A model generated the notes under the pieces. That model was given only the letters and a program-made list of their open reading frames with translations. It was not told the DNA's origin and ran no database searches. Shown piece after piece: positions 1 to 64,000 of a stretch of 64,000 nucleotides of DNA. Positions within the stretch are counted from its first letter, which is position 1; every line of letters begins with the position of its first letter. Position numbers and translations under genes: made by a program. The stretch lies in NCBI GenBank assembly GCA_016125405.1, contig WGLW01000008.1, forward strand, positions 124,001 through 188,000, read 5' to 3'. Source of the stretch: Alphaproteobacteria bacterium (GTDB taxonomy: Bacteria > Pseudomonadota > Alphaproteobacteria > Caulobacterales > Hyphomonadaceae).

Positions 1-1294
1 CGACCTGTTCTTCCAGGTCGTCGTCGCCATCATAATCGGCGGGCTGCTCGGCCTGGTCTTCAAGGGCCAGCACTGGATCACCGAGTACCTGAAGCCACTC
101 GGCGATAACTTCATCAAGCTTGTGAAGATGATCATCGCGCCGGTGATCTTTCTCACCATATCGCTTGGCATCGCCAATATGCGCGACATGGGTAAGCTGG
201 GCCGCGTCACGCTGAAGGCGTTCGGCTACTTCCTGTTTTTCTCCACGCTCGCCCTGATTGTTGGGCTCATCGTCGCCAATGTCTGGCAGACGGGCGCCGG
301 CATGAACATCGACCCGGCGAGCCTGGATGGCGGCGATCTCGCAAAGGTCGCGGACTATGAGCGGAAGGCTGAAGGAACATCGCTCGTTGGCTTTCTCTCC
401 GAGATCATTCCCAGCACACTGGTAGGCGCGTTCACCGGCGGCAGCATCCTTCAGGTTGTTTTCGTCTCCATCCTGTTTGGCGTCGGGTTGGCGCTGGCCG
501 GCGACCGCGCCATGCCGGCCGTCGATATTCTGACGTCAGTCAGTGACGCTATTTTCAAGATGGTGTCGATCCTGATGCGGGTCGCGCCGATCGGGGCTCT
601 TGGCGCGTTTGCGTTTGTGATCTCGAATCTCGGAATCGAGGCGGTCGGCAACCTGCTGGAGCTTGTGGTCGCTGTTTACCTCACCTCGTTCCTGTTCATT
701 TTCGGCGTGCTGGGTGTCGTCGGCATGCTCGCCGGGTTTTCCATCTTCCGGCTCGTCGTCTATCTCAAGGAAGAGCTGTTCCTGGTGCTTGGCACCTCGT
801 CCTCTGAGTCTGCGCTCCCGGCGTTGATGGACAAGATGGAGCGTGCGGGTTGTGCCCGCTCGGTGGTGGGTCTGGTCGTTCCGACCGGCTATTCTTTCAA
901 CCTCGACGGAACGAACATCTACATGACGCTCGCCGCGCTGTTCATTGCGCAGGCGACCAACATTCACCTCTCGCTGGAAAACCAGCTCATCCTTCTCGGC
1001 ATAGCGATGCTGAGCTCCAAGGGCGCAGCGGGCGTCACCGGGGCGGGGTTCATTGCGCTCGCCGCTACGCTGGAACAGGTGCATTCCATCCCGGTGGAGG
1101 GCATGGCCCTGATCCTCGGCGTCGACCGCTTTCTTTCGCAGTGCCGGGCGCTCACCAACTTCGTAGGCAACGCCATCGCCACCATTGTGGTGAGCCGCTG
1201 GGAAGGCGCACTCGATCCGGCGCGCCTGAAACATGCACTGTCGGGTGGTTCTCCGCCGCTCGCGGCGGCGCCGGTCGAACAGGACGCCGACTAG
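1..1294 (+). CDS. dctA: C4-dicarboxylate:cation symporter (DctA/DAACS family), 5' partial
   Basis: The reading frame is already open at base 2 and runs about 430 codons to TAG, so the first residues lie outside the window. The GTG at 122 is only an internal codon: the frame upstream of it already reads like the family (K-P-L-G-D before [12 protein letters not shown]). The hallmark motifs are present in order: the serine-rich [12 protein letters not shown], then [29 protein letters not shown], and [20 protein letters not shown]. These form the substrate and cation site of inner-membrane dicarboxylate/glutamate symporters, and the match is closest to DctA (succinate, fumarate, malate uptake). 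The stop codon overlaps that of the convergent bioD in the shared CTAG. The substrate is inferred from family similarity. Confidence 0.9.
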
Positions 1295-1971
1295 CCGAAC
1301 AACCTTGCGGCGAGCCCGGAGACCCATGTTCTGTCGTCTTTGGCCGTGCGGCTGAAAGGCGCTGTCACGACGGGGATGGATGTCCACCGCGCGATCTCTT
1401 CCGCGAAGATTGCCGGCGGTCCCGCGTGCGGCCAGGGCTGGCTGATCACGACGGCCGGCACCGTGAGTCCGCGTTGCTCCAGAACGGCAAGCGCCGTCAA
1501 TGTGTGGCTCACGGCTCCAAGGTAATTGGCAGCGACCAGCAAAACGGGAAATTGCAGGTCGGACATGAGATCGAGATTGGTACTGTTGTCCGTCAGCGGC
1601 GACATGACGCCGCCAGCGCCTTCAACCAGCGTCGGCCCGGCGGTGCTGATACGCTCCTTGAGGAACTGAAGCATTTGCTTGTAGTCGAGCGCGACCCCGG
1701 CTCGGCGCGCCGCGACGTTTGGAGCGGATGGCTCCTCGAACCGTTTCCAGCAGATATCTCCGACGGTCGTGGGCGTGATGGGATGGCCGCATGCGCTGAG
1801 GAGCCTGCCCGCGTCGGAGCCCCCAAGGTTCCTGGGATCGTACCCGCTCATCAACGGCTTCAACGCGACCGGCGTCTGGCCGCCCAGCACAAGCTGGCGT
1901 AAAAGGGCGGCCGAGACATGTGTCTTGCCGCAATCCGTGCCGATAGCCGAAACGAACAGCCCTGAAGACAT
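1291..1971 (-). CDS. bioD: Dethiobiotin synthetase BioD
   Basis: 226-aa protein of the family that closes the ureido ring of dethiobiotin from 7,8-diaminopelargonate, CO2 and ATP. The P-loop near residues 11-17 reads GTDCGKT. This is the short form seen in some alphaproteobacteria rather than the GTDTxVGKT of E. coli. A second conserved segment, [10 protein letters not shown], lies near residue 118. The ATG overlaps the bioF stop by one base (TGATG), so translation is probably coupled. The stop overlaps that of the convergent dctA. Its position behind bioF and across from bioA confirms the pathway. Confidence 0.93.
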
Positions 1972-3110
1972 CAGTGCACTTTCTCGACTTCGAGCTGACG
2001 CAAGACCAGCGCGGCCAAGGTTCGCACGTCGGCTTCCCGGTGTGTGGCGGAAAATGTAAAGCGCAACCGCGCAGTTCCTTCCGGCACGGTCGGCGGGCGG
2101 ATCGCCGAAACCAGATATCCTTCCCGGGCAAGCGCCTCAGAGGCGTGCATGGCTTTCGCCGTTTCTCCGAAAACAACCGGCACAATCGCGCTGTCCACCG
2201 GTTCGTGCCCGATCAAGGACGCAAACAGGCGCGCGTTCGCAAGGCAGGTTGCAGCGAGCTGCGGTTCGCTGCTCATGATCTCGATCGATGCAAGCGCCGA
2301 AGCCAGAACCGAGGGCGGCAAGCCGGTCGTGTAGACAAGGCTCCGGGCCCGGCTCGCAAGAAGGTCGATCAGAGCGGCGGGACCCGCTACATACCCGCCA
2401 TAGGCGCCGACGGCCTTGGAGAGCGTGCCCACTTGTATCGGCGCTGGGTTGTCGACCTCGACCACACCAAATCCGTGCGCGTCGTCCGTCATCAACCACG
2501 CGCTGCGCCTGGCGCAGACTGCGGCCAGATCGGCAAGCGGCGCGATATCCCCATCCATCGAAAACACCGTTTCGGTAATGACGAGCGACCGGCCACGCGC
2601 GCCAGTCAGCAGCTCACCAGCATGCGCGGCGTCATTATGCCGAAAGCGCTCGACCCTGGCGCCGGAAAGCCGCGCCCCGGCATGCAGGCAGGAATGTGAC
2701 AACTCGTCCATAACGATGAGGTCGCCGGGCCCAACCAGCACGGGCACCACGCCTATGTTCGCCAGATAGCCGGAGCCGAATACGCGCGCAGCCGGAAGGC
2801 CTTTGAGCCTCGCAATCATCGTTTCGAGTTCGTGGTTGAGCGGATGGTCGCCGGTGACCAGCCGCGACGCGCCGGCCCCCGCGCCGAACGTCCTCAGCGC
2901 CCTTGCGCCGGCCTCGATGACGCGCGGGTCCATCGACAGGCCCAGATAGTCATTGTCGCAGAACGAAATCATCTCCCTGCCGCTCCGCACGGCGCCGGCC
3001 CCGGCGCCGCGGGCGGTCGGCTGCAATTCCCGCCGCAAGCCGGTTTCTTCCAGCATTTCCAGCCGGTCGGCGGCGAAGGCTTCCAGCGTGGCGAAGTCGG
3101 TCCGTGTCAT
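1971..3110 (-). CDS. bioF: 8-amino-7-oxononanoate synthase BioF
   Basis: About 379 aa; PLP enzyme condensing pimeloyl-ACP/CoA with alanine, the first ring-building step of biotin synthesis. Visible motifs are FCDNDYLGLS near the N-terminus, TDDAHGFGVV (PLP-stacking His and Asp) and the Schiff-base lysine in VGTLSKAVGAYGG. The frame extends upstream to 3191. I chose the ATG at 3110 because an AGAGAGG Shine-Dalgarno lies about 10 bases before it, while the ATG at 3119 would sit almost on top of that site. First gene of a bioF-bioD operon, divergent from bioA. Confidence 0.93.
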   Translation of the reverse strand: MTRTDFATLEAFAADRLEMLEETGLRRELQPTARGAGAGAVRSGREMISFCDNDYLGLSMDPRVIEAGARALRTFGAGAGASRLVTGDHPLNHELETMIARLKGLPAARVFGSGYLANIGVVPVLVGPGDLIVMDELSHSCLHAGARLSGARVERFRHNDAAHAGELLTGARGRSLVITETVFSMDGDIAPLADLAAVCARRSAWLMTDDAHGFGVVEVDNPAPIQVGTLSKAVGAYGGYVAGPAALIDLLASRARSLVYTTGLPPSVLASALASIEIMSSEPQLAATCLANARLFASLIGHEPVDSAIVPVVFGETAKAMHASEALAREGYLVSAIRPPTVPEGTARLRFTFSATHREADVRTLAALVLRQLEVEKVH

Positions 3111-3189
3111 GTGATCCATGCCTCTCTTGGGCGGCAAAGCCCTATCGGCTAGACCGCGCGGCGACAACATTCGTTTGGAGACACCGGCC
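3111..3189. promoter_or_regulatory. bioF/bioA divergent promoter region
   Basis: This 79-bp gap must hold the control signals for both bioF (leftward) and bioA (rightward). I see ribosome-binding sites at each end, but no clear sigma70 boxes, no BirA-type long palindrome and no TTATnnATAA-like BioR box. The regulator is not evident. Confidence 0.4.
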
Positions 3190-4464
3190 ATGGGCGAGCC
3201 CGCCTGGCTTGACGCGGCGCTGGAGCACCTCTGGTTTCCCTATGCGCAGATGAAGACCGCGCCGCGCCCCAGAGCCGCGGTGGCGACGCAAGGCTGCCGC
3301 ATCAGGCTGGCGGATGGCCGCGAACTGATCGATGGCGTCGGAAGCTGGTGGACGGCCGTCCACGGCTACAACCACCCATCCTTGCTCAGTGCAGTCCGCG
3401 ACCAGCTTGAGGTGATGCCACATGTCATGCTCGGCGGGCTGGTGCACGAACAGGCCGGCCGCCTCGCCGCCCGGCTCGCAAGCCTTACGCCGGGCGAGCT
3501 CACGCGGGTGTTTTTCACCGAATCCGGTTCCGTCGCCGTCGAAGTCGCGATGAAGATCGCGGTTCAGTACTGGCGCAACACGACCGGCCAGGTCCGGCCA
3601 AAGTTTGTTTCCTTTCGCGGCGGGTACCACGGCGACACGTTTGCAACCATGTCGGTCTGCGACCCCGAGGAGGGAATGCACGCGCTCTTCGCCAGCGCCC
3701 TTGTGCGTCAGCATGTTGTCGATCTTCCTGAGACCCCGAACCAGGCGGCCGCCCTCGAGAACTTGCTGTCAAAAGAGCAGGACATCGCAGGCGTAATCAT
3801 CGAACCCCTCCTTCAGGGCGCATCCGGCATGCGGATGCACGATCCGGCGACGCTGCGAACGATCCGGGATATCTGCGACGCCCACGGCGTGCTGCTGATC
3901 TTCGATGAAATCTTCACGGGCTTTGGCAGGGTAGGGACCATGTTCGCGGCGGACGCCGCTGGCGTGACGCCCGACATCATGACGCTCGGCAAGGCGCTCA
4001 CCGGAGGCGTCGCTCCGCTGGCGGCGACGATCGCAAGCCGCGGCGTCTACGACGCCTTTCACTCGGACGATGCATCGCGCGCCCTCATGCACGGCCCCAC
4101 CTACACAGGGCACGCCTTGGGCTGCGCGGCCGCCAACGCGTCGCTGGATCTGTTCGAGACGCAGGATCGCATTGGTCAGGTACGGTCGATCCAGGAACGG
4201 CTCCGGGCAGCATTGGAGCCGCTGAGCGACATGCCCGGTGTCGCCAATGTCCGCGTGATCGGCGCCGTCGGCGCCGTCGAGATGGTGAATGAATTCGACG
4301 TGGAACGCCTGCGCGCGTGGTTCATCGAGCAAGGCGTATTTGTGCGTCCGTTGGGAAAGGTGGTCTATCTCGCGCCAGCGTACACGATCGCCGAGCCCGA
4401 CCTGCGCAAACTGACCGACGCAGTCGCCGCGTCCATCAAATGGATGTCGAACCAAACACATTGA
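3190..4464 (+). CDS. bioA: Adenosylmethionine-8-amino-7-oxononanoate aminotransferase BioA
   Basis: 424-aa class-III aminotransferase making 7,8-diaminopelargonate from BioF product, with S-adenosylmethionine as the usual amino donor. Motifs: GSWWTAVHGYNHP, ESGSVAVEVAMKIAVQYW, FRGGYHGDTFATMSVCDPE, IFDEIFTGFGRVG (PLP Asp), TLGKALTGG (Schiff-base Lys) and HGPTYTGHALGCAAAN. The ATG at 3190 has GGAG about 10 bases upstream and matches the normal family N-terminus. An upstream in-frame ATG at 3118 lies inside bioF and is less likely. With bioF and bioD this gives three of the four late biotin genes; bioB is not in the window. Confidence 0.94.
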   Translation: MGEPAWLDAALEHLWFPYAQMKTAPRPRAAVATQGCRIRLADGRELIDGVGSWWTAVHGYNHPSLLSAVRDQLEVMPHVMLGGLVHEQAGRLAARLASLTPGELTRVFFTESGSVAVEVAMKIAVQYWRNTTGQVRPKFVSFRGGYHGDTFATMSVCDPEEGMHALFASALVRQHVVDLPETPNQAAALENLLSKEQDIAGVIIEPLLQGASGMRMHDPATLRTIRDICDAHGVLLIFDEIFTGFGRVGTMFAADAAGVTPDIMTLGKALTGGVAPLAATIASRGVYDAFHSDDASRALMHGPTYTGHALGCAAANASLDLFETQDRIGQVRSIQERLRAALEPLSDMPGVANVRVIGAVGAVEMVNEFDVERLRAWFIEQGVFVRPLGKVVYLAPAYTIAEPDLRKLTDAVAASIKWMSNQTH

Positions 4465-4477
4465 CGCAAGCGCGCCA

Positions 4478-4535
4478 TCAGGCGCGACCGGAAAGAAGCT
4501 GAGAATGCCAGGTTCTATGTGCGGACCGCGCCTGA
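4478..4535. repeat. Inverted repeat between convergent bioA and S9 peptidase genes
   Basis: TCAGGCGCG at 4478-4486 is the exact reverse complement of CGCGCCTGA at 4527-4535, with a 40-base loop. It lies between two convergent stop codons, so a weak bidirectional terminator is possible, but there is no T-run. Confidence 0.3.
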
Positions 4536-4545
4536 CGCCGAACTA

Positions 4546-6564
4546 TCAGAGCTTGCAATCGTTCTTGAGGAAATCACCGATCACGCCAAGGGATTCGCGA
4601 ACGTTGTCGGCCGTCCACTTGTCCATCTGGTGACCCATGTCCTTCATGATCACGAGCTTGGCGTTTCCGGTGGATTTCACGGCGTTGTAGAAATCCGTGG
4701 AATTGTAGAGCGGAACTCGCACATCGTGATCCCCGTGGAAGATCAGGATCGGCATCGATAGCTTGTCGGTGTTCTGGATGGGGTCCATCCCGGTCACCGT
4801 ACGTCCCTGGAACGAGCGCTGTTCCCGGTTTTCTCCCCAGTTGTTGGCTGTCTTCTGGAGATTGGACACGCCAGCGCCGGCGATTGCGCATTTGAAGGGT
4901 CCGCCGGGGCGAACCGATGCCGCGAATGCCGCAAATCCACCGTAAGAATAGCCGAAGATGGCGATCCTGTCCTTTGCGGCATACCCGTTCGCGACCATCC
5001 AGTTGGCGCCGTCGTCGTTGTCGTCCTGCATTTTCTTGCCCCACTCGAAGTCGCCCGCGAGCCAAAGCTGGTGCCCCCAGCCTTCGCTTCCGCGATATTG
5101 GGGTTGCAGCACTGCATAGCCCCGGGTCGCCAGGAATTGTGTCCACCCTGTCGGGTCCCAGCCGAGTTCGTCACGAGCCCAAGGTCCGCCATGCGGCAGG
5201 ACAACTGCGGGCGGCGGGGCATCTCCCTTCTTCCAGTCCGGCGGCAATGTAAGGAAGGCCGGTATCTTCAACCCGTCGCGTGCCTCGTAATAAACAAGCG
5301 AACGATCGCCCAGGGAGTCAGGCTTGATCCAGGGGCGCTCGCCGCCAATCGAGACGACCTTCGATTTGTTCAGCAGCAGGTAATAGGCGGGAGGGTTGCG
5401 TGGACTCTCCACGACGAAGAGAAGTTTCGATCGGTCGTCGGTCCAAGACTTAAGTTCGACGTTCTGCCCCTTGAAGGCTCCGGAAAGGCCTTCGGCGATC
5501 GACTTCAACTCCGGATCGACCCAATAGACCATAGGGTCGGGTCCCCAGTAACGAAAGCCGAGAATCTTGCCAAAGTCCGATGGGTGGCGGCCAAGCACAA
5601 CGCCGGTCGCGTCGTAGGCTTCGTGACGGAACAGCGGCTCGTCGTCAAACTTCTGGGTTTTGGCGTCGTACAGATAAACAGCAGCCTTGTCCGAGAACTT
5701 GTCCGTAACGACAAAGTATTTTCCCGTTTTTTCGTCGTAGGCCTGAACGTTCATCTGACGCCGGTCGCTGAAGCTTACGGTAAGCGGCGTCTGTAGATCG
5801 AAATTCCCGGTGTCGGGATTCAGGATGTAGGTTTCAGACTCGTATTCGAGATTGCCGATCGGTTTGACGCGAACCTTTGTGCGCACACGACCATCGCGTG
5901 GGTCGATAAGATCAATCTGCTGGTCGCCTGTATCGCGATAGAGGTTTTCTGTCCGTCCAGTTTTCAGGTTGACCTTGAGATAGCGCGATTCAAGCGAAAC
6001 GGTGTCCAGGCGCCGCACAATGACGTTTTCGGGATCAAGCGGCAGATCCATGATCGACGGGGATGTCGCCAGCTCCAGGCAGCGCAACGTCGCGGCGCTT
6101 ATGCCAGTTGTGGGAGCCTTTGCGAGAACGTCATCGAATTTCTTGATCGATGTATCGGTGAGAAACGCCTTGTAGACATACGTCTTGGTCGAGCCTGTTG
6201 TCTTGCCTTCGCCGCATCCGTTGAGGGCGCCGGTCCAAGCCTGGTTGGCCAAAACGATGACTTTTCCGGTTTTGAATATCTGGGCGCCCTGAAAGGCCAT
6301 CCGGCCTTCGCTTGGCGTGATGCTTTTGGGCGCCAGCGGCTTGCTGGTGTCAATCGAGGAGATGTCCCAGCTGGCGAGGGCAGGGTCGTCAGTGTTGCGC
6401 GGGTCCGCGACAATTCCGACGAGAGCCGTTCCATCGGGCGACATGTCTACCCGGGTGACATTCGGAACCCGGGCCATTGCGTCAGCATCCAGCGCCTGCG
6501 CAGCAGCTCCTCCTACTCCGAAGAAAAAGGCAGCCGACGCCATTCCTAGCAGGCTTCTGAGCAT
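4546..6564 (-). CDS. Secreted S9 (prolyl oligopeptidase) family peptidase
   Basis: 672 aa from the ATG at 6564, which has GAGGG six bases upstream. The first 23 or so residues form a signal peptide ending near AAAQA. A beta-propeller-like region (about 25-400) precedes an alpha/beta-hydrolase domain with the nucleophile motif GYSYGGF (Ser near 540), Asp in HGDHDVRVPL (near 613) and His in MGHQMDKW (near 645), so the triad is complete. The family cleaves short peptides in the periplasm or outside the cell. Divergent from a TonB receptor across 285 bp, which suggests shared control and a role in peptide scavenging (inference). The frame extends upstream to 6942, but that part has no family similarity I can see. 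Confidence 0.88.
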   Translation of the reverse strand: MLRSLLGMASAAFFFGVGGAAAQALDADAMARVPNVTRVDMSPDGTALVGIVADPRNTDDPALASWDISSIDTSKPLAPKSITPSEGRMAFQGAQIFKTGKVIVLANQAWTGALNGCGEGKTTGSTKTYVYKAFLTDTSIKKFDDVLAKAPTTGISAATLRCLELATSPSIMDLPLDPENVIVRRLDTVSLESRYLKVNLKTGRTENLYRDTGDQQIDLIDPRDGRVRTKVRVKPIGNLEYESETYILNPDTGNFDLQTPLTVSFSDRRQMNVQAYDEKTGKYFVVTDKFSDKAAVYLYDAKTQKFDDEPLFRHEAYDATGVVLGRHPSDFGKILGFRYWGPDPMVYWVDPELKSIAEGLSGAFKGQNVELKSWTDDRSKLLFVVESPRNPPAYYLLLNKSKVVSIGGERPWIKPDSLGDRSLVYYEARDGLKIPAFLTLPPDWKKGDAPPPAVVLPHGGPWARDELGWDPTGWTQFLATRGYAVLQPQYRGSEGWGHQLWLAGDFEWGKKMQDDNDDGANWMVANGYAAKDRIAIFGYSYGGFAAFAASVRPGGPFKCAIAGAGVSNLQKTANNWGENREQRSFQGRTVTGMDPIQNTDKLSMPILIFHGDHDVRVPLYNSTDFYNAVKSTGNAKLVIMKDMGHQMDKWTADNVRESLGVIGDFLKNDCKL

Positions 6565-6849
6565 AAGATCCCTCAAACTGTGATGGCTGCGCTCGACCCG
6601 ATGCGCGGAATGATGGTGCGGCGATTGAATGGCCCGCGCAAGAGGCATGGCCAACATCGGGGCCAAGTGGAAAATATTGCCCCTTTTCCGCGCCCGGCTT
6701 GTTTCCGAAATGTCACAGGTTGGGCGGAATTGTGTCGTCGGTGTGACCAAACACGCCGCCAAGGTTGCTGCGTGGAATTTTCGCGTGCGAAGTAAACGCG
6801 CCCGAGTCAGGTCGGGCGGACTTTGAAATCGGCATTCTGGGGTACATCC
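6565..6849. promoter_or_regulatory. Divergent control region, S9 peptidase / TonB receptor
   Basis: 285 bp between divergent starts. It has AT-richer patches near 6670-6690 and 6775-6795 against a GC-rich background and probably carries both promoters. Each gene has a good Shine-Dalgarno at its edge. I find no strong operator palindrome. Confidence 0.4.
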
Positions 6850-9810
6850 ATGTCCAACAACAGCGCGGCACTGCGCAGATTTTTCCTTGGCGGCGCCGCC
6901 ATTGGGGCTTTGGTCTTTTCGTCGGGGGCAGGCTGGGCCCAAACGCCGCCGGCCGGCAGCACAACCGATTCAACGTCGACCGTAGACCAGACCAAGCCAC
7001 CGCCGCCGCAAGCCAAGCAGGACACGGACGAGCGCGTGATCATTACAGGCTCCCGCATCAAGCAGGATCCCTACACGGCCGCTGCCCCGATCGAGGTGAT
7101 TACCTCGGAGTCAGCGGTTCTGGCGGGGGTTATCGACACGGCCGCCATCCTCCAGGGCTCGACTACCGCATCGGGTTCTACCCAGCTGAACAACTCCTTC
7201 GGTTCGTTTGTCACCGAAGGCGGTACGGGCACGAACACGGTCTCGCTCCGGGGGCTTGGAGCTCAGCGCACCTTGGTTCTCCTGAACGGCCAGCGGCCGG
7301 GTCCGGCGGGTACACGAGGGCAGGTCGGGGCGTTTGACCTGAACACAATTCCGGACTCGATCATCAGCCGGGTTGAAATCCTTAAGGACGGCGCGTCGTC
7401 GATCTACGGTTCGGACGCCGTCGCCGGCGTCGCCAATATCATCACCCGGACGTCTGTCGATCGGCCGGAACTGACGATCCAGTACAACAACCCGGAAAAC
7501 CCCGGCGGCTCCACCTTTCAGGTGAACGGCGCCTACGGGCTCAACTTCTCGAACGGAAACATCGTGCTGGCGGGCCAGTACACGAAAATCGACCCGCTGG
7601 AATACGGCGACCGTGGCTATTCGCGTTGTGCGCAGGATATTGTCACCGACCCGACAACCGGCGCTCGCCTCGACCGCCAGGACCGTTCGATCCTGCAGGG
7701 CACGTCGCTCGCCGGCTGCAACAACATCTATTTCAATACGGTCATCAACTATTTCAACAGCGGCACGCGCTACATCCCGTCGCCGGACGGGGTAACCGTC
7801 GGTCCTTTCCCTGGCTACCGCCCCCGGAACAACAAGACGTATGCAACCTCGCCGGACGGCGTGGCCTACTACGAGGACGTGCTGAACGATCCGCGGTACC
7901 TGAAAGGCTACTTCCTCGACCAGCAGGAACGCACCAGCCTGTACGGCCGTTCGGACTTCACATTCGGCAACATCGAATGGACGGCCGAGGCGCTGTTCAC
8001 GCAACGCCAGACGACTGCCCACAACTGGCGGCAGTTCTTCCCGATCATCGGGGGGAGCGCGTTCTATGATGTGCCTGGCCCGTACACGGCCCCGTCCGGC
8101 CCCACGTCGGCCTACGAGCCCGTCACGATCTGGCCGTCGAACCAGTCAATCAACGTCAAGTACTACTACCTTACGACTGGACTGAAGGGAGGTTTTGGCA
8201 GCAACGGGTACCTCTCGACCTGGTCCTGGAACGCCGACCTGAACTTCTCCCGTTCCGACGGGACATATGAGAAGAACCAGATTCTCAAGGAAACGGCGGG
8301 CGATGCGGCCTATGCAAGCCCGTCTGACGGTCTCTATCACGGCCCCACATACAACCCGTTCGACCCAACCTTCCTGGCCGGCAACTATTCGCAGGACGTC
8401 TACAACCTGCTGACCGGCTACAGCAAAGGCCGCACGATCTACGACCAGTCGTCGGTTTCGGCCGGCGTGACGGGCGACCTGTTCCGGTTGCCTGCAGGTC
8501 CTGTCGGCCTTGCCGCTGGCGTCGAGTACCGGGACTTCCGGATCAACGACAACCCCGGTCCTGGCTCGATCAACGGCGACTACTGGGGCACGTCGTCGGC
8601 CGACGTGACAAAGGGTCGGGATCATGTCACCGAAGAATACGCCGAGGTGAGCATTCCCGTGGTCAAGGGGCTGCCGGGGATCGAGGACCTCAACCTCAGC
8701 GGCTCTGGACGCTGGTTTGACTACGACTCCTACGGTTCGAACAGCGTCTGGAAAGCCGGCATCAACTGGCAGGTCATCCCGATGCTGCGGTTCCGCGGAA
8801 CCAAGGGTACGTCCTACCGCGCTCCGGCTCTGTACGAGCTGTACCTCGGCAACCAGACGGGCTTCTTCAGCCAGCTGTCGATCGACCCCTGCATCGACTG
8901 GGGCAACAGCACCAACGTCAACATCCAGAAGAACTGCGCGACGGCGGGCATTCCGTCCGACTACACCGGCGCGGGGTCGTCTGCCACGATCTCGACCGGC
9001 GGCGGTCTCGGAACGCTTAAAGCGGAAGATTCCGAATCCTCCACGCTCGGCGTCATCTTCACGCCGGCCTTCCTCGATCTCTCGATCGCGATCGACTACT
9101 TCGACATCACGATCAACAACGAGGTTGGAACGCTCAGTGCTGCGACGATCCTGGGTGGTTGCTACGGCGCTCCGGTCTACCCGAACGCCTTCTGCAGCCT
9201 GTTCACCCGGAACCCGGGTACCGGCGGAAACCCGTACAACGTCACCTACGTCAACGCGAACTACATCAACGTGAACCAGCAGGCGACGCACGGCATCGAC
9301 TACAACGTGCGTTACGAGCACGAGTTCAACTTCGGCAAGCTGCTCGTTGACCTCAAAGCCACGCAGACGATGGAAGATGTTCAGTTGCTCTTCGATCCGA
9401 ACCTCGCGTCCGGCTTCGACACCAGCGACTTCAATGGCACGTCCGGCGATCCGAAGTGGGTCGGGGACGCTCAGTTCCAGCTGAAACGCGGAGATGTTAC
9501 CTACTCGTGGTTCTCGCACTATGTGGGCGCCACCAACAACTCGGTGTTCGCCAACGAACAAATCTCCTACCAGGGTCTGACCGTGAACCAGATCATCAAG
9601 GCGGACGACTGGTGGTCGCATGACGTCTCGGTTCGCTGGCAGGGCGATCACTTGACCATCGTGGGCGGGATTTCGAACATCTTCGATGCCCAGCCGCCGA
9701 TCCTTTCCTCCAACGGTGGGGCCCAGCGCCTGCAGAACATCGCCCTGGCGGGAACGCAGTACGACTATCTGGGCCGCACGTTCTTCCTGCGCATTGGCAC
9801 GAAGTTCTGA
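6850..9810 (+). CDS. TonB-dependent outer-membrane receptor
   Basis: 986 aa from the ATG at 6850 (GGGG seven bases before it). An in-frame TTG at 6823 is less likely. The signal peptide ends near SGAGWAQ. A plug domain follows (about residues 60-190: VIITGSRI, VSLRGLGAQRTLVLLNGQRP, SRVEILKDGASSIYGSDAVAG), then a long barrel rich in alternating aromatic strands ending in a terminal Phe (FLRIGTKF), the outer-membrane assembly signal. Such receptors import siderophores, sugars or peptides with TonB-ExbBD energy. The divergent secreted peptidase hints at a peptide substrate, but this is inference. Transcription ends at the hairpin just downstream. Confidence 0.92.
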   Translation: MSNNSAALRRFFLGGAAIGALVFSSGAGWAQTPPAGSTTDSTSTVDQTKPPPPQAKQDTDERVIITGSRIKQDPYTAAAPIEVITSESAVLAGVIDTAAILQGSTTASGSTQLNNSFGSFVTEGGTGTNTVSLRGLGAQRTLVLLNGQRPGPAGTRGQVGAFDLNTIPDSIISRVEILKDGASSIYGSDAVAGVANIITRTSVDRPELTIQYNNPENPGGSTFQVNGAYGLNFSNGNIVLAGQYTKIDPLEYGDRGYSRCAQDIVTDPTTGARLDRQDRSILQGTSLAGCNNIYFNTVINYFNSGTRYIPSPDGVTVGPFPGYRPRNNKTYATSPDGVAYYEDVLNDPRYLKGYFLDQQERTSLYGRSDFTFGNIEWTAEALFTQRQTTAHNWRQFFPIIGGSAFYDVPGPYTAPSGPTSAYEPVTIWPSNQSINVKYYYLTTGLKGGFGSNGYLSTWSWNADLNFSRSDGTYEKNQILKETAGDAAYASPSDGLYHGPTYNPFDPTFLAGNYSQDVYNLLTGYSKGRTIYDQSSVSAGVTGDLFRLPAGPVGLAAGVEYRDFRINDNPGPGSINGDYWGTSSADVTKGRDHVTEEYAEVSIPVVKGLPGIEDLNLSGSGRWFDYDSYGSNSVWKAGINWQVIPMLRFRGTKGTSYRAPALYELYLGNQTGFFSQLSIDPCIDWGNSTNVNIQKNCATAGIPSDYTGAGSSATISTGGGLGTLKAEDSESSTLGVIFTPAFLDLSIAIDYFDITINNEVGTLSAATILGGCYGAPVYPNAFCSLFTRNPGTGGNPYNVTYVNANYINVNQQATHGIDYNVRYEHEFNFGKLLVDLKATQTMEDVQLLFDPNLASGFDTSDFNGTSGDPKWVGDAQFQLKRGDVTYSWFSHYVGATNNSVFANEQISYQGLTVNQIIKADDWWSHDVSVRWQGDHLTIVGGISNIFDAQPPILSSNGGAQRLQNIALAGTQYDYLGRTFFLRIGTKF

Positions 9811-9833
9811 CGAACCCGGCACTGACGAATCGG

Positions 9834-9868
9834 ATGGAGCCGCGCTTGTCGCGGCTCCATTTGTTTTT
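9834..9868 (+). terminator. Intrinsic terminator of the TonB receptor gene
   Basis: Perfect 11-bp stem, ATGGAGCCGCG (9834-9844) against CGCGGCTCCAT (9850-9860), with a 5-base CTTGT loop, followed by a T-rich tail (9861-9868). It lies 23 bases after the receptor stop codon. Confidence 0.9.
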
Positions 9869-9903
9869 GGGTGAAGATGTTGGCCTGAGAATGAGGCCCG
9901 CGG

Positions 9904-11484
9904 TCAGATCTTCCGCGTCCGGTCTTTCCAGTAGGGCGCGCGAACCTGGGCGCGTAGCACCTTGCCAGCGGGTGAGCGCGGGAGCGTGTCGACGAAATCG
10001 ACGGTTCGCGGGCGCTGGAAGCCCGGCAGGTTGGCTTTGGCGAAATCGAGGATCGACCGCGCCGTGGCGTCGCTACGTTCATAGCCGGGCTTTAATTCAA
10101 CCACGGCCTTGATTTCCTCGCCCCAGTCCTCGTTGGGAACGCCGATGACGGCGGCGTCGGCCACGGCCTCGTGGCGGATCAGCACCTCGTCGATCTCGAC
10201 CGGATAGATATTGACGCCGCCGGATATGATCAGTTCGGCCGTGCGCCCGGTCAGGAACAGGTAGCCGTCCTCGTCGAACCGGCCGACATCGCCCAGGGTG
10301 AACCAGTCGCCGCGATAGGAGCTCTCTGTCTTCTGCGGCTCCTTGTAATAGACAAAGCGGCCGGTCTCCGGCGCCTTCACATAAATGAGACCATCCTCGC
10401 CGACCGGCACCGGATTGCCGTCCGCATCCAGCAGCTTCACCTCGACGCCGGGTACGGCCCGGCCGACGGTCCCGGGCTTCCTCAGCCAGTCATGCGGCTC
10501 GATCCAGACCCCGCCGCCTTCGGTCGCTGAGTAGTATTCGTAGAGCGTGGGGCCAAACCAATCCATCATCGCCTGCTTCACCGGCGCGGGGCAGGGCGCG
10601 GCGCCATGAATGATCCAGCGCATCGACGACACGTCGTACTTCTTTCGCGTCTCTTCCGGCAGCTGAAGCATCCGGTGCATCATGGTCGGAACGAGGTGCG
10701 TGTGCGTCGCGCGGTGGTCCTGGATGATCCGCAGCGTTTCTTCGGCGTCCCACTTGTCCATCAGGATTGTGCCCACGCCGGCCGCAATCGGCAGCGCTAG
10801 GTTCAGGCCGAGTGGCGCGGCGTGATAAAGGGGCCCCGTCAGGATGGAAAAGTCCGTCTGCGGTGTCCACTTCGCCGTTTCGTTGGCGGCAGTCGTTAGC
10901 TGGGAAACCACCGGCCGGGTCTTGCGGTAGACACCCTTTGGCCGTCCGGTCGTGCCGGACGTATAGAGCATGGTGGAGCCGATTTCGGGATCGGGAATGT
11001 CATCCTCACTGTCACGGCCGATCACCGTGTCGTAGTCGTCGAACCCTTCGATCGGTCCCGCATAGGCGAGCTTCAGGATTAATTGTTTCGAAAGGCGTGC
11101 GGCCTCTGTCGCTGCCGTGGCGAAGCGCGCGCTGGCGATCAGGGCCTTGGCGTCGCAGTTGTCCACGACATAGGCGACGATCTCGGGAGACTGGTGCCAG
11201 TTCACGGCGGTCACGCGCAGTCCGGTTCGCTGGCATGCCGCCCACGTCTCCACGAACTCCGGGCTGTTGTGCGCCAGCAGCGCCACGGCGTCACCCGATA
11301 CAAGCCCGGCGCGGCGCAGAGCCCGCGACAGCTGGTTCGTCCGCGCGTTCAGCTCAGCCCATGTGCGGTTTCCATTGGGCGAGATGATCGCCATTCTGTC
11401 CGGCCGCAGGGCCGCCCAGCGGGCGATTGTCATGCCCGACATCATGGCCTCTTCCTGGGACATGTCTGCGGCGCGCTGGGCCAT
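9904..11484 (-). CDS. AMP-dependent acyl-CoA synthetase/ligase (second of two)
   Basis: 526-aa ANL-superfamily enzyme that activates a carboxylic acid as acyl-AMP and then acyl-CoA. Core motifs: LYTSGTTGRPKGV (P-loop), YYSATEGGG, GDVGRFDEDGYLFLTGR, SGGVNIYPVEID and the C-terminal catalytic Lys in PRSPAGKVLRAQV. A strong AGGAGG precedes the ATG by about 9 bases. Last gene of a leftward operon behind a paralogous ligase and a crotonase-fold protein. The acid used cannot be read from sequence; an aromatic, branched or steroid-derived acid is as likely as a fatty acid. Confidence 0.88.
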   Translation of the reverse strand: MAQRAADMSQEEAMMSGMTIARWAALRPDRMAIISPNGNRTWAELNARTNQLSRALRRAGLVSGDAVALLAHNSPEFVETWAACQRTGLRVTAVNWHQSPEIVAYVVDNCDAKALIASARFATAATEAARLSKQLILKLAYAGPIEGFDDYDTVIGRDSEDDIPDPEIGSTMLYTSGTTGRPKGVYRKTRPVVSQLTTAANETAKWTPQTDFSILTGPLYHAAPLGLNLALPIAAGVGTILMDKWDAEETLRIIQDHRATHTHLVPTMMHRMLQLPEETRKKYDVSSMRWIIHGAAPCPAPVKQAMMDWFGPTLYEYYSATEGGGVWIEPHDWLRKPGTVGRAVPGVEVKLLDADGNPVPVGEDGLIYVKAPETGRFVYYKEPQKTESSYRGDWFTLGDVGRFDEDGYLFLTGRTAELIISGGVNIYPVEIDEVLIRHEAVADAAVIGVPNEDWGEEIKAVVELKPGYERSDATARSILDFAKANLPGFQRPRTVDFVDTLPRSPAGKVLRAQVRAPYWKDRTRKI

Positions 11485-11577
11485 CGGCGGCTTCCTCCTA
11501 CCGTGCCGGCGCCTCTTCGGGCCGCCGGTCGCTTGGCGGCAACCTACTGGCCGGGCAGGGGGCTCGCAATGCGAAGA

Positions 11578-13131
11578 TCAGCCCGCCGGCGGCTTAAATC
11601 CGTCCCGGAGTTCGCGTTTCAGGACCTTGCCGATCGGTGAGCGGGGCAGGCTGGGAACGATCTCGAGGTAGGAGAGTCGCTGCATCTTTCCGACCTTGCT
11701 GTTCAGCCATTTCTTCAGGTCGTCCGTCGCGACGCTCGCTGACGGCTTCAGCACGACGAACGCCGCCGGCGTCTCGCCCCATTCGCGCGACGGGATCCCC
11801 ACGACGGCGCATTCCGAAACGGCGGGATGCTTCACCAGTTCGGCTTCCAGGTCGCTTGGATAGATATTGAAACCGCCGGAAATGATCATGTCCTTCTTGC
11901 GGTCGCCCAGCACCATGAAGCCGTCTTCGTCGAACCGTCCCACATCTCCTGTTCGAATGAAGCGTTCGCCTTCGGGGCTGATCCACTCGGCTTCCGCCGT
12001 CTTCTGGGGCAGATTGTGATAGCCGTTCATCATGGCGGGCGACCGGCCGACGACTTCGCCGGTTTCGCCGCGCGCTACTTCCTTGCCGGTCTCGTCGATC
12101 ACCCGGATGTCATGGCCCGGCGCCGGTTTGCCAACGGTATGCAGCTTGTCGGGATAGAGGTGCGCTTCAAGAACGCATGTGCCGCCGCCTTCGGTCATGC
12201 CGAAGAATTCGATCAGCCCGCCGGGCCAGCGCTTCACGATGTCGGCTTTCAGGTCCGCCGCGAACGGCGCACTCGTGCAGGTCTTCATCTGGAACGACGA
12301 GAGATCGAAGGTGTCGAAATCCGGCAGGTCCATGATGCGGCGGTACTGCACGGGCACGAGCATGGCGTGGGTGGCGCGGTATTTCTGGGCCAGTTCCAGG
12401 AATCCACGGGCGTCGAACTTCCGCATCAGCACAACCGTGCCGCCGCGCGCCAGGGCGGGGATAAGGCTCACCAGCGTGGTGTTGGAATAGAGCGGTGTGG
12501 ACACCACCGTCACGGAATCCGGCCCGTAGCCATTGTTCTCGGCGCGCCGCACATGGCCCCACCGCTGCTGGTGCGGCTGGACAATGCCCTTCGGCATTCC
12601 AGTCGTGCCCGACGAATAGATAATATTGAACGCGCCGTCCGGTCGGATTTCCACCGGCGAAGGCCTGGCGCCCGCCGGCGCCAGCCAGCCGTCAAATGCC
12701 GGATTTGCGCGTCCTTCGAGCGCCACACGCGGAAGCGTCAGCTTTTCCGATACGCCGTCGAGCGCGGCGGACACCGCATCATCCAGGAAGATCAGACGTG
12801 CGCCGCAGTCGCGCACCATTGCAGCAAGTTGTTCCGGCGTTGACGAGGGTGAAAGCGGGCAAACGACGGCCCCGGCCCGCAATATGCCGAGGAACGTCGC
12901 GACATACTCCAGGGACGATGGGCCGCAGATCGCAACGGTGTCTCGAGAGCGGACACCATCGCGTTGCAACGCCGCCGCCGTCCGGTCGACCAGTTCGTCA
13001 AGTTGCGCGTATGTCAGCGTTCGTTCGCCGTCGACGATCGCCGTATGTTGCGGACGTTCGTTTGCGTACGCTCGAATGAGCTCCGGCATCGTCGCAAACG
13101 TCATCGCAAGCAGATCAGTGGAATTCGTCAT
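11578..13131 (-). CDS. AMP-dependent acyl-CoA synthetase/ligase (first of two)
   Basis: 517 aa from the ATG at 13131, which has GAGG about 7 bases upstream; in-frame TTG 13152 and ATG 13146 are alternatives. ANL motifs: IIYSSGTTGMPKGIV, FFGMTEGGG, RTGDVGRFDEDGFMVLGDR, SGGFNIYPSDLE and Lys in PRSPIGKVLKRELRD, all intact. It is clearly a paralogue of the ligase immediately downstream, so the operon holds two tandem ligases, probably of different specificity. The start is 17 bases beyond the stop of the upstream crotonase gene, which supports co-transcription. Confidence 0.88.
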   Translation of the reverse strand: MTNSTDLLAMTFATMPELIRAYANERPQHTAIVDGERTLTYAQLDELVDRTAAALQRDGVRSRDTVAICGPSSLEYVATFLGILRAGAVVCPLSPSSTPEQLAAMVRDCGARLIFLDDAVSAALDGVSEKLTLPRVALEGRANPAFDGWLAPAGARPSPVEIRPDGAFNIIYSSGTTGMPKGIVQPHQQRWGHVRRAENNGYGPDSVTVVSTPLYSNTTLVSLIPALARGGTVVLMRKFDARGFLELAQKYRATHAMLVPVQYRRIMDLPDFDTFDLSSFQMKTCTSAPFAADLKADIVKRWPGGLIEFFGMTEGGGTCVLEAHLYPDKLHTVGKPAPGHDIRVIDETGKEVARGETGEVVGRSPAMMNGYHNLPQKTAEAEWISPEGERFIRTGDVGRFDEDGFMVLGDRKKDMIISGGFNIYPSDLEAELVKHPAVSECAVVGIPSREWGETPAAFVVLKPSASVATDDLKKWLNSKVGKMQRLSYLEIVPSLPRSPIGKVLKRELRDGFKPPAG

Positions 13132-13148
13132 CGTATCCTCGAACATCG

Positions 13149-13934
13149 TCAACGGCCGGTGAACTTCGGCGTGCGTTTGTCGTGAAACGCCGCCCGGCCT
13201 TCTTTATAGTCATCGCTGTCGAAACAGACGTCGATCGCCTGTTGCGCAATGGACGCCAGCGACGGATCAACGGCGACCCGGTTCGCCATCTTCGCCGCCG
13301 CAACGGTGAGCGGCGCCCCCATTGCGATCTGATCGACGGTCTGACGCACCGTCCTGTCAAGATCGTCCGCCGGTACGATACGATTGACGAACCGCGCCTG
13401 ATGAACTTCGTCAGCAGTGAAATGGCGTCCGGTTGCGACCATTTCCATCGCGATACCGGCGCCAACCAACCGCGACAATCTGAGATAGTTGTCCAGTTCG
13501 TAACCAAGGCCCAAACGGGCGGCGGGGACAGCGAAACGGCTGGCGGGCGTGCATATGCGGATGTCGCATGCGGACGCGATAACGACGCCGCCGCCGATGC
13601 AGTATCCGTTTATGGCGGCGATGACGGGTTTCGTTGCGGCGATGATGGACTTCGTTGCGGCGGTGACAGCGGCGGTAAACGGTACGTTCGTTGCTGCGTT
13701 ACAACGTTCGCGTTCGAATTCGGCAATGTCGGCGCCGGATATGAACGAACGGTCGCCGGCGCCGGTGACAACGACGGCGCGAACGTCCATACGTCGATCA
13801 AGTTCGTCAACGGCGTTCGGCAACGACTTCCACATGTCGAGGCAGACGGCGTTGAGGCGTTCGGGCTTGTTGAACACCAGCCAGCCGATGGGCCCTTCGA
13901 CCCGCGTGATCAGGCGTCCGCCCGCATACTCCAT
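13149..13934 (-). CDS. Crotonase-fold (enoyl-CoA hydratase/isomerase-like) protein without the catalytic glutamates
   Basis: 261 aa with a clear crotonase core: the oxyanion-hole segment FISGADIAEFE near 65 and GYCIGGGVVIASACDIRI near 110. The two glutamates that perform hydration in classical enoyl-CoA hydratase (in GGGCEL and PEI) are replaced here by Val (GGGVVI) and Ala (FAVPAARLGLGY). It should bind acyl-CoA but is unlikely to be a standard hydratase; isomerase, hydrolase or lyase activity is possible. AAGGGG lies 6 bases before the ATG. First gene of the operon with two acyl-CoA ligases. The helix around residues 85-105 contains a short duplicated segment (AATKSII/AATKPVI). Confidence 0.85.
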   Translation of the reverse strand: MEYAGGRLITRVEGPIGWLVFNKPERLNAVCLDMWKSLPNAVDELDRRMDVRAVVVTGAGDRSFISGADIAEFERERCNAATNVPFTAAVTAATKSIIAATKPVIAAINGYCIGGGVVIASACDIRICTPASRFAVPAARLGLGYELDNYLRLSRLVGAGIAMEMVATGRHFTADEVHQARFVNRIVPADDLDRTVRQTVDQIAMGAPLTVAAAKMANRVAVDPSLASIAQQAIDVCFDSDDYKEGRAAFHDKRTPKFTGR

Positions 13935-14201
13935 GCTCGTCCCCTTGCAGCGCCGCCGCGTTGACCCGACATGTCATCGCCGCTACCAGAATCCGCTCCA
14001 GCGCTAAGCCAGTTGCCTTTGGGGAAGCAAGAGGCCCGCGCGATCGGGTGCGGAGCCTGACAGCGGCAAATGATCGCCCGCGCGGTCCAGGGGGACCGCC
14101 GGACATGCTTTCCGGAGGGCGCGGATGGTGCGCAGACGCGGGATGATGACCACAACCCCAAGACAGTCCGCAGGCCAAGCTGGCGTTCCCGAGGTGAGGG
14201 C

Positions 14202-15161
14202 GTGACGGACCCGTCCGCGCCGCCCGGCCTCGCAGGAGAGCTGGATGTGCTGGCCTTCGCGGCTGCTGAGCTGGAGGCCGGCCGGCCGGCCGCACTGGTG
14301 ACGATCTTCGGCCTCGAAGGACCCTTCTCGCGTCCGCTGGGCGCGCAGCTGGCCGTGGCAGGCGACCGCCGGTTCGTCGGCAGCATATCCGGCGGCTGCC
14401 TTGAGGCGGCGCTGACGGAGGAATGCCAGGCGGCCATCAACGCGGGCAGGAACCGGACGCTGCGCTATGGCATCGGATCGCCTTATCTGGACGTCCGCCT
14501 GCCGTGTGGCGGCGGGATCGACCTGTCTGTCGATGTTGACCTGGATCCGGCGCTGCTGCGCCGCGCCATAAGCCTCGGGCGCGAGCGCAAGCCATTCTCG
14601 TTAGCGTTCGACCCGCACAGCGAACACTCCAGCCTGCGTCTGGAGGAGGGCTTCGCTGAAGCCAAGGAGGGCGAGTTCGTTCGCCCCTTCCATCCCCGCC
14701 TTCGCGTCGTCCTGGCGGGGCGTGGCTGGGAAATCGTCGCCCTCGCCAGGCTGGCGCACTCGTCGGACTGCGAAATCGTGGTGGCAAGCCAGGAGCCGGC
14801 GACGCTGGAGTTCTGCGCGCCATACGCCGATACGCTGATCCCGCTGACCATCCCGACGGCGACGCCGCCGATGCCGCTGGATGCGGATACGGCGGTGGCG
14901 TGCCTCTTTCACGAACATGAGTGGGAAGGGCGCCTGCTGCTTGAGGCGCTTCGCAGCCCGGCCTTCTACATCGGCGCGCTGGGATCGCGCCAGACGCATA
15001 TGCGGCGGCTGGAAATCCTGGACGCGCTTGGGGCGAGTGCTGCTCAAATCGCTCGCCTGAAAGGGCCAATCGGTCTTTTCTACTCGCGGGATCCCAAGAC
15101 GCTGGCGGTTTCGGCGCTTGCGGAAATTCTTTCGGTGCGGGCGGAGCAGACAGGCGCCTGA
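14202..15161 (+). CDS. xdhC: XdhC/CoxI family molybdenum-enzyme maturation factor
   Basis: 319 aa from a GTG at 14202 with AGGTGAGG just upstream. An earlier in-frame ATG (14070) gives an atypical N-terminus. Motifs of the family: SISGGCLEAAL near residue 75, a Rossmann-like strand VVLAGRGWEIVALARLA, and YIGALGSRQTHMRRLEIL near 265. XdhC proteins bind molybdenum cofactor and sulfurate or insert it into xanthine dehydrogenase or CO-dehydrogenase-like enzymes. Its TGA overlaps the ATG of mocA (TGATG), so the two cofactor genes are coupled. No molybdoenzyme structural gene is in the window. Confidence 0.85.
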   Translation: MTDPSAPPGLAGELDVLAFAAAELEAGRPAALVTIFGLEGPFSRPLGAQLAVAGDRRFVGSISGGCLEAALTEECQAAINAGRNRTLRYGIGSPYLDVRLPCGGGIDLSVDVDLDPALLRRAISLGRERKPFSLAFDPHSEHSSLRLEEGFAEAKEGEFVRPFHPRLRVVLAGRGWEIVALARLAHSSDCEIVVASQEPATLEFCAPYADTLIPLTIPTATPPMPLDADTAVACLFHEHEWEGRLLLEALRSPAFYIGALGSRQTHMRRLEILDALGASAAQIARLKGPIGLFYSRDPKTLAVSALAEILSVRAEQTGA

Positions 15162-15829
15162 TGAGTGTATCGACCAACCGGACGGCGGTGATCCTGCTGG
15201 CGTCTGGCCTTTCGCGGCGTTTCGGGTGGCGGGACAAGCTTCTGCATCCGCTTTGCGGCCGGCCCTTGCTCGACTATGCGGCGGAGGCGGTCGCCGGCGT
15301 CGATGCGCTTGCGCGGGTGGCCGTATGCCCGGCCCATCATTCCAAAATCGCCGAGCGTCTTCACGGCAGGTACGTGATCGCCCTCAATAACGAGCCCAAG
15401 CAGGGCATGGGGCACTCGATCGCCCTGGGCGTGCAGGTTGCGCTTCAGTTCCAGCCGGAAGCCATTGTCGTCTGCGTGGCGGACATGCCCCTGATCGAGT
15501 CCAGCGTGATCGAGGGCGTCATTGGCGCCTTGGGGGGACCGGAAGGCGCCAACATCGTCCATTCCGGCAATCGGGATGCGACCTCCCCACCAACCGCCTT
15601 CGACGACACCTGCTTTGGCGCCTTGCGCCAGCTTGAGGGAGACGAAGGGGCGCGGCACATCATGCGCCAGGCCCGCTTCAAGACGATCGGCCTCAATGTG
15701 CCCGAGCCGCTTCTTGCGGACGTGGACACCCGGGAGGACGTGGAGCACGCGGCCAAGCTGCTGCGGATCCGGGAGCGGCATCTTGGAGCCTCTCAAGAGG
15801 CGGGCGACGGCGCTCGCGGGGGCCGCTGA
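15161..15829 (+). CDS. mocA: Molybdenum cofactor nucleotidyltransferase (MocA/MobA-like)
   Basis: 222-aa nucleotidyltransferase. The signature LLASGLSRRFGWRDKLL at 11-27 binds the NTP; KQGMGHSIALGV and VADMPLIESSVIEGVI match MocA, which joins CTP to molybdopterin to give the dinucleotide cofactor used by xanthine-dehydrogenase-type enzymes. Directly coupled to xdhC. A GTP-using MobA is an alternative, but pairing with xdhC favours CTP. Confidence 0.82.
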   Translation: MSVSTNRTAVILLASGLSRRFGWRDKLLHPLCGRPLLDYAAEAVAGVDALARVAVCPAHHSKIAERLHGRYVIALNNEPKQGMGHSIALGVQVALQFQPEAIVVCVADMPLIESSVIEGVIGALGGPEGANIVHSGNRDATSPPTAFDDTCFGALRQLEGDEGARHIMRQARFKTIGLNVPEPLLADVDTREDVEHAAKLLRIRERHLGASQEAGDGARGGR

Positions 15830-15899
15830 ACATCGCCGGCAAAATAGTGGGAGTTACGTGGGCGGCCTCGCCTGTTAAACGATGGGCCAGAAGTGGGGC

Positions 15900-15974
<75 letters not shown>

Positions 15975-16047
15975 GGTCCGCCAGAGCGGAGGCGTCCGCA
16001 TAACCGAAACGCCCCGCTGTGGAAAGGGGGCACACCGGAGAGGCAGA

Positions 16048-16218
16048 ATGCCGCGACCGCCTGGGGATAACCCTCCGGATCCGTCCACGGAAGCCGCCCG
16101 CCGCGAGCAGCGCCGCGCAGAGGCCCTGAGGGCCAATCTGAGGCGCAGGAAAGCCTCTGGAGCCCCGGGGCAGGGCGGTGGCAAGGCCCCCGGAAAGCCG
16201 GGCCCTGCCGACGATTAG
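16048..16218 (+). CDS. Small basic conserved protein upstream of murA
   Basis: 56 aa, ATG preceded by GGAGAGG five bases upstream. It has an Arg/Ala-rich helix (EAARREQRRAEALRANLRRR, about 15-34) and a Gly/Pro/Lys-rich tail. I recall small proteins of this kind, with an ALRxNLRRRK core, just before murA in many alphaproteobacteria; the function is unknown, though the charge suggests nucleic-acid or ribosome contact. It ends 48 bases before murA and is probably in the same transcript. Confidence 0.75.
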   Translation: MPRPPGDNPPDPSTEAARREQRRAEALRANLRRRKASGAPGQGGGKAPGKPGPADD

Positions 16219-16266
16219 TCGCCTCCGCGCCTTGCCCGCGCCGGATTTGCCGACCTAGACTCGCCC

Positions 16267-17538
16267 ATGGACAGGCTCTCGATTCTCGGCAACGGCCCGC
16301 TTGAAGGCCGCATTCCCATTTCCGGTGCGAAAAACTCCGCGCTGAAGCTCATGGCGGCCGCGTTGCTGTGTGAACAGCCGCTGGTGCTGACCGGCATGCC
16401 CAACCTGGCGGACACGCGGTTCATGGCGCGCCTGCTGCAGAGCCTGGGGGTCAATGTCGAGTGGCCGACCGGCGAGGCCCTGTGCCGGATGCACGCAGAG
16501 AGCGTGACCTCGACCATCGCCCCTTACGATCTCGTGCGGAAGATGAGGGCGACGTTCAACGTGCTCGGCCCGCTGCTGGCGCGTGTGGGCCACGCGACTG
16601 TCTCGCTTCCCGGCGGCTGCGCCATCGGCGCCCGGCCGGTCGATCTGCACCTCAAGGCGTTCGAGGCCATGGGGGCCGACATCGTCATCGAGGAGGGTTA
16701 TGTGAAGGCGGCGGCGCTGCGCGGCCTGAAGGGCGCCCACATCGTCTTTCCGTTCGTCTCCGTCGGGGCCACCGAACACGCCATGCTGGCGGCCGTTCTG
16801 GCGCAGGGCGAGACCATCCTCGAAAATGCGGCCTGCGAGCCCGAGATCGCCGATCTCGCAAACTGCCTCAACACGGTGGGCGCGAAGATCACCGGCGCGG
16901 GAACGCCCACCATCCATATCAAGGGCGTCGCCAAGCTTGGCGGCGGACGCTACGACGTGATCGCCGACCGGATCGAGGCGGGCACCTACGCTATCGCGGC
17001 GGCGGCCACGGGCGGCGACGTGTTTCTTGAAGGCGCCCGCGGCGAGGACATGGGCGCCCTGATCGACAGCCTTCAGCACGCGGGCGTTACGGTCGATATC
17101 GCCGACAAGGGCATCCGCATTCGCCGCGACGGGAAGGCGCTGCAGGCCGTCGACATCGATACGCGGCCCCATCCGGGCTTTCCGACCGACCTTCAGGCGC
17201 AGTTCATGGCCCTGATGACCATCGCCAACGGGACCAGCACGATCCGCGAGAACATCTTCGAGAACCGCTTCATGCATGCTCCGGAGCTCAATCGCCTGGG
17301 CGCCGACATTACCGTGCGGGGCAGCGAGGCGATCGTGCGGGGCGCGCCGAAGCTGCATGGCGCGCAGGTGATGGCCACCGACCTGCGGGCCTCGGTCAGC
17401 CTGGTGATCGCCGCGCTGGTGGCGGAGGGCGAGACCATGGTGAACCGGGTCTATCATCTGGACCGGGGGTTCGAGCGGCTTGAGGAAAAGCTCGGCCGCT
17501 GCGGCGCCAAGATCAGGCGACTCGACGGGTCGGCCTGA
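16267..17538 (+). CDS. murA: UDP-N-acetylglucosamine 1-carboxyvinyltransferase MurA
   Basis: 423 aa, full length for the family. It transfers enolpyruvate from PEP to UDP-GlcNAc, the first committed step of peptidoglycan synthesis. The N-terminal SGAKNSALKLMAAALL, the loop PGGCAIGARPVDLHL with the catalytic (fosfomycin-target) Cys near residue 118, and the C-terminal DLRASVSLVIAALVA and YHLDRGFERLEEKL are all intact. Leads the murA-DUF2948-hisD-UPF0262 run. Confidence 0.97.
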   Translation: MDRLSILGNGPLEGRIPISGAKNSALKLMAAALLCEQPLVLTGMPNLADTRFMARLLQSLGVNVEWPTGEALCRMHAESVTSTIAPYDLVRKMRATFNVLGPLLARVGHATVSLPGGCAIGARPVDLHLKAFEAMGADIVIEEGYVKAAALRGLKGAHIVFPFVSVGATEHAMLAAVLAQGETILENAACEPEIADLANCLNTVGAKITGAGTPTIHIKGVAKLGGGRYDVIADRIEAGTYAIAAAATGGDVFLEGARGEDMGALIDSLQHAGVTVDIADKGIRIRRDGKALQAVDIDTRPHPGFPTDLQAQFMALMTIANGTSTIRENIFENRFMHAPELNRLGADITVRGSEAIVRGAPKLHGAQVMATDLRASVSLVIAALVAEGETMVNRVYHLDRGFERLEEKLGRCGAKIRRLDGSA

Positions 17539-17658
17539 GTTCGCCTGCAGGAATGACGGGTATTTTCCGGGACTCTGCGCGCTGGAGCGCGGCGTGGTTT
17601 TGGTCTAGTGGGAAACCCGTTCACCCAAACCCGCGACCATGCCAACCAGCGAGGACAG

Positions 17659-18099
17659 ATGCAGGCGGGCCTACTCAGACTGCTGGCGGAAGACGTGGAC
17701 GGCCTGGGCGTGATCGCCGCGGCCGTGCAGGACGCGCTGGCGCGGCCGCAGGACATCAAGTTCAACCGGCGCGCCCGCAGTTTCGGGCTGGAAATCAACC
17801 GCTTCCAGTGGGAGCGGGCGGGGCGGAAACGTCCATGGTTCCGCTCGCGCGCCGTATTGGCCTTCGCCGGGGTGCTGGAGGTGAAATCCCAGGGCGTGCC
17901 GAGGGGCATAGATGACGTGCTGGCCCTGCTGTCGATTACCTTCACGCCCGACCCCGATCCGCCGGGCGGTCTCGTCACGCTGGTCTTCGCGCAGAAGGCG
18001 GAGGTGCGGCTGAAGGTGGAATGCATCGACGTGACGCTGATGGACGAAGGCGCCGTCTGGCCGACGCGCCGCAGGCCGGATCATGGAGTGGCGTCGTGA
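17659..18099 (+). CDS. DUF2948 family protein
   Basis: 146 aa from the ATG at 17659, which has GAGGA just upstream; an in-frame GTG at 17608 would add 17 residues. The region LRLLAEDVDGLGVIAAAVQDAL followed by RRARSFGLEINRFQWE matches the alphaproteobacterial DUF2948 family that sits between murA and hisD. Function unknown. The stop overlaps the hisD GTG (GTGA), indicating translational coupling. Confidence 0.85.
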   Translation: MQAGLLRLLAEDVDGLGVIAAAVQDALARPQDIKFNRRARSFGLEINRFQWERAGRKRPWFRSRAVLAFAGVLEVKSQGVPRGIDDVLALLSITFTPDPDPPGGLVTLVFAQKAEVRLKVECIDVTLMDEGAVWPTRRRPDHGVAS

Positions 18100-19394
18100 C
18101 CGTTCGCTGGTTTGATTCGACCGCCGAGACCTTCGCGGAGGATTTCACCGCCTTCCTCAAGCTGCGCCGTGCGCAGGGGTCGGCGGATGTGTTCGAGGCA
18201 GCCTCGAAGATCGTGCGCGACGTGCGTGCGCACGGCGGCGCGGCAGTGGCGGAGTACACGCTGCGGTTCGACAAGGTCGTGGTGGACCCCGACACGCTGC
18301 AGGCGGAGGGGATGGATCTGCTGGAGGCCGCGGAGCGGTGTCCGGTCCCGGTGCGCGAGGCGCTGGATTTCGCCGCCGGCCGGATCGAGGCCTATCACGC
18401 GACGCAGCGCCCGGCGGATCACACATTCACCGATGCGGCCGGGCTCGAACTCGGCTGGCGATGGACGCCGATCGATGCGGTGGGACTTTATGTTCCCGGC
18501 GGGCGGGCGAGCTATCCGAGCTCGGTGCTGATGAACGCCATTCCGGCGCGCGCGGCCGGCGTGAAGCGCCTGGTCATGGTCGCGCCGGCGCCGGGGGGCG
18601 AGCTGAACCCGGCGGTGGCTTTCGCAGCGGTGCGGGCCGGCGTGACGGAATTCTATCCGGTCGGTGGCGCACAGGCCGTTGCGGCGTTGGCCTATGGCGC
18701 GGGCGTGCTCGGGGCCGTGGACAAGATCGTGGGACCGGGCAACGCCTACGTGGCGGCGGCCAAGCGCATCGTCTTTGGCGATGTCGGGATCGACACGATC
18801 GCCGGGCCATCGGAGATCACGGTCGTGGCGGACGCCGGGAACGATCCAGCGTGGATCGCCGCCGACCTGCTGTCGCAGGCCGAGCACGATCCGATGGCGC
18901 AAGCGATCCTGCTGGCGGACAGCGAAGACTTTGCATTGAAGGTGATGGCGGCAGCCGAGGCGCAGCTGAAACAACTCGCGACATCCACCGCGGCGCAGGC
19001 GGCCTGGCGCGACTTCGCGGCGGTTGTCATCTGTCCGCTCGAAGAGGCGGCCGGCATTGTCAACCTGATCGCGCCTGAACACGTCGAGATCGCAACCAGC
19101 GAGCCGGACACAATCGCCAGGGATGTGCGCCATGCCGGCGCGATCTTCCTTGGGCGCTGGGCGCCTGAAGCGCTTGGCGATTATGTCACCGGCTCGAACC
19201 ACGTGCTGCCCACATCTGGCGCGGCGCGCTTCGCCTCGGGACTTTCGGTGCTCGACTTTCTCAAGCGGACATCAATCCAGCGCATCCCGCAGCAGGGCTT
19301 CCAGGCGCTCGCGGACGCCGCTGAGACGCTGGCGCGAAGCGAGGGCTTGCCCGCCCACGCCCTGTCGATCTCGGTCCGGCGGGGCGGAGGATGA
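18096..19394 (+). CDS. hisD: Histidinol dehydrogenase HisD
   Basis: 432 aa, the usual size. Zn-dependent NAD enzyme performing the last two oxidations of histidine synthesis. Motifs: [72 protein letters not shown] and [13 protein letters not shown] (active-site Glu-His). The start is the GTG at 18096, overlapping the DUF2948 stop; a longer frame upstream lies inside that gene. The end overlaps the next gene by ATGA. Confidence 0.96.
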
Positions 19395-19861
19395 CCGGCG
19401 AGCCGCGGATCAGCTCGATCGAGATCGACGAGAAGAGCCTGGCGCCTGCGGGGCCCGACGCCGAACACGAACGCAAGATCGCGATCTTCGATCTGATCGA
19501 ACAGAACACCTTTCGAGTGGCCGGACACGACGGCGGACCCTACTCGGTGACATTATCTCTCGAGGATAACCGCCTGGTCTTCGACGTGGCCGAAGCGGAC
19601 GGTTCGCCGGTTCGGCGGTTCATCCTGTCGATGACGGCGATGCGCCGGATCATCAAGGACTACTTCATGATCTGCGAAAGCTATTACGACGCGATCCGCA
19701 ACGCGACGCCGGGGCAGATCGAGGCGATCGACATGGGCCGGCGGGGGCTTCACAACGAAGGGTCGCAGCTGCTGACGGAGCGGCTCGGGGAGAAGGTCGA
19801 GGTCGATTTCGACACGGCCCGGCGGCTGTTTACCCTGGTTTGTGCGCTACACGCACGTTGA
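19391..19861 (+). CDS. UPF0262 family protein
   Basis: 156 aa; matches the conserved UPF0262 family found after hisD in alphaproteobacteria (segments [46 protein letters not shown]). Function unknown. Starts inside the hisD stop (ATGA). In many relatives a low-molecular-weight tyrosine phosphatase gene follows; here the next gene is infA. Confidence 0.88.
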
Positions 19862-19874
19862 TTGCCCGAAGCCG

Positions 19875-19902
19875 TCGACGGAGCCCCACGAAAGGGTATA
19901 TA
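19875..19902 (+). promoter_or_regulatory. Candidate infA promoter
   Basis: TCGACG (19875-19880), a 16-base spacer and TATATA (19897-19902), about 50 bases before the infA ATG in the 90-bp gap after UPF0262. The -35 box is weak, the -10 good. A promoter is expected here because infA is not overlapped with the preceding gene. Confidence 0.4.
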
Positions 19903-19951
19903 GGGACCGCGCCCGGCGGAACCGGGCAGAGTCGCCAGAAATGAGGAGTGC

Positions 19952-20170
19952 ATGGCGAAGGAAGAACTTCTGGAATTTGAAGGCACAATCGTCGAATTGC
20001 TGCCCAACGCCACATTTCGAGTGAAACTGGCGACCGACCACGAAATCATTGCCCACACGGCCGGCAAGATGCGGAAGAACCGCATTCGCGTTCTGACGGG
20101 CGACAAGGTCCTCGTCGAGATGACGCCATATGACCTGACCAAAGGGCGCATCACCTACCGGTTCAAATGA
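19952..20170 (+). CDS. infA: Translation initiation factor IF-1
   Basis: 72-aa single S1/OB-fold protein: [20 protein letters not shown], then the RNA-binding surface [19 protein letters not shown]. It binds the 30S A-site and helps select the initiator tRNA. A GAGG Shine-Dalgarno lies upstream. Stop overlaps the maf start (ATGA). Confidence 0.98.
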
Positions 20171-20787
20171 GCCCAGCCCCGCCGGGCGCCCCATCACCGG
20201 GCGGGCTGGTGCTGGCGAGTGCGAGTCCGCGCCGGCGGGCGCTGCTTGCCCAGATCGGCATCGAACCGGCCACGATTATTGCGACCGACATCGACGAGGC
20301 GCCGCTGCGCGACGAACGGCCGCGCCAGCTTGCGCTGCGTCTTGCAATTGAAAAGGGTCGCGCGGCCAACACCGCGAACGCCTTTGTGCTGTCGGCGGAC
20401 ACGGTCGTCGCATGCGGGCGTCGCTGCCTCCCGAAAGCCGAGACGCGGGATGAGGCGGCGGCCTGTCTGCGGCGGCTCTCGGGCCGCTCGCATGATGTGC
20501 TCACGGCCGTAGCCGTCATCGCCCCGGATGGACGATGCGCATCACGCCTTGTCGAAACTCGGGTGACGTTCAAGCGGCTCTCAGAAACAGAGGTCGCCGC
20601 CTACCTTGAATCGGGCGAGTGGCGAGGCAAGGCCGGCGGCTACGCCATACAAGGTCTCGCCGCCGCTTTCGTTTCCGATCTCTCGGGCTCCTATTCGGCG
20701 GTTGTCGGCCTGCCGCTGCACGAGACGGCCAACCTGCTTGAAGGCCTGGGCTATCCCGTCGTGCGAGGCTGGAGACCGGCACCGTGA
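20167..20787 (+). CDS. maf: Maf family nucleotide pyrophosphatase
   Basis: 206 aa. [16 protein letters not shown] near residue 16 and SADTVVACG near 78 are the Maf substrate and metal-site motifs; [10 protein letters not shown] near 155 completes the fold. Family members hydrolyse non-canonical or modified NTPs (dTTP/UTP or methylated GTP types). Overlaps infA and the following RNase gene by 4 bases each. Confidence 0.92.
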
Positions 20788-21842
20788 CAGTGAAGGCGGC
20801 ATTGGTTGTCGACGATGCGGTGGGAGAGCGCCGCCGGGTCTTGCTGGATTCCGATGGCCGCCCCTTTCGCCTGGAGATCGAGCGCTGGAGCGAGCAGCAG
20901 GCGCGCGCGCGGCTGGACGAGGTCTGGTGGGGCCGGGCGACGGCCAGGCTGCCGGGCGGCGCTGGGTGGTTTGTCGACCTCGGCGGGGAAACGGGGGTGA
21001 TCGAAGCGACGAAGTCCGCTGCGATTGTTGAGGGCGGACTGATCTCCGTTCGCATCAAGTCCGAAGCCTGGTCGAACAAGGGTCCGTCGCTCAGCCTGTT
21101 CAACCTTACGGCCGCGACGCCGCGACCGGATCGACCGGAGCGGCACGCGCCGGCGCCGGAAGATGTCTTCCTGTCTGGCGTCGAGATCGTGGACCAGCAT
21201 GACGGGGCCGATGCGAGGCGGGAGATCGACGCGGCGATCGGCGAGGCGCTGCACCCAGTCGTTTCAATTCCAGGGGGCGGCGACATCGCCATCGAACACA
21301 CCCGGGCGCTGACGACGGTGGACGTTGATGCTGCCGACCGGACAGGACCGGGCGCAAACTACGTGCGCGATCTCAACCTTGCCGCTGGCGCGGAAGCCGC
21401 CCGGCAGATTTCGCTAAGGGGCATCGCGGGTCTCGTCGTCGTCGACTTCCTGACCATGGCGTCCCGCAAGGATCGCGAGACCGTGGCGGCGCATCTTCGT
21501 GATGCTCTGGGCCTCCGGCTGGGACGGGCGAGTGATGTTGGCGAGATTACGAGGTTCGGGCTTTGCGAGGCCTCGATTGCGCGGCGCCAGCGACCCATAT
21601 CCGATGCGCTGGGAACGGGCGCGGAACGGGAGGCGTTGGACGCCATCCGGATGATCGAGACCGAGGGCCAATCAGCCCGTGGCGCACGGATCCACGCGAG
21701 GGTGTCGCCCGAGGCGGCGCGCTGGCTCGAAACCGACGTCATCGGCTGGAAAAAGGCGCTGGCGGACCGCATCGGCGCGCGCTGGCATGTCGAGGTCGCA
21801 TCTGGTCCCCACGAAGCCCCGGACGTCTGGAGTGCGCGATGA
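20784..21842 (+). CDS. Short ribonuclease E/G-like protein
   Basis: 352 aa, GTG start within the maf stop. Resembles the catalytic part of RNase E/G: HTRALTTVDVDA and RGIAGLVVVDFLTM carry the Asp residues equivalent to the metal-binding pair. It is shorter than RNase G (about 490 aa); the N-terminal S1 segment is reduced and the Zn-link/small domain is absent or cut short. A gene of this type between maf and yacG is normal in alphaproteobacteria; activity is probably endoribonuclease but unproven. Confidence 0.82.
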   Translation: MTVKAALVVDDAVGERRRVLLDSDGRPFRLEIERWSEQQARARLDEVWWGRATARLPGGAGWFVDLGGETGVIEATKSAAIVEGGLISVRIKSEAWSNKGPSLSLFNLTAATPRPDRPERHAPAPEDVFLSGVEIVDQHDGADARREIDAAIGEALHPVVSIPGGGDIAIEHTRALTTVDVDAADRTGPGANYVRDLNLAAGAEAARQISLRGIAGLVVVDFLTMASRKDRETVAAHLRDALGLRLGRASDVGEITRFGLCEASIARRQRPISDALGTGAEREALDAIRMIETEGQSARGARIHARVSPEAARWLETDVIGWKKALADRIGARWHVEVASGPHEAPDVWSAR

Positions 21843-22030
21843 GTGAGCCCGCCTGTCCGATCTGCGCCAAGCCGGCTGTGGACCGCTACAAGCCGTTCTG
21901 CTCGAAGCGGTGCGCAGACGTCGATCTCTCGCGCTGGCTCAAAGGGTCCTACGCGATTCCCGGTAGCGCCACAGAAGACCCGGACGATGAGCCGGCGAGG
22001 CCGGAAACTGGCCCGAATTCCGAGGAATAG
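21839..22030 (+). CDS. yacG: YacG family zinc-finger protein (gyrase inhibitor-like)
   Basis: 63 aa with a four-Cys zinc knuckle: CPICAK near residue 6 and FCSKRCADVDLSRWLKGSY near 20. In E. coli YacG binds GyrB and inhibits gyrase. The acidic C-terminal tail fits the family. ATG overlaps the preceding stop; last gene of the overlapped run. Confidence 0.92.
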   Translation: MSEPACPICAKPAVDRYKPFCSKRCADVDLSRWLKGSYAIPGSATEDPDDEPARPETGPNSEE

Positions 22031-22116
22031 GGCGCTGGCGGCGCGCCAGAAGACCCCATGGACACTCGCGGACGGTTTCGCTAGACATCCCGCCTTCGCA
22101 CCGCCCGAGGCCGTGC

Positions 22117-22192
22117 GCCCAGGTAGCTCAGTTGGTAGAGCAGCGGATTGAAAATCCGCGTGTCGGCGGTTCAATTCCGTCCCTGGGCACCA
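22117..22192 (+). tRNA. tRNA-Phe (GAA)
   Basis: 76 bases with encoded CCA. Acceptor GCCCAGG/CCTGGGC, anticodon stem GCGGA/TCCGC with loop TTGAAAA (anticodon GAA), T arm GGCGG/CCGTC with one G-T pair. Confidence 0.98.
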
Positions 22193-22269
22193 CTCGGCAG
22201 TGGAGCTGACCGCCAGACGATCGCCCTTCGGGGTCCTGTTGATCCCGGAAACGTGGAGGACTGGACGCC

Positions 22270-22851
22270 ATGCGCCGCCTGTTCGCCCTGATCTGCATGA
22301 CCAGTCTTCTTTCAGCCCCGGCCTGGGCGCAGGAAGGTCCTAGCTGGCGTATCGGTCTCGTTGCGCACAACATCCACATTGGCGGCTATGGCGACATGCA
22401 GAGCCGCGAGACCGGGCCCAATCTGGAAGTGGAGGCGGTCGGCGCTCCGTTGCGCGGTCTGTCCTGGCTCTGGACCCCGCGGCCCTATGCCATGGCCTCA
22501 GCCAATCTTAGCGGCGACACCAGCTTTGCGGCGACGGGACTCTACTGGCGCTGGCGTCCGCTGCGCGGCTGGACGCTCGAGCCCGGCTTTGGCCTCGCGC
22601 TTCACGATGGCGCGCTTCACAACCGCTATCCCGACACCGACCCGCGCGCCGCAGACTATGCGCACGACCACCAGCTGCTGGGCACGCGCTATCTGTTTCG
22701 CGACAGCCTGGCGCTGGACCGCGATATCGGCGGCGGCAGAACCATCGGGATCGAGTTCGAACACCTCAGCAATGGCGGTAAGCTGTTCGGCCATCGCGAC
22801 AACCAGAGCCTCAACGAACTCGGCGTGCGCTTCTCCTCGCCGTTCCGCTAG
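22270..22851 (+). CDS. pagL: PagL-like lipid A deacylase (acyloxyacyl hydrolase family)
   Basis: 193 aa with a signal peptide (cleavage near APAWAQ, residue 21), then an outer-membrane beta-barrel. GIEFEHLSNGGKLFG (His165, Ser167, Asn168) followed by NQSLNELGVRF matches the catalytic His-Ser region and last strand of PagL, which removes the 3-O acyl chain of lipid A. The acyl specificity is inferred. It is the last chromosomal gene before the mobile element. Confidence 0.68.
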   Translation: MRRLFALICMTSLLSAPAWAQEGPSWRIGLVAHNIHIGGYGDMQSRETGPNLEVEAVGAPLRGLSWLWTPRPYAMASANLSGDTSFAATGLYWRWRPLRGWTLEPGFGLALHDGALHNRYPDTDPRAADYAHDHQLLGTRYLFRDSLALDRDIGGGRTIGIEFEHLSNGGKLFGHRDNQSLNELGVRFSSPFR

Positions 22852-22884
22852 CTGCGGGAGCGCCGGTAGCTGCAAAGAGAGGAC

Positions 22885-22899
22885 ATGGCGGAAGGGGTG
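22885..22899. repeat. attL: left 15-bp direct repeat
   Basis: Identical to 32772-32786; a copied remnant of the tRNA-Ser 3' end. The 8-mer GCCAGAAC also occurs near both ends inside the element (22946-22953 and 32744-32751), a possible arm site, though chance is not excluded. The remaining sequence up to the integrase (22900-23071) shows no gene. Confidence 0.88.
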
Positions 22900-23071
22900 T
22901 CCAATTGAACGGGCTGCCTCCCGCCGCATCATCCTGCACCACACTGCCAGAACGGGACAGTTCCTCAATCCGCTCAGCGTGTTGAGGCTGCCCACAACTG
23001 TCTGACCCTGCCTGCCACTGCCCCCGAATGGCCCGCCGATTGATGGACATTTCGGATGGGAGTTTGTGGCG

Positions 23072-24334
23072 ATGCCGAAGATTATGCCGACGATGACCGC
23101 GAAGGCGGTGGAGGCCCTGAAAGAGGGCGGGTTGCACGCTGTGGGCGGCGCACCGGGACTGTTCCTCAAGATAGTCCCGCCGAACAGCAGGTATTGGGTC
23201 TATCGCTACTCCCTGCGCGACGGCCAGCGGAGAGAGATGGGGCTCGGCGGCACGTTTGACGTGTCGCTCAGCGATGCGCGGACACGGGCGCTTGCATTGC
23301 GTGCGGCTGTGCGTGCCGGCGCGGACCCGGTTGCCGACAAGAGGGCAGAGCGCGCGGCGCGAGCCAAGCCGGCGCAGGCTGTCACCTTCAAGGATGCGGC
23401 TGAGGCATACGTCGCAACGCTTGAGGTGACGTGGCGCAATGACAAGAGCGGCTGGGCCGGATCGCTTGAGAACCACGTCTATCCGAAGATTGGCGCACTG
23501 CCTGTGGCCGATGTAGGCAAGCCCGAGGTGCTGAGCGTGCTTCAACCCATCTGGCACGTTGGCGAAGGCGGCAGGCTGGATACGGCCATGAAGCTCAGAG
23601 GCCGCATTGAGAAGATACTGGACTATGCGCGGGAGGCTGATTGGCGTCCCGAGGGACCAAATCCAGCGACGTGGCAAGGCCGTTTGGACAAGTCGCTGAC
23701 TGCGCCGGGCCTGTTGCGGAAGAAAGTGCCGAGGAAACACCATGACGCCATCCCGATTGATGGCATTGGCGATTTCATGCGCCAGCTGGCGAAGGTGGAA
23801 GGCATGGGCGCGCGGTGCCTTGAGTTTGTGACGTTGACCGCCGTGCGCAGCGGCGAAGCGCGCGGCGCGGTGTGGGCAGAGATAGACCTAGACCGGAAGG
23901 TGTGGACCATTCCAGGCGAGCGCATGAAGGCCGGCAAAGAGCACCGCGTGCCATTGTCCACGCAAGCGGTGGCGTTGCTCAAGACGATGCCTCAGCTTGA
24001 GGGCACGGACCTTGTGTTCCCTTCCCCACAGAGCAACAGCAAGCTCAGCGACATGACGTTGTTGTCTGTGATGAAGCGGATGAAAGCCAATGGCGTGCCG
24101 CATGGTATGCGCTCCACCTTCCGCGATTGGGCTTTCGAGCGCACCAATTTCGCACGCGAGATTGCTGAGGTGGCGCTTGCCCACACCAACGGCGACAAGG
24201 TGGAGGCCGCTTACAGACGCGGCGATGCACTTGAGAAACGGCGCTTGCTGATGCAGGCGTGGGCTGACTTTGTGGACAAGCCATCGGTTAAAGACGGCGG
24301 CAACGTGGTGCCGCTCAACGCCGCAGCGGGCTAA
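23072..24334 (+). CDS. int: Tyrosine recombinase (P4-type integrase)
   Basis: 420 aa from the ATG at 23072 (GGGAG 9 bases upstream); the GTG at 23066 is too close to that site. An N-terminal arm-binding domain of the DUF4102 type (about 10-90), a core-binding region and a catalytic domain with TAVRSGEARG (Arg), HGMRSTFRDW (His, Arg), LAHTNGDKVEAAYRRGD (His and the nucleophile Tyr). All catalytic residues are present, so it should be active. Family members integrate at tRNA 3' ends, which matches the tRNA-Ser repeat. It lies next to attL, distant from the intact tRNA. Confidence 0.95.
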   Translation: MPKIMPTMTAKAVEALKEGGLHAVGGAPGLFLKIVPPNSRYWVYRYSLRDGQRREMGLGGTFDVSLSDARTRALALRAAVRAGADPVADKRAERAARAKPAQAVTFKDAAEAYVATLEVTWRNDKSGWAGSLENHVYPKIGALPVADVGKPEVLSVLQPIWHVGEGGRLDTAMKLRGRIEKILDYAREADWRPEGPNPATWQGRLDKSLTAPGLLRKKVPRKHHDAIPIDGIGDFMRQLAKVEGMGARCLEFVTLTAVRSGEARGAVWAEIDLDRKVWTIPGERMKAGKEHRVPLSTQAVALLKTMPQLEGTDLVFPSPQSNSKLSDMTLLSVMKRMKANGVPHGMRSTFRDWAFERTNFAREIAEVALAHTNGDKVEAAYRRGDALEKRRLLMQAWADFVDKPSVKDGGNVVPLNAAAG

Positions 24335-24335
24335 C

Positions 24336-25091
24336 CTAGTCCGCCACGATCTTGCCGGGGCCGACTAGGACAATCGGCTTTTGCAGCCAATCGGCCTCGG
24401 CAGGCATCAGCACTCGCGCTTCGCCATTCGCGCCAACGGTGCAGACAGAATATGCAAAGCGGGTCTGCTTTACGCCCGCTGTTGAGGGCGACTTGTAGTT
24501 CACACAGCCGTACACAATTGGCGAAATCATCTTGAAATCAGCATTGGCGATTGCGGCGTCTATGTCGGGCTGCGGGAGGAAAACCATGTGGCTCAGCTGG
24601 TCCGCAGCATCAGGAAATATCGCCTCTGCCTCTTGATCGGCTCGCTTACGGATCGCGTCACAGTATTCGGTCATGCGCGCTTCCATGTTCGGGCAGTTTG
24701 ATCCCATCAGCGCGATTTCGGCATGGAAGCTCACGCTGGTGGCAGGGGAACGCCCGTGGTTTTTCGTCGGGCAGATGACATTGAAATAGATGCCGTTGAC
24801 GCCATGCTGCGTGGTGCCGCGTTCGGGCTTGCTAAGCTGACAGATGACAGACAGCCACGCCCGGCTCTGAGCCACATTCGTTTCTCTTGCGGCTACCCAC
24901 GCCTTGCGAGCATAGAAAACGGTGAAGCCCAGCCCGATCAATCCGACAACGCCGATACCCGCTTGCAGGAAAGCCGCGAGGGCGGCGCTGCGCTCCACGT
25001 CTAGGGCTGCCTGATCCGGCGCTTGTGCTGACGCGCTCGTACTGACCATGAGCCCGAACGCGGCGATGGCAATTAAATGAAAGCGGTTCAA
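24336..25091 (-). CDS. Unknown membrane protein of the element
   Basis: 251 aa if it starts at the TTG at 25091, which has GGGG six bases upstream and gives a good signal peptide (cleavage near SASAQA); the frame extends to a GTG at 25166. After the signal comes one transmembrane helix (about residues 38-60, GVVGLIGLGFTVFYA) and a soluble domain starting at SRAWLSVI with several Cys. This layout (helix, then R-A-[WY]-[VL] domain) occurs in many uncharacterised accessory proteins; function unknown. Its stop lies one base from the convergent integrase stop. Confidence 0.65.
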   Translation of the reverse strand: MNRFHLIAIAAFGLMVSTSASAQAPDQAALDVERSAALAAFLQAGIGVVGLIGLGFTVFYARKAWVAARETNVAQSRAWLSVICQLSKPERGTTQHGVNGIYFNVICPTKNHGRSPATSVSFHAEIALMGSNCPNMEARMTEYCDAIRKRADQEAEAIFPDAADQLSHMVFLPQPDIDAAIANADFKMISPIVYGCVNYKSPSTAGVKQTRFAYSVCTVGANGEARVLMPAEADWLQKPIVLVGPGKIVAD

Positions 25092-25231
25092 GCTGAGCCC
25101 CCAATCCGTTGGCGGACCATATCTCCGCCATTGCCCCCGGCAAATGCTGATCCCTTGGGCATTCACGCCAACGCCTCCAACATCGTGTCCACCATTGGAT
25201 TGGATAGGCGAAAGATGATGCCCACAAACGC

Positions 25232-25426
25232 TTAGGCTTGATCCTTATGCCGTGGCCTCAGGATTGCGCGCGTGTAGCCCGCGCTCGGATTGTTATGCAC
25301 GTACTCATCGGCCTGCCGTTGAAGCTCAGCGATGAGGTGTGGCGCTAGGTCCGCGTCATGCTCAACGACAAGCACGCGCTTGTTGTCAACGGTTTCCGCA
25401 AAGCCGCGCTCATTGAAATCAAACAT
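25232..25426 (-). CDS. Small unknown protein
   Basis: 64 aa, acidic and hydrophilic, no signal peptide or recognised domain (EHDADLAPHLIAELQRQ likely helical). AGGGA lies about 12 bases upstream, a weak site. Divergent from the Mrr-like gene across about 100 bp and upstream of the membrane-protein gene in the same direction. It may be a real accessory gene, but support is only open frame and position. Confidence 0.4.
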   Translation of the reverse strand: MFDFNERGFAETVDNKRVLVVEHDADLAPHLIAELQRQADEYVHNNPSAGYTRAILRPRHKDQA

Positions 25427-25525
25427 TTCCCAATCCCTAATTTCGGGCGCGAGTTTCTGTACACACGCCCCACCGCGCAGAAAGCCTAATGCGCTAACCT
25501 ACGTCAATGCGACCGGAGGTTGGGC

Positions 25526-26452
25526 ATGGTGCGTGTGAGCGTGAAATCGCAGGGTTCATTTAGCGGGCCGGGCGCTGTGGGCGCAGGCGTTGTGGTGGCG
25601 TTTCTCGCCATCACTATCCCGCCTGCGGTGTGGGTTGTGCTGGTTGTTTGCGTTGGTGCTGGTGTCGTCTTTTACATTCGCCACAAGACCCGCAAAGCAG
25701 AGCAAGACCGCATCGCCCGAGAACAGGCTGAGGCCGCTGAGCGCCGCGAGTTGGACACCCATTTGGCGAAACACAGCCGCACCTTGTCCGTGCGCTATGC
25801 CGGCCTTGCAGCCGCGAACGGCTACGGCACACCCGATGCGCCTGCGTGGGCCAAAGAGATTCAACGATTTGCGGACAGCGTAGGTTTCAGGCCGGCTTTC
25901 CTCGCACCTGAAATGGTCCACGCGCTTGTGACGGCGCATGTTGAGGCGCAGCGTCAGCAACCATCGAGCCCACAGCCATCAGCATGGCCGGCTGAGGCGA
26001 TGAATGACCCGATGGCTTTTGAGCACGCGTGTGCCGATCAGCTGCGTGCGCTCGGATGGGACGCCAACACTACCGGCGGCAGCGGTGACCAAGGGATTGA
26101 TGTGCAAGCGCGCAAAGGCGGCGTGCGCGTGGTGCTGCAATGCAAGCTCTACTCGCAAGCTGTGGGCAATGGCGCGGTGCAGGAAGCGTTGTCGGGCAAG
26201 GCGTTCGCCAAGGCGCACATCGCGGCGGTGGTTTCTAATGCAGGCTTCACGCGTAAGGCGCATGAGCTTGCGGCGGCAACGGGCGTCATGCTTTTGCACC
26301 ACACAGAGCTTGCCCGGATTGATGAGCAAGCGCTGCGGCTGAGGCAGGCGTATGCGGCGCGCAAAGCCGCTGCCGCACCTGTGACCGCGAGTGAGCCGGC
26401 TGGCACGCCGGTAGAGCGCGGCATCATGGGCAACGTCAGGAAATCGGCTTAG
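25526..26452 (+). CDS. Membrane-anchored Mrr-like restriction endonuclease
   Basis: 308 aa, ATG with GGAGGT five bases upstream. Two transmembrane segments near the N-terminus (about 13-50: AGVVVAFLAITIPPAVWVV and VVCVGAGVVFYI), a basic coiled region (about 53-80), then a C-terminal Mrr-type nuclease domain (about 160-270) with GGSGDQGIDVQ and VVLQCKLYS. Asp in GIDV and the QxK of LQCK form the PD-(D/E)xK-type active site, and the site is complete. Mrr-type enzymes cut modified or foreign DNA; a membrane anchor suggests action on DNA at entry or on membrane-bound complexes (inference). Eleven bases separate it from the next gene. Confidence 0.82.
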   Translation: MVRVSVKSQGSFSGPGAVGAGVVVAFLAITIPPAVWVVLVVCVGAGVVFYIRHKTRKAEQDRIAREQAEAAERRELDTHLAKHSRTLSVRYAGLAAANGYGTPDAPAWAKEIQRFADSVGFRPAFLAPEMVHALVTAHVEAQRQQPSSPQPSAWPAEAMNDPMAFEHACADQLRALGWDANTTGGSGDQGIDVQARKGGVRVVLQCKLYSQAVGNGAVQEALSGKAFAKAHIAAVVSNAGFTRKAHELAAATGVMLLHHTELARIDEQALRLRQAYAARKAAAAPVTASEPAGTPVERGIMGNVRKSA

Positions 26453-26463
26453 GACGCACCTTC

Positions 26464-27069
26464 ATGGCAGACCAACACACCGCCCTGCTCATCGCCGCCA
26501 TCAACGAGTTTCGCACCAAGGCGAATGCTGCGTTTGAGCTAGCTAAGACTGCTCACGGCGCTGCCACCAAGGACGCCGCACAGACTGTTGCAGAAGCTAG
26601 AGAGTTCGTGACAAAGGCCGGGCTCTTCAGCGCGGCACTGGAAATGTACGAGAGCACACAGCACTATCATGCGTGGTGCAAGCACGACGATTGGGCCGCA
26701 TTGAACGTCATCGGCGTCACGGACATCGTTGCCCACGAAGATGAGATGCCGGAAACTTCAGCCTTCACGTGGGCCAAGCAGGTTTGGGCATTCACGCTTA
26801 GTGATGTGAGCTATTTCAACAGCAGCAAGTATGGAACGCTCTTGGTCGAGCATCAGGGCCGACCTGTGATGAAGGTGAGGATGAGCGCAGATTGTCACGC
26901 TGACTATGACAGCGGCTGGCGACTTGTGGACATAGAGGCGCTTGTTGTCGGCCCTTGGGTTGCCGTACTCACGGAAATGGCCACCAAGATGGAACTAGGT
27001 GAGCGGTACCGGCAACTTGAGCAACAGGCGCAACAGGTACGCGCTCAAGCCGCTCGCATCGTCCTCTAG
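26464..27069 (+). CDS. Unknown protein paired with the Mrr-like nuclease
   Basis: 201 aa, no signal peptide. An N-terminal helix bundle (about 1-70, Ala-rich), a middle domain with several Trp and a His/Cys patch (TQHYHAWCKHDDWAALN), and a C-terminal coiled coil (MELGERYRQLEQQAQQVRAQ). AGGA about 10 bases before the ATG. It starts 11 bases after the nuclease stop, so the two are likely one transcript; partner, effector or immunity function is only inference. No family recognised. Confidence 0.68.
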   Translation: MADQHTALLIAAINEFRTKANAAFELAKTAHGAATKDAAQTVAEAREFVTKAGLFSAALEMYESTQHYHAWCKHDDWAALNVIGVTDIVAHEDEMPETSAFTWAKQVWAFTLSDVSYFNSSKYGTLLVEHQGRPVMKVRMSADCHADYDSGWRLVDIEALVVGPWVAVLTEMATKMELGERYRQLEQQAQQVRAQAARIVL

Positions 27070-27180
27070 GGGATGCTGCGTACAGGCTTTGCTTGACGCT
27101 GGCCGCTCAATGCCGTTCTGTGCCCATGCCGGTGCGGCGCTGATTTGCGGCCCGTCCCCCCAACCTAGGGTCACACGTCA

Positions 27181-27220
27181 GTCCGCCCGGCAACGCAGTG
27201 TGCCGTCACAATAGGCGGAC
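27181..27220 (+). terminator. Nested hairpin after the nuclease operon
   Basis: Outer arms GTCCGCC (27181-27187) and GGCGGAC (27214-27220) enclose inner arms CGGCA (27188-27192) and TGCCG (27201-27205). It stands 110 bases after the 201-aa gene. There is a weak pyrimidine run (GCTTTCTCC) behind it. Plausible terminator or structured RNA. The flanking sequence 27070-27180 shows no gene. Confidence 0.4.
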
Positions 27221-27305
27221 GCTTTCTCCGCCCAACATGCCCACAGTGATTGAGTTTCTAAGGCTTGGCCTCAAGCTGTCCATCATCACATCCCCTGAAA
27301 CGCAA

Positions 27306-27496
27306 CCGCCGCCCCGGCACACAACACACGGGACGGCGGCTGATGCTAGCCGTAACCGCTGAGTCAACGGCCAGACATTCGGAGGGCAGCCGCCGCCCCG
27401 CGTTGTCGCGAACGGGACGGCGGCTGATGTACTGACCGCAAACGCTAGCCAGACATTCGGATGGGGTGCCGCCAGCCTCCCTAACAAGGCTGGCGG
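27306..27496. repeat. Tandem hairpin-repeat array
   Basis: Two imperfect direct copies (27306-27389 and 27390-27468) each begin with a GC-rich stem, CCGCCGCCCCG against CGGGACGGCGG with a single mismatch, and each contain CCAGACATTCGGA (27371-27383 and 27449-27461, 78 bases apart). A third hairpin follows with a perfect 10-bp stem, CCGCCAGCCT (27469-27478) and AGGCTGGCGG (27487-27496). It lies between converging transcription units. Leftward open frames across it translate the repeat itself and look like by-products. Structured RNA, strong terminators or a protein-binding array are possible. Confidence 0.75.
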
Positions 27497-27567
27497 CGTG
27501 GTCACGCGGACAGGGACAGGGCCAGCGCGACCTATGACGGCGGGCGTAACCAACTCCCGCCGCCAAG

Positions 27568-27577
27568 GCTTTAAAGC
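27568..27577. promoter_or_regulatory. Palindrome GCTTTAAAGC, copy 1
   Basis: Perfect 10-bp palindrome immediately beyond the stop codon of the leftward gene 27579-28286, between it and the hairpin array. One of three identical copies in the element. Confidence 0.5.
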
Positions 27578-27578
27578 G

Positions 27579-28286
27579 TCAGGCAGCAGCGCCCTCAATT
27601 ACGGGATCAGCCGGGCGCGAGGCATGGGCCTCAGCCGCTTTCTCGCTGCTCACGCCGTAGATGACGGTACGCCACACGTCCTTGTGGCCCTTGGCCAAAT
27701 CCAACAGTTCAGCCGCTTGGTCAGCCTTGGCTTTAATCTCAGGCTGAAACTTGGCGAGAAAGCTGTTGGTCAGGCCCTCTTTCACGCTTGGCGCAAAGTG
27801 TGGGTGGATCAGTTCACGCGGGCTTAGCGCGATCACAGCGGCAACTTGTGGGTCGGCCATCATGGAACGCAGATTTTCAATCTCGCCCTTGCCCACATAG
27901 CGCTCAGCCATTTCATAGATGCGCGCTTGCATGGCTTGGCTAGGAAGCTGTGATTTCCAGTACGCCACCGCTTCCGCCTCGACCTCAGCGCCAAGGTCTT
28001 TAGCCTCAGCCGTCAGCTTGTCCTCAGTCGCGCGCAACACAGCCGCAGCGGCCTTGGCAGCTTTCCACGCGCTGGCATGTTTCTCGGTCTGAGGCATTAC
28101 GCCAACGGGCGTGGTGTGCAGCTGGCCAAGGTATTCAACGAGGGTGATGACAGCCTTATGGCCTGCCTCAATGTCAGAGCGGAAGCGCTTGACGGTTTTT
28201 ACGTCGCCAAGTTTTTCCGTGCGCTCAAGTGCGCTGTTGAGGGTCCAAACTCTTTCCGGGTTGAGGGCGAAAATCGGTCGGGTCAT
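27579..28286 (-). CDS. Unknown protein of the element's leftward operon
   Basis: 235 aa, mostly alpha-helical by eye, with charged and Ala-rich stretches (KAAKAAAAVLRATEDKL, about 75-91) and no signal peptide or membrane helix. No domain recognised. ATG at 28286 with a weak GAAAG site. Last gene of the run 29731-27579; codon use is like a true gene, with a long frame and no competing frame. A DNA- or protein-binding accessory role is a guess only. Confidence 0.65.
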   Translation of the reverse strand: MTRPIFALNPERVWTLNSALERTEKLGDVKTVKRFRSDIEAGHKAVITLVEYLGQLHTTPVGVMPQTEKHASAWKAAKAAAAVLRATEDKLTAEAKDLGAEVEAEAVAYWKSQLPSQAMQARIYEMAERYVGKGEIENLRSMMADPQVAAVIALSPRELIHPHFAPSVKEGLTNSFLAKFQPEIKAKADQAAELLDLAKGHKDVWRTVIYGVSSEKAAEAHASRPADPVIEGAAA

Positions 28287-28319
28287 GTGGGCGTTCTTTC
28301 GTGTTGCATGTGGGGAGGG

Positions 28320-28736
28320 TTAGGTGCGTGCGAATGCGGGGAAGGTTGAGGGCGTGAATGTGGGCGTCGGCTTGGGCTGGCGTTGAGGCTTGGGCGGTTG
28401 CTTCGCGGCTTCCTCAGCGGCCCTGCGCTCAGCTTGTGCGGCCTCTGAGCGTGCGATTTGCGCCGCCCCTTCCGCGATCAAAAGCGTTTGCTGGCATTCG
28501 ATGTACTCGCGCACGCCCGTGTCATCCGCATCAAAGGCGGGCGCAGGGTGCGCGTCAGCAGTCAACTCAATGCCGGACGCGATGGCAGCGGCTCGCGCCT
28601 TCGCCACCTCACCATGCCAGTCCAGCGCACAAGCGCGCGAGAGCTTGATGAGGAACAACTTGGCCGGGCCAGAGGGCGCGGGCTTGGCCAGCAACAGGGC
28701 CTCAAGCGCGGACAGGCGGTCGGTGATGCGGGCCAT
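28320..28736 (-). CDS. Unknown small protein with Pro/Lys-rich tail
   Basis: 138 aa. N-terminal helix (ITDRLSALEALLLA), a middle segment, an Ala/Glu/Arg helix (about 88-112) and a Pro/Thr/Lys-rich C-terminus (QPPKPQRQPKPTPTFTPS), which looks like a flexible tail. No known domain. Its ATG overlaps the preceding stop (TAATG), so translation is coupled to the 101-aa gene upstream. Confidence 0.6.
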   Translation of the reverse strand: MARITDRLSALEALLLAKPAPSGPAKLFLIKLSRACALDWHGEVAKARAAAIASGIELTADAHPAPAFDADDTGVREYIECQQTLLIAEGAAQIARSEAAQAERRAAEEAAKQPPKPQRQPKPTPTFTPSTFPAFART

Positions 28737-29041
28737 TACGCAGCCCTCCCCACAGGATGCAGGCGAGCCTTTGCGGCTTCCTCCAACGCCTCAATACGTG
28801 CCTCGAAATCGCGGCCTTCAATGAGCCGGGCCTGCACTTGAAGGATGTGCGCGAGCTTGGACACGTCATCAATGCGCGCCTTGCCGTCCATCCATTTGCG
28901 GACGTAGCGAGCCAACAGCATTGAGCAATGCCGCGTCGTGTCCAACCGCTGACGTGTTGGCTTACGCTCAACGGTCGGTCCCCACACCGGGGGTGCGTCG
29001 GGAACGTCAGGCGTAGCGGGGATTTGAGCGTCAGTGGACAT
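28736..29041 (-). CDS. Unknown small helical protein
   Basis: 101 aa. Disordered N-terminus rich in Pro/Asp (about 1-25), then helices (CSMLLARYVRKWMDGKARI and HILQVQARLIEGRDFEARIE). No family recognised. Coupled to the next gene by TAATG. In the same leftward operon. Confidence 0.6.
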   Translation of the reverse strand: MSTDAQIPATPDVPDAPPVWGPTVERKPTRQRLDTTRHCSMLLARYVRKWMDGKARIDDVSKLAHILQVQARLIEGRDFEARIEALEEAAKARLHPVGRAA

Positions 29042-29056
29042 GCGAAATTCCGTGGC

Positions 29057-29422
29057 TTAGGCGACGCTATCGAGGTCGGGCGTGTAAAATTGCTGGCGCT
29101 CATACGCGGCGATGAGTTGGTTTTGCCTCAGCTTCCCGCCATTGAGCGGCGCACCGTCTGGCGCATAAGCGAACACAAAGACGGCAACGTCACGCAGGTG
29201 CTTGGGAATGAGGTTTCTGTCTGTGGCCGTCACCATGTTGTAGTCGTCATTCCGACGCCATTCTTGACCCCTGCCGATGCGAAGCAAGGCACAACAATTG
29301 TCCAACGCCTGAATGATGCGAAGCTCATCGTAGTTGGGAGCGTCACCGGCAAGGAACATCGCCACGATGTTCCCTGATGCGAAATCGCCCAAGACCTTTA
29401 GGTTGCCGGTGTGCTCGCCCAT
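29057..29422 (-). CDS. Unknown small protein
   Basis: 121 aa, mixed alpha/beta by eye, no signal peptide or membrane helix (segments GNIVAMFLAGDAPNYDELRI and RDVAVFVFAYAPDGAPLNGG). No domain recognised. Three bases separate its start from the stop of the gene upstream, and 15 bases lie between its stop and the next start, as expected for an operon. Confidence 0.6.
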   Translation of the reverse strand: MGEHTGNLKVLGDFASGNIVAMFLAGDAPNYDELRIIQALDNCCALLRIGRGQEWRRNDDYNMVTATDRNLIPKHLRDVAVFVFAYAPDGAPLNGGKLRQNQLIAAYERQQFYTPDLDSVA

Positions 29423-29425
29423 GGC

Positions 29426-29731
29426 TCAGCCTCCACCAGATGGCGGCAAGTAGAACCGATAGAAGGCGTCAGCCGTCGCAGGGATGGCCTCGGGATAGAC
29501 CGCGTACACAACGTCCGCTGACGGGCTAGAGCCGCGTGCTGGATCGCCGGCAGGGATATGCACAATCCTCTGAAACATGGTCTGCATACGGACGATGGCC
29601 GCTTGCTCATCGGCGTCAGGCGCGGTGCCGAGCCAATAGAAAGCGACCGTCGCGAGGTGCGGGCTGTTCGGTCCAAGACCCTGATAGCGGCTGATGTCCA
29701 TGGCGGGCGGTCCAGATGAGGCGGGCCGCAT
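29426..29731 (-). CDS. Unknown small protein, first gene of leftward small-gene run
   Basis: 101 aa from the ATG at 29731 (GGGG about 9 bases upstream); an internal ATG at 29701 is also possible and gives a cleaner N-terminus (MDISRYQGLG). Contains HLATVAFYWLGTAPDADEQ and VVYAVYPEAIPATADAFYRF. No family recognised. Follows the repeat-rich 29732-30145 region, where its promoter should lie. Confidence 0.5.
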   Translation of the reverse strand: MRPASSGPPAMDISRYQGLGPNSPHLATVAFYWLGTAPDADEQAAIVRMQTMFQRIVHIPAGDPARGSSPSADVVYAVYPEAIPATADAFYRFYLPPSGGG

Positions 29732-29807
29732 TCTCGCTGCCCCACTACAAACATCCGATACTTTGTCCGAACAGTCTAGAGTTCCGCTGTAAATAGTTTT
29801 CGTAGGC

Positions 29808-29817
29808 GCTTTAAAGC
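29808..29817. promoter_or_regulatory. Palindrome GCTTTAAAGC, copy 2
   Basis: Perfect 10-bp palindrome about 80 bases upstream of the small-gene run (ATG 29731), in the AT-rich presumptive promoter zone. Identical to copies at 27568 and 32661. Confidence 0.55.
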
Positions 29818-29980
29818 ATCAATCGGACCAACGCTAATAGTGTTATTGTATGTTACCTTAGTATTACGTCTTGCGATGTGGCGGTGACTGACGCGATGCC
29901 CACATGCATCACTTGTGCGGAGGACATGTCCGCCATTGAGGCCGCAAAACATTGGGCTTAATGACGTTTGCCCACACGCA

Positions 29981-30120
29981 TCCGCCAACGTGTCCGCCAA
30001 CGTGCCCGTGTCCGCGCGTGAAAGCGGTGCCTCTTCAAATCTTCAAATCATCAAAGATTGGCGACACCATCGCGGCCACGATCCGCAGGTTTGACAATCT
30101 TGGACAATCTTTGATGATTT
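29981..30120. repeat. Iteron-like repeats beside the helicase gene
   Basis: Seen in order: TCCGCCAACGTG twice in tandem (29981-30004); TCTTCAAA, TCTTCAAA, TCATCAAA in tandem (30032-30055); GACAATCTT twice at a 10-base period (30093-30101 and 30103-30111); and a perfect 16-bp inverted repeat, AAATCATCAAAGATTG (30045-30060) against its complement at 30105-30120, with a 44-base loop. The helicase gene stops 26 bases away. This resembles a replicon origin. Confidence 0.6.
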
Positions 30121-30145
30121 TTTGTTGGGGGATCGACGTGCGGGC

Positions 30146-31678
30146 CTAGTTGAACAATGGCCCTTGGTCAGGACGTGGTGCCCATCCAAAGACGGCCCAC
30201 ATTGTCAGACCTTGAAAGCCCTGCGTGACAGATTGAATGCCAAGTGCTTTGCGCGCGTTGTTCAACGTGTCGTAGCCGATGCCAGCTTCCTTGGCCTTGG
30301 CAACAAGTTGGTTCTGCTCAACTGGCCCGTCCTTTAGCGCCACTGCTAGAAACGCTTTTGCGGCCTCAACCTTGTTGAGCGGTTTGCGGCCAAAGCTTCC
30401 GGTGTCAGGCTTGAGCATGTCGTCAGCCGACATCGCCACCTCGCCCGTCTCAAATCTGATGTAGGGCGCTTTGGTGGTGCCACGCTTGGTGGGAATGTCC
30501 TTTTCCTCAACGCGGTATGCAAGCCCACTGACCTTGCGACCAATGTTTTTCTTGATGAGCAAGAACAGCGCGCGGCCCGTTTCTATGCGCTGGCCATCAT
30601 CATCCTTCTCAAACTCGGGACCGATGAACCACGCCGCTCGCGATGCGCCAACGAATGCCTTTGCTCCCGTGACAGCGTTGATGGCCTTGCCGCCCGCCGC
30701 AACCTTTGGCGGGTGCGCGACACAGACCACAGCCACATCGTGCCTCGCGGCAAAGTCAGCGACCGGCTCAAGCACGGCGCGCACTGCCGCCTCTTTGTGG
30801 GTATCAACGTCACCCATGTACGCGCTCACTGGATCAATGATGATGAGACGCACCTTGCGCCCGAGCCTGTCCACGCGCGCCAGCACGGCTTCAAGCTTGG
30901 CTAGGTCAGTTTGCAGACTGATACCACGGCGCTTGCCGTCACCCTCAGCCACCGCCTTGGCGACGTGAACACGGCTCAGGTCTGCGCCGGCTGCCTCAAG
31001 GCGTGGCCGCATGGTGTCGGCAACGTCATCCTCACAGGCCAGAATGACAACATCGCCGTCCGGTGCGCTGCCCTCGTTGTTCGGCCATGCGCCGCCGTTG
31101 GTGGTCTGAGCGGCCATGAACAACGTGAATTGGGATTTCCCTTGGCCCGGCTCGCCTGCAATGATGTGGAGCTTGCCGAGCGCAAAACGCTCAGGCCATA
31201 GCCAATCAATTTCCTCAGCCTCAACCTCAGACACGGTGATAATGTCGAATCCGCCACCGGGCTTGGGCGCTGTGGGCACCAGCCTCTTTCTCAACGCCTC
31301 GCACGCTTCCTCTGATGCAATTTGGTGCTCAGCCGGGCACGGCATGGCCTTCGCGCTAAACCATTCGGCCTTTGACGGCTCAAGCGCCAGCATGAAAGGC
31401 CGGAACACCGTGCCTTCAATGTCACGCACACTGTGCCGCTCAAAGTCGGCACCACATGCCGCCGAAATATACTCAGCCTCACGCCTACGCGCCATCGCCA
31501 GCGCGTGCGGATCAGCGGACGTGATGGGCCAGTAGAGAGTGTGGCGCGCACCTTTGTATTCGTCGCCAATGCACTCAAGGGTAATGACCTTGTTCTTGCC
31601 GTCGCCTTTGGCGCTGTCTTTCGTCTCAATGCTGACGATGCAGACGTAATGATTGCCGATGGGAAGCCGCTTACTCAA
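30146..31678 (-). CDS. RepA-like AAA/RecA-fold replicative helicase
   Basis: 510 aa, TTG start at 31678 with AAGGGAAG about 6 bases upstream, overlapping the preceding stop (TTGA). A N-terminal domain (about 1-135) precedes a RecA-type ATPase with Walker A GEPGQGKSQF (near 175) and Walker B VRLIIIDPVSAYMG (near 265), plus VVCVAHPPK (sensor) near 305. The C-terminal part (about 440-500: AKAFLAVALKDGPVEQNQLV) looks like a winged helix. The family includes RSF1010-type RepA helicases and phage/plasmid replication ATPases. Lies next to the iteron-like repeats. Confidence 0.85.
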   Translation of the reverse strand: MSKRLPIGNHYVCIVSIETKDSAKGDGKNKVITLECIGDEYKGARHTLYWPITSADPHALAMARRREAEYISAACGADFERHSVRDIEGTVFRPFMLALEPSKAEWFSAKAMPCPAEHQIASEEACEALRKRLVPTAPKPGGGFDIITVSEVEAEEIDWLWPERFALGKLHIIAGEPGQGKSQFTLFMAAQTTNGGAWPNNEGSAPDGDVVILACEDDVADTMRPRLEAAGADLSRVHVAKAVAEGDGKRRGISLQTDLAKLEAVLARVDRLGRKVRLIIIDPVSAYMGDVDTHKEAAVRAVLEPVADFAARHDVAVVCVAHPPKVAAGGKAINAVTGAKAFVGASRAAWFIGPEFEKDDDGQRIETGRALFLLIKKNIGRKVSGLAYRVEEKDIPTKRGTTKAPYIRFETGEVAMSADDMLKPDTGSFGRKPLNKVEAAKAFLAVALKDGPVEQNQLVAKAKEAGIGYDTLNNARKALGIQSVTQGFQGLTMWAVFGWAPRPDQGPLFN

Positions 31679-32124
31679 TGCACGCTTCCCTTGGCAAAGT
31701 GCCGACGCCAGTATGTGGCGCGTGCGGCGTCACGCATTTCCAGCAACGTGAGGAATGACCACGGCTCGCCAAAGGGCAGAAACTCATCCTGTGGGTAGGC
31801 ATCGCAATCGCGCGTCAGCAATAGCCCACAGCCGCAGAACTCACCGGACGCCAGTGCGCGGCGCAGGTGGTAGAAGCTGCGATAGGCAGGATCAGCGCGA
31901 TTGAACGTTGCCGGCCTGCCATCGCGCGGATTGAACAGCACGCGCCCGTGCGGACCTGTGCAGCGGAACACCACCCAAGCATCAAGATGGCGCACCGCAG
32001 ACGGCAGCGTGCGCGCGTCGATCAGCGGATGATTGCGGGTGCTGCAACGGCAGGCGTTTGGAGCGCGGAAAACGCGCTGTTGCGCATTGACGGATTGGGG
32101 CGTGATGCCCATAGCAGAGTGCAT
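31675..32124 (-). CDS. Putative primase-related protein (degenerate N-terminal domain)
   Basis: 149 aa. The order LDAWVVFRCTGPHGRVLFNP, DGRPATFNRADPAYRSFYHL, SGEFCGCGLLLTRDCDAY recalls the N-terminal domain of phage/plasmid primase-polymerase proteins (W...K.P.nP..G..A...dP.tW..f..A....g..G.G..l). The catalytic Asp pair normally following is not evident, so it may be a truncated or non-catalytic form. Coupled to the helicase by TTGA. The start could be ATG 32124 or 32112; neither has a strong Shine-Dalgarno. Role in element replication is inferred. Confidence 0.5.
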   Translation of the reverse strand: MHSAMGITPQSVNAQQRVFRAPNACRCSTRNHPLIDARTLPSAVRHLDAWVVFRCTGPHGRVLFNPRDGRPATFNRADPAYRSFYHLRRALASGEFCGCGLLLTRDCDAYPQDEFLPFGEPWSFLTLLEMRDAARATYWRRHFAKGSVH

Positions 32125-32140
32125 AGCAAGAGACTTTCTA

Positions 32141-32173
32141 GGCCCTGTCCGGTGGCAACCGGCGGGGCCTTTT
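32141..32173 (+). terminator. Terminator-like hairpin in the leader between AlpA-like and primase-like genes
   Basis: Outer arms GGCCC (32141-32145)/GGGCC (32165-32169), inner arms CCGGT (32149-32153)/ACCGG (32158-32162), loop GGCA, then TTTT (32170-32173) on the plus strand. The T-run faces rightward transcription; for the leftward operon it would be a leader hairpin before the primase-like gene. Confidence 0.45.
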
Positions 32174-32175
32174 CG

Positions 32176-32373
32176 TTAGGCGGCTGACCTACCGCTCCAC
32201 GCTTCGATGTCAGCGCGTGAGAACAGAATGACCCGCCCAAGTTTCTTGTGCGGGGGCAGCTGACCGGCTTTCAGCATTCGCCAGAACGTTCGCTCAGAAA
32301 CAGGCAGCATGGCCTGAAAGTCCTTGGCGCGAAGGAAAGCCTTCGGCGCATCCGGGGTGGCATCGGCAGTCAT
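32176..32373 (-). CDS. AlpA-like excisionase/regulator (MerR-type helix-turn-helix)
   Basis: 65 aa from the ATG at 32373 with AAGGA about 10 bases upstream; a TTG at 32403 would extend it by 10 residues. FLRAKDFQAMLPVSERTFWR followed by MLKAGQLPPHKKLGRVILFS and RADIEAW is the AlpA/DUF-type DNA-binding fold, which in P4-like elements works as a recombination directionality factor or transcription activator of int. First gene of the leftward replication operon; a small palindrome and repeated ACAACTTA motifs lie just upstream. Confidence 0.85.
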   Translation of the reverse strand: MTADATPDAPKAFLRAKDFQAMLPVSERTFWRMLKAGQLPPHKKLGRVILFSRADIEAWSGRSAA

Positions 32374-32771
32374 TTCCAGTGTCCTTTCGGCTGGCGGTGG
32401 CAACTAAGGACAACTTAGCAAAGAGCGGGCCGAATACTACCCCTCAACTGCGCTTTTTCTTCCGTACTTTCAACAACTTAAGCCACTATGCTTAGACAAC
32501 AGCAAGAGGCGTAAGTAATCACAAGTATAGACGTTGGATGATGGCAACAGAGGCGGCGTTGGCCACCACCTCAAGCCTCGCCACAGACACCACCACAGCG
32601 CTCGCCACAGGGGATCGCGCGGCTTTGCGTTTGCACGTAAGCGAAGGCTTCACCTCGACGGCTTTAAAGCACGTGCGTAGAACGAAGCCGCGCGGAAGCG
32701 CGAACCGTATGGTGGACTTTTTGGAGGGAGTGGCGAGCTAAAGGCCAGAACCGCAGTGTTCTCAGGCGGTG
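32374..32771. promoter_or_regulatory. Control region upstream of the AlpA-like gene and right end of the element
   Basis: 398 bp. The part next to the gene has CTAAG-N5-CTTAG (32404-32418), an ACAACTTA repeat (32410-32417 and 32473-32480) and an AT-rich stretch (32450-32530), together a likely promoter/operator. A rightward 67-codon frame (32538-32741) ends near attR; it has no good ribosome site or domain and I do not call it. The third GCTTTAAAGC copy (32661-32670) falls in this region. Confidence 0.5.
32661..32670. promoter_or_regulatory. Palindrome GCTTTAAAGC, copy 3
   Basis: Identical to copies at 27568-27577 and 29808-29817; about 100 bases inside the right end of the element. Confidence 0.5.
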
Positions 32772-32772
32772 A

Positions 32773-32860
<88 letters not shown>

Positions 32861-33162
32861 GGCGCTCGCCCTCATTATTCGCAGTTCCCCCGAAAGAAAA
32901 TGGTTGATGCGCGGGTGTCTCACTCTGGCGCAGGTGGGGCAGGGCGCCGCAGTCCGCGCGCGTGATTGCGGGGGAATTGCCAGACGCGGCCGGGCGCGGC
33001 GAAGCGAAATGCACGGATGCGGGTAACCATAGCCGGCTAAGAATGAGGTTTGATAAAATTTGACGCGTCTCGATTCACCGATCCCACAGGGGTGCCGGCT
33101 ATGGTCCCCACATGCCGCCAGAAGAGCGGCCCAGGTGGACCATAGCCAAGGGAAGACCGGTG
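32861..33162. other. Intergenic region before rlpA
   Basis: 302 bp with no convincing gene. It should hold the tRNA-Ser promoter (leftward) and the rlpA promoter; TTGATA (33050) and TTGACG (33060) are possible -35 boxes, without a clear -10. An in-frame ATG at 33112 could extend rlpA. Confidence 0.4.
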
Positions 33163-34374
33163 ATGGCGGATGCCGAGAAGGCGCGTGGGCGGATGTGCGC
33201 CCGCATGGCGACAGGAGTGACGGTGGCGGCCATGGTGTTCGCCGCTGCGCCGGGAGCGTTTGCCGCTCCCCACGGAGATCGCGCGCCGATCGTCTTCGCT
33301 TCTGCTGACGCGCCGGCTGCGCTGCCGCCGAGCGGGACGTTTGACGACAGCATCTCTTCGCGTCCGATTCCGGTCACTCCCCGCGCTCCGTCGAGCGTGG
33401 TCTCGGCCAATACCGGTCCTACCGGCGCCATCGATCTGCGCCCCGGCGCGGCCCATGCGATCGATGCGAGTTTCGGTCCGGCCGTTTCCTCTGTCAGTCC
33501 GCGCCCGCAAGCTTCGGCGCCGCTGGTTTCGAAACCGTCGGCGCCGGCTTCGGATGTTTCGGGCTACGCCACGCCGTACGCTGGCGCGCCCTACCAGGTC
33601 GCCGGGAAATGGTATGTGCCGGCCTATGAACCCAATTACGACGAAGTCGGTATCGCCTCCTGGTATGGCCCGACCTTTCACGGCAAGGCGTCGGCCTCTG
33701 GCGAGACCTTCGACGAGATGGCGCTGACGGCGGCGCATCCGACGCTGCCGATCCCGTCGATCGTTCGCGTCACCAATCTCGAGAACGGCAAGACGACGCT
33801 GGTGCGCGTGAATGATCGCGGACCGTTTGTCGACAACCGGATTATCGACCTGTCGCGCCGCGCCGGGGAGGTGCTGGGGCTGCACGAGAAGGGCACAGCC
33901 AAGGTTCGGGTGCAGTATGTCGGCCCGGCGCCGGAAAAGGCGAACTCGCTGCCGAAAGGCGTGCAGACGGTCGCGCAGCACGTCGAGCTGGCGCCGAGAC
34001 GGGAAGCCCATACGCCTGCTCTGGAAACTGCTCCGGTTACTTCGCCGCGCGAGATGCCGGTGCTGGTGAATTCGCCGGCGACGCTTCCGTCGCCCACTCC
34101 GGATGTGCGTGAAGTCGCTCCGGCGGCCACCCCGGTTGCGGCTGCTGGTTTCGCCCTGCAAGCCGGCTCGTTCGGCGACCCGGCGAACGCCGAGGCCCTC
34201 AAGGCTCGTCTTTCGGCGCTGGGACCCGTGTCGGTCGTCAAGGCCAATGTGAACGGGCGGAATTACTACCGCGTCGTTGTGGGCCCCTGGGCCACGCGCA
34301 GCCAGGCCGATGACATGCAAAATCGCCTGATGTCGGCCGGTTACAAGGCTATTGTGGTCGCCTCCGGCGACTGA
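33163..34374 (+). CDS. rlpA: RlpA family septal lytic transglycosylase with SPOR domain
   Basis: 403 aa from the ATG at 33163 (AGGGAAG 8 bases upstream). Signal peptide ends near GAFAAPHG. After a Pro/Ala/Ser-rich linker comes a double-psi beta-barrel (about 165-260: GIASWYGPTFHGKASASGE, VRVNDRGPFVDNRIIDLSRR with the catalytic-type Asp/Glu residues), a second linker and a C-terminal SPOR domain (about 325-403: FALQAGSFGDPANAEALK, YYRVVVGPWATRSQADDM) that binds denuded septal glycan. No lipobox Cys is seen, so it is probably periplasmic rather than a lipoprotein. Confidence 0.9.
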   Translation: MADAEKARGRMCARMATGVTVAAMVFAAAPGAFAAPHGDRAPIVFASADAPAALPPSGTFDDSISSRPIPVTPRAPSSVVSANTGPTGAIDLRPGAAHAIDASFGPAVSSVSPRPQASAPLVSKPSAPASDVSGYATPYAGAPYQVAGKWYVPAYEPNYDEVGIASWYGPTFHGKASASGETFDEMALTAAHPTLPIPSIVRVTNLENGKTTLVRVNDRGPFVDNRIIDLSRRAGEVLGLHEKGTAKVRVQYVGPAPEKANSLPKGVQTVAQHVELAPRREAHTPALETAPVTSPREMPVLVNSPATLPSPTPDVREVAPAATPVAAAGFALQAGSFGDPANAEALKARLSALGPVSVVKANVNGRNYYRVVVGPWATRSQADDMQNRLMSAGYKAIVVASGD

Positions 34375-34500
34375 CGACCGCGCGTTCGGACATCAATTCA
34401 TCCACAGGCTTGCGGCCCGGCGGACTTCTCACCCGCCAGATGTTGACGACTCCGTGCGAACCGCCCTCTTGTGGCCGGATTCCGCACGGAGGCTGCCGCC

Positions 34501-35721
34501 ATGAACCCTGTTTTCCGCTTCGCCGCCGGATCGGCTCTGGCGGCGCTCGTCCTGGCGACGTCGGCGATTGGACAGACGCCGCCCGCATCGCCTCCAGCGT
34601 CCCCGCCTGCCGCCGTGCAGCAGATGGCCGACGATCCGCTGAACACGGACGCGACCTTCGCCTACATCATGGATGGCGACACGGGCCTGCCCCTCTATTC
34701 CAAGCGCGGCGACGAAGCGATGGTGCCCGCTTCGATGTCGAAGCTGATGCTGTTCTACGTAGTGTTTGAGCGTCTGCGCGAAGGTCGCCTGAAGCTCGAT
34801 GACCAGTTTACCGTGAGCGAACACGCCTGGCGCACCGGCGGCGCCGCCGCAGGCGGAACTGCGGCGAGCAGCGCGGTCTCGACCATGTTCCTCAAGGTGC
34901 ATTCCCAGGTCAGCGTCGACGACCTGCTGCATGGCGCCATTATCGTTTCAGGAAACGATGCATGCATCGTTCTGGCCGAAGGCATTGCCGGCAGCGAAGA
35001 AGCGATGGCGCGCGAGATGACAGCTAAGGCGCACGAGCTTGGCCTGACCCATTCCACGTTTGCAAACGTGACGGGGCTCGAGGATCCGGGCCAACGGATG
35101 AGCGCTGCGGATATCGCCAAGCTCGCCTACCTGATCATCCACGATTTCCCGGAGCGATATAAGCTCTTCAGCCAGACGTCGTTCACCTGGAACGGAATTA
35201 CCCAGCCGAACCGCAACCCCTTGCTGACCGAACTTCCCGGTGCTGACGGCGTGAAGACAGGTCACCTTTCCGTATCCGGGTTTGGTCTGGTGGGGTCTGC
35301 CGTGCGCGACGGCCACCGCCGGATCATCGTGCTGAACGGTCTGAAGAGCGACCGCGACCGGCGCACGGAAGGCCCTCGTGTCATGCGGGCCGCTTTCACG
35401 GACTTCAATGTCGTCGACCTGGTCGAGAAGGGCGCACAGGTCGCAACGGCTGATGTCTGGTTGGGTCAACAGAAGCAGGTTCCGCTGGTAGCGATCGAGG
35501 CTTCGAAAATCGGCCTGCACGTTTCAGCCGTCAAAGGCATCCGTTCCGTGGTGGTCTATGACAGCCCGTTGTCGGCGCCGATCAAACAGGGTGATATCGT
35601 GGGTAATCTGGTGATCAGCGCACCAGGCGTGCCGGATATCACGGTCCCGGTCGCCGCTGGCGCGTCGGTCAAGAAGCTCGGCCTGTTCGGTCGGGCTCTG
35701 GTGGGCCTGAAAGGCGAATAG
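34501..35721 (+). CDS. dacC: D-alanyl-D-alanine carboxypeptidase (PBP5/6 family, S11)
   Basis: 406 aa, ATG at 34501 with GGAGG 8 bases upstream. Signal peptide to about residue 25. The three active-site motifs are PASMSKLM (SxxK), SGN and VKTGH (KTG). A C-terminal beta domain (about 300-385) and a terminal amphipathic segment (KKLGLFGRALVGLKG) likely anchor it to the inner membrane. It trims the terminal D-Ala from muropeptide stems. Follows rlpA as in other alphaproteobacteria, and tmk begins four bases after it. Confidence 0.93.
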   Translation: MNPVFRFAAGSALAALVLATSAIGQTPPASPPASPPAAVQQMADDPLNTDATFAYIMDGDTGLPLYSKRGDEAMVPASMSKLMLFYVVFERLREGRLKLDDQFTVSEHAWRTGGAAAGGTAASSAVSTMFLKVHSQVSVDDLLHGAIIVSGNDACIVLAEGIAGSEEAMAREMTAKAHELGLTHSTFANVTGLEDPGQRMSAADIAKLAYLIIHDFPERYKLFSQTSFTWNGITQPNRNPLLTELPGADGVKTGHLSVSGFGLVGSAVRDGHRRIIVLNGLKSDRDRRTEGPRVMRAAFTDFNVVDLVEKGAQVATADVWLGQQKQVPLVAIEASKIGLHVSAVKGIRSVVVYDSPLSAPIKQGDIVGNLVISAPGVPDITVPVAAGASVKKLGLFGRALVGLKGE

Positions 35722-35724
35722 GAC

Positions 35725-36363
35725 TTGGCCAAGGCGGGTCGCTTCATAACGCTCGAAGGCGGCGAAGGCGTTGGCAAATCCACACTCGCCGCAACGCTGA
35801 AAAAGCGACTGGAAGATCGCGGGCTTGAAGTCGTCCTGACGCGCGAACCCGGCGGCACGCCGCGGGCGGAACAGCTGCGCGACGTGATCCTGCACCAGCC
35901 GCAAGATGCGCCATGGACTGCGCTTTCGGAAACCCTGCTGTTCTACGCGGCGCGCACGGAGCATCTGGAAGGCCGCATCCGGCCCGCGCTGGCGCGCGGC
36001 GCCTGGGTTATCTGCGACCGGTTTTCGGATTCGACTCGGGCATATCAATCGGCAGCCGGCGGCGTGAGCGCAAAGGATATCGATGCGATCGACGCAATCT
36101 GCGTCGGCGAAACGCGGCCGGAGCTTACACTGGTGCTGGACCTGTCGCAAAAGACGGCGCGATCTCGGATGGCCGAAGAATGGCGCGAGGTCGACGCCAT
36201 TGAAGCCCGCGGATGGGAATACCACGAAGCCGTCCGGCAGGCGTTTCTCGATATCGCAAAAGCCGATCCGCAAAGGTGCGTGGTGCTGGATGCGTCCAGA
36301 ACCGCAGCAGAAGTTGCAACCGCCGCCATGATCGCGATTGATCAGCGGTTTGGGACGGAATGA
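35725..36363 (+). CDS. tmk: Thymidylate kinase Tmk
   Basis: 212 aa, TTG start at 35725. P-loop GGEGVGKST at about 12-20, TREPGGTPRAEQLR (dTMP-binding) and CDRFSDSTRAYQ. Phosphorylates dTMP to dTDP. Its stop overlaps the holB start (ATGATG), consistent with translational coupling of two DNA-replication genes. Confidence 0.96.
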   Translation: MAKAGRFITLEGGEGVGKSTLAATLKKRLEDRGLEVVLTREPGGTPRAEQLRDVILHQPQDAPWTALSETLLFYAARTEHLEGRIRPALARGAWVICDRFSDSTRAYQSAAGGVSAKDIDAIDAICVGETRPELTLVLDLSQKTARSRMAEEWREVDAIEARGWEYHEAVRQAFLDIAKADPQRCVVLDASRTAAEVATAAMIAIDQRFGTE

Positions 36364-37331
36364 TGGAGATCGCTTCTGCAGATCTTGGCGCTGTTATCGG
36401 GCACGAGGCTGCGAAGCGCAGATTTCTGGATGCGCTTGCTGCGGGACATCTCCATCACGGCTGGATGCTGCGTGGACCGCGAGGGATCGGCAAATCGCGT
36501 CTTGCGTTGCAATTCGCCGCCGCCTTGCTGAGCGCCACGCCGAACCCCAACCTTGACGTTGACGAGGACGACCCGGTCGGTCGCCTGATCGCCGCGGGAA
36601 GCCATCCGGATCTCCGGGTGATCCGCGTGCCCACCGACGACAAGGGCAAACAGAAGACCGAAATCCCGGTGGATAGCGTTCGCGAGCTGTCGGAGTTCTT
36701 TTCGCTTCGACCCGCCATGGGCGGATGGCGTGTTGCGATCATCGATGCAGCAGACGAGTTGAACAGGTTTGGCGCCAACGCGATCCTCAAGACGCTGGAA
36801 GAACCGCCTTCTCGCGCAATCCTGTTTCTGATCAGCCACGGCGAACGGATGCTGCCGCCGACCTTGCGCAGCCGGTGCCGGCTGCTGCCATGTGCGCCTT
36901 TGAGCGAAGCCGAAACGGTGCGCGTGCTGGAATTGGCGCAGATGCCAAGGGCGCGCGCGGAAGATGCCGCCGCAGCTTTCCCGGGACGGCCCGGCCGCGC
37001 GCTCACGGTTCAGGGTCCGGAAGCCGACGCCGCCATCGAGGCGGTGCGGACAGCGCTACGCCAGCTTGACCGGATCGATGCAAGCGCCTTGCGAAGCGCG
37101 CTGACAACATCGTCGCGATCCGACGCCGCCATGGCGGCGGCAATGGAGACCTTGCGGGTCAGTCTGCACAAGCGGGCCGCCCGGGAGTTCGATCCCGTGG
37201 CTGCTGGCGACTGGGCTTCGGTCGCGCTGGACGCCGCCCGCATCGAAGCCGAGGGGCGCGATCTCAATCAGGACAAGGGCCAGACGGTTGCGGCCGTACT
37301 GGCGCGCGTGGCGCGCATGGCCGGCGGCTGA
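36360..37331 (+). CDS. holB: DNA polymerase III delta-prime subunit HolB
   Basis: 323 aa. Clamp-loader AAA+ fold: IGHEAAKRRFLDAL, Walker A-like GPRGIGKSRLAL near 45 and the lagging-strand-loader segments IIDAADELNRFGANAILKTLEEP and RSRCRLLPCAPLSE. It is the non-hydrolysing stator of the clamp loader. Start could be ATG 36360 or 36363. The TGA overlaps the TatD ATG. Confidence 0.92.
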   Translation: MMEIASADLGAVIGHEAAKRRFLDALAAGHLHHGWMLRGPRGIGKSRLALQFAAALLSATPNPNLDVDEDDPVGRLIAAGSHPDLRVIRVPTDDKGKQKTEIPVDSVRELSEFFSLRPAMGGWRVAIIDAADELNRFGANAILKTLEEPPSRAILFLISHGERMLPPTLRSRCRLLPCAPLSEAETVRVLELAQMPRARAEDAAAAFPGRPGRALTVQGPEADAAIEAVRTALRQLDRIDASALRSALTTSSRSDAAMAAAMETLRVSLHKRAAREFDPVAAGDWASVALDAARIEAEGRDLNQDKGQTVAAVLARVARMAGG

Positions 37332-38110
37332 TGACAGGCCTTTTCGATACGCATGTGAATTTGCACGCCGAGCAGTTCGCGGAAGATCTGCCGAACGTTC
37401 TGGCGCGTGCGCGGGATGCAGGCGTGACGCGGTTCGTATCTATCTGCGATCGCCTCGATCGGTATCCCGCCGTACGCGCGATCGCTGACAGCAATCCGGA
37501 CATCTGGTGCAGCGTTGGGGTGCATCCGCACTACGCGAAGGACTTCTGGTCGCTGCAGGCAGAGACGCTGGTTCGGGAAGCTGGCGAGGCAAAAGTGGTC
37601 GGCATTGGCGAAACCGGGCTGGACCAGCACTACGGCTTCAGCGAACTGCCCCTGCAGGAAAGGTGCTTCATCGAGCACATCCAGGCCGCGCGGGAGACCG
37701 GCTTGCCGCTGATCGTGCACACGCGCGAGGCCGACGATCTGACTGGCGACATTCTCGAGCGCGAATACGCGCGCGGCGCCTTTGGCATCCTGATGCATTG
37801 CTATACGGGTGGCGAACGCCTTGCGCGCCAGGCGATCGATCTCGACGCCACGTTCTCTGTCTCCGGCATCCTGTCGTTCAAGGCGGCTGATGAGGTGAGG
37901 CGCGTTATGAGCCTTGTGCCGCTCGACCGGATCATTCTGGAAACAGATTGTCCGTACCTGGCGCCTGTCCCGCACAGGGGGCGGCGGAATGAGCCGGCCT
38001 ATGTGGCGGACGTCTGCCGCGCGTTCGCTAGGACGCGGGATTTGTCGTTCGATGAGGCGGCGGCGCTGACCACCCGAAACGCCCTCCGGCTGTTCGGGCG
38101 CGTGTCATGA
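37331..38110 (+). CDS. tatD: TatD family metal-dependent hydrolase
   Basis: 259 aa TIM-barrel hydrolase with DTHVNLH (metal), GVHPHYAK, GIGETGLDQHY, HTREADD, MHCYTG and ILETDCPYLAP in the usual order. The family has 3'-5' DNase/quality-control activity. Overlaps both neighbours (TGATG, ATGA). In most relatives methionyl-tRNA synthetase stands between holB and tatD; here it is absent. Confidence 0.92.
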   Translation: MTGLFDTHVNLHAEQFAEDLPNVLARARDAGVTRFVSICDRLDRYPAVRAIADSNPDIWCSVGVHPHYAKDFWSLQAETLVREAGEAKVVGIGETGLDQHYGFSELPLQERCFIEHIQAARETGLPLIVHTREADDLTGDILEREYARGAFGILMHCYTGGERLARQAIDLDATFSVSGILSFKAADEVRRVMSLVPLDRIILETDCPYLAPVPHRGRRNEPAYVADVCRAFARTRDLSFDEAAALTTRNALRLFGRVS

Positions 38111-38919
38111 CCGCACGGCTGGTCGCACGCATTCTCGGCTGTGGTTCCTCCGGCGGCGTGCCGCGCGTCGGCGGCGACTGGGGCGCGTGCGATCCCGCCG
38201 AGCCGAAAAACCGCCGGACGCGGTGCTCGCTTCTTTTGAGCCTGTACGGGGCGTCAGGCGGCGAGCCGACGACTGTCCTGATCGACACATCGCCCGACCT
38301 GCGCGAGCAGCTGCTGGCCGCCCGGGTGTCGCGGCTCGACGCTGTGCTGCTCAGCCATGAGCACGCCGATCAGTGTCACGGCATCGACGACCTGCGCGCG
38401 CTGGTGCTGCGTCATCGTCGCCGCATCCCGATGCATATGGACCAGGCCACCTGGGACATCGTGGGCCGCAGGTTCGATTACTGCTTCATGGACAAGCCGC
38501 TTTATCCGGCAATCCTGGAGGCCAGGGTGGGACTGGAGGCGGGGCAGGCGGTCGACATCGAAGGTCCGGGCGGCGCGCTCAGCATCGAGCCGCTGACCCA
38601 GGATCACGGCGGCGGATCCTCGCTCGGCTTCCGGATTGGCAATTTCGCATATTGCAACGACGTCGTCCGGCTGCCGGACGAGAGCCTCAAACGGTTGGGT
38701 GGGCTGGATACGCTGATCGTCGATGCGCTGCGGACCAAGCCACATCCGACGCACGCCAATGTGGCCCAGGCGCTGGCGTGGATCGATGCGCTCAAGCCGC
38801 GGCGGGCCGTTCTGACCAACATGCACGTTGATCTGGACTACCAGACCCTGCGGGCAGGCCTGCCGCCCAGCGTCGAGCCGGCCTACGATGGAATGGAGCT
38901 GGAAACCGCGATTTCCTGA
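38107..38919 (+). CDS. MBL-fold metallo-hydrolase (PhnP-like)
   Basis: 270 aa with LGCGSSGGVPRVGGDW near the N-terminus, IDTSPDLREQLL, the metal site LLSHEHADQCHGIDD (HxHxD) and later His residues in TQDHGGG and THANVAQ. This matches the PhnP/phosphodiesterase-like branch that follows tatD in alphaproteobacteria. Substrate unknown, possibly a cyclic phosphodiester. Start overlaps the tatD stop (ATGA). Confidence 0.9.
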   Translation: MTARLVARILGCGSSGGVPRVGGDWGACDPAEPKNRRTRCSLLLSLYGASGGEPTTVLIDTSPDLREQLLAARVSRLDAVLLSHEHADQCHGIDDLRALVLRHRRRIPMHMDQATWDIVGRRFDYCFMDKPLYPAILEARVGLEAGQAVDIEGPGGALSIEPLTQDHGGGSSLGFRIGNFAYCNDVVRLPDESLKRLGGLDTLIVDALRTKPHPTHANVAQALAWIDALKPRRAVLTNMHVDLDYQTLRAGLPPSVEPAYDGMELETAIS

Positions 38920-38984
38920 TCCGGCGCGATCCGGATCACTTTGCCCATAATGTTGATTATGCGACAAGTGCATACGAGGACGGC

Positions 38985-39881
38985 ATGGCCAGGACTGACA
39001 AAGCCAACGAAACCGGGACGAAACCGGGCGGTCCCGCCGCCAAGGCGCATACCCCCTTCCCCCGTGACCTGGAGCGGTCTGGCGACGCCTTTAAGGACTT
39101 GGTGGAGCTGATGGCCCGGTTGCGAACGCCTGAGGCCGGCTGTCCGTGGGACATCGAGCAGACCTTCGCGACGATCGCGCCTTACACGATCGAGGAGGCC
39201 TACGAGGTCGCGGACGCCATCGAGCGGAACGACCTGGCGGACCTCAAGGGTGAATTGGGCGACCTGCTGTTCCAGTCGGTTTTCCACGCCCGGATGGCCG
39301 AGGAGCTTGGGGCATTCTCGATCGACGACGTGGTTCAGGGCGTGGTGGACAAGATGGTCCGGCGGCACCCGCACGTCTTCGGAGACGGAACCGTCGAGAC
39401 GGCTGATCAGCAGACGCTGGCCTGGGAGGCCATGAAGGCCGAGGAGCGGTCGCAGGCGAGCGCCGCCGGGCCCGTCAGCGCGCTGGATGGGGTCGCCCTG
39501 GCGCTGCCAGCCCTGATGCGCGCCGAGAAGCTGGCCAAGCGCGCAGCGCGGGTCGGTTTTGACTGGCCGGCGCCGGAGCCCGTTCTGGACAAACTGGACG
39601 AAGAGATCGGAGAGCTGAAGGAAGCTCTCGAAGCCGCCGAGCAGGACCAGGCGCATATCGAGGAGGAGCTGGGCGACATGCTGTTCGTCGTCGCCAACCT
39701 CTGCCGGAAGCTGAACATCGATCCCGAGGTCGCGCTACGCCAGGCGAATTCGAAATTCGTTCGGCGATTCAGCGGGATGGAGGCTCTCGCGCAGTCCCGC
39801 GGAATCGAGTTCAGGTCGCTGACACTGGACCAGCAGGAAGCCCTCTGGGGCGAAGTGAAAGCGGCCGAACGGTCGAAATAG
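38985..39881 (+). CDS. mazG: Nucleoside triphosphate pyrophosphohydrolase MazG
   Basis: 298 aa with two MazG domains: N-terminal GCPWDIEQTFATIAPYTIEE, EVADAI and ELGDLLFQSVFHARMA, and C-terminal KLDEEIGELKEALE and EELGDMLFVVANLCRKL, each with the ExxE metal motifs. It converts NTPs to NMPs and lowers (p)ppGpp in some species. GAGGACGGC precedes the ATG; 65 bases separate it from the previous gene. Confidence 0.95.
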   Translation: MARTDKANETGTKPGGPAAKAHTPFPRDLERSGDAFKDLVELMARLRTPEAGCPWDIEQTFATIAPYTIEEAYEVADAIERNDLADLKGELGDLLFQSVFHARMAEELGAFSIDDVVQGVVDKMVRRHPHVFGDGTVETADQQTLAWEAMKAEERSQASAAGPVSALDGVALALPALMRAEKLAKRAARVGFDWPAPEPVLDKLDEEIGELKEALEAAEQDQAHIEEELGDMLFVVANLCRKLNIDPEVALRQANSKFVRRFSGMEALAQSRGIEFRSLTLDQQEALWGEVKAAERSK

Positions 39882-39959
39882 CGCCCGGCCGGGTCTCTCA
39901 GCTGCCGTCTTGAACGGCGCCAGACCGGCGATAACATCCCCTAAATCGGGGAGAACGGC

Positions 39960-40775
39960 ATGGGCACACTGGCGCTGAAACCGCCGAGTTCGCTGAAGGA
40001 AGCGGTGGCCGCGATCATTTCGCTGGTCGTGGTGCTCGCCGCCGCAAACCTGGCGGCCTCTGGCCTGAAAACATTGCTTGATCCGACAGTGCGCTCCAGC
40101 GTGGTCGGGATGCTGTTTGCGAGTGTCCCGGCGGTCTATGGATTTTCCAACCGGGCGCTGAACGGGTTCAGGCCCAAGCGGCTCGAGTATCCTGAGCTGC
40201 TGCCCTGGTACGTGACGGGCCTCTTCGCCGGAGCGTGCCTGTTTGCGTGGATCCAGTTCATAGCGTTCATCGTTGGCGCCAGCCTCGGGATGGCTTCGGC
40301 GAGCGCCGGACTCGAACAGCTGGACATGCATATCATCGCTTCGGTTTCAGGCCTGGCGACGCTGGCGATCACTGCGCCGGCTTCAATTCTTGCAGGCATG
40401 AACCTCAACCGCTCGACGCGAGGGCTGGTGTTCGTGGCGCTGCTGTTTGCCTCGATCCTGTGCGTGGCGCTGAGCATATTCACGTCCTGGTTGCTGGCGC
40501 CTGCGTTCATGGCCGAACTCATGAAGCAACCGCTTCAGGCCGTGGTTGGCTCCGCTATCCCGGCGATGGTTGTTCTGGTTTTCGGGATCATTGGAGTGGG
40601 GTGGTCCGCACTGTGGCGCGAGCGTTCGATCGGCCGGCTGGCGCACGCCGCGCGGCGGTTGAAACCTGATCAACGTGATGAAGTGTTCTCTGACATTACT
40701 CACCGCCTTGCAGCGGCTCATGTAGCTGAAGTTCCGGCTCAGGCGGAATCGGAACCCGCCGTCAGCGCTGCCTGA
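39960..40775 (+). CDS. Unknown multi-pass membrane protein
   Basis: 271 aa, GGGGAGA before the ATG. About six transmembrane helices (roughly 15-35, 45-65, 85-107, 118-140, 152-175, 190-212) and a charged cytoplasmic tail (ARRLKPDQRDEVFSDITHRL). No family recognised. Its C-terminus overlaps the convergent hflX 3' end by about 37 bp. Confidence 0.75.
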   Translation: MGTLALKPPSSLKEAVAAIISLVVVLAAANLAASGLKTLLDPTVRSSVVGMLFASVPAVYGFSNRALNGFRPKRLEYPELLPWYVTGLFAGACLFAWIQFIAFIVGASLGMASASAGLEQLDMHIIASVSGLATLAITAPASILAGMNLNRSTRGLVFVALLFASILCVALSIFTSWLLAPAFMAELMKQPLQAVVGSAIPAMVVLVFGIIGVGWSALWRERSIGRLAHAARRLKPDQRDEVFSDITHRLAAAHVAEVPAQAESEPAVSAA

Positions 40776-42094
40776 TCTGAAATGCGGGCATCCGGCGCGA
40801 ACGCCATAAGGCGCGCGACATCAGTGTCGGACATATACGCCAGAAGCGTTAAATCGGCGTCACCAGCCATGGCTTCCGACTGCACCTCGCAGTTCTTGTG
40901 AAGCCACGCGCGGGCGCGTCCATCACTGGCGCGCAGGGTCACAGTCCTGAGGCGCCTGTTGCGGAACACCTGATTTTCGATTTCGAACAACAGGGTCTCA
41001 ACGCCCTCGCCCGTCAAAGCCGAGGCCATCACCACCGGCGGCGAATGTGTTTCGGCGCGTGTCATAAGCAGCGCCCTGGCTGGCGCCGGCAGGATGTCTA
41101 TCTTGTTCCAGACTTCGATGACCGGCGGACGTGAGAGACCCGTTTCTGCGCTGATCTGCTCAAGAATACCGTAGACATCTTCAGCCTGACTTTCTGTGTC
41201 GGGATGCGCAATGTCGCGCACATGGACGAGAATATCCGCTTCCATCGCCTCCTCGAGCGTGGCGCGAAACGCGGCGATGAGATGGGTCGGCAGATCGGTG
41301 ATGAAGCCGACGGTGTCGATCAGCGCAATCTTTCGTCCCGAGGCGGCGACAATTTCGCGAGCTGTTGGGTCAAGCGTCGCAAACGGCATGTCGGCCGCCA
41401 GAACGTCAGATGATGTGAGGCGGTTGAACAATGTGGATTTGCCGGAGTTCGTATAGCCTACGAGCGCGGCGACCGGCGCGCCGCGGCGGGCCCGGCCCTC
41501 GCGTTGAAGCTTGCGCGTGCGTCTGACGTCATCAAGATCGTGCCGGAAACCGGCGATGCGCTTGTCCAGCATGCGCCGGTCCGCTTCGAGCTGCGTCTCT
41601 CCGGGACCGCCGAGAAAGCCGAAACCGCCACGCTGCCGCTCAAGGTGGGTCCATGTGCGAACGAGACGCGAGCGCTCGTAGAGCGACCTCGCCATCTCTA
41701 CCTGAAGGCGGCCTTCAGCCGTTCGCGCACGCAGGCCGAATATCTCGAGGATCAGTCCTGTCCGGTCGACCACCTTCAACCTGAGTGCGGTTTCCAGGTT
41801 GCGTTGCTGAACAGGCGTCAGGGCGCCGTCCACGATCAGCAGCGTTACGTGTTCGCTGGTCATTTTCTGCAGCAAGGCGTCAAGCTGTCCGGAGCCGAAC
41901 AGACGCGCGGGATTCGGGTCGCGGACATGCACCTGTTCGGCGAACGCCAGCTTCACGCCCAGCGCTTCGACGAGCCCCGCGCTTTCTTCAAGCCGCGAAC
42001 CGGCGCGACGCTCGCGGCCGATTATGGGAAGCACAAGCGCCGCCACCTCGTCGCGAGGCGAACGCTCGATCAACTCACGCGCCACGCTGCACAC
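40739..42094 (-). CDS. hflX: GTPase HflX
   Basis: About 451 aa. An N-terminal HflX domain with RLEESAGLVEALG, then GGFGFLGGPGETQLEADRR and the G domain (G1 GYTNSGKSTLFNRLTS, DTVGFI, NKIDIL). HflX splits stalled ribosomes after stress. The start is uncertain: GTG 42094 or 42085 fits the family length; TTG at 42139/42145 is also in frame, and the open frame runs upstream across hfq. Lies directly after hfq, as usual. Confidence 0.9.
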   Translation of the reverse strand: MCSVARELIERSPRDEVAALVLPIIGRERRAGSRLEESAGLVEALGVKLAFAEQVHVRDPNPARLFGSGQLDALLQKMTSEHVTLLIVDGALTPVQQRNLETALRLKVVDRTGLILEIFGLRARTAEGRLQVEMARSLYERSRLVRTWTHLERQRGGFGFLGGPGETQLEADRRMLDKRIAGFRHDLDDVRRTRKLQREGRARRGAPVAALVGYTNSGKSTLFNRLTSSDVLAADMPFATLDPTAREIVAASGRKIALIDTVGFITDLPTHLIAAFRATLEEAMEADILVHVRDIAHPDTESQAEDVYGILEQISAETGLSRPPVIEVWNKIDILPAPARALLMTRAETHSPPVVMASALTGEGVETLLFEIENQVFRNRRLRTVTLRASDGRARAWLHKNCEVQSEAMAGDADLTLLAYMSDTDVARLMAFAPDARISDQAALTAGSDSA

Positions 42095-42165
42095 TCGCGA
42101 GCGTCGACATGCGTGAACCCCGCGCGCCGCACTTAGCAAACGCAACGGGGTGACTGCAGCGGATG

Positions 42166-42417
42166 CTAATCGTCGTGCCCGTCTTCGTTCTCGAACAGAT
42201 TGACCGGAGCGTTCGGCGCGACCGTCGAAATGGCGTGCTTGTAGACAAGCTGGGGCGGGCGCCCTTCCCCTTTCAGAAGCACACAAAAATTGTCGAACCA
42301 GGTCACATAGCCCTGGAGTTTGACGCCGTTCACAAGGAACACGGTAAGGGGAGTTTTTCCCTTCCGCACGGCATTGAGGAAAATGTCTTGCAGGTTCTGT
42401 TTCTTCTCGGACGACAT
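42166..42417 (-). CDS. hfq: RNA chaperone Hfq
   Basis: 83-aa Sm-like protein: [35 protein letters not shown] (Sm1) and [10 protein letters not shown] (Sm2), then a short acidic tail. Forms a hexameric ring that pairs small RNAs with mRNAs. Sits between ntrX and hflX, the standard alphaproteobacterial position. Confidence 0.98.
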
Positions 42418-42605
42418 AGGAGACTTGAGCCTTCTCTTTGTGTTGGGCCTTGCCCGGAGGTTTAACGCTTCCAGCGTGCAACGGGCAATGGCTCGTCAAA
42501 GCGGCTGTCGGCCGCGCCCTGAGGCGCTTCAATTGACATCAAAGTGTGCACAAGCCGCCCTAATGTCGGGCGGAAGGCCGTAATAGGCCTGCCGACGCTG
42601 CGTTA

Positions 42606-43991
42606 TCAGCCTTGCGGTTCTCGCTGTCCGAGGTTGGTTTCGACGCCAAGCGCCTTGAGCTTTCTGTGAAGCGCCGAGCGTTCCATGCCGATAAACGCCG
42701 CCGTCCGGGAGACATTCCCACCGAACCGCGTGATCTGCATAGCGAGATATTCGCGCTCGAAGTGTTCGCGCGCATCCCTCAGCGACATGGAGATCATTTG
42801 CATGGAGCCGCTTGCGGCGGCGCCGCCGGCGCTTTCGCTCGGCAAATGCTGAGCGGTAATCGGCCCGGGCGGTTCGCCATTGGCGAGGATGAGCAGCCGT
42901 TCGACCACATTTCGCAGCTGCCGGACGTTGCCGGGCCACTCGCTCGCCTGAAGGACAGCAATCGCGTCCTCGCTGAAGGGGCGCGGCTGCAGGCCGGTGG
43001 CGTCAGCCACGCGCCGCACAAAGTAGTGGACCAGATCAGAGATATCCTCGCGGCGGCGATCAAGCGCCGGCGTATCGAGCGGGACCACGTTAAGCCGGTA
43101 GTACAGGTCCTCCCGGAAGCGCCCGGAGGCGATTTCCTCGCGAAGGTCGCGGGCGGAGGAAGAAATCACGCGCACGTCGACGCTGACATCATCCCGACCG
43201 TTGCGCCGGCGAAAGCGCTGATCGACCAGCACGCGCAGGATTTTTCCCTGCGCAGCGAGCGGCATGTCGGCGATTTCGTCGAGAAGCAGCGTTCCGTTGT
43301 GCGCCTGTTCGAACAGCCCAATCTTTGGCGCGCGGCCGTCGGCCGTTTCCTCGCCAAAAAGCTCGACCTCGATGCGGTCGCCGTCCATGCTTCCCGCGTT
43401 GACGACGATGAACGGGCCGCTGGCGCGGGACGACCGTTCGTGGATTGTGCGCGCGATCAGTTCCTTGCCGGAACCTGGCGGGCCGGCGATCAGTATCCGG
43501 CTGTTGGTCGGCGCAATCTTATCGATCGATCCCAGGAGCTGAAGCATGACGCTGGAGCGGCCGATGACTTCATTCGAGCCGGACTGGCGGGCCCGCAGGT
43601 GCGAGTTCTCGCGCTTCAGCGCCGAGTTCTCGAGAGCGCGCTCCACCGTCACGATCAGCTTGTCGGCCTGGAAGGGTTTTTCGATATAGTCATAGGCGCC
43701 GCGTCGTATCGCCGTCACGGCGGTCTCGACGGTTCCGTGACCGGAGATCACGACTACCGGCAGCAGCGGATCCATTTCCTTCAGCAGGGAAAGGATTTCG
43801 AGGCCATCAAGCTCGGAGCCCTTCAGCCAGACATCCAGCACCACAAGCCGCGGAACCCGTGTCCGGACCGCTGCAAGCGCGTCCGCCGAATTTCCGGCCG
43901 TCTTCACCGAGTATCCTTCGTCCTCAAGGATACCGCCAACGAGTTCCCGGATGTCCGCTTCGTCGTCAACTACCAGGATTTCGGCCGCCAT
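42606..43991 (-). CDS. ntrX: NtrX, response regulator with AAA+ domain
   Basis: 461 aa. Receiver (ILVVDDEADIRELV, phospho-Asp in LVVLDVWLKGSELDGLEIL), AAA+ with Walker A GPPGSGKE and DEIADMPLAAQGK, and a Fis-type helix-turn-helix (NVSRTAAFIGMERSALHRKL). The GAFTGA loop that contacts sigma54 is absent: after ELFGEE comes TADGRAPKIGLFEQA. Such NtrX proteins often do not act through sigma54. The ATG overlaps the ntrY stop (TAATG). Confidence 0.95.
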   Translation of the reverse strand: MAAEILVVDDEADIRELVGGILEDEGYSVKTAGNSADALAAVRTRVPRLVVLDVWLKGSELDGLEILSLLKEMDPLLPVVVISGHGTVETAVTAIRRGAYDYIEKPFQADKLIVTVERALENSALKRENSHLRARQSGSNEVIGRSSVMLQLLGSIDKIAPTNSRILIAGPPGSGKELIARTIHERSSRASGPFIVVNAGSMDGDRIEVELFGEETADGRAPKIGLFEQAHNGTLLLDEIADMPLAAQGKILRVLVDQRFRRRNGRDDVSVDVRVISSSARDLREEIASGRFREDLYYRLNVVPLDTPALDRRREDISDLVHYFVRRVADATGLQPRPFSEDAIAVLQASEWPGNVRQLRNVVERLLILANGEPPGPITAQHLPSESAGGAAASGSMQMISMSLRDAREHFEREYLAMQITRFGGNVSRTAAFIGMERSALHRKLKALGVETNLGQREPQG

Positions 43992-46201
43992 TACGCTGCT
44001 CCTTCATCGGCATACGCCACAAAGTCTTCCGAGAGTTTGGGCTGAACCGGCATGCGGATGTCCACGCGCGCGCCGGATGCCGCCTGTTCGTTGTCGCCAA
44101 GCCAGATACGGCCGCCATGGTCTTCTACGATCCGCACAACAATCGCCAGGCCGAGCCCGATGCCGTTCTTGCGTGTGGTCACATAAGGTTCGAGGACGCG
44201 GTCGCGGTCGGCTGTCGGGAAGCCGGCGCCGTTGTCGCAGACGGTGATCTGCACTTCGCCGTCTTCCTCGAAGAGATCGATTGTAACGACGCCAGCCTTC
44301 ATCCGCCCGGATTCGAGCGAACGCTCCACGGCCTCGGCCGCGTTCTTCACCACATTGGTCAAAGCCTGCGCCAGCATGCGCTCGTCACCATGCATGCCCA
44401 CCGGGTGGTTTGGAGTGTTCACAACCACCGAAAGGTTCGGCGTCGCCATGCGCTGCGCAAACGCGACCGACTGGACCATGTCGATCAGGTTGAACTCGCC
44501 AAAGGTCGGTTTGGGCATCCGGGCGAAGCTGGAGAATTCCTCCACCATTCGACCGATGTCCGTGACCTGGCGCGTGATCGTGTCGGTGCACCGTTCGAAG
44601 GTTTCACGATCCGATGTGATCTGACTCGAAAATCGCCGGCGCAACCGTTCGGCGGATAACTGGATCGGTGTGAGCGGATTGCGGATTTCGTGCGCAATCC
44701 GACGCGCAACATCCCGCCAGGCCGCCTGCCGTTGCCCCATGATCAACCGGGTTGTGTCGTGGAACGTTATGACGGCGCCCTTCCCGTCTATCTCTGGCGC
44801 GACGCGAACCTGGAAGTGCAGCGTTCCGCTCTCCGCAGGGCGGCGGAAACTCGCCTCGACAGATTGCCCGGTTTCGATGGCGCGGCGTGTCGCCGCCACG
44901 AATTCCGGCGCGACATCGGAAAGCTCGGTCGCGGCTTCAGCTGGATGGACGAAGTTCAACAGGGCCTGGGCCGAGGCGTTGGCAATCGTTACGCGCATAT
45001 CGGAATCGACGCGGATCACACCGGCTTCCACGCCCGACAACACCGCCTCGATAAACCCCGTCCTTGTCTCGGCGTCGATCCGCGCGCGGTCGAGCGCTGT
45101 GGTCTGGCGCGACAACCGTTCAGTCATCTGGTTGAACGCCGCTGTGAGGTCATCAATCTCGTCGCGAACCCGGGGGCGCTTCATGCGAACGGACAAATCG
45201 CCATCGCGCACGGCCCGGGCGGCGCCGGCCAACTGACCAATCGGCATGGCGATGCGCGAAGCGGCCGTCATCCCCAGCCAGGCCGTGCCCAGCAACATGA
45301 GCAACGCCGCCTCGACATAGGAAAGCGTCAGCACGACCGCGAGGCGGTTCCGCCGGGCATTTGCCGCTCGGATGGAATCGAGCTGTTGGCTGGTTTCCTG
45401 AAGGCGCGCTCCGATGGCGGGCGGCACGGGCCTAACTACCGAGACGATCCGGTCGCTGAAACCCGGCAGGCGTGCGACGCCCCGAACCGCGCTCGCATCA
45501 ATCGAAAGGGCGCGGGCGTTATTGTTCAGGCTGTTCCATTGGCTTTCGGACGGCAAAGCCGGTTCGCCTCGCGGCAGCGAAATGAGCGGGTGTCCTGTTG
45601 AGTCCAGAATCGTCAGCTGCGGAAAGTTGCGGTACTCGGCCAGCGTTCGAACGAACTTCTCAAACGTTTCGGGATCGCTCTGGCACGCCGCGTTGCATGT
45701 CTCGAGGTCGGCGGCGACGGCCTGAAGATCCTGGTCGGCCGAACTCGTCAGTTCTTTCTGGGTAGCGTCTCCGGCCGCGCGGGCGCTTTCCACAATCGCC
45801 TGGATAGGCGCGCTGAACCAGTTCTCGACACTGCGGTTGATCGTAACCGCCAGGAAACCTGCGACGAGCACGGTGGGAATCGCCGCCGCAAGCGAAAACA
45901 GGAAGATGATCCGCAGCCGCAGGCGGGCGCCCCCACCCGTCTGGCGATTCTCCCTCAGGAGCTGGAGCACGCGCAGCCCAAGCACGCCGCCAATGCCAGC
46001 AATGGCGACCAGGTTGGCGATCAGCAGCCAGAAGAGCCCGGGTTGGCCAGCCGCCTGCGGGCTTGTGTCAGTGACAGCGACATAGGTCGCCCCCGCAGCG
46101 ATCACCGCGGCCAAGGCAAACAGCGCCTTGAATGTGTTCGATGTCGCCTGTCCAAGCGACAGTCTCTGATGCTGATCTGGCGGATCGGACGCGTCGGCCA
46201 T
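43991..46201 (-). CDS. ntrY: NtrY, membrane sensor histidine kinase
   Basis: 736 aa. Transmembrane helices near 25-45, 55-80, 95-118 and 285-310 around a periplasmic region, a HAMP domain, a PAS domain (about 370-480), then HisKA with RRIAHEIRNPLTPIQLSAER and an ATPase domain (VKNAAEAV, DNGAGFP, GIGLGLAIV). Partner of NtrX in nitrogen and redox/respiration control. The 230 bp between ntrC and ntrY should hold its promoter; I see no clear boxes. Confidence 0.95.
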   Translation of the reverse strand: MADASDPPDQHQRLSLGQATSNTFKALFALAAVIAAGATYVAVTDTSPQAAGQPGLFWLLIANLVAIAGIGGVLGLRVLQLLRENRQTGGGARLRLRIIFLFSLAAAIPTVLVAGFLAVTINRSVENWFSAPIQAIVESARAAGDATQKELTSSADQDLQAVAADLETCNAACQSDPETFEKFVRTLAEYRNFPQLTILDSTGHPLISLPRGEPALPSESQWNSLNNNARALSIDASAVRGVARLPGFSDRIVSVVRPVPPAIGARLQETSQQLDSIRAANARRNRLAVVLTLSYVEAALLMLLGTAWLGMTAASRIAMPIGQLAGAARAVRDGDLSVRMKRPRVRDEIDDLTAAFNQMTERLSRQTTALDRARIDAETRTGFIEAVLSGVEAGVIRVDSDMRVTIANASAQALLNFVHPAEAATELSDVAPEFVAATRRAIETGQSVEASFRRPAESGTLHFQVRVAPEIDGKGAVITFHDTTRLIMGQRQAAWRDVARRIAHEIRNPLTPIQLSAERLRRRFSSQITSDRETFERCTDTITRQVTDIGRMVEEFSSFARMPKPTFGEFNLIDMVQSVAFAQRMATPNLSVVVNTPNHPVGMHGDERMLAQALTNVVKNAAEAVERSLESGRMKAGVVTIDLFEEDGEVQITVCDNGAGFPTADRDRVLEPYVTTRKNGIGLGLAIVVRIVEDHGGRIWLGDNEQAASGARVDIRMPVQPKLSEDFVAYADEGAA

Positions 46202-46431
46202 TCACTCTACCCACGAGCGCTGACCGGGTGCGGCCCTATTTCAGGGGGAGCATTTGTCCGGCAACGACATCACCGGGCATCCCGCGTCCCACCTCTTGTG
46301 GCGGCAGAGAGACACCCCTGTGGCGAGCAAAGCACAGTGTGTGCCGGCCATGCAACAGGAATTGGCTGCTGCGGCGCCAGCGAACTAGAGCTGGATTCCT
46401 GAGGAACCGCCTAGGGCGAGTACACGGAGAT

Positions 46432-47832
46432 CTAGTCGCTTGCCGGCACGCCAAGGCCGTTGATTTTGCTTCTCAACGTATTGCGGTTGAGACCGAGCAG
46501 CGCCGCTGCGCGAACCTTGTTTCCGCTGGTCGCCGCCAGAGCCAATTTTATGAGAGGCCGCTCCACCTGCTCGATGACCGTCTGATAGATCTGGCCTGCT
46601 TCCGCGTCCTTTTCAGGATCAGCGCTTAGCGCCGAGATGAAGTGCCGGGACAGAAGGGCTTCGATTTCCTGCTCGAATTCCTTTTCGTCCGAGCCCCGGG
46701 AGGTGTTGGAGCGCAACTCGCGTTCCACCTCGCGCGCGGAAATGACGGGCTCTGGGCTCAGGGCCGAGAGACGCCGGATAACGTTTTCGAGTTCGCGGAC
46801 GTTGCCCGGCCAATCGTAGGCGACGAGCAAATCGAATGCGCTCTTGTCCAGTTGCTTCTCCGGAAGGCCTTCCTTCTTCGCTCGCACGAGAAAGGCAGAC
46901 GCGAGATCTGGAATGTCATCCTTGCGTTCCCGCAGCGGCGGCAGCGCAAGCGATACGACGTTCAGCCGGTAGTAGAGATCCTCGCGAAAGAGACCCTGGT
47001 CGACCAGGGCGCGCAGATCGTGCTTGGTGGACGCTATGATCCTTACATCCAGATCCTGGCCGGATGCGCCAAACCTTCCGTCCTGCAGAAAGCGGACGAG
47101 ACGTGTTTGCGCTTCAAGCGGCATGTCGCCGACTTCATCAAGAAACAGCGTGCCTGTATCGGCGTCTCGAACGCGACCGGCGCCCTTGCCGCCGCCGAAG
47201 AGTTCGTCCTCGACCTGTTCGCGTTGAAGCGCTGCCAGGCTTACTGCGATGAAGGGGCCGGCCTTGCGTTTGCCCAGCTGATGGATGGCGCGGGCGGTGA
47301 GGTCCTTGCCGGTGCCGCTCTCGCCCTCGATCAGAACAGTCAGATCGTTGTTCATCACCCGGCTGATAACGCGATAGACCGACTGCATCGGCTTGGATCG
47401 ACCGATCAGCGGAAGGCCTTCGTCCTTTTCCGCCCGGCGTTCGGATGGTTCGAGGCCCTTCATGGGTTTCTTCTGCAGCGCCCTGCGAACCGTCTCTGCG
47501 AGCTTGTCGATATCGAACGGTTTGGGCAGGTAATCGTAGGCGCCGTGATCCGAGGCCATGGCGGCGGTGAGCACTGTCGACTGCGCACTGATTACGATGA
47601 CCGGAAGGTCGGGCCGCGCACGCCGGATCTGCGGCAGCATGTCGAAAATGGACTCATCCGGCATGTAGACGTCGGTGATGAGAAGATCGCCCTCTCCCGC
47701 CTGTATCCAGCGCCACAGCGCCGACATCGTGTTGGTTGAGCGAACGTGGTAGCCGTCCTGCGCAAGCGTCTGGCTTATGACAAGCCGGACGCTGGCGTCG
47801 TCGTCAGCGACGAGGATGGTAGGGCCGCTCAT
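46432..47832 (-). CDS. ntrC: NtrC, nitrogen response regulator lacking the GAFTGA loop
   Basis: 466 aa from the ATG at 47832 with AAGGGAAG upstream. Receiver (phospho-Asp in LLITDVYMPDES), AAA+ with Walker A GESGTGKD and LDEVGDMPLEAQTRLV, and a C-terminal Fis helix-turn-helix (NKVRAAALLGLNRNTLRSKI). The sigma54-contact loop is not GAFTGA: ELFGGGKGAGRVRDADTGTLF instead of ELFGHEKGAFTGA. The same loss is known for Caulobacter NtrC. Coupled to ntrB by a 4-base overlap. Confidence 0.93.
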   Translation of the reverse strand: MSGPTILVADDDASVRLVISQTLAQDGYHVRSTNTMSALWRWIQAGEGDLLITDVYMPDESIFDMLPQIRRARPDLPVIVISAQSTVLTAAMASDHGAYDYLPKPFDIDKLAETVRRALQKKPMKGLEPSERRAEKDEGLPLIGRSKPMQSVYRVISRVMNNDLTVLIEGESGTGKDLTARAIHQLGKRKAGPFIAVSLAALQREQVEDELFGGGKGAGRVRDADTGTLFLDEVGDMPLEAQTRLVRFLQDGRFGASGQDLDVRIIASTKHDLRALVDQGLFREDLYYRLNVVSLALPPLRERKDDIPDLASAFLVRAKKEGLPEKQLDKSAFDLLVAYDWPGNVRELENVIRRLSALSPEPVISAREVERELRSNTSRGSDEKEFEQEIEALLSRHFISALSADPEKDAEAGQIYQTVIEQVERPLIKLALAATSGNKVRAAALLGLNRNTLRSKINGLGVPASD

Positions 47833-48914
47833 CGGATACTTCCCTTCTTGCGGGCGAATGGAAACAGAAGGCGCAAGCAAGCCCCCCTAGGGCTGTTGTC
47901 GAGCACGACAAACCCGCCGTGCGCGGACATGATTTCGGCGACAACGGCGAGGCCAACGCCCGCGCCTCCAGACTTCGTGGTGTAGAACGGCTCGAAGATT
48001 CGGCTGATGGCTGACTCCGGAACACCGGGGCCGTTGTCCTGGACGGATATTTCCAGCGCGCCGCGGGCCCGCGGGCCATCGCGACCGGCAAACCGGAAAC
48101 CCGCGCGATAGCGCGTTGCGATACTGATCCTTGGCTTGCTGGCGCCCTGCCCAGCAGCCTCAACTGCGTTTTTCACGATGTTGAGACAGGCTTCGTGAAG
48201 GTGATCGGGGTCAACTTCGATCTCGGGCAAAGACGGGTCATAAAGCAGGTCCACGCGGGAATTGGCGGCAAAGCTGGCTTTCGCCAGCTCGACGACGCTA
48301 TCGATGACGACGTGTACGTTGGTTGGCCGCGTGCGCGGCGCAAAAAATGTCTCGAAGGCTGCGAAACGATCGACAATGCGCTCAATCCGGGCGCCTTCCT
48401 CACGGATAAGCGACAAAAGCGGCTGCTGTTCGCTTGTGGCCTGGCGGGCAAGGAGTTGGGCGGCGCCGACGATGCCTGCCAGCGGATTTTTCACCTCGTG
48501 GCCAAGCATACGCGCGACCTGGGCGACCGCTGTCACTTCGGCGTTGTTTTCCTCCTGCGCCGAACGCGCGGGGGTAAATGTGAGGACCAGTCCACCCTCT
48601 TCGCCGTCGGGCGCCGCGGAAATATCAACCGCAACCGGCGTAATGTGAGGGCTGGCCAGACGAACACCGCGAGCCGAGAGCACGCCGCCTTCCCGCCGGG
48701 CGCGGGAGATAAAATCGAACAGCGGCGCATCCGGCGACAGGACGTCGCTCAGCGGGCGTCCGCGCATCAGCGGGGCCGACCGTGCGAACAAGGTCTCGGC
48801 GGCTGGGTTTACAAAGGTCACCAGGTCGCGGCGACCGATGGCGAGCACCGCGAACGGCACGGCGTCGAGAACCCGGAGCGAAATGGCGTCAGACTCCGAT
48901 AACGTCGAGATCAT
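47829..48914 (-). CDS. ntrB: NtrB, nitrogen sensor histidine kinase
   Basis: 361 aa from the ATG at 48914 with AGGAGGG upstream. PAS domain (about 15-120), HisKA with LGHEVKNPLAGIVGAAQLL (His near 150) and ATPase with NIVKNAVEAA, DNGPGVPESA and GAGVGLAVVAEI. No membrane helix; cytoplasmic, controlled by PII proteins and phosphorylating NtrC. The frame upstream lies inside dusB and is not real. Overlaps dusB and ntrC by 4 bases. Confidence 0.95.
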   Translation of the reverse strand: MISTLSESDAISLRVLDAVPFAVLAIGRRDLVTFVNPAAETLFARSAPLMRGRPLSDVLSPDAPLFDFISRARREGGVLSARGVRLASPHITPVAVDISAAPDGEEGGLVLTFTPARSAQEENNAEVTAVAQVARMLGHEVKNPLAGIVGAAQLLARQATSEQQPLLSLIREEGARIERIVDRFAAFETFFAPRTRPTNVHVVIDSVVELAKASFAANSRVDLLYDPSLPEIEVDPDHLHEACLNIVKNAVEAAGQGASKPRISIATRYRAGFRFAGRDGPRARGALEISVQDNGPGVPESAISRIFEPFYTTKSGGAGVGLAVVAEIMSAHGGFVVLDNSPRGACLRLLFPFARKKGSIR

Positions 48915-49903
48915 GCGGCCGCCCTCCTGCCTGATAGTTCGCTCTGAAGCTGATCGATGAGCGCCGCCGAGCTGTCGCACTGGCACAGACGGCCGCGAAG
49001 CTCGTGCATCGGAGCGAGGCCCATGTCGTTCGCCCAGGCATCGATGAAGGCGGCGACGTGTTTCCGGACGACGCGGACGCCCAGGCGCTCGCCATAAAGA
49101 GTGACCGAAGCCTGGACCTGCTCCGTCACAGATTCGAGCTTCTGCTCCGGTGTGGGCTCGCGCCACTCCCAACGCTGCAAGTCGGCCGCGATCCTTGCGA
49201 GGAGCCAGGGACGTCCAAGCGCACCCCGCCCCACCATGACGCCGGCCGCGCCGGACTGGGCCAACGCCTCCCTGGCCGAAACGGCATCCACGATATCACC
49301 ATTGGCGATCACCGGCAGAGACGTCGCTTCGACAACAGGGGCGATCCGCCGCCAATCGGCTGCGCCGTCATAGAACTGGTTTCGAGTGCGGCCGTGGACC
49401 GTAATCATCCTCGCGCCTTCACCCTCGGCCATGCGCGCCAATTCCGGCGCATTCAAACAGGCTTCATCCCAACCCAGCCGCATCTTTACCGTGACCGGAA
49501 CGCTGACAGCCCGCGCTGTCGCGACGATCAGGCTGCGGGCGAGTTCCGGCTCCCGCATGAGCGCACAACCCGAAAGACCGCCCGTGACCTTTTTCGCGGG
49601 GCAGCCCATGTTGATGTCGATGATGTCCGCCCCGCCCGCCTGCGCCAGTTCTGCGCCAATCCGCATCCACTCCGGATCCCGTCCAACGAGCTGGACGATG
49701 AACGGTCCCCGTCCGTTGTGGGGCGCAACGCGGCGGACAAACTCCTCGGATCTCCGGGCCAGTTCCGCCCCGGCGACCATTTCCGTTACGACCGCAGGTG
49801 CAGCAAAGCGAATGGCCTGGCTGCGAAACGGGGCGTCGGTCACGCCAGACATCGGCGCCAGAAACACTGGCGCTTCGATCTGGACATCTCCCACCAGGAA
49901 CAC
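48911..49903 (-). CDS. dusB: tRNA-dihydrouridine synthase DusB
   Basis: 330-aa FMN TIM-barrel: APMSGVTDAPFRSQAIRF, DINMGCPAKKVTGGLSGCAL (active-site Cys) and HGRTRNQFYDG. Reduces uridine to dihydrouridine in tRNA D-loops. Leads the dusB-ntrB-ntrC operon, a conserved arrangement (nifR3-ntrB-ntrC), and overlaps ntrB by 4 bases. Confidence 0.95.
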   Translation of the reverse strand: MFLVGDVQIEAPVFLAPMSGVTDAPFRSQAIRFAAPAVVTEMVAGAELARRSEEFVRRVAPHNGRGPFIVQLVGRDPEWMRIGAELAQAGGADIIDINMGCPAKKVTGGLSGCALMREPELARSLIVATARAVSVPVTVKMRLGWDEACLNAPELARMAEGEGARMITVHGRTRNQFYDGAADWRRIAPVVEATSLPVIANGDIVDAVSAREALAQSGAAGVMVGRGALGRPWLLARIAADLQRWEWREPTPEQKLESVTEQVQASVTLYGERLGVRVVRKHVAAFIDAWANDMGLAPMHELRGRLCQCDSSAALIDQLQSELSGRRAAA

Positions 49904-49964
49904 GAAACACTCTCCAAACCATCGCCCGTTGTTTGCCTATTTCTTGGGCAATTTGACCCTAGCA

Positions 49965-49993
49965 CATAGAGCATAGCCACGGAAAGTCGTCAA
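49965..49993 (-). promoter_or_regulatory. Candidate dusB-ntrBC promoter
   Basis: On the minus strand: TTGACG (49993-49988), 17-base spacer, TCTATG (49970-49965), about 60 bases before the dusB ATG, in the 92-bp gap shared with divergent ispDF. The -10 match is weak. Confidence 0.35.
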
Positions 49994-49995
49994 AA

Positions 49996-51159
49996 ATGCT
50001 CAATCAAGAGGCGTTTCTTCCCGGCAACACCTGCGCAGCGATCATTGTCGCGGCGGGAAGCGGTTCGCGGCTGGGCGGTCACATTCCCAAGCAATTCCAG
50101 TCACTGAACGGAAAGCCGATGCTTCTCTGGAGCGTCGAACCTTTGCTGCACTGCGAAGAAATCGCCTCTTTGGTGATCGTTCTTCCCGCCGATGCCCAGG
50201 ATTCTGTGGCTGACTTGCTTCCCAAGGATGGGCGGATTGTCGTGACAGCAGGCGGAACGAATCGCACCGATTCGGTCCGGAACGGCCTCGCCGTCCTGAA
50301 GTCCCGCCTCCCCAGCAAGGTTCTGATCCACGACGCCGCCCGGCCGGGGCTGCGCCCGGACGTGATCCGGGAATTGATCTCCGCGCTCGATACCGCTGAC
50401 GCGGCCGCTCCTGCGCTTCCGATCCCGGACGCCATCAAGTCTGTTGGCGAGGACGGCAGACTGGCCACGGTGGCCCGCGACGCGTTAGTGCGTGTCCAGA
50501 CCCCACAGGCCTTTCGCTGGCAGACGATCCTTGAGGCCTACGAAAGCGACACAGGCGCCGTCGACGATCTGGCGCTGGTGGAGAAATCGGGGGCGCGTGT
50601 AACGCTTACGCCCGGCCGTACGGAGCTTATGAAGGTGACGCACCCGGAGGACCTGGCCATCGTTGGGAAACTGATCAGCACGCCCGCCCTGCGGGTTGGG
50701 ACGGGGTTTGATGTCCATGGTTTCGAGGATGGGAATGGCGTGACGCTTTGCGGTGTCCGGATTCCCCATTCCAGGTCGCTGCAGGGCCATTCAGACGCCG
50801 ACGCCGGCTGGCATGCCTTGACAGACGCTATTCTCGGGGCGGCCGCGCTTGGCGACATTGGCGACCACTTCCCTCCCTCCGATCCGAAATGGAAAGGCGC
50901 GTCCAGCGACATCTTCCTGCGCCACACAGTCAAACTTGTCGCTGACAAAGGCTTTCGGATCGTCAACGCGGACATCACGCTGCTTTGCGAAAAGCCGAAG
51001 ATCGGACCACATCGCGAAGCCATGCGCGCCGCGACGGCCGAGACGTTGGGTGTCGATATCGCAAGCGTGAGTGTGAAGGCGACAACGACCGAAAGGCTGG
51101 GATTTCTGGGGCGCGAAGAAGGCGTTGCCGCCCAGGCGGTAGTTCTGCTCGCGGGATAG
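49996..51159 (+). CDS. ispDF: Bifunctional IspD/IspF of the MEP isoprenoid pathway
   Basis: 387 aa with two fused enzymes. The first (about 1-225) is IspD: AAIIVAAGSGSRLGGHIPKQF (CTP site), IHDAARPGLRP. The second (about 232-387) is IspF: RVGTGFDVHGFED (metal), GHSDADAGWHALTDAI, GDIGDHFPPSDPKWKGASS. They make CDP-ME and ME-cPP in isoprenoid synthesis. The fusion is usual in alphaproteobacteria. Divergent from dusB. Confidence 0.96.
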   Translation: MLNQEAFLPGNTCAAIIVAAGSGSRLGGHIPKQFQSLNGKPMLLWSVEPLLHCEEIASLVIVLPADAQDSVADLLPKDGRIVVTAGGTNRTDSVRNGLAVLKSRLPSKVLIHDAARPGLRPDVIRELISALDTADAAAPALPIPDAIKSVGEDGRLATVARDALVRVQTPQAFRWQTILEAYESDTGAVDDLALVEKSGARVTLTPGRTELMKVTHPEDLAIVGKLISTPALRVGTGFDVHGFEDGNGVTLCGVRIPHSRSLQGHSDADAGWHALTDAILGAAALGDIGDHFPPSDPKWKGASSDIFLRHTVKLVADKGFRIVNADITLLCEKPKIGPHREAMRAATAETLGVDIASVSVKATTTERLGFLGREEGVAAQAVVLLAG

Positions 51160-51227
51160 GCCGGCCAGCGCAACAGGCGACAAACGGACTGGCGAAAGCT
51201 AGCCTCCAACTCAACCGGGAGGCGCCC

Positions 51228-51719
51228 ATGTTCGACGATCACCTGATGATGCTTGCTCGCCTGACGCTCGATGAGGCTCAACAGCGGCGGCTAAAGATCG
51301 TGACGGCCGAGAGTTGCACCGGCGGGTTGATCGCGGGTCTGCTGACTGAAATTCCCGGCTCTTCGGCCACCGTGGAGCGCGGCTTCATCGTTTATTCCAA
51401 CAAGGCGAAGGAAGAGATGCTGGGCGTGCCCGGCGACCTGATCGCCGATGCTGGAGCGGTATCCGAACCGGTCGCGCGGGCAATGGCGGAAGGGGCGCTT
51501 GAGGAAAGCCGGGCCAATATCGCTGTCGCTGTCACGGGCGTCGCCGGCCCGGGGGGCGGCACGCCGCTCAAACCCGTTGGGCTGGTTCATTTCGCGGTAG
51601 CCCGTGAGAACAAGCCCATCTTCCACCAGGTCATGCGTTTCGGCGACGTCGGGCGAACCAAGGTTCGGTTGCAGACAGTGGAAACGGCCCTCGAAATGGT
51701 CCGGAAGATGATGACGTGA
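51228..51719 (+). CDS. CinA-type nicotinamide-nucleotide amidase
   Basis: 163 aa, ATG at 51228 with GGGAGG upstream. TAESCTGGLIAGLLTEIPGS, GFIVYSNKAKEEMLGV and VTGVAGPGGGTPLKPVGLV are the signature of the CinA C-terminal domain, which deamidates NMN (PncC). The N-terminal MoCF domain of full CinA is lacking. Follows ispDF. Confidence 0.92.
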   Translation: MFDDHLMMLARLTLDEAQQRRLKIVTAESCTGGLIAGLLTEIPGSSATVERGFIVYSNKAKEEMLGVPGDLIADAGAVSEPVARAMAEGALEESRANIAVAVTGVAGPGGGTPLKPVGLVHFAVARENKPIFHQVMRFGDVGRTKVRLQTVETALEMVRKMMT

Positions 51720-51734
51720 GACCTGGTTGCTGGA

Positions 51735-52202
51735 TCACGTGAGACGTGGGGCGGCGACTTTCTCAAAGCGCCTGTCGGCTTCCTGAACAAAGGCGTCGAT
51801 CAGCCGGGTCACCGCGTGATCGCGATTAGCGTCCGCCAGCGCCTGAAGCAGGAAATTCCGGAATTCAAATCGTATCGCGAAGTCGACCCGCGCGCCTGCG
51901 GCCGAGCCGGCAAATCGCCATGTATTTGACAGTTTCCGGAAAGGGCCACGCACCAGGCTGACGTCAATCGCCAGCTCAGGCCGACGCGTTTCGATGTCAG
52001 TCACAAAGGTTTCCGTGAAACCCTTGAACCCAACCGATGTTTCTGCCCGTCCTCGCCAGCCTGAAGCGGTCTCCTGGTCATTAATCAGCCTGAGAGACTG
52101 GATCCAGCGGATAAAATCCGGATAGCGACCCACATCGGAAACCAGATCAAAGAGGTCTTCCGGCCGATACGGCAACTCCATCGAGCGTTTGAGAGTTGTC
52201 AT
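51735..52202 (-). CDS. Coq10/RatA-family START-domain protein
   Basis: 155 aa polyketide-cyclase/START-like fold (LPYRPEDLFDLVSDVGRYPDFI, GFTETFVTDI, FAIRFEFRNFLLQ). Homologues include yeast Coq10, which carries ubiquinone in the respiratory chain, and RatA. Next to lipA in many alphaproteobacteria; ligand presumed ubiquinone. Confidence 0.88.
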   Translation of the reverse strand: MTTLKRSMELPYRPEDLFDLVSDVGRYPDFIRWIQSLRLINDQETASGWRGRAETSVGFKGFTETFVTDIETRRPELAIDVSLVRGPFRKLSNTWRFAGSAAGARVDFAIRFEFRNFLLQALADANRDHAVTRLIDAFVQEADRRFEKVAAPRLT

Positions 52203-52216
52203 GAGCAGGACGTCGG

Positions 52217-53200
52217 TCAGCGGCCGAGGCTGGCTTCGCGCGCCGCCCGCAGACGCATGAAATCCTCACCCGCATGATAGGACGACCGGGTGAGCGGGCT
52301 GGCCGAAACCATCAGGAACCCCTTGGATCGCGCTGCAACCTCAAGAGCCGAGAATTCCTCAGGCGACCAGAAACGATCAACCGCGGCATGTTTCCGGGTC
52401 GGCTGCAGATACTGCCCGATGGTGAGAAAATCGATTCCGGCGACGCGCATGTCGTCCATCACCTGCAACACTTCATCGAGCGTTTCGCCGAGGCCGACCA
52501 TCAGACCGGATTTTGTGAACTGGGACGGATCCCGTTCCTTGACGCGCTCAAGCAGCCGGAGCGACGCGTAATATCGCGAGCCAGGCCGGATAGCGAGATA
52601 AAGGCGCGGGACAGTTTCCAGGTTGTGGTTGAATACATCAGGTTTGGCGTCGATCACGATTTCCGCCGCCCGTCCCTTGCGCAGAAAATCCGGCGTCAGG
52701 ATTTCAATTGTGGCCGTGGGCGCGGCCGCGCGAATGGCCAAGACGGTCGCCGCAAAGTGCGCTGCGCCGCCATCGTTGAGATCGTCGCGGTCTACCGAAG
52801 TAATGACGACATGGGACAAGCCCATAGCCGCAACAGCTTCGCCAACGCGGCGCGGTTCATCCGGGTCCAGCGCCAGCGGCAGTCCTGTCCTGACATTGCA
52901 GAAGGAACAGGCGCGCGTGCACGTGTCTCCCATGATCATCATGGTCGCGTGTTTTTTGGTCCAGCACTCGCCAATGTTGGGGCAGCCCGCTTCCTCACAA
53001 ACCGTGTGAAGTCGCGCGTCGCGAACGATCTTCCGGGTTTCCAGATAGCCTTCGCTCGTTGGCGCCTTGACCCGAATCCATGACGGCTTGCGAAGAATCG
53101 GAGTGTCGGGCCGATTCTGCTTTTCCGGGTGCCGCGGGCGATCTTCCGGCAATCGCGGCGCACCGTTTGGCTGATCTTTGGCGTCGATAAGCGTGGGCAT
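52217..53200 (-). CDS. lipA: Lipoyl synthase LipA
   Basis: 327-aa radical-SAM enzyme inserting two sulfurs into octanoyl groups. The auxiliary cluster uses Cys residues in [13 protein letters not shown] and the SAM cluster is CTRACSFCN (CxxxCxxC). The conserved late segment [10 protein letters not shown] is also present. Makes the lipoyl groups needed by PdhB and PdhC in this window. Upstream of the Coq10-like gene in the same direction. Confidence 0.97.
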
Positions 53201-53320
53201 GGGCCCTGATATCCTGAGTTGCAGCCCGGGGAAACTGCCCGGCGGCGCGGGGGAATTCCAGACTGAGTGTTCGCGTTTGTGCTGCCGCTGACGCGAGATA
53301 TATTGATCAAAACGACAAAA

Positions 53321-53340
53321 TGTGACCCCCCGGGGTCACA
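53321..53340. promoter_or_regulatory. Palindromic operator candidate before the acyl-CoA synthetase gene
   Basis: TGTGACCCC and GGGGTCACA form a perfect 9-bp inverted repeat with a CC centre, one base before the GGGAGAGG ribosome site. Its position overlaps the likely transcription start; a repressor of TetR/FadR/GntR type would fit. The centre is too long for a CRP site. Confidence 0.6.
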
Positions 53341-53352
53341 GGGAGAGGCGTG

Positions 53353-54951
53353 ATGGGCTCGCTGCGTGGGGATTACGATCTTCGCAACGCCAATATGGGC
53401 ATATTCCCCGCCCTGCTGGCTGCCGCAAAGGAATATGGGGGCAAGAAGGTCGCCGTTCACGACGCCGATGATCGCAAGCTGACCTATGACGACATCATCA
53501 AGGCGTCATTTGCGCTCGGCTCGGCCCTGAAGAAGGGGACGCGTCGCGGCGAGGCAATCGGCGTGATGTTGCCGACCGGCGCCGGAGCGATCATCACCTT
53601 CTTTGCTCTGAACGCGTTTGGCCGGACGCCGGCCATGTTGAATTTCACCGCGGGCGTCAGAAACCTGAAAGCGGCTTTGGCCGCCGCAAAGGTGAGGCGG
53701 ATCGTCTCCGCCCACCAGTTCATCGAGAAAGCCGAACTGCAGTCCCTGGTCGACGAGCTTGAGCGTGACTACGACTTTGTCTACCTTGAAGAGGTTCGCG
53801 CAGGACTCACGCTTCGCAACAAGGCTGCAGCGGCCGTGGGAATGATTGCGCCGCAACTGGTCGCCGCCCATTCGAATCCGGATGATCCCGCCGTGATCCT
53901 CTTCACGTCGGGAACGGAAGGCGACCCAAAGGGCGTGGTGCTGTCGCATCGCAACATCATCGGCAACGTGCATCAGGTGTTGGCGCACGTGCCCGAGGCG
54001 TTAACGACGGAAGACGTACTCTACAATCCGTTGCCGACGTTCCACTGCTTCGGCCTTACGGCCGGCGCACTGCTTCCCCTGCTTGGCGGAATGAAGTCTG
54101 CGCTGCACCCGACGCCGCTGGCGTCGAAAGTGATCCCCAAGCGCGTGCAACAGACAGGCGCGACCATACTCTTCGCCACCGATACATTCCTCAACCAGTA
54201 CATGCGCTGCTGCCAGGGCGACGAGCTCTCGGCTCTCCGCTTCGCGGTATGCGGCGCGGAGCGTGTGCGGGATGAGACGCGGCAGCTGGTGCGCCGTGAT
54301 TTCAATGTCGAATTACTTGAAGGGTATGGGGCCACTGAAGCCTCGCCGGTGATTGCCGTCAACCAGCCCGGTCGCAATCGCCCGGGCACGGTGGGCCGGG
54401 CGCTGCCGGGTATCGAGATGCGTTTTGAGCCGGTAGAGGGCATTCAAGGCGGTGGGCGCATGCTGGTGCGCGGACCGAATGTGATGGGCGGTTACCTTTC
54501 GGCCAGCCAGCCGGGCGTTCTCATCAAGCTGGAGGACGGCTGGCACGACACCGGCGATATCGTCAGCCAGGATGATGACGGCTACCTTACCATTCGCGGC
54601 CGCCTGAAGCGCTTCGCCAAGGTGGGCGGTGAGATGGTGTCGCTTGCCGTGGTGGAGAACTGCGCTTCAACACTGTGGCGCGACCACGATCATGCGGCTG
54701 CCGTTCTTCCGGATAAGCGCAAGGGCGAGCAAGTCGTGCTTCTGACGACGCATCCTGAAGCGGATCGTTCCGACCTGTTGCGTTGGGCCCAGGACCATGG
54801 CGTCAACGAGCTGTCGCTGCCCAGAAAGATCTTTTGCGTGAAGTCCATCCCGGTTCTGGGGACGGGCAAAATGGACATCGGCGGCGTGCAGAAACTTGCC
54901 GCGGAGTGCGCCAACGAGGCTGAAAGCGGTCGGCCCCGCGCGGCGGAATAA
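53353..54951 (+). CDS. AMP-dependent acyl-CoA (or acyl-ACP) synthetase
   Basis: 532 aa, ATG at 53353 (GTG at 53350 also in frame), GGGAGAGG upstream. ANL motifs: ILFTSGTEGDPKGVVLSH, LLEGYGATEASPV, HDTGDIVSQDDDGYLTIRGR and the C-terminal Lys in GTGKMDIGG. The ending resembles the synthetase half of 2-acyl-GPE acyltransferase/acyl-ACP synthetases (Aas). Substrate is a fatty acid by inference. The palindrome just upstream suggests acyl- or metabolite-responsive repression. Confidence 0.85.
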   Translation: MGSLRGDYDLRNANMGIFPALLAAAKEYGGKKVAVHDADDRKLTYDDIIKASFALGSALKKGTRRGEAIGVMLPTGAGAIITFFALNAFGRTPAMLNFTAGVRNLKAALAAAKVRRIVSAHQFIEKAELQSLVDELERDYDFVYLEEVRAGLTLRNKAAAAVGMIAPQLVAAHSNPDDPAVILFTSGTEGDPKGVVLSHRNIIGNVHQVLAHVPEALTTEDVLYNPLPTFHCFGLTAGALLPLLGGMKSALHPTPLASKVIPKRVQQTGATILFATDTFLNQYMRCCQGDELSALRFAVCGAERVRDETRQLVRRDFNVELLEGYGATEASPVIAVNQPGRNRPGTVGRALPGIEMRFEPVEGIQGGGRMLVRGPNVMGGYLSASQPGVLIKLEDGWHDTGDIVSQDDDGYLTIRGRLKRFAKVGGEMVSLAVVENCASTLWRDHDHAAAVLPDKRKGEQVVLLTTHPEADRSDLLRWAQDHGVNELSLPRKIFCVKSIPVLGTGKMDIGGVQKLAAECANEAESGRPRAAE

Positions 54952-54964
54952 GCCCATCCGCCGC
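54940..54964. terminator. Hairpin between convergent synthetase and lpd genes
   Basis: Perfect 8-bp arms GCGGCGGA (54940-54947) and TCCGCCGC (54957-54964), 9-base loop, spanning the synthetase stop codon and 18 bases beyond the lpd stop. No T-run on either side; may serve both genes. Confidence 0.4.
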
Positions 54965-54981
54965 TGCGATTATCTTGAGCG

Positions 54982-56397
54982 TCAGATGTGCAGCGGACGG
55001 CCGTAAGCCGCCAGCACGCTTTCGTGCATCATCTCGGACAGGGTCGGATGAGGGAATATAGTTTCCATCAGCTCCGCTTCCGTTAACTCTCCCTGCCGGG
55101 CAATGGCGAAGCCCTGGATTAGCTCTGTGACGCCCTCCCCGGCCATGTGAGCCCCGAGCAACTCCCCGGTTTCCGCGTCAAAAATGGTTTTCACGATGCC
55201 TTCGGTTTCACCCAAGGCAATAGCCTTACCGTTACCGATGTATGGGAACTTCCCAATCTTCAACTTGCGACCACTGGCCTTCGCCTTTTCTTCGGTGAGG
55301 CCCAGAGAGGCGACCTGAGGATGCGAATAGGTGCAGCCCGGCACGTTCCACGGGTCAAATGGATGGGCAGGCGTCTGGCCGGCGAGCGCTTCGACGACGA
55401 CGACGCCCTCATGCATGGCCTTGTGCGCAAGCCAGGGCGCCCCCGTGAGATCACCGATGGCGTAGAGACCGGGAACACCGGTCCTGCCAAAGCCGTCGAC
55501 GACGACGTGCGTCTTCTCGACCCTGACGCCCAGCGCTTCGAGACCCAGGTTCTCGACATTGCCGACGATACCGATGGCGAGGATGACCTTGTCGACCGTG
55601 AGCGTCTGCGCGCCCTCCTTGGAAACCACTTCCGCGGCGATCTCGCCCGATTTTACCTTCAGGGATTTGACCTGGGCCGATTGCAGGCACTTGAGGCCCT
55701 GCTTGACGAGTTGCCGGAGCATGAATGCGGAGATTTCGACGTCCTCGACGGGGAGGATCCGGTCGAGCGCCTCGACGACCGTGACCTCGGAGCCGAGGGT
55801 TCGGTAGAAGCTGGCGAACTCGATGCCAATGGCGCCGGAGCCGATGACGAGGAGCCGCTTGGGCAACTCACCGGGAACCATGGCCTCTCGGTAGGTCCAG
55901 ATGTTCTTCCCGTCGGCCTTGAGGCCGGCATCAGGCATCTCGCGAGCGCGGGCGCCGGTGGCGAGGATGACGTGTCGAGCCTGGTACGTCCCCGCGCCCT
56001 TGCCCTTGTCCACGACAACACGCGGCGCGGGTGAGCCCTTTTCCAGGCGGGCCGTTCCTTCCAGCACATCGATCTTGTGTTTCTTCATCAGGAACGCCAC
56101 GCCGTTGGAAAGCTGCTTCGCGATGGCGCGGGATCGGGCGACAATTTTATCGACCATGATTTTCGGGTTCTCGACGCTCAGGCCGAAGTCCTTCGCGTGC
56201 GTCATCAGGTGATAGACTTCTGATGTTCGCAGCAACGCCTTTGTGGGGATGCAGCCCCAGTTGAGGCAGATCCCGCCCAGCGCCTCGCGTTCGACAATCG
56301 CTGTCTTGAAACCTAGTTGAGAAGCACGGATGGCGGCCACATACCCGCCCGGTCCGGAACCGATGACGATGAGATCGTAGGATTTGGCGTCGGCCAT
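54982..56397 (-). CDS. lpd: Dihydrolipoamide dehydrogenase (E3)
   Basis: 471 aa from the ATG at 56397 with GGAAGA upstream. FAD site GSGPGGYVAAIRASQLG, redox disulfide in GGICLNWGCIPTKALL, NAD site GSGAIGIEFASFY and the C-terminal HPTLSEMMHESV catalytic His/Glu. It reoxidises the lipoyl groups of PdhC and PdhB. Ends the pdhA-pdhB-pdhC-lpd run, 22 bases after pdhC. Confidence 0.97.
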   Translation of the reverse strand: MADAKSYDLIVIGSGPGGYVAAIRASQLGFKTAIVEREALGGICLNWGCIPTKALLRTSEVYHLMTHAKDFGLSVENPKIMVDKIVARSRAIAKQLSNGVAFLMKKHKIDVLEGTARLEKGSPAPRVVVDKGKGAGTYQARHVILATGARAREMPDAGLKADGKNIWTYREAMVPGELPKRLLVIGSGAIGIEFASFYRTLGSEVTVVEALDRILPVEDVEISAFMLRQLVKQGLKCLQSAQVKSLKVKSGEIAAEVVSKEGAQTLTVDKVILAIGIVGNVENLGLEALGVRVEKTHVVVDGFGRTGVPGLYAIGDLTGAPWLAHKAMHEGVVVVEALAGQTPAHPFDPWNVPGCTYSHPQVASLGLTEEKAKASGRKLKIGKFPYIGNGKAIALGETEGIVKTIFDAETGELLGAHMAGEGVTELIQGFAIARQGELTEAELMETIFPHPTLSEMMHESVLAAYGRPLHI

Positions 56398-56419
56398 TCG
56401 TGTCTTCCGGTAGAAGGGT

Positions 56420-57709
56420 TCAGAGCAGCATGGACTCGGGCGTTTCGACAAACTGCCGGAAATGCTCAAGCCACCGGGCGCCCGTCGCGCCGTCGACCAC
56501 ACGGTGATCGCAGGTCAGCGTCACCGTCAGCAATGTTGCAATCTCGATCTTGCCGTCCTTCACGACCGGCCTCGGGCTTCCCTCGCCGACAGACAGGATC
56601 ATGCCCTCCGGTGGGTTGAGGATTGAGGCGAAGGCCTTGATGCCGAACATGCCGAGGTTCGAGATCGAGAACGTGCCGCCCATGTATTCCTGCGGCTTGA
56701 GTTTGCGGTCGCGCGCGCGTTTGGCGAGGTCTTTCGTCTCCGCCGCGATCTGCGCGAGACCCTTGTGCTGGGCGTCACGGATCACTGGCGTGATCAATCC
56801 GCCATCGATCGCCACCGCCATCGAGATGTGCGCCGACTTGTGTCGGGCGATGCCGTTGTCGGTATAGCTGGCGTTGGCGTCCGGCTGGGCGATCAGGGCC
56901 AGCGCGGAAGCCTTGATCAGCATGTCGTTGACAGAAACCTTGGTCGCGTCCGTCGTTGTTTCGTTGATCGCCTTCCGCGCCGCCAGCAGGCGGTCAATCT
57001 CCAGATCAATGGTCAGCGGGAAATGCGGAACCTGCATGAAGCTCTGCGTCAGCCGTTTGGCCGTCACCCGGCGCACGCCATCCAGAGGGATCAGGTCGTA
57101 ACTGTCAGGCGCATAGACACGATCATCGAGCACGGCCGGCTCGATCAGGCTGGTTACGCCACCGGCGGCTGGCGGCTGTTTCGGTGGTCCGCCGCGCGGT
57201 GCGGTCTTCAGGTCCGCCTTGATGATCCGGCCGTGCGGGCCCGATCCCTTGAGCGCCGACAGGTCTATGCCTTCCGCGCTGGCAATCCGGCGCGCCAAGG
57301 GGCTCGCCTTGATGCGCTGGCCGCCCTTGCTGGCGGGCGGAGCTGACTCATTGTGCGGAGCTGTGCGCGACCGAGGCGCAACCTCAGCGCGAGAGGCGGT
57401 AGATGGCGCCTTCGGCTGTTCCTTGCTTTCCTCTGGAGGCACTCCCGGTCTGGTTGGAGACGAAGCGCCCTCGCCCTCCATCTCCGCGATCGGCGCGTTG
57501 ACCTTGATGCCCTGCGCGCCTTCCTCGACCAGCAGCTTGCCGATGACGCCCTCGTCGACGGCTTCCAGGTCCATCGTCGCCTTGTCGGTCTCGATTTCGG
57601 CGATGATGTCTCCGGGTTGAACCTTGTCGCCCGGCTTCACGTGCCACTTGGCGAGCGTGCCCTCTTCCATGGTGGGCGACAACGCCGGCATGGTGATCGA
57701 CGACGCCAT
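56420..57709 (-). CDS. pdhC: Pyruvate dehydrogenase E2, dihydrolipoamide acetyltransferase
   Basis: 429 aa. One N-terminal lipoyl domain ([11 protein letters not shown], lipoylated Lys near 43), a Pro/Ala/Ser-rich linker, an E3/E1-binding domain ([20 protein letters not shown]) and a catalytic core with the active-site [17 protein letters not shown] overlaps the pdhB stop (TGATG). Transfers acetyl groups to CoA. Confidence 0.97.
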
Positions 57710-59127
57710 CACGCCTGCTCCCGGTAGCAGACCTTCTTCGCCGCCTCGATGATATCGGCCGTATGCGGCAGCGAGAGTTTCTCGAGATTGGCGGCGTAAG
57801 GGAGCGGAACGTCTTTCTGGGTGACCCGCAGCGGCGGCGCATCCAGATAGTCGAACGCCTGTTCCGTCACGACTGCGGCGATTTCCGCGCCAACACCGAA
57901 TGTGCGCCACCCTTCTTCACAGGTGACGATGCGGTTGGTCTTCTTTACGCTTTCGATGACAGTGGCGGTATCGAGCGGACGCAACGTTCTAAGGTCGATC
58001 ACCTCAGCCTCGATGCCTTCCTTCGCCAGTTCTTCGGCAGCCTCCAGCGCAAACTTCACCATGCGGGAATGGGCGACCAGCGTGACGCCGTCGCCCTGGC
58101 GGCGGATCCTCGCCTTGCCTATGGGAAGCACAAAATCCTCGATGTCCGGCACATCGAACTGTTCGCCGTACATAAGCTCGTGCTCGAGGAAGACAACGGG
58201 GTTGGGGTCGCGAATGGCGGCCTTGAGCAAGCCCTTCGCATCCGCTGCATCGTAAGGAGCTATCACCTTCAGGCCCGGCACATGGGCGTACCAGCTTGAA
58301 TAATCCTGACTGTGTTGCGCCGCGACCCGGCTCGCCGCGCCATTGGGTCCGCGGAACACCATCGGACAGCCCATCTGGCCGCCGGACATGTAAAGCGTCT
58401 TGGCGGCGGAGTTGATGATGTGGTCGATGGCCTGCATCGCGAAGTTGAAGGTCATGAATTCGACAACTGGCCGCAGCCCGGCAAACGCCGCGCCGACGCC
58501 TAGGCCGGCAAAGCCATATTCCGTGATCGGCGTATCGATCACGCGACGATCACCGAACTCTTCGAGCAGACCGCGGCTGACCTTGTAGGCGCCCTGATAC
58601 TGGGCCACTTCCTCGCCCATCAGAAAGACCGTTTCGTCCCGCCTCATTTCTTCGGCAATCGCGTCGCGCAGGGCGTCGCGCACGTGTGTCTTCGTATAGG
58701 TGGTGTCCTCAGGGAGGTCCGGATCCTTAAGGCTCGCCGGCTCGTGCGCGTCCTGCGGCGCCTGTTCTGGCGCGCGAAGCCGGTGTCCGTTATTTGTCGC
58801 CTTTGCCTGGGCTGGCGCCGGCTCGTCTTTTGTTTCCGCGCGCGGTTCGGGTGTTGCGCCGCCATTGGGTTTGGACGACGGTGTTTCGTCATCGCCATCC
58901 AGCCTGGCGATGACGGCGTTGATCTTCACGCCCTCCGTGCCGGCGGGCACGACCAGTTTCGAGATCACGCCTTCATCGACCGCCTCGACCTCCATGGTCG
59001 CCTTGTCGGTCTCGATCTCGGCGATCACGTCCCCCGGCTTTACGGTATCGCCTTCCTTCACCAGCCACTTGGCCAGCGTGCCTTCCTCCATGGTCGGCGA
59101 CAGGGCGGGCATCAGGATGTCCGTCAT
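57709..59127 (-). CDS. pdhB: Pyruvate dehydrogenase E1 beta with N-terminal lipoyl domain
   Basis: 472 aa, longer than a plain E1 beta. Residues 1-80 are a lipoyl domain ([20 protein letters not shown]) nearly identical to that of PdhC, then a linker rich in Pro/Ala/Glu, then the E1-beta core ([49 protein letters not shown]). The fusion is found in many alphaproteobacteria. ATG overlaps pdhA (ATGA). Confidence 0.96.
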
Positions 59128-60161
59128 GATCGGCGCGCCTCCACCAGCACATCGGTCCACAACTCATCCGGCTCCGGTTCCGGGCTGGACTGCGAGAACT
59201 CGGCGGCGTCGTTCACAACCTCTCGCACCTCCTTCTCGATGGCTTTGAGGCTGTCCTCCGTTGCGTGGCCAGCGTCGAGCAGCCGCTTCTTCAGCATCTC
59301 GATCGGATCGTGGTGTTCGCGAACGTCCTGCACTTCCTCGCGCGTGCGATACTTTGCCGGGTCCGACATCGAATGGCCGCGATAGCGGTACGTCTTCATT
59401 TCAAGGATATAGGGGCCATCGCCGGCGCGCGCGCGCTCGATCGCCTTGTGCGCCGCCTTGCGCACCGCCAGCACATCCATGCCGTCGACCTGTTCGCCCG
59501 GAATCTCGAACGAGATGCCTCGCTTTGAGAACTCGGTTTCGGCCGAGGCGCGGGCGACGGAAGTGCCCATGGCATACTGGTTGTTCTCGATCACGAACAC
59601 GACTGGCAACTTCCACAGCGAGGCCATGTTGAAGGCCTCGTAAACCTGTCCCTGGTTGGAGGCGCCGTCGCCGAAATAGGTGACGCATACAGCGTCCGAG
59701 CCGCGATAGCGGTTGGCGAAGGCAAGGCCCGCTCCAATCGGAGCCGGTGCGCCGACGATGCCATGACCGCCGAAGAAATTCTTCTCGCGGCTGAACATGT
59801 GCATCGAGCCGCCCTTGCCCTTGCTGTAGCCGGCGGCGCGTCCGGTCAGTTCGGCCATCACGCCCCGGGCCTCCATGCCGCACGCCAGCATGTGCCCGTG
59901 GTCGCGATATCCGGTGATGACCTGATCGTCGCTGTCGAGCGCCGATTGTACGCCGACCACGACCGCTTCCTGACCGATGTAGAGATGGCAGAAACCGGCA
60001 ATCAGCCCCATGCCGTAAAGTTGCCCCGCCTTCTCCTCGAACCGGCGGATCAGCAGCATGTCGCGATAGAAATCGAGCAGCTCCGCCTTGGCCGGCTCAT
60101 GGCTGCGTTTCTTGCGTGTCTTTGTCGGCTGGGGCGCCGGTTTTTTCGCGGCTGAGGCCAT
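59124..60161 (-). CDS. pdhA: Pyruvate dehydrogenase E1 alpha
   Basis: 345 aa from the ATG at 60161 with GGAAGG upstream; the frame runs on to 60239 without support. TPP-binding [20 protein letters not shown] and [10 protein letters not shown], and [15 protein letters not shown], a conserved loop. With PdhB it decarboxylates pyruvate. First gene of the pdh operon. Confidence 0.97.
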
Positions 60162-60235
60162 CGGGGGCGAATCCTTCCTCGCTCGTACTAACGAGCAATA
60201 TAGGTCGCCTGTTTCACACCCAATTGGGGAAAGGT

Positions 60236-60526
60236 TCAACGAGTCGCGACGAGAAGTTCGTCAGGGCGCGCATAGGAGAGCTTCGTCCGGGCGATTTCCT
60301 CGACATAATCGAGATCCAGCGTGTCGTCCTTGAGGCGGGCGATTGAAACCTTCAGCGCGTCGCGCCGGGCCTCAATGTCCGCCAGTTGCGCACGCAGGTC
60401 GTCTTCCTGGGTCTGAAGCTGGGCCCAATGCGCAAGCCCCTGCTCTCCCGCCAGTGCATGGTAGGAGAAGTACAGGATCACGCCGACAAGGATTGTCGGC
60501 AGTACAATGGCGTTGACGAACTTCAT
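60236..60526 (-). CDS. FtsB/DivIC family septum formation initiator
   Basis: 96 aa with one transmembrane helix (about 7-24) and a coiled coil (about 30-70), then DLDYVEEIARTKLSYARPDE, a hallmark of the FtsB/DivIC family acting with FtsL and FtsQ at the divisome. Stands between eno and pdhA as in other alphaproteobacteria. Confidence 0.88.
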   Translation of the reverse strand: MKFVNAIVLPTILVGVILYFSYHALAGEQGLAHWAQLQTQEDDLRAQLADIEARRDALKVSIARLKDDTLDLDYVEEIARTKLSYARPDELLVATR

Positions 60527-60640
60527 CGTCCCTCGAGCCTGATTTCAGGTCTTTCCGGCAAGAGACGGTGTGCTGGTTAACCCGGGATGAATCCCACCGG
60601 AATCGCACCGATCAGGCCGGACGACGCACGAATCCGGGGA

Positions 60641-61951
<1,311 letters not shown>

Positions 61952-61992
61952 TCAACACGTCGCGGCCTGAAAAGCCGCCCGACGGTCCGGCG

Positions 61993-62175
61993 CTAGTCTT
62001 CCTTGGCCGCCAGGATCTGCCGGCCGCGGTACATCCCGGTTTTCGGATCAACATGGTGCGGACGGCGCAGTTCGCCCGTCTCGGCGTCCTCAATGAAGGT
62101 CGCGTTCGGCAGACGGTCATGGGCCCGGCGCATGCCGCGCTTGGACGGGGAGGTTTTGCGCTTTGGAACGGCCAT
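61993..62175 (-). CDS. rpmF: 50S ribosomal protein L32
   Basis: 60 aa: [20 protein letters not shown] with the [14 protein letters not shown] end. The alphaproteobacterial, Cys-free type of L32. Its usual partner plsX is not adjacent here. Confidence 0.98.
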
Positions 62176-62310
62176 AACTGCCTCGGAAATTGGGTCTCGG
62201 ACGGCGCTTCCCCGTCCTTGCGAGCGGGGTACATACGCAAAAGGGGCTTCCGGGGCAAGGGCCGGGACCAGCAGCCGGATTGCGCCCCAAAAACCGCGGC
62301 AATCCCGGGC

Positions 62311-63999
<1,689 letters not shown>

Positions 64000-64000
64000 T

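Follow-up and report, generated by a model that had tools for sequence, protein, structure and literature searches.

A candidate iteron-type replication origin behind the AAA_25 helicase gene of an integrated alphaproteobacterial mobile element

A cluster of short direct and inverted repeats directly 3' of a helicase gene is probably the replication origin of an integrated mobile element of about 9.9 kb, of a PICI- and pRN1-like design and read by the winged helix of the helicase itself. The element lies within a 64-kb stretch of DNA (hereafter the window). This reading draws on the repeats, their position, their capacity to form structure, the borders of the element and the recurrence of the same layout in distant relatives, and it implies that binding, helicase loading, melting and replication would take place at the candidate origin. 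The proposed sequence of events would start with excision of the element to yield a circle. The helicase, with its RecA-fold, RSF1010 RepA-like motor, would then bind iterons directly 3' of its own gene via its C-terminal winged helix; the opposed repeats and a long hairpin would either serve to load a pair of helicase assemblies that face in opposite directions or make single strands accessible for priming; melting would take place in the AT-rich stretch beside the repeats, and the circle would be replicated by host enzymes.

The mobile element and its genes

The repeats belong to an element of approximately 9.9 kb that is inserted at the 3' end of a tRNA-Ser gene (32773-32860, minus strand). 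Its borders are marked by a 15-bp direct repeat, ATGGCGGAAGGGGTG, read on the plus strand at 22885-22899 (attL) and again at 32772-32786 (attR), the latter at the tRNA-Ser 3' end and evident also from the comparison of occupied and empty loci. In several sister genomes from the genus, tRNA-Phe and tRNA-Ser are about 0.6-1.4 kb apart. The distance is 10.6 kb here, and removal of the element would leave a native gap of about 0.7 kb; the intervening DNA is itself not conserved. Because this spacing is shorter at the apparently empty sister loci, the comparison supports an insertion of the element in the source lineage. Another genome of the genus (L143) has, at the 3' end of the same tRNA-Ser gene, an integrase-like sequence related to that of the window.

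A tyrosine integrase (23066-24334, plus strand; Pfam Arm-DNA-bind_3, Phage_int_M and Phage_integrase) is encoded at one end of the element, and from the other end a leftward operon runs through an AlpA-like protein, a 149-aa protein, a 510-aa AAA_25 helicase, a gap and five small genes. The AlpA-like HTH_17 protein (32176-32403, minus strand; Pfam HTH_17, E 6.9e-12; PHROG excisionase) is the first gene of the replication operon. The 149-aa protein that adjoins the helicase (31675-32124, minus strand) has no match in Pfam, PHROG or NCBIfam, and could, at a guess, be a putative primase remnant. Of the five small genes of the downstream operon (27579-29731, minus strand), four have homologues in the same order in a sister element, L163 (tblastn). 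An Mrr-like restriction endonuclease gene (25520-26452; Pfam Mrr_cat, with partial PADLOC matches to ZorD and mREase_IV) is likely to be defence cargo. DNA searches gave no useful match of the gap to phages or of the element to plasmids, the one plasmid match falling outside the gap.

The helicase and its C-terminal domain

The original prediction described a RepA-like helicase gene next to the repeats, and the gene does encode a RecA-fold AAA_25 helicase of 510 aa (30146-31678, minus strand; Pfam AAA_25, E 4.7e-29), the proposed initiator. The structural model has a mean pLDDT of 79.9, with a confident RecA-type core whose blocks mostly exceed 90 and a poorly modelled region over the first 150 residues. 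The best solved folds are RecA/RadA/Rad51 proteins and RepA, the hexameric helicase of RSF1010 (1nlf, 1olo); a sequence search of the PDB returned no match, and the likeness to RSF1010 RepA is thus at the level of the fold. Separate from the core, residues 436-496 (30191-30373, minus strand) form a C-terminal domain with three helices and two strands (H436-447, H455-464, H469-478, E481-486 and E491-496), and the model shows a winged-helix topology for this part, the proposed iteron reader. At the opposite end, residues 1-75 (31453-31678) are modelled as strands with low confidence; we take this N-terminus to resemble a phage single-strand-binding (DUF669-like) domain, a likeness that no family search supports.

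The repeat cluster

The candidate origin region is the non-coding gap of 390 bp between the helicase stop and the next gene (29755-30145), inside the leftward operon. It holds no convincing ORF, and an Rfam scan returned only tRNAs as credible hits. All repeats that had been described from the sequence are present at their positions by direct reading and repeat search. The first set of iteron-like repeats (set A) consists of TCCGCCAACGTG twice in tandem on the plus strand (29981-29992 and 29993-30004), which read on the helicase strand is of the CGTTGGCGGACA type. Two further members had been overlooked: a third, degenerate 12-mer copy (TGTCCGCCA) from 29927, and an inverted copy of the core at 30058-30064, TTGGCGA on the plus and TCGCCAA on the minus strand. 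The latter is a single 7-mer, and the degenerate core has chance copies elsewhere in the element. Set B, TCTTCAAA TCTTCAAA TCATCAAA, occupies 30032-30055 (plus strand) with a period of 8, and all four copies of TC(A/T)TCAAA in the 9.9-kb element lie inside the cluster. Two copies of GACAATCTT follow with a period of 10 (30093-30101 and 30103-30111, plus strand); AAGATTG occurs four times in the element; three of these copies belong to the cluster, two on one strand and the third on the opposite one.

The cluster also contains a perfect 16-bp inverted repeat, with its left arm, AAATCATCAAAGATTG, at 30045-30060 and its right arm, CAATCTTTGATGATTT, at 30105-30120 (both given on the plus strand). 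The loop between the arms measures 44 nt, and the resulting stem-loop of 76 nt begins about 26 bp past the helicase stop. It is the only perfect inverted repeat of at least 14 bp (span below 150) across the 64-kb window. A perfect 14-bp inverted repeat that pairs the gap (29936-29949) with the winged-helix coding region of the helicase (30356-30369) is marginal and may be due to chance.

The repeats are far beyond chance expectation. Across 300 dinucleotide shuffles of 29755-30145, perfect inverted repeats extended to 13 bp at most and never to 16; a tandem score of 13, or two such arrays, was seen in 0 of 2000 shuffles. As single-stranded DNA, the repeat stretch folds better than its shuffled versions on both strands (z -4.5 for the plus and -3.2 for the minus strand).

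The base composition needs some revision of the original prediction, which had the repeats in an AT-richer stretch: the 140 bp that it named are richer, but only mildly so (47% AT against about 39-40% in the element), and the gap as a whole has 49% AT. The most AT-rich stretch of the window, at 29751-29890, had escaped notice. Its peak at 29771-29870 (61% AT), the AT-richest 100 bp of the 64 kb, sits about 100 bp beyond the repeats, away from the helicase, and is a candidate melting region; it may also, or instead, be a promoter.

Recurrence of the layout in distant relatives

An alignment-based scan that included two class-level relatives yielded 80 genome loci and 41 viral loci, with helicases that are 23-50% identical. 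Single-protein scans of genome and viral contigs had found no relative, and family- and order-wide genome searches no close relative of the helicase. None above 50% identity was found, so the comparison of the repeat letters covers distant relatives. An alignment whose rows were too divergent yielded no patterns and was dropped. Exact 7-mer sets were set aside as a measure as well; their background is high (54/101 vs 1006/2310), and for this reason 8-mers and array scores were used.

Among the relatives, tandem arrays (units of 7-14 bp) peak sharply within 200 bp past the helicase stop. In 90 non-redundant relatives, clustered at 70% identity and with the window excluded, this interval contains 14 arrays where 1.26 are expected (11-fold, P ~9e-11), mostly with periods of 8-10. 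Sets of at least three exact 8-mers, counted on either strand, are present at 29 of 103 helicase 3' ends (p 2e-10); the other ORFs of these loci have them at 42 of 711 3' ends, and the helicase genes at 6 of 97 5' ends. In 25 of the 29 helicase 3' ends with such sets, both orientations occur. Clear inverted sets are legible in L084, L023, L039, L077, L100, L105, L049 and L083. In L084, for example, CCGCCAA occurs twice ahead of the stop and TTGGCGGCC in tandem behind it, while L023 has AAGATGC twice ahead and GCATCTT twice behind. The TTGGCGG core is repeated 3' of the helicase in both L084 and L060, with close forms in L108 and L004. L060 also has a 69-bp inverted copy of its downstream repeat block, at about base 924 of the helicase gene and 16 bp past the stop; an inverted repeat copy inside the helicase gene was considered as a general feature and rejected, since it is conspicuous in L060 and L163 but does not extend to the relatives at large.

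The set in the window scores in the array test, fails the test for three exact 8-mers and ranks among the weaker members; its case rests on shorter, degenerate units together with the inverted repeat. A minority of relatives carry strict arrays, and either the layout is not universal or the measure is blunt. The AT excess past the helicase stop is on average slight across relatives and is not used as family-level support. The original prediction had named conservation of the repeats in elements that share the helicase as its own check: in these distant relatives the letters are not conserved, whereas place and design recur. Iteron-like sets, direct and inverted, follow the helicase gene at its 3' end, by strict measures in a minority of cases only. 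With the layout recurring in relatives, the proposed iteron origin stands as a candidate.

The repeat unit appears to follow the C-terminal domain of the helicase rather than its motor. When two helicases have three or more repeated 7-mers in common, their C-terminal domains resemble each other more closely than the identity of their ATPase domains predicts (label permutation p 0.0015), whereas the converse comparison of ATPase cores against C-terminal domains is not significant (p 0.20). If one shared 7-mer is required, the C-terminal effect only reaches p 0.06, and the pairs share ancestry and are not independent. Repeats of the CCGCCAA type are common to the window, L060 and L084, and the C-terminal domain of L060 ties as the most similar to that of the window, while its ATPase core ranks 53rd of 86. 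Set A is therefore likely to provide the iterons, with the hairpin and set B probably forming a second element.

The sister element L163 comes from another species of the same genus. Behind a DUF3987 helicase rather than an AAA_25 helicase, it has counterparts of four of the five downstream genes in unchanged order. Three 9-bp repeats of the GGTGACAAT type lie about 14 bp past the stop of this helicase gene, the AT-richest stretch is found beyond them in the same gap, and 26 bp of the downstream repeat block recur in inverted form within the helicase gene (4772-4797 and 6183-6208). The helicase is exchanged and the repeats differ, as expected if the repeats belong to the replication module. 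The integrase and the replication genes of L163 run in one direction. The conserved block of four small genes (27579-29422 in the window, 6768-8608 in L163) occurs in elements with different helicases, and a Vsr mismatch endonuclease gene (8857-9270) adjoins the last gene of the sister element.

Alternative explanations of the repeats

The inverted repeat might be the intrinsic (Rho-independent) terminator of a plus-strand transcript that runs toward the helicase, the other repeats being incidental. Its right arm runs into TTTTTT on the plus strand, and the RNA folds well (z -4.5). However, an A/T-rich stem and a loop of 44 nt are atypical of terminators, a terminator scan found none, and no convincing plus-strand gene ends there. 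The helicase strand has no T-run past the second arm, and for this reason the inverted repeat does not end the helicase transcript either. The arrays at the same place in relatives are left unexplained, and the terminator reading is weakened to the point of being unlikely. Slightly less likely again, the repeats would be operators for a regulator (AlpA, an autoregulating helicase or another protein) of a promoter in the AT-rich stretch that serves the five downstream genes. The AT-richest DNA is directly upstream of the next gene, and short direct and inverted repeats are typical of operators too. The repeats themselves, however, lie some 200-400 bp upstream of that gene and beside the helicase stop, they keep this position with respect to the helicase in relatives whose downstream genes are unrelated, and their unit is tracked by the similarity of the helicase C-terminus.

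For parts of the cluster, terminator and operator functions are possible. It is very improbable that the repeats are the remnant of a decayed gene or a chance build-up of simple repeats: short plus-strand ORFs, with translations of 59 and 65 aa, run through the region, and the frame is maintained across the 12-bp repeats, but the shuffle tests and the positional enrichment in relatives speak against this origin of the cluster.

Comparison with known replication systems

As in iteron-type origins, several short direct repeats lie in non-coding DNA beside the gene of a proposed initiator, with an AT-rich region adjacent. PICI origins are found immediately 3' of rep and have two iteron sets flanking an AT-rich region (PMC6092414), and the C-terminal domains of SaPI Rep and SCCmec Cch2 recognise iterons downstream of their genes (PMC7581432). 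The element described here shares with PICIs and SaPIs its small size, a defined att site, an integrase, AlpA and a replication gene, as well as the candidate origin immediately 3' of the initiator helicase gene, the repeat sets, the AT-rich stretch and, as proposed here, a C-terminal recognition domain; the order of AlpA, replication gene and putative origin is also that of PICIs. Unlike SaPI Rep, the helicase is an AAA_25 protein with the RecA-type fold of RSF1010 RepA and has no demonstrated kinship to SaPI Rep. The two sets are opposed and the strongest AT-rich stretch lies outside rather than between them. In Gram-negative PICIs the integrase and replication genes are transcribed in one direction (PMC6092414), whereas the integrase here lies on the opposite strand, at the far end of the element. 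Among the genes of the element none is recognised as a PICI packaging or interference gene, and the small genes lack PHROG matches. Since the integrase arrangement differs, and the comparison covers sequence rather than induction or packaging, we do not class the element as a PICI.

In SCCmec, the helicase Cch2 binds direct repeats downstream of its operon via its C-terminal domain, the mode proposed here, and inverted repeats are found nearby (PMC7581432); these are dispensable for binding in that system, and helicase family and element both differ (PMC7581432). RSF1010 oriV combines iterons with the ssiA and ssiB hairpins and is served by RepA, RepB' and RepC (PMC4234260). A hexameric helicase fold of the RepA type and iterons plus a hairpin are common to both systems, but in RSF1010 a separate RepC reads the iterons, whereas the recognition domain here would be fused to the helicase. 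No RepC initiator or RepB primase family was found among the element proteins scanned. The pRN1 origin is a stem-loop of about 100 nt that starts 54 bp past the replication gene, and in pRN plasmid origins the form is conserved but the sequence is not (PMC4234260). The window resembles pRN1 and BIP-1 in that a large stem-loop follows the replication gene at a comparable distance (stem and loop of 16 and 44 here, 21 and 58 in pRN1; PMC4234260) and in that the protein has a winged helix. Unlike pRN1, with its SF3 helicase and fused prim/pol domain, the helicase here has no recognised primase domain, and iteron-like direct repeats accompany the stem-loop.

In the open-licence literature we found no report of iterons behind AAA_25 helicases. 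We tentatively suggest that AAA_25 RecA-fold helicases with a C-terminal winged helix could define a widespread class of self-reading replicons, present in elements of proteobacteria, planctomycetes and actinobacteria. A single protein would serve such a replicon as both motor and origin reader, opposed iteron sets directly behind its gene would form the origin, and the repeat unit would be predictable from the winged helix. Unnamed AAA_25 helicases of small mobile elements would then become replicons open to testing, with origins and a recognition domain that can be predicted. Overall, the comparison suggests that a helicase fold other than those of PICIs, SCCmec and pRN1 also works with an origin placed directly behind the gene of the initiator.
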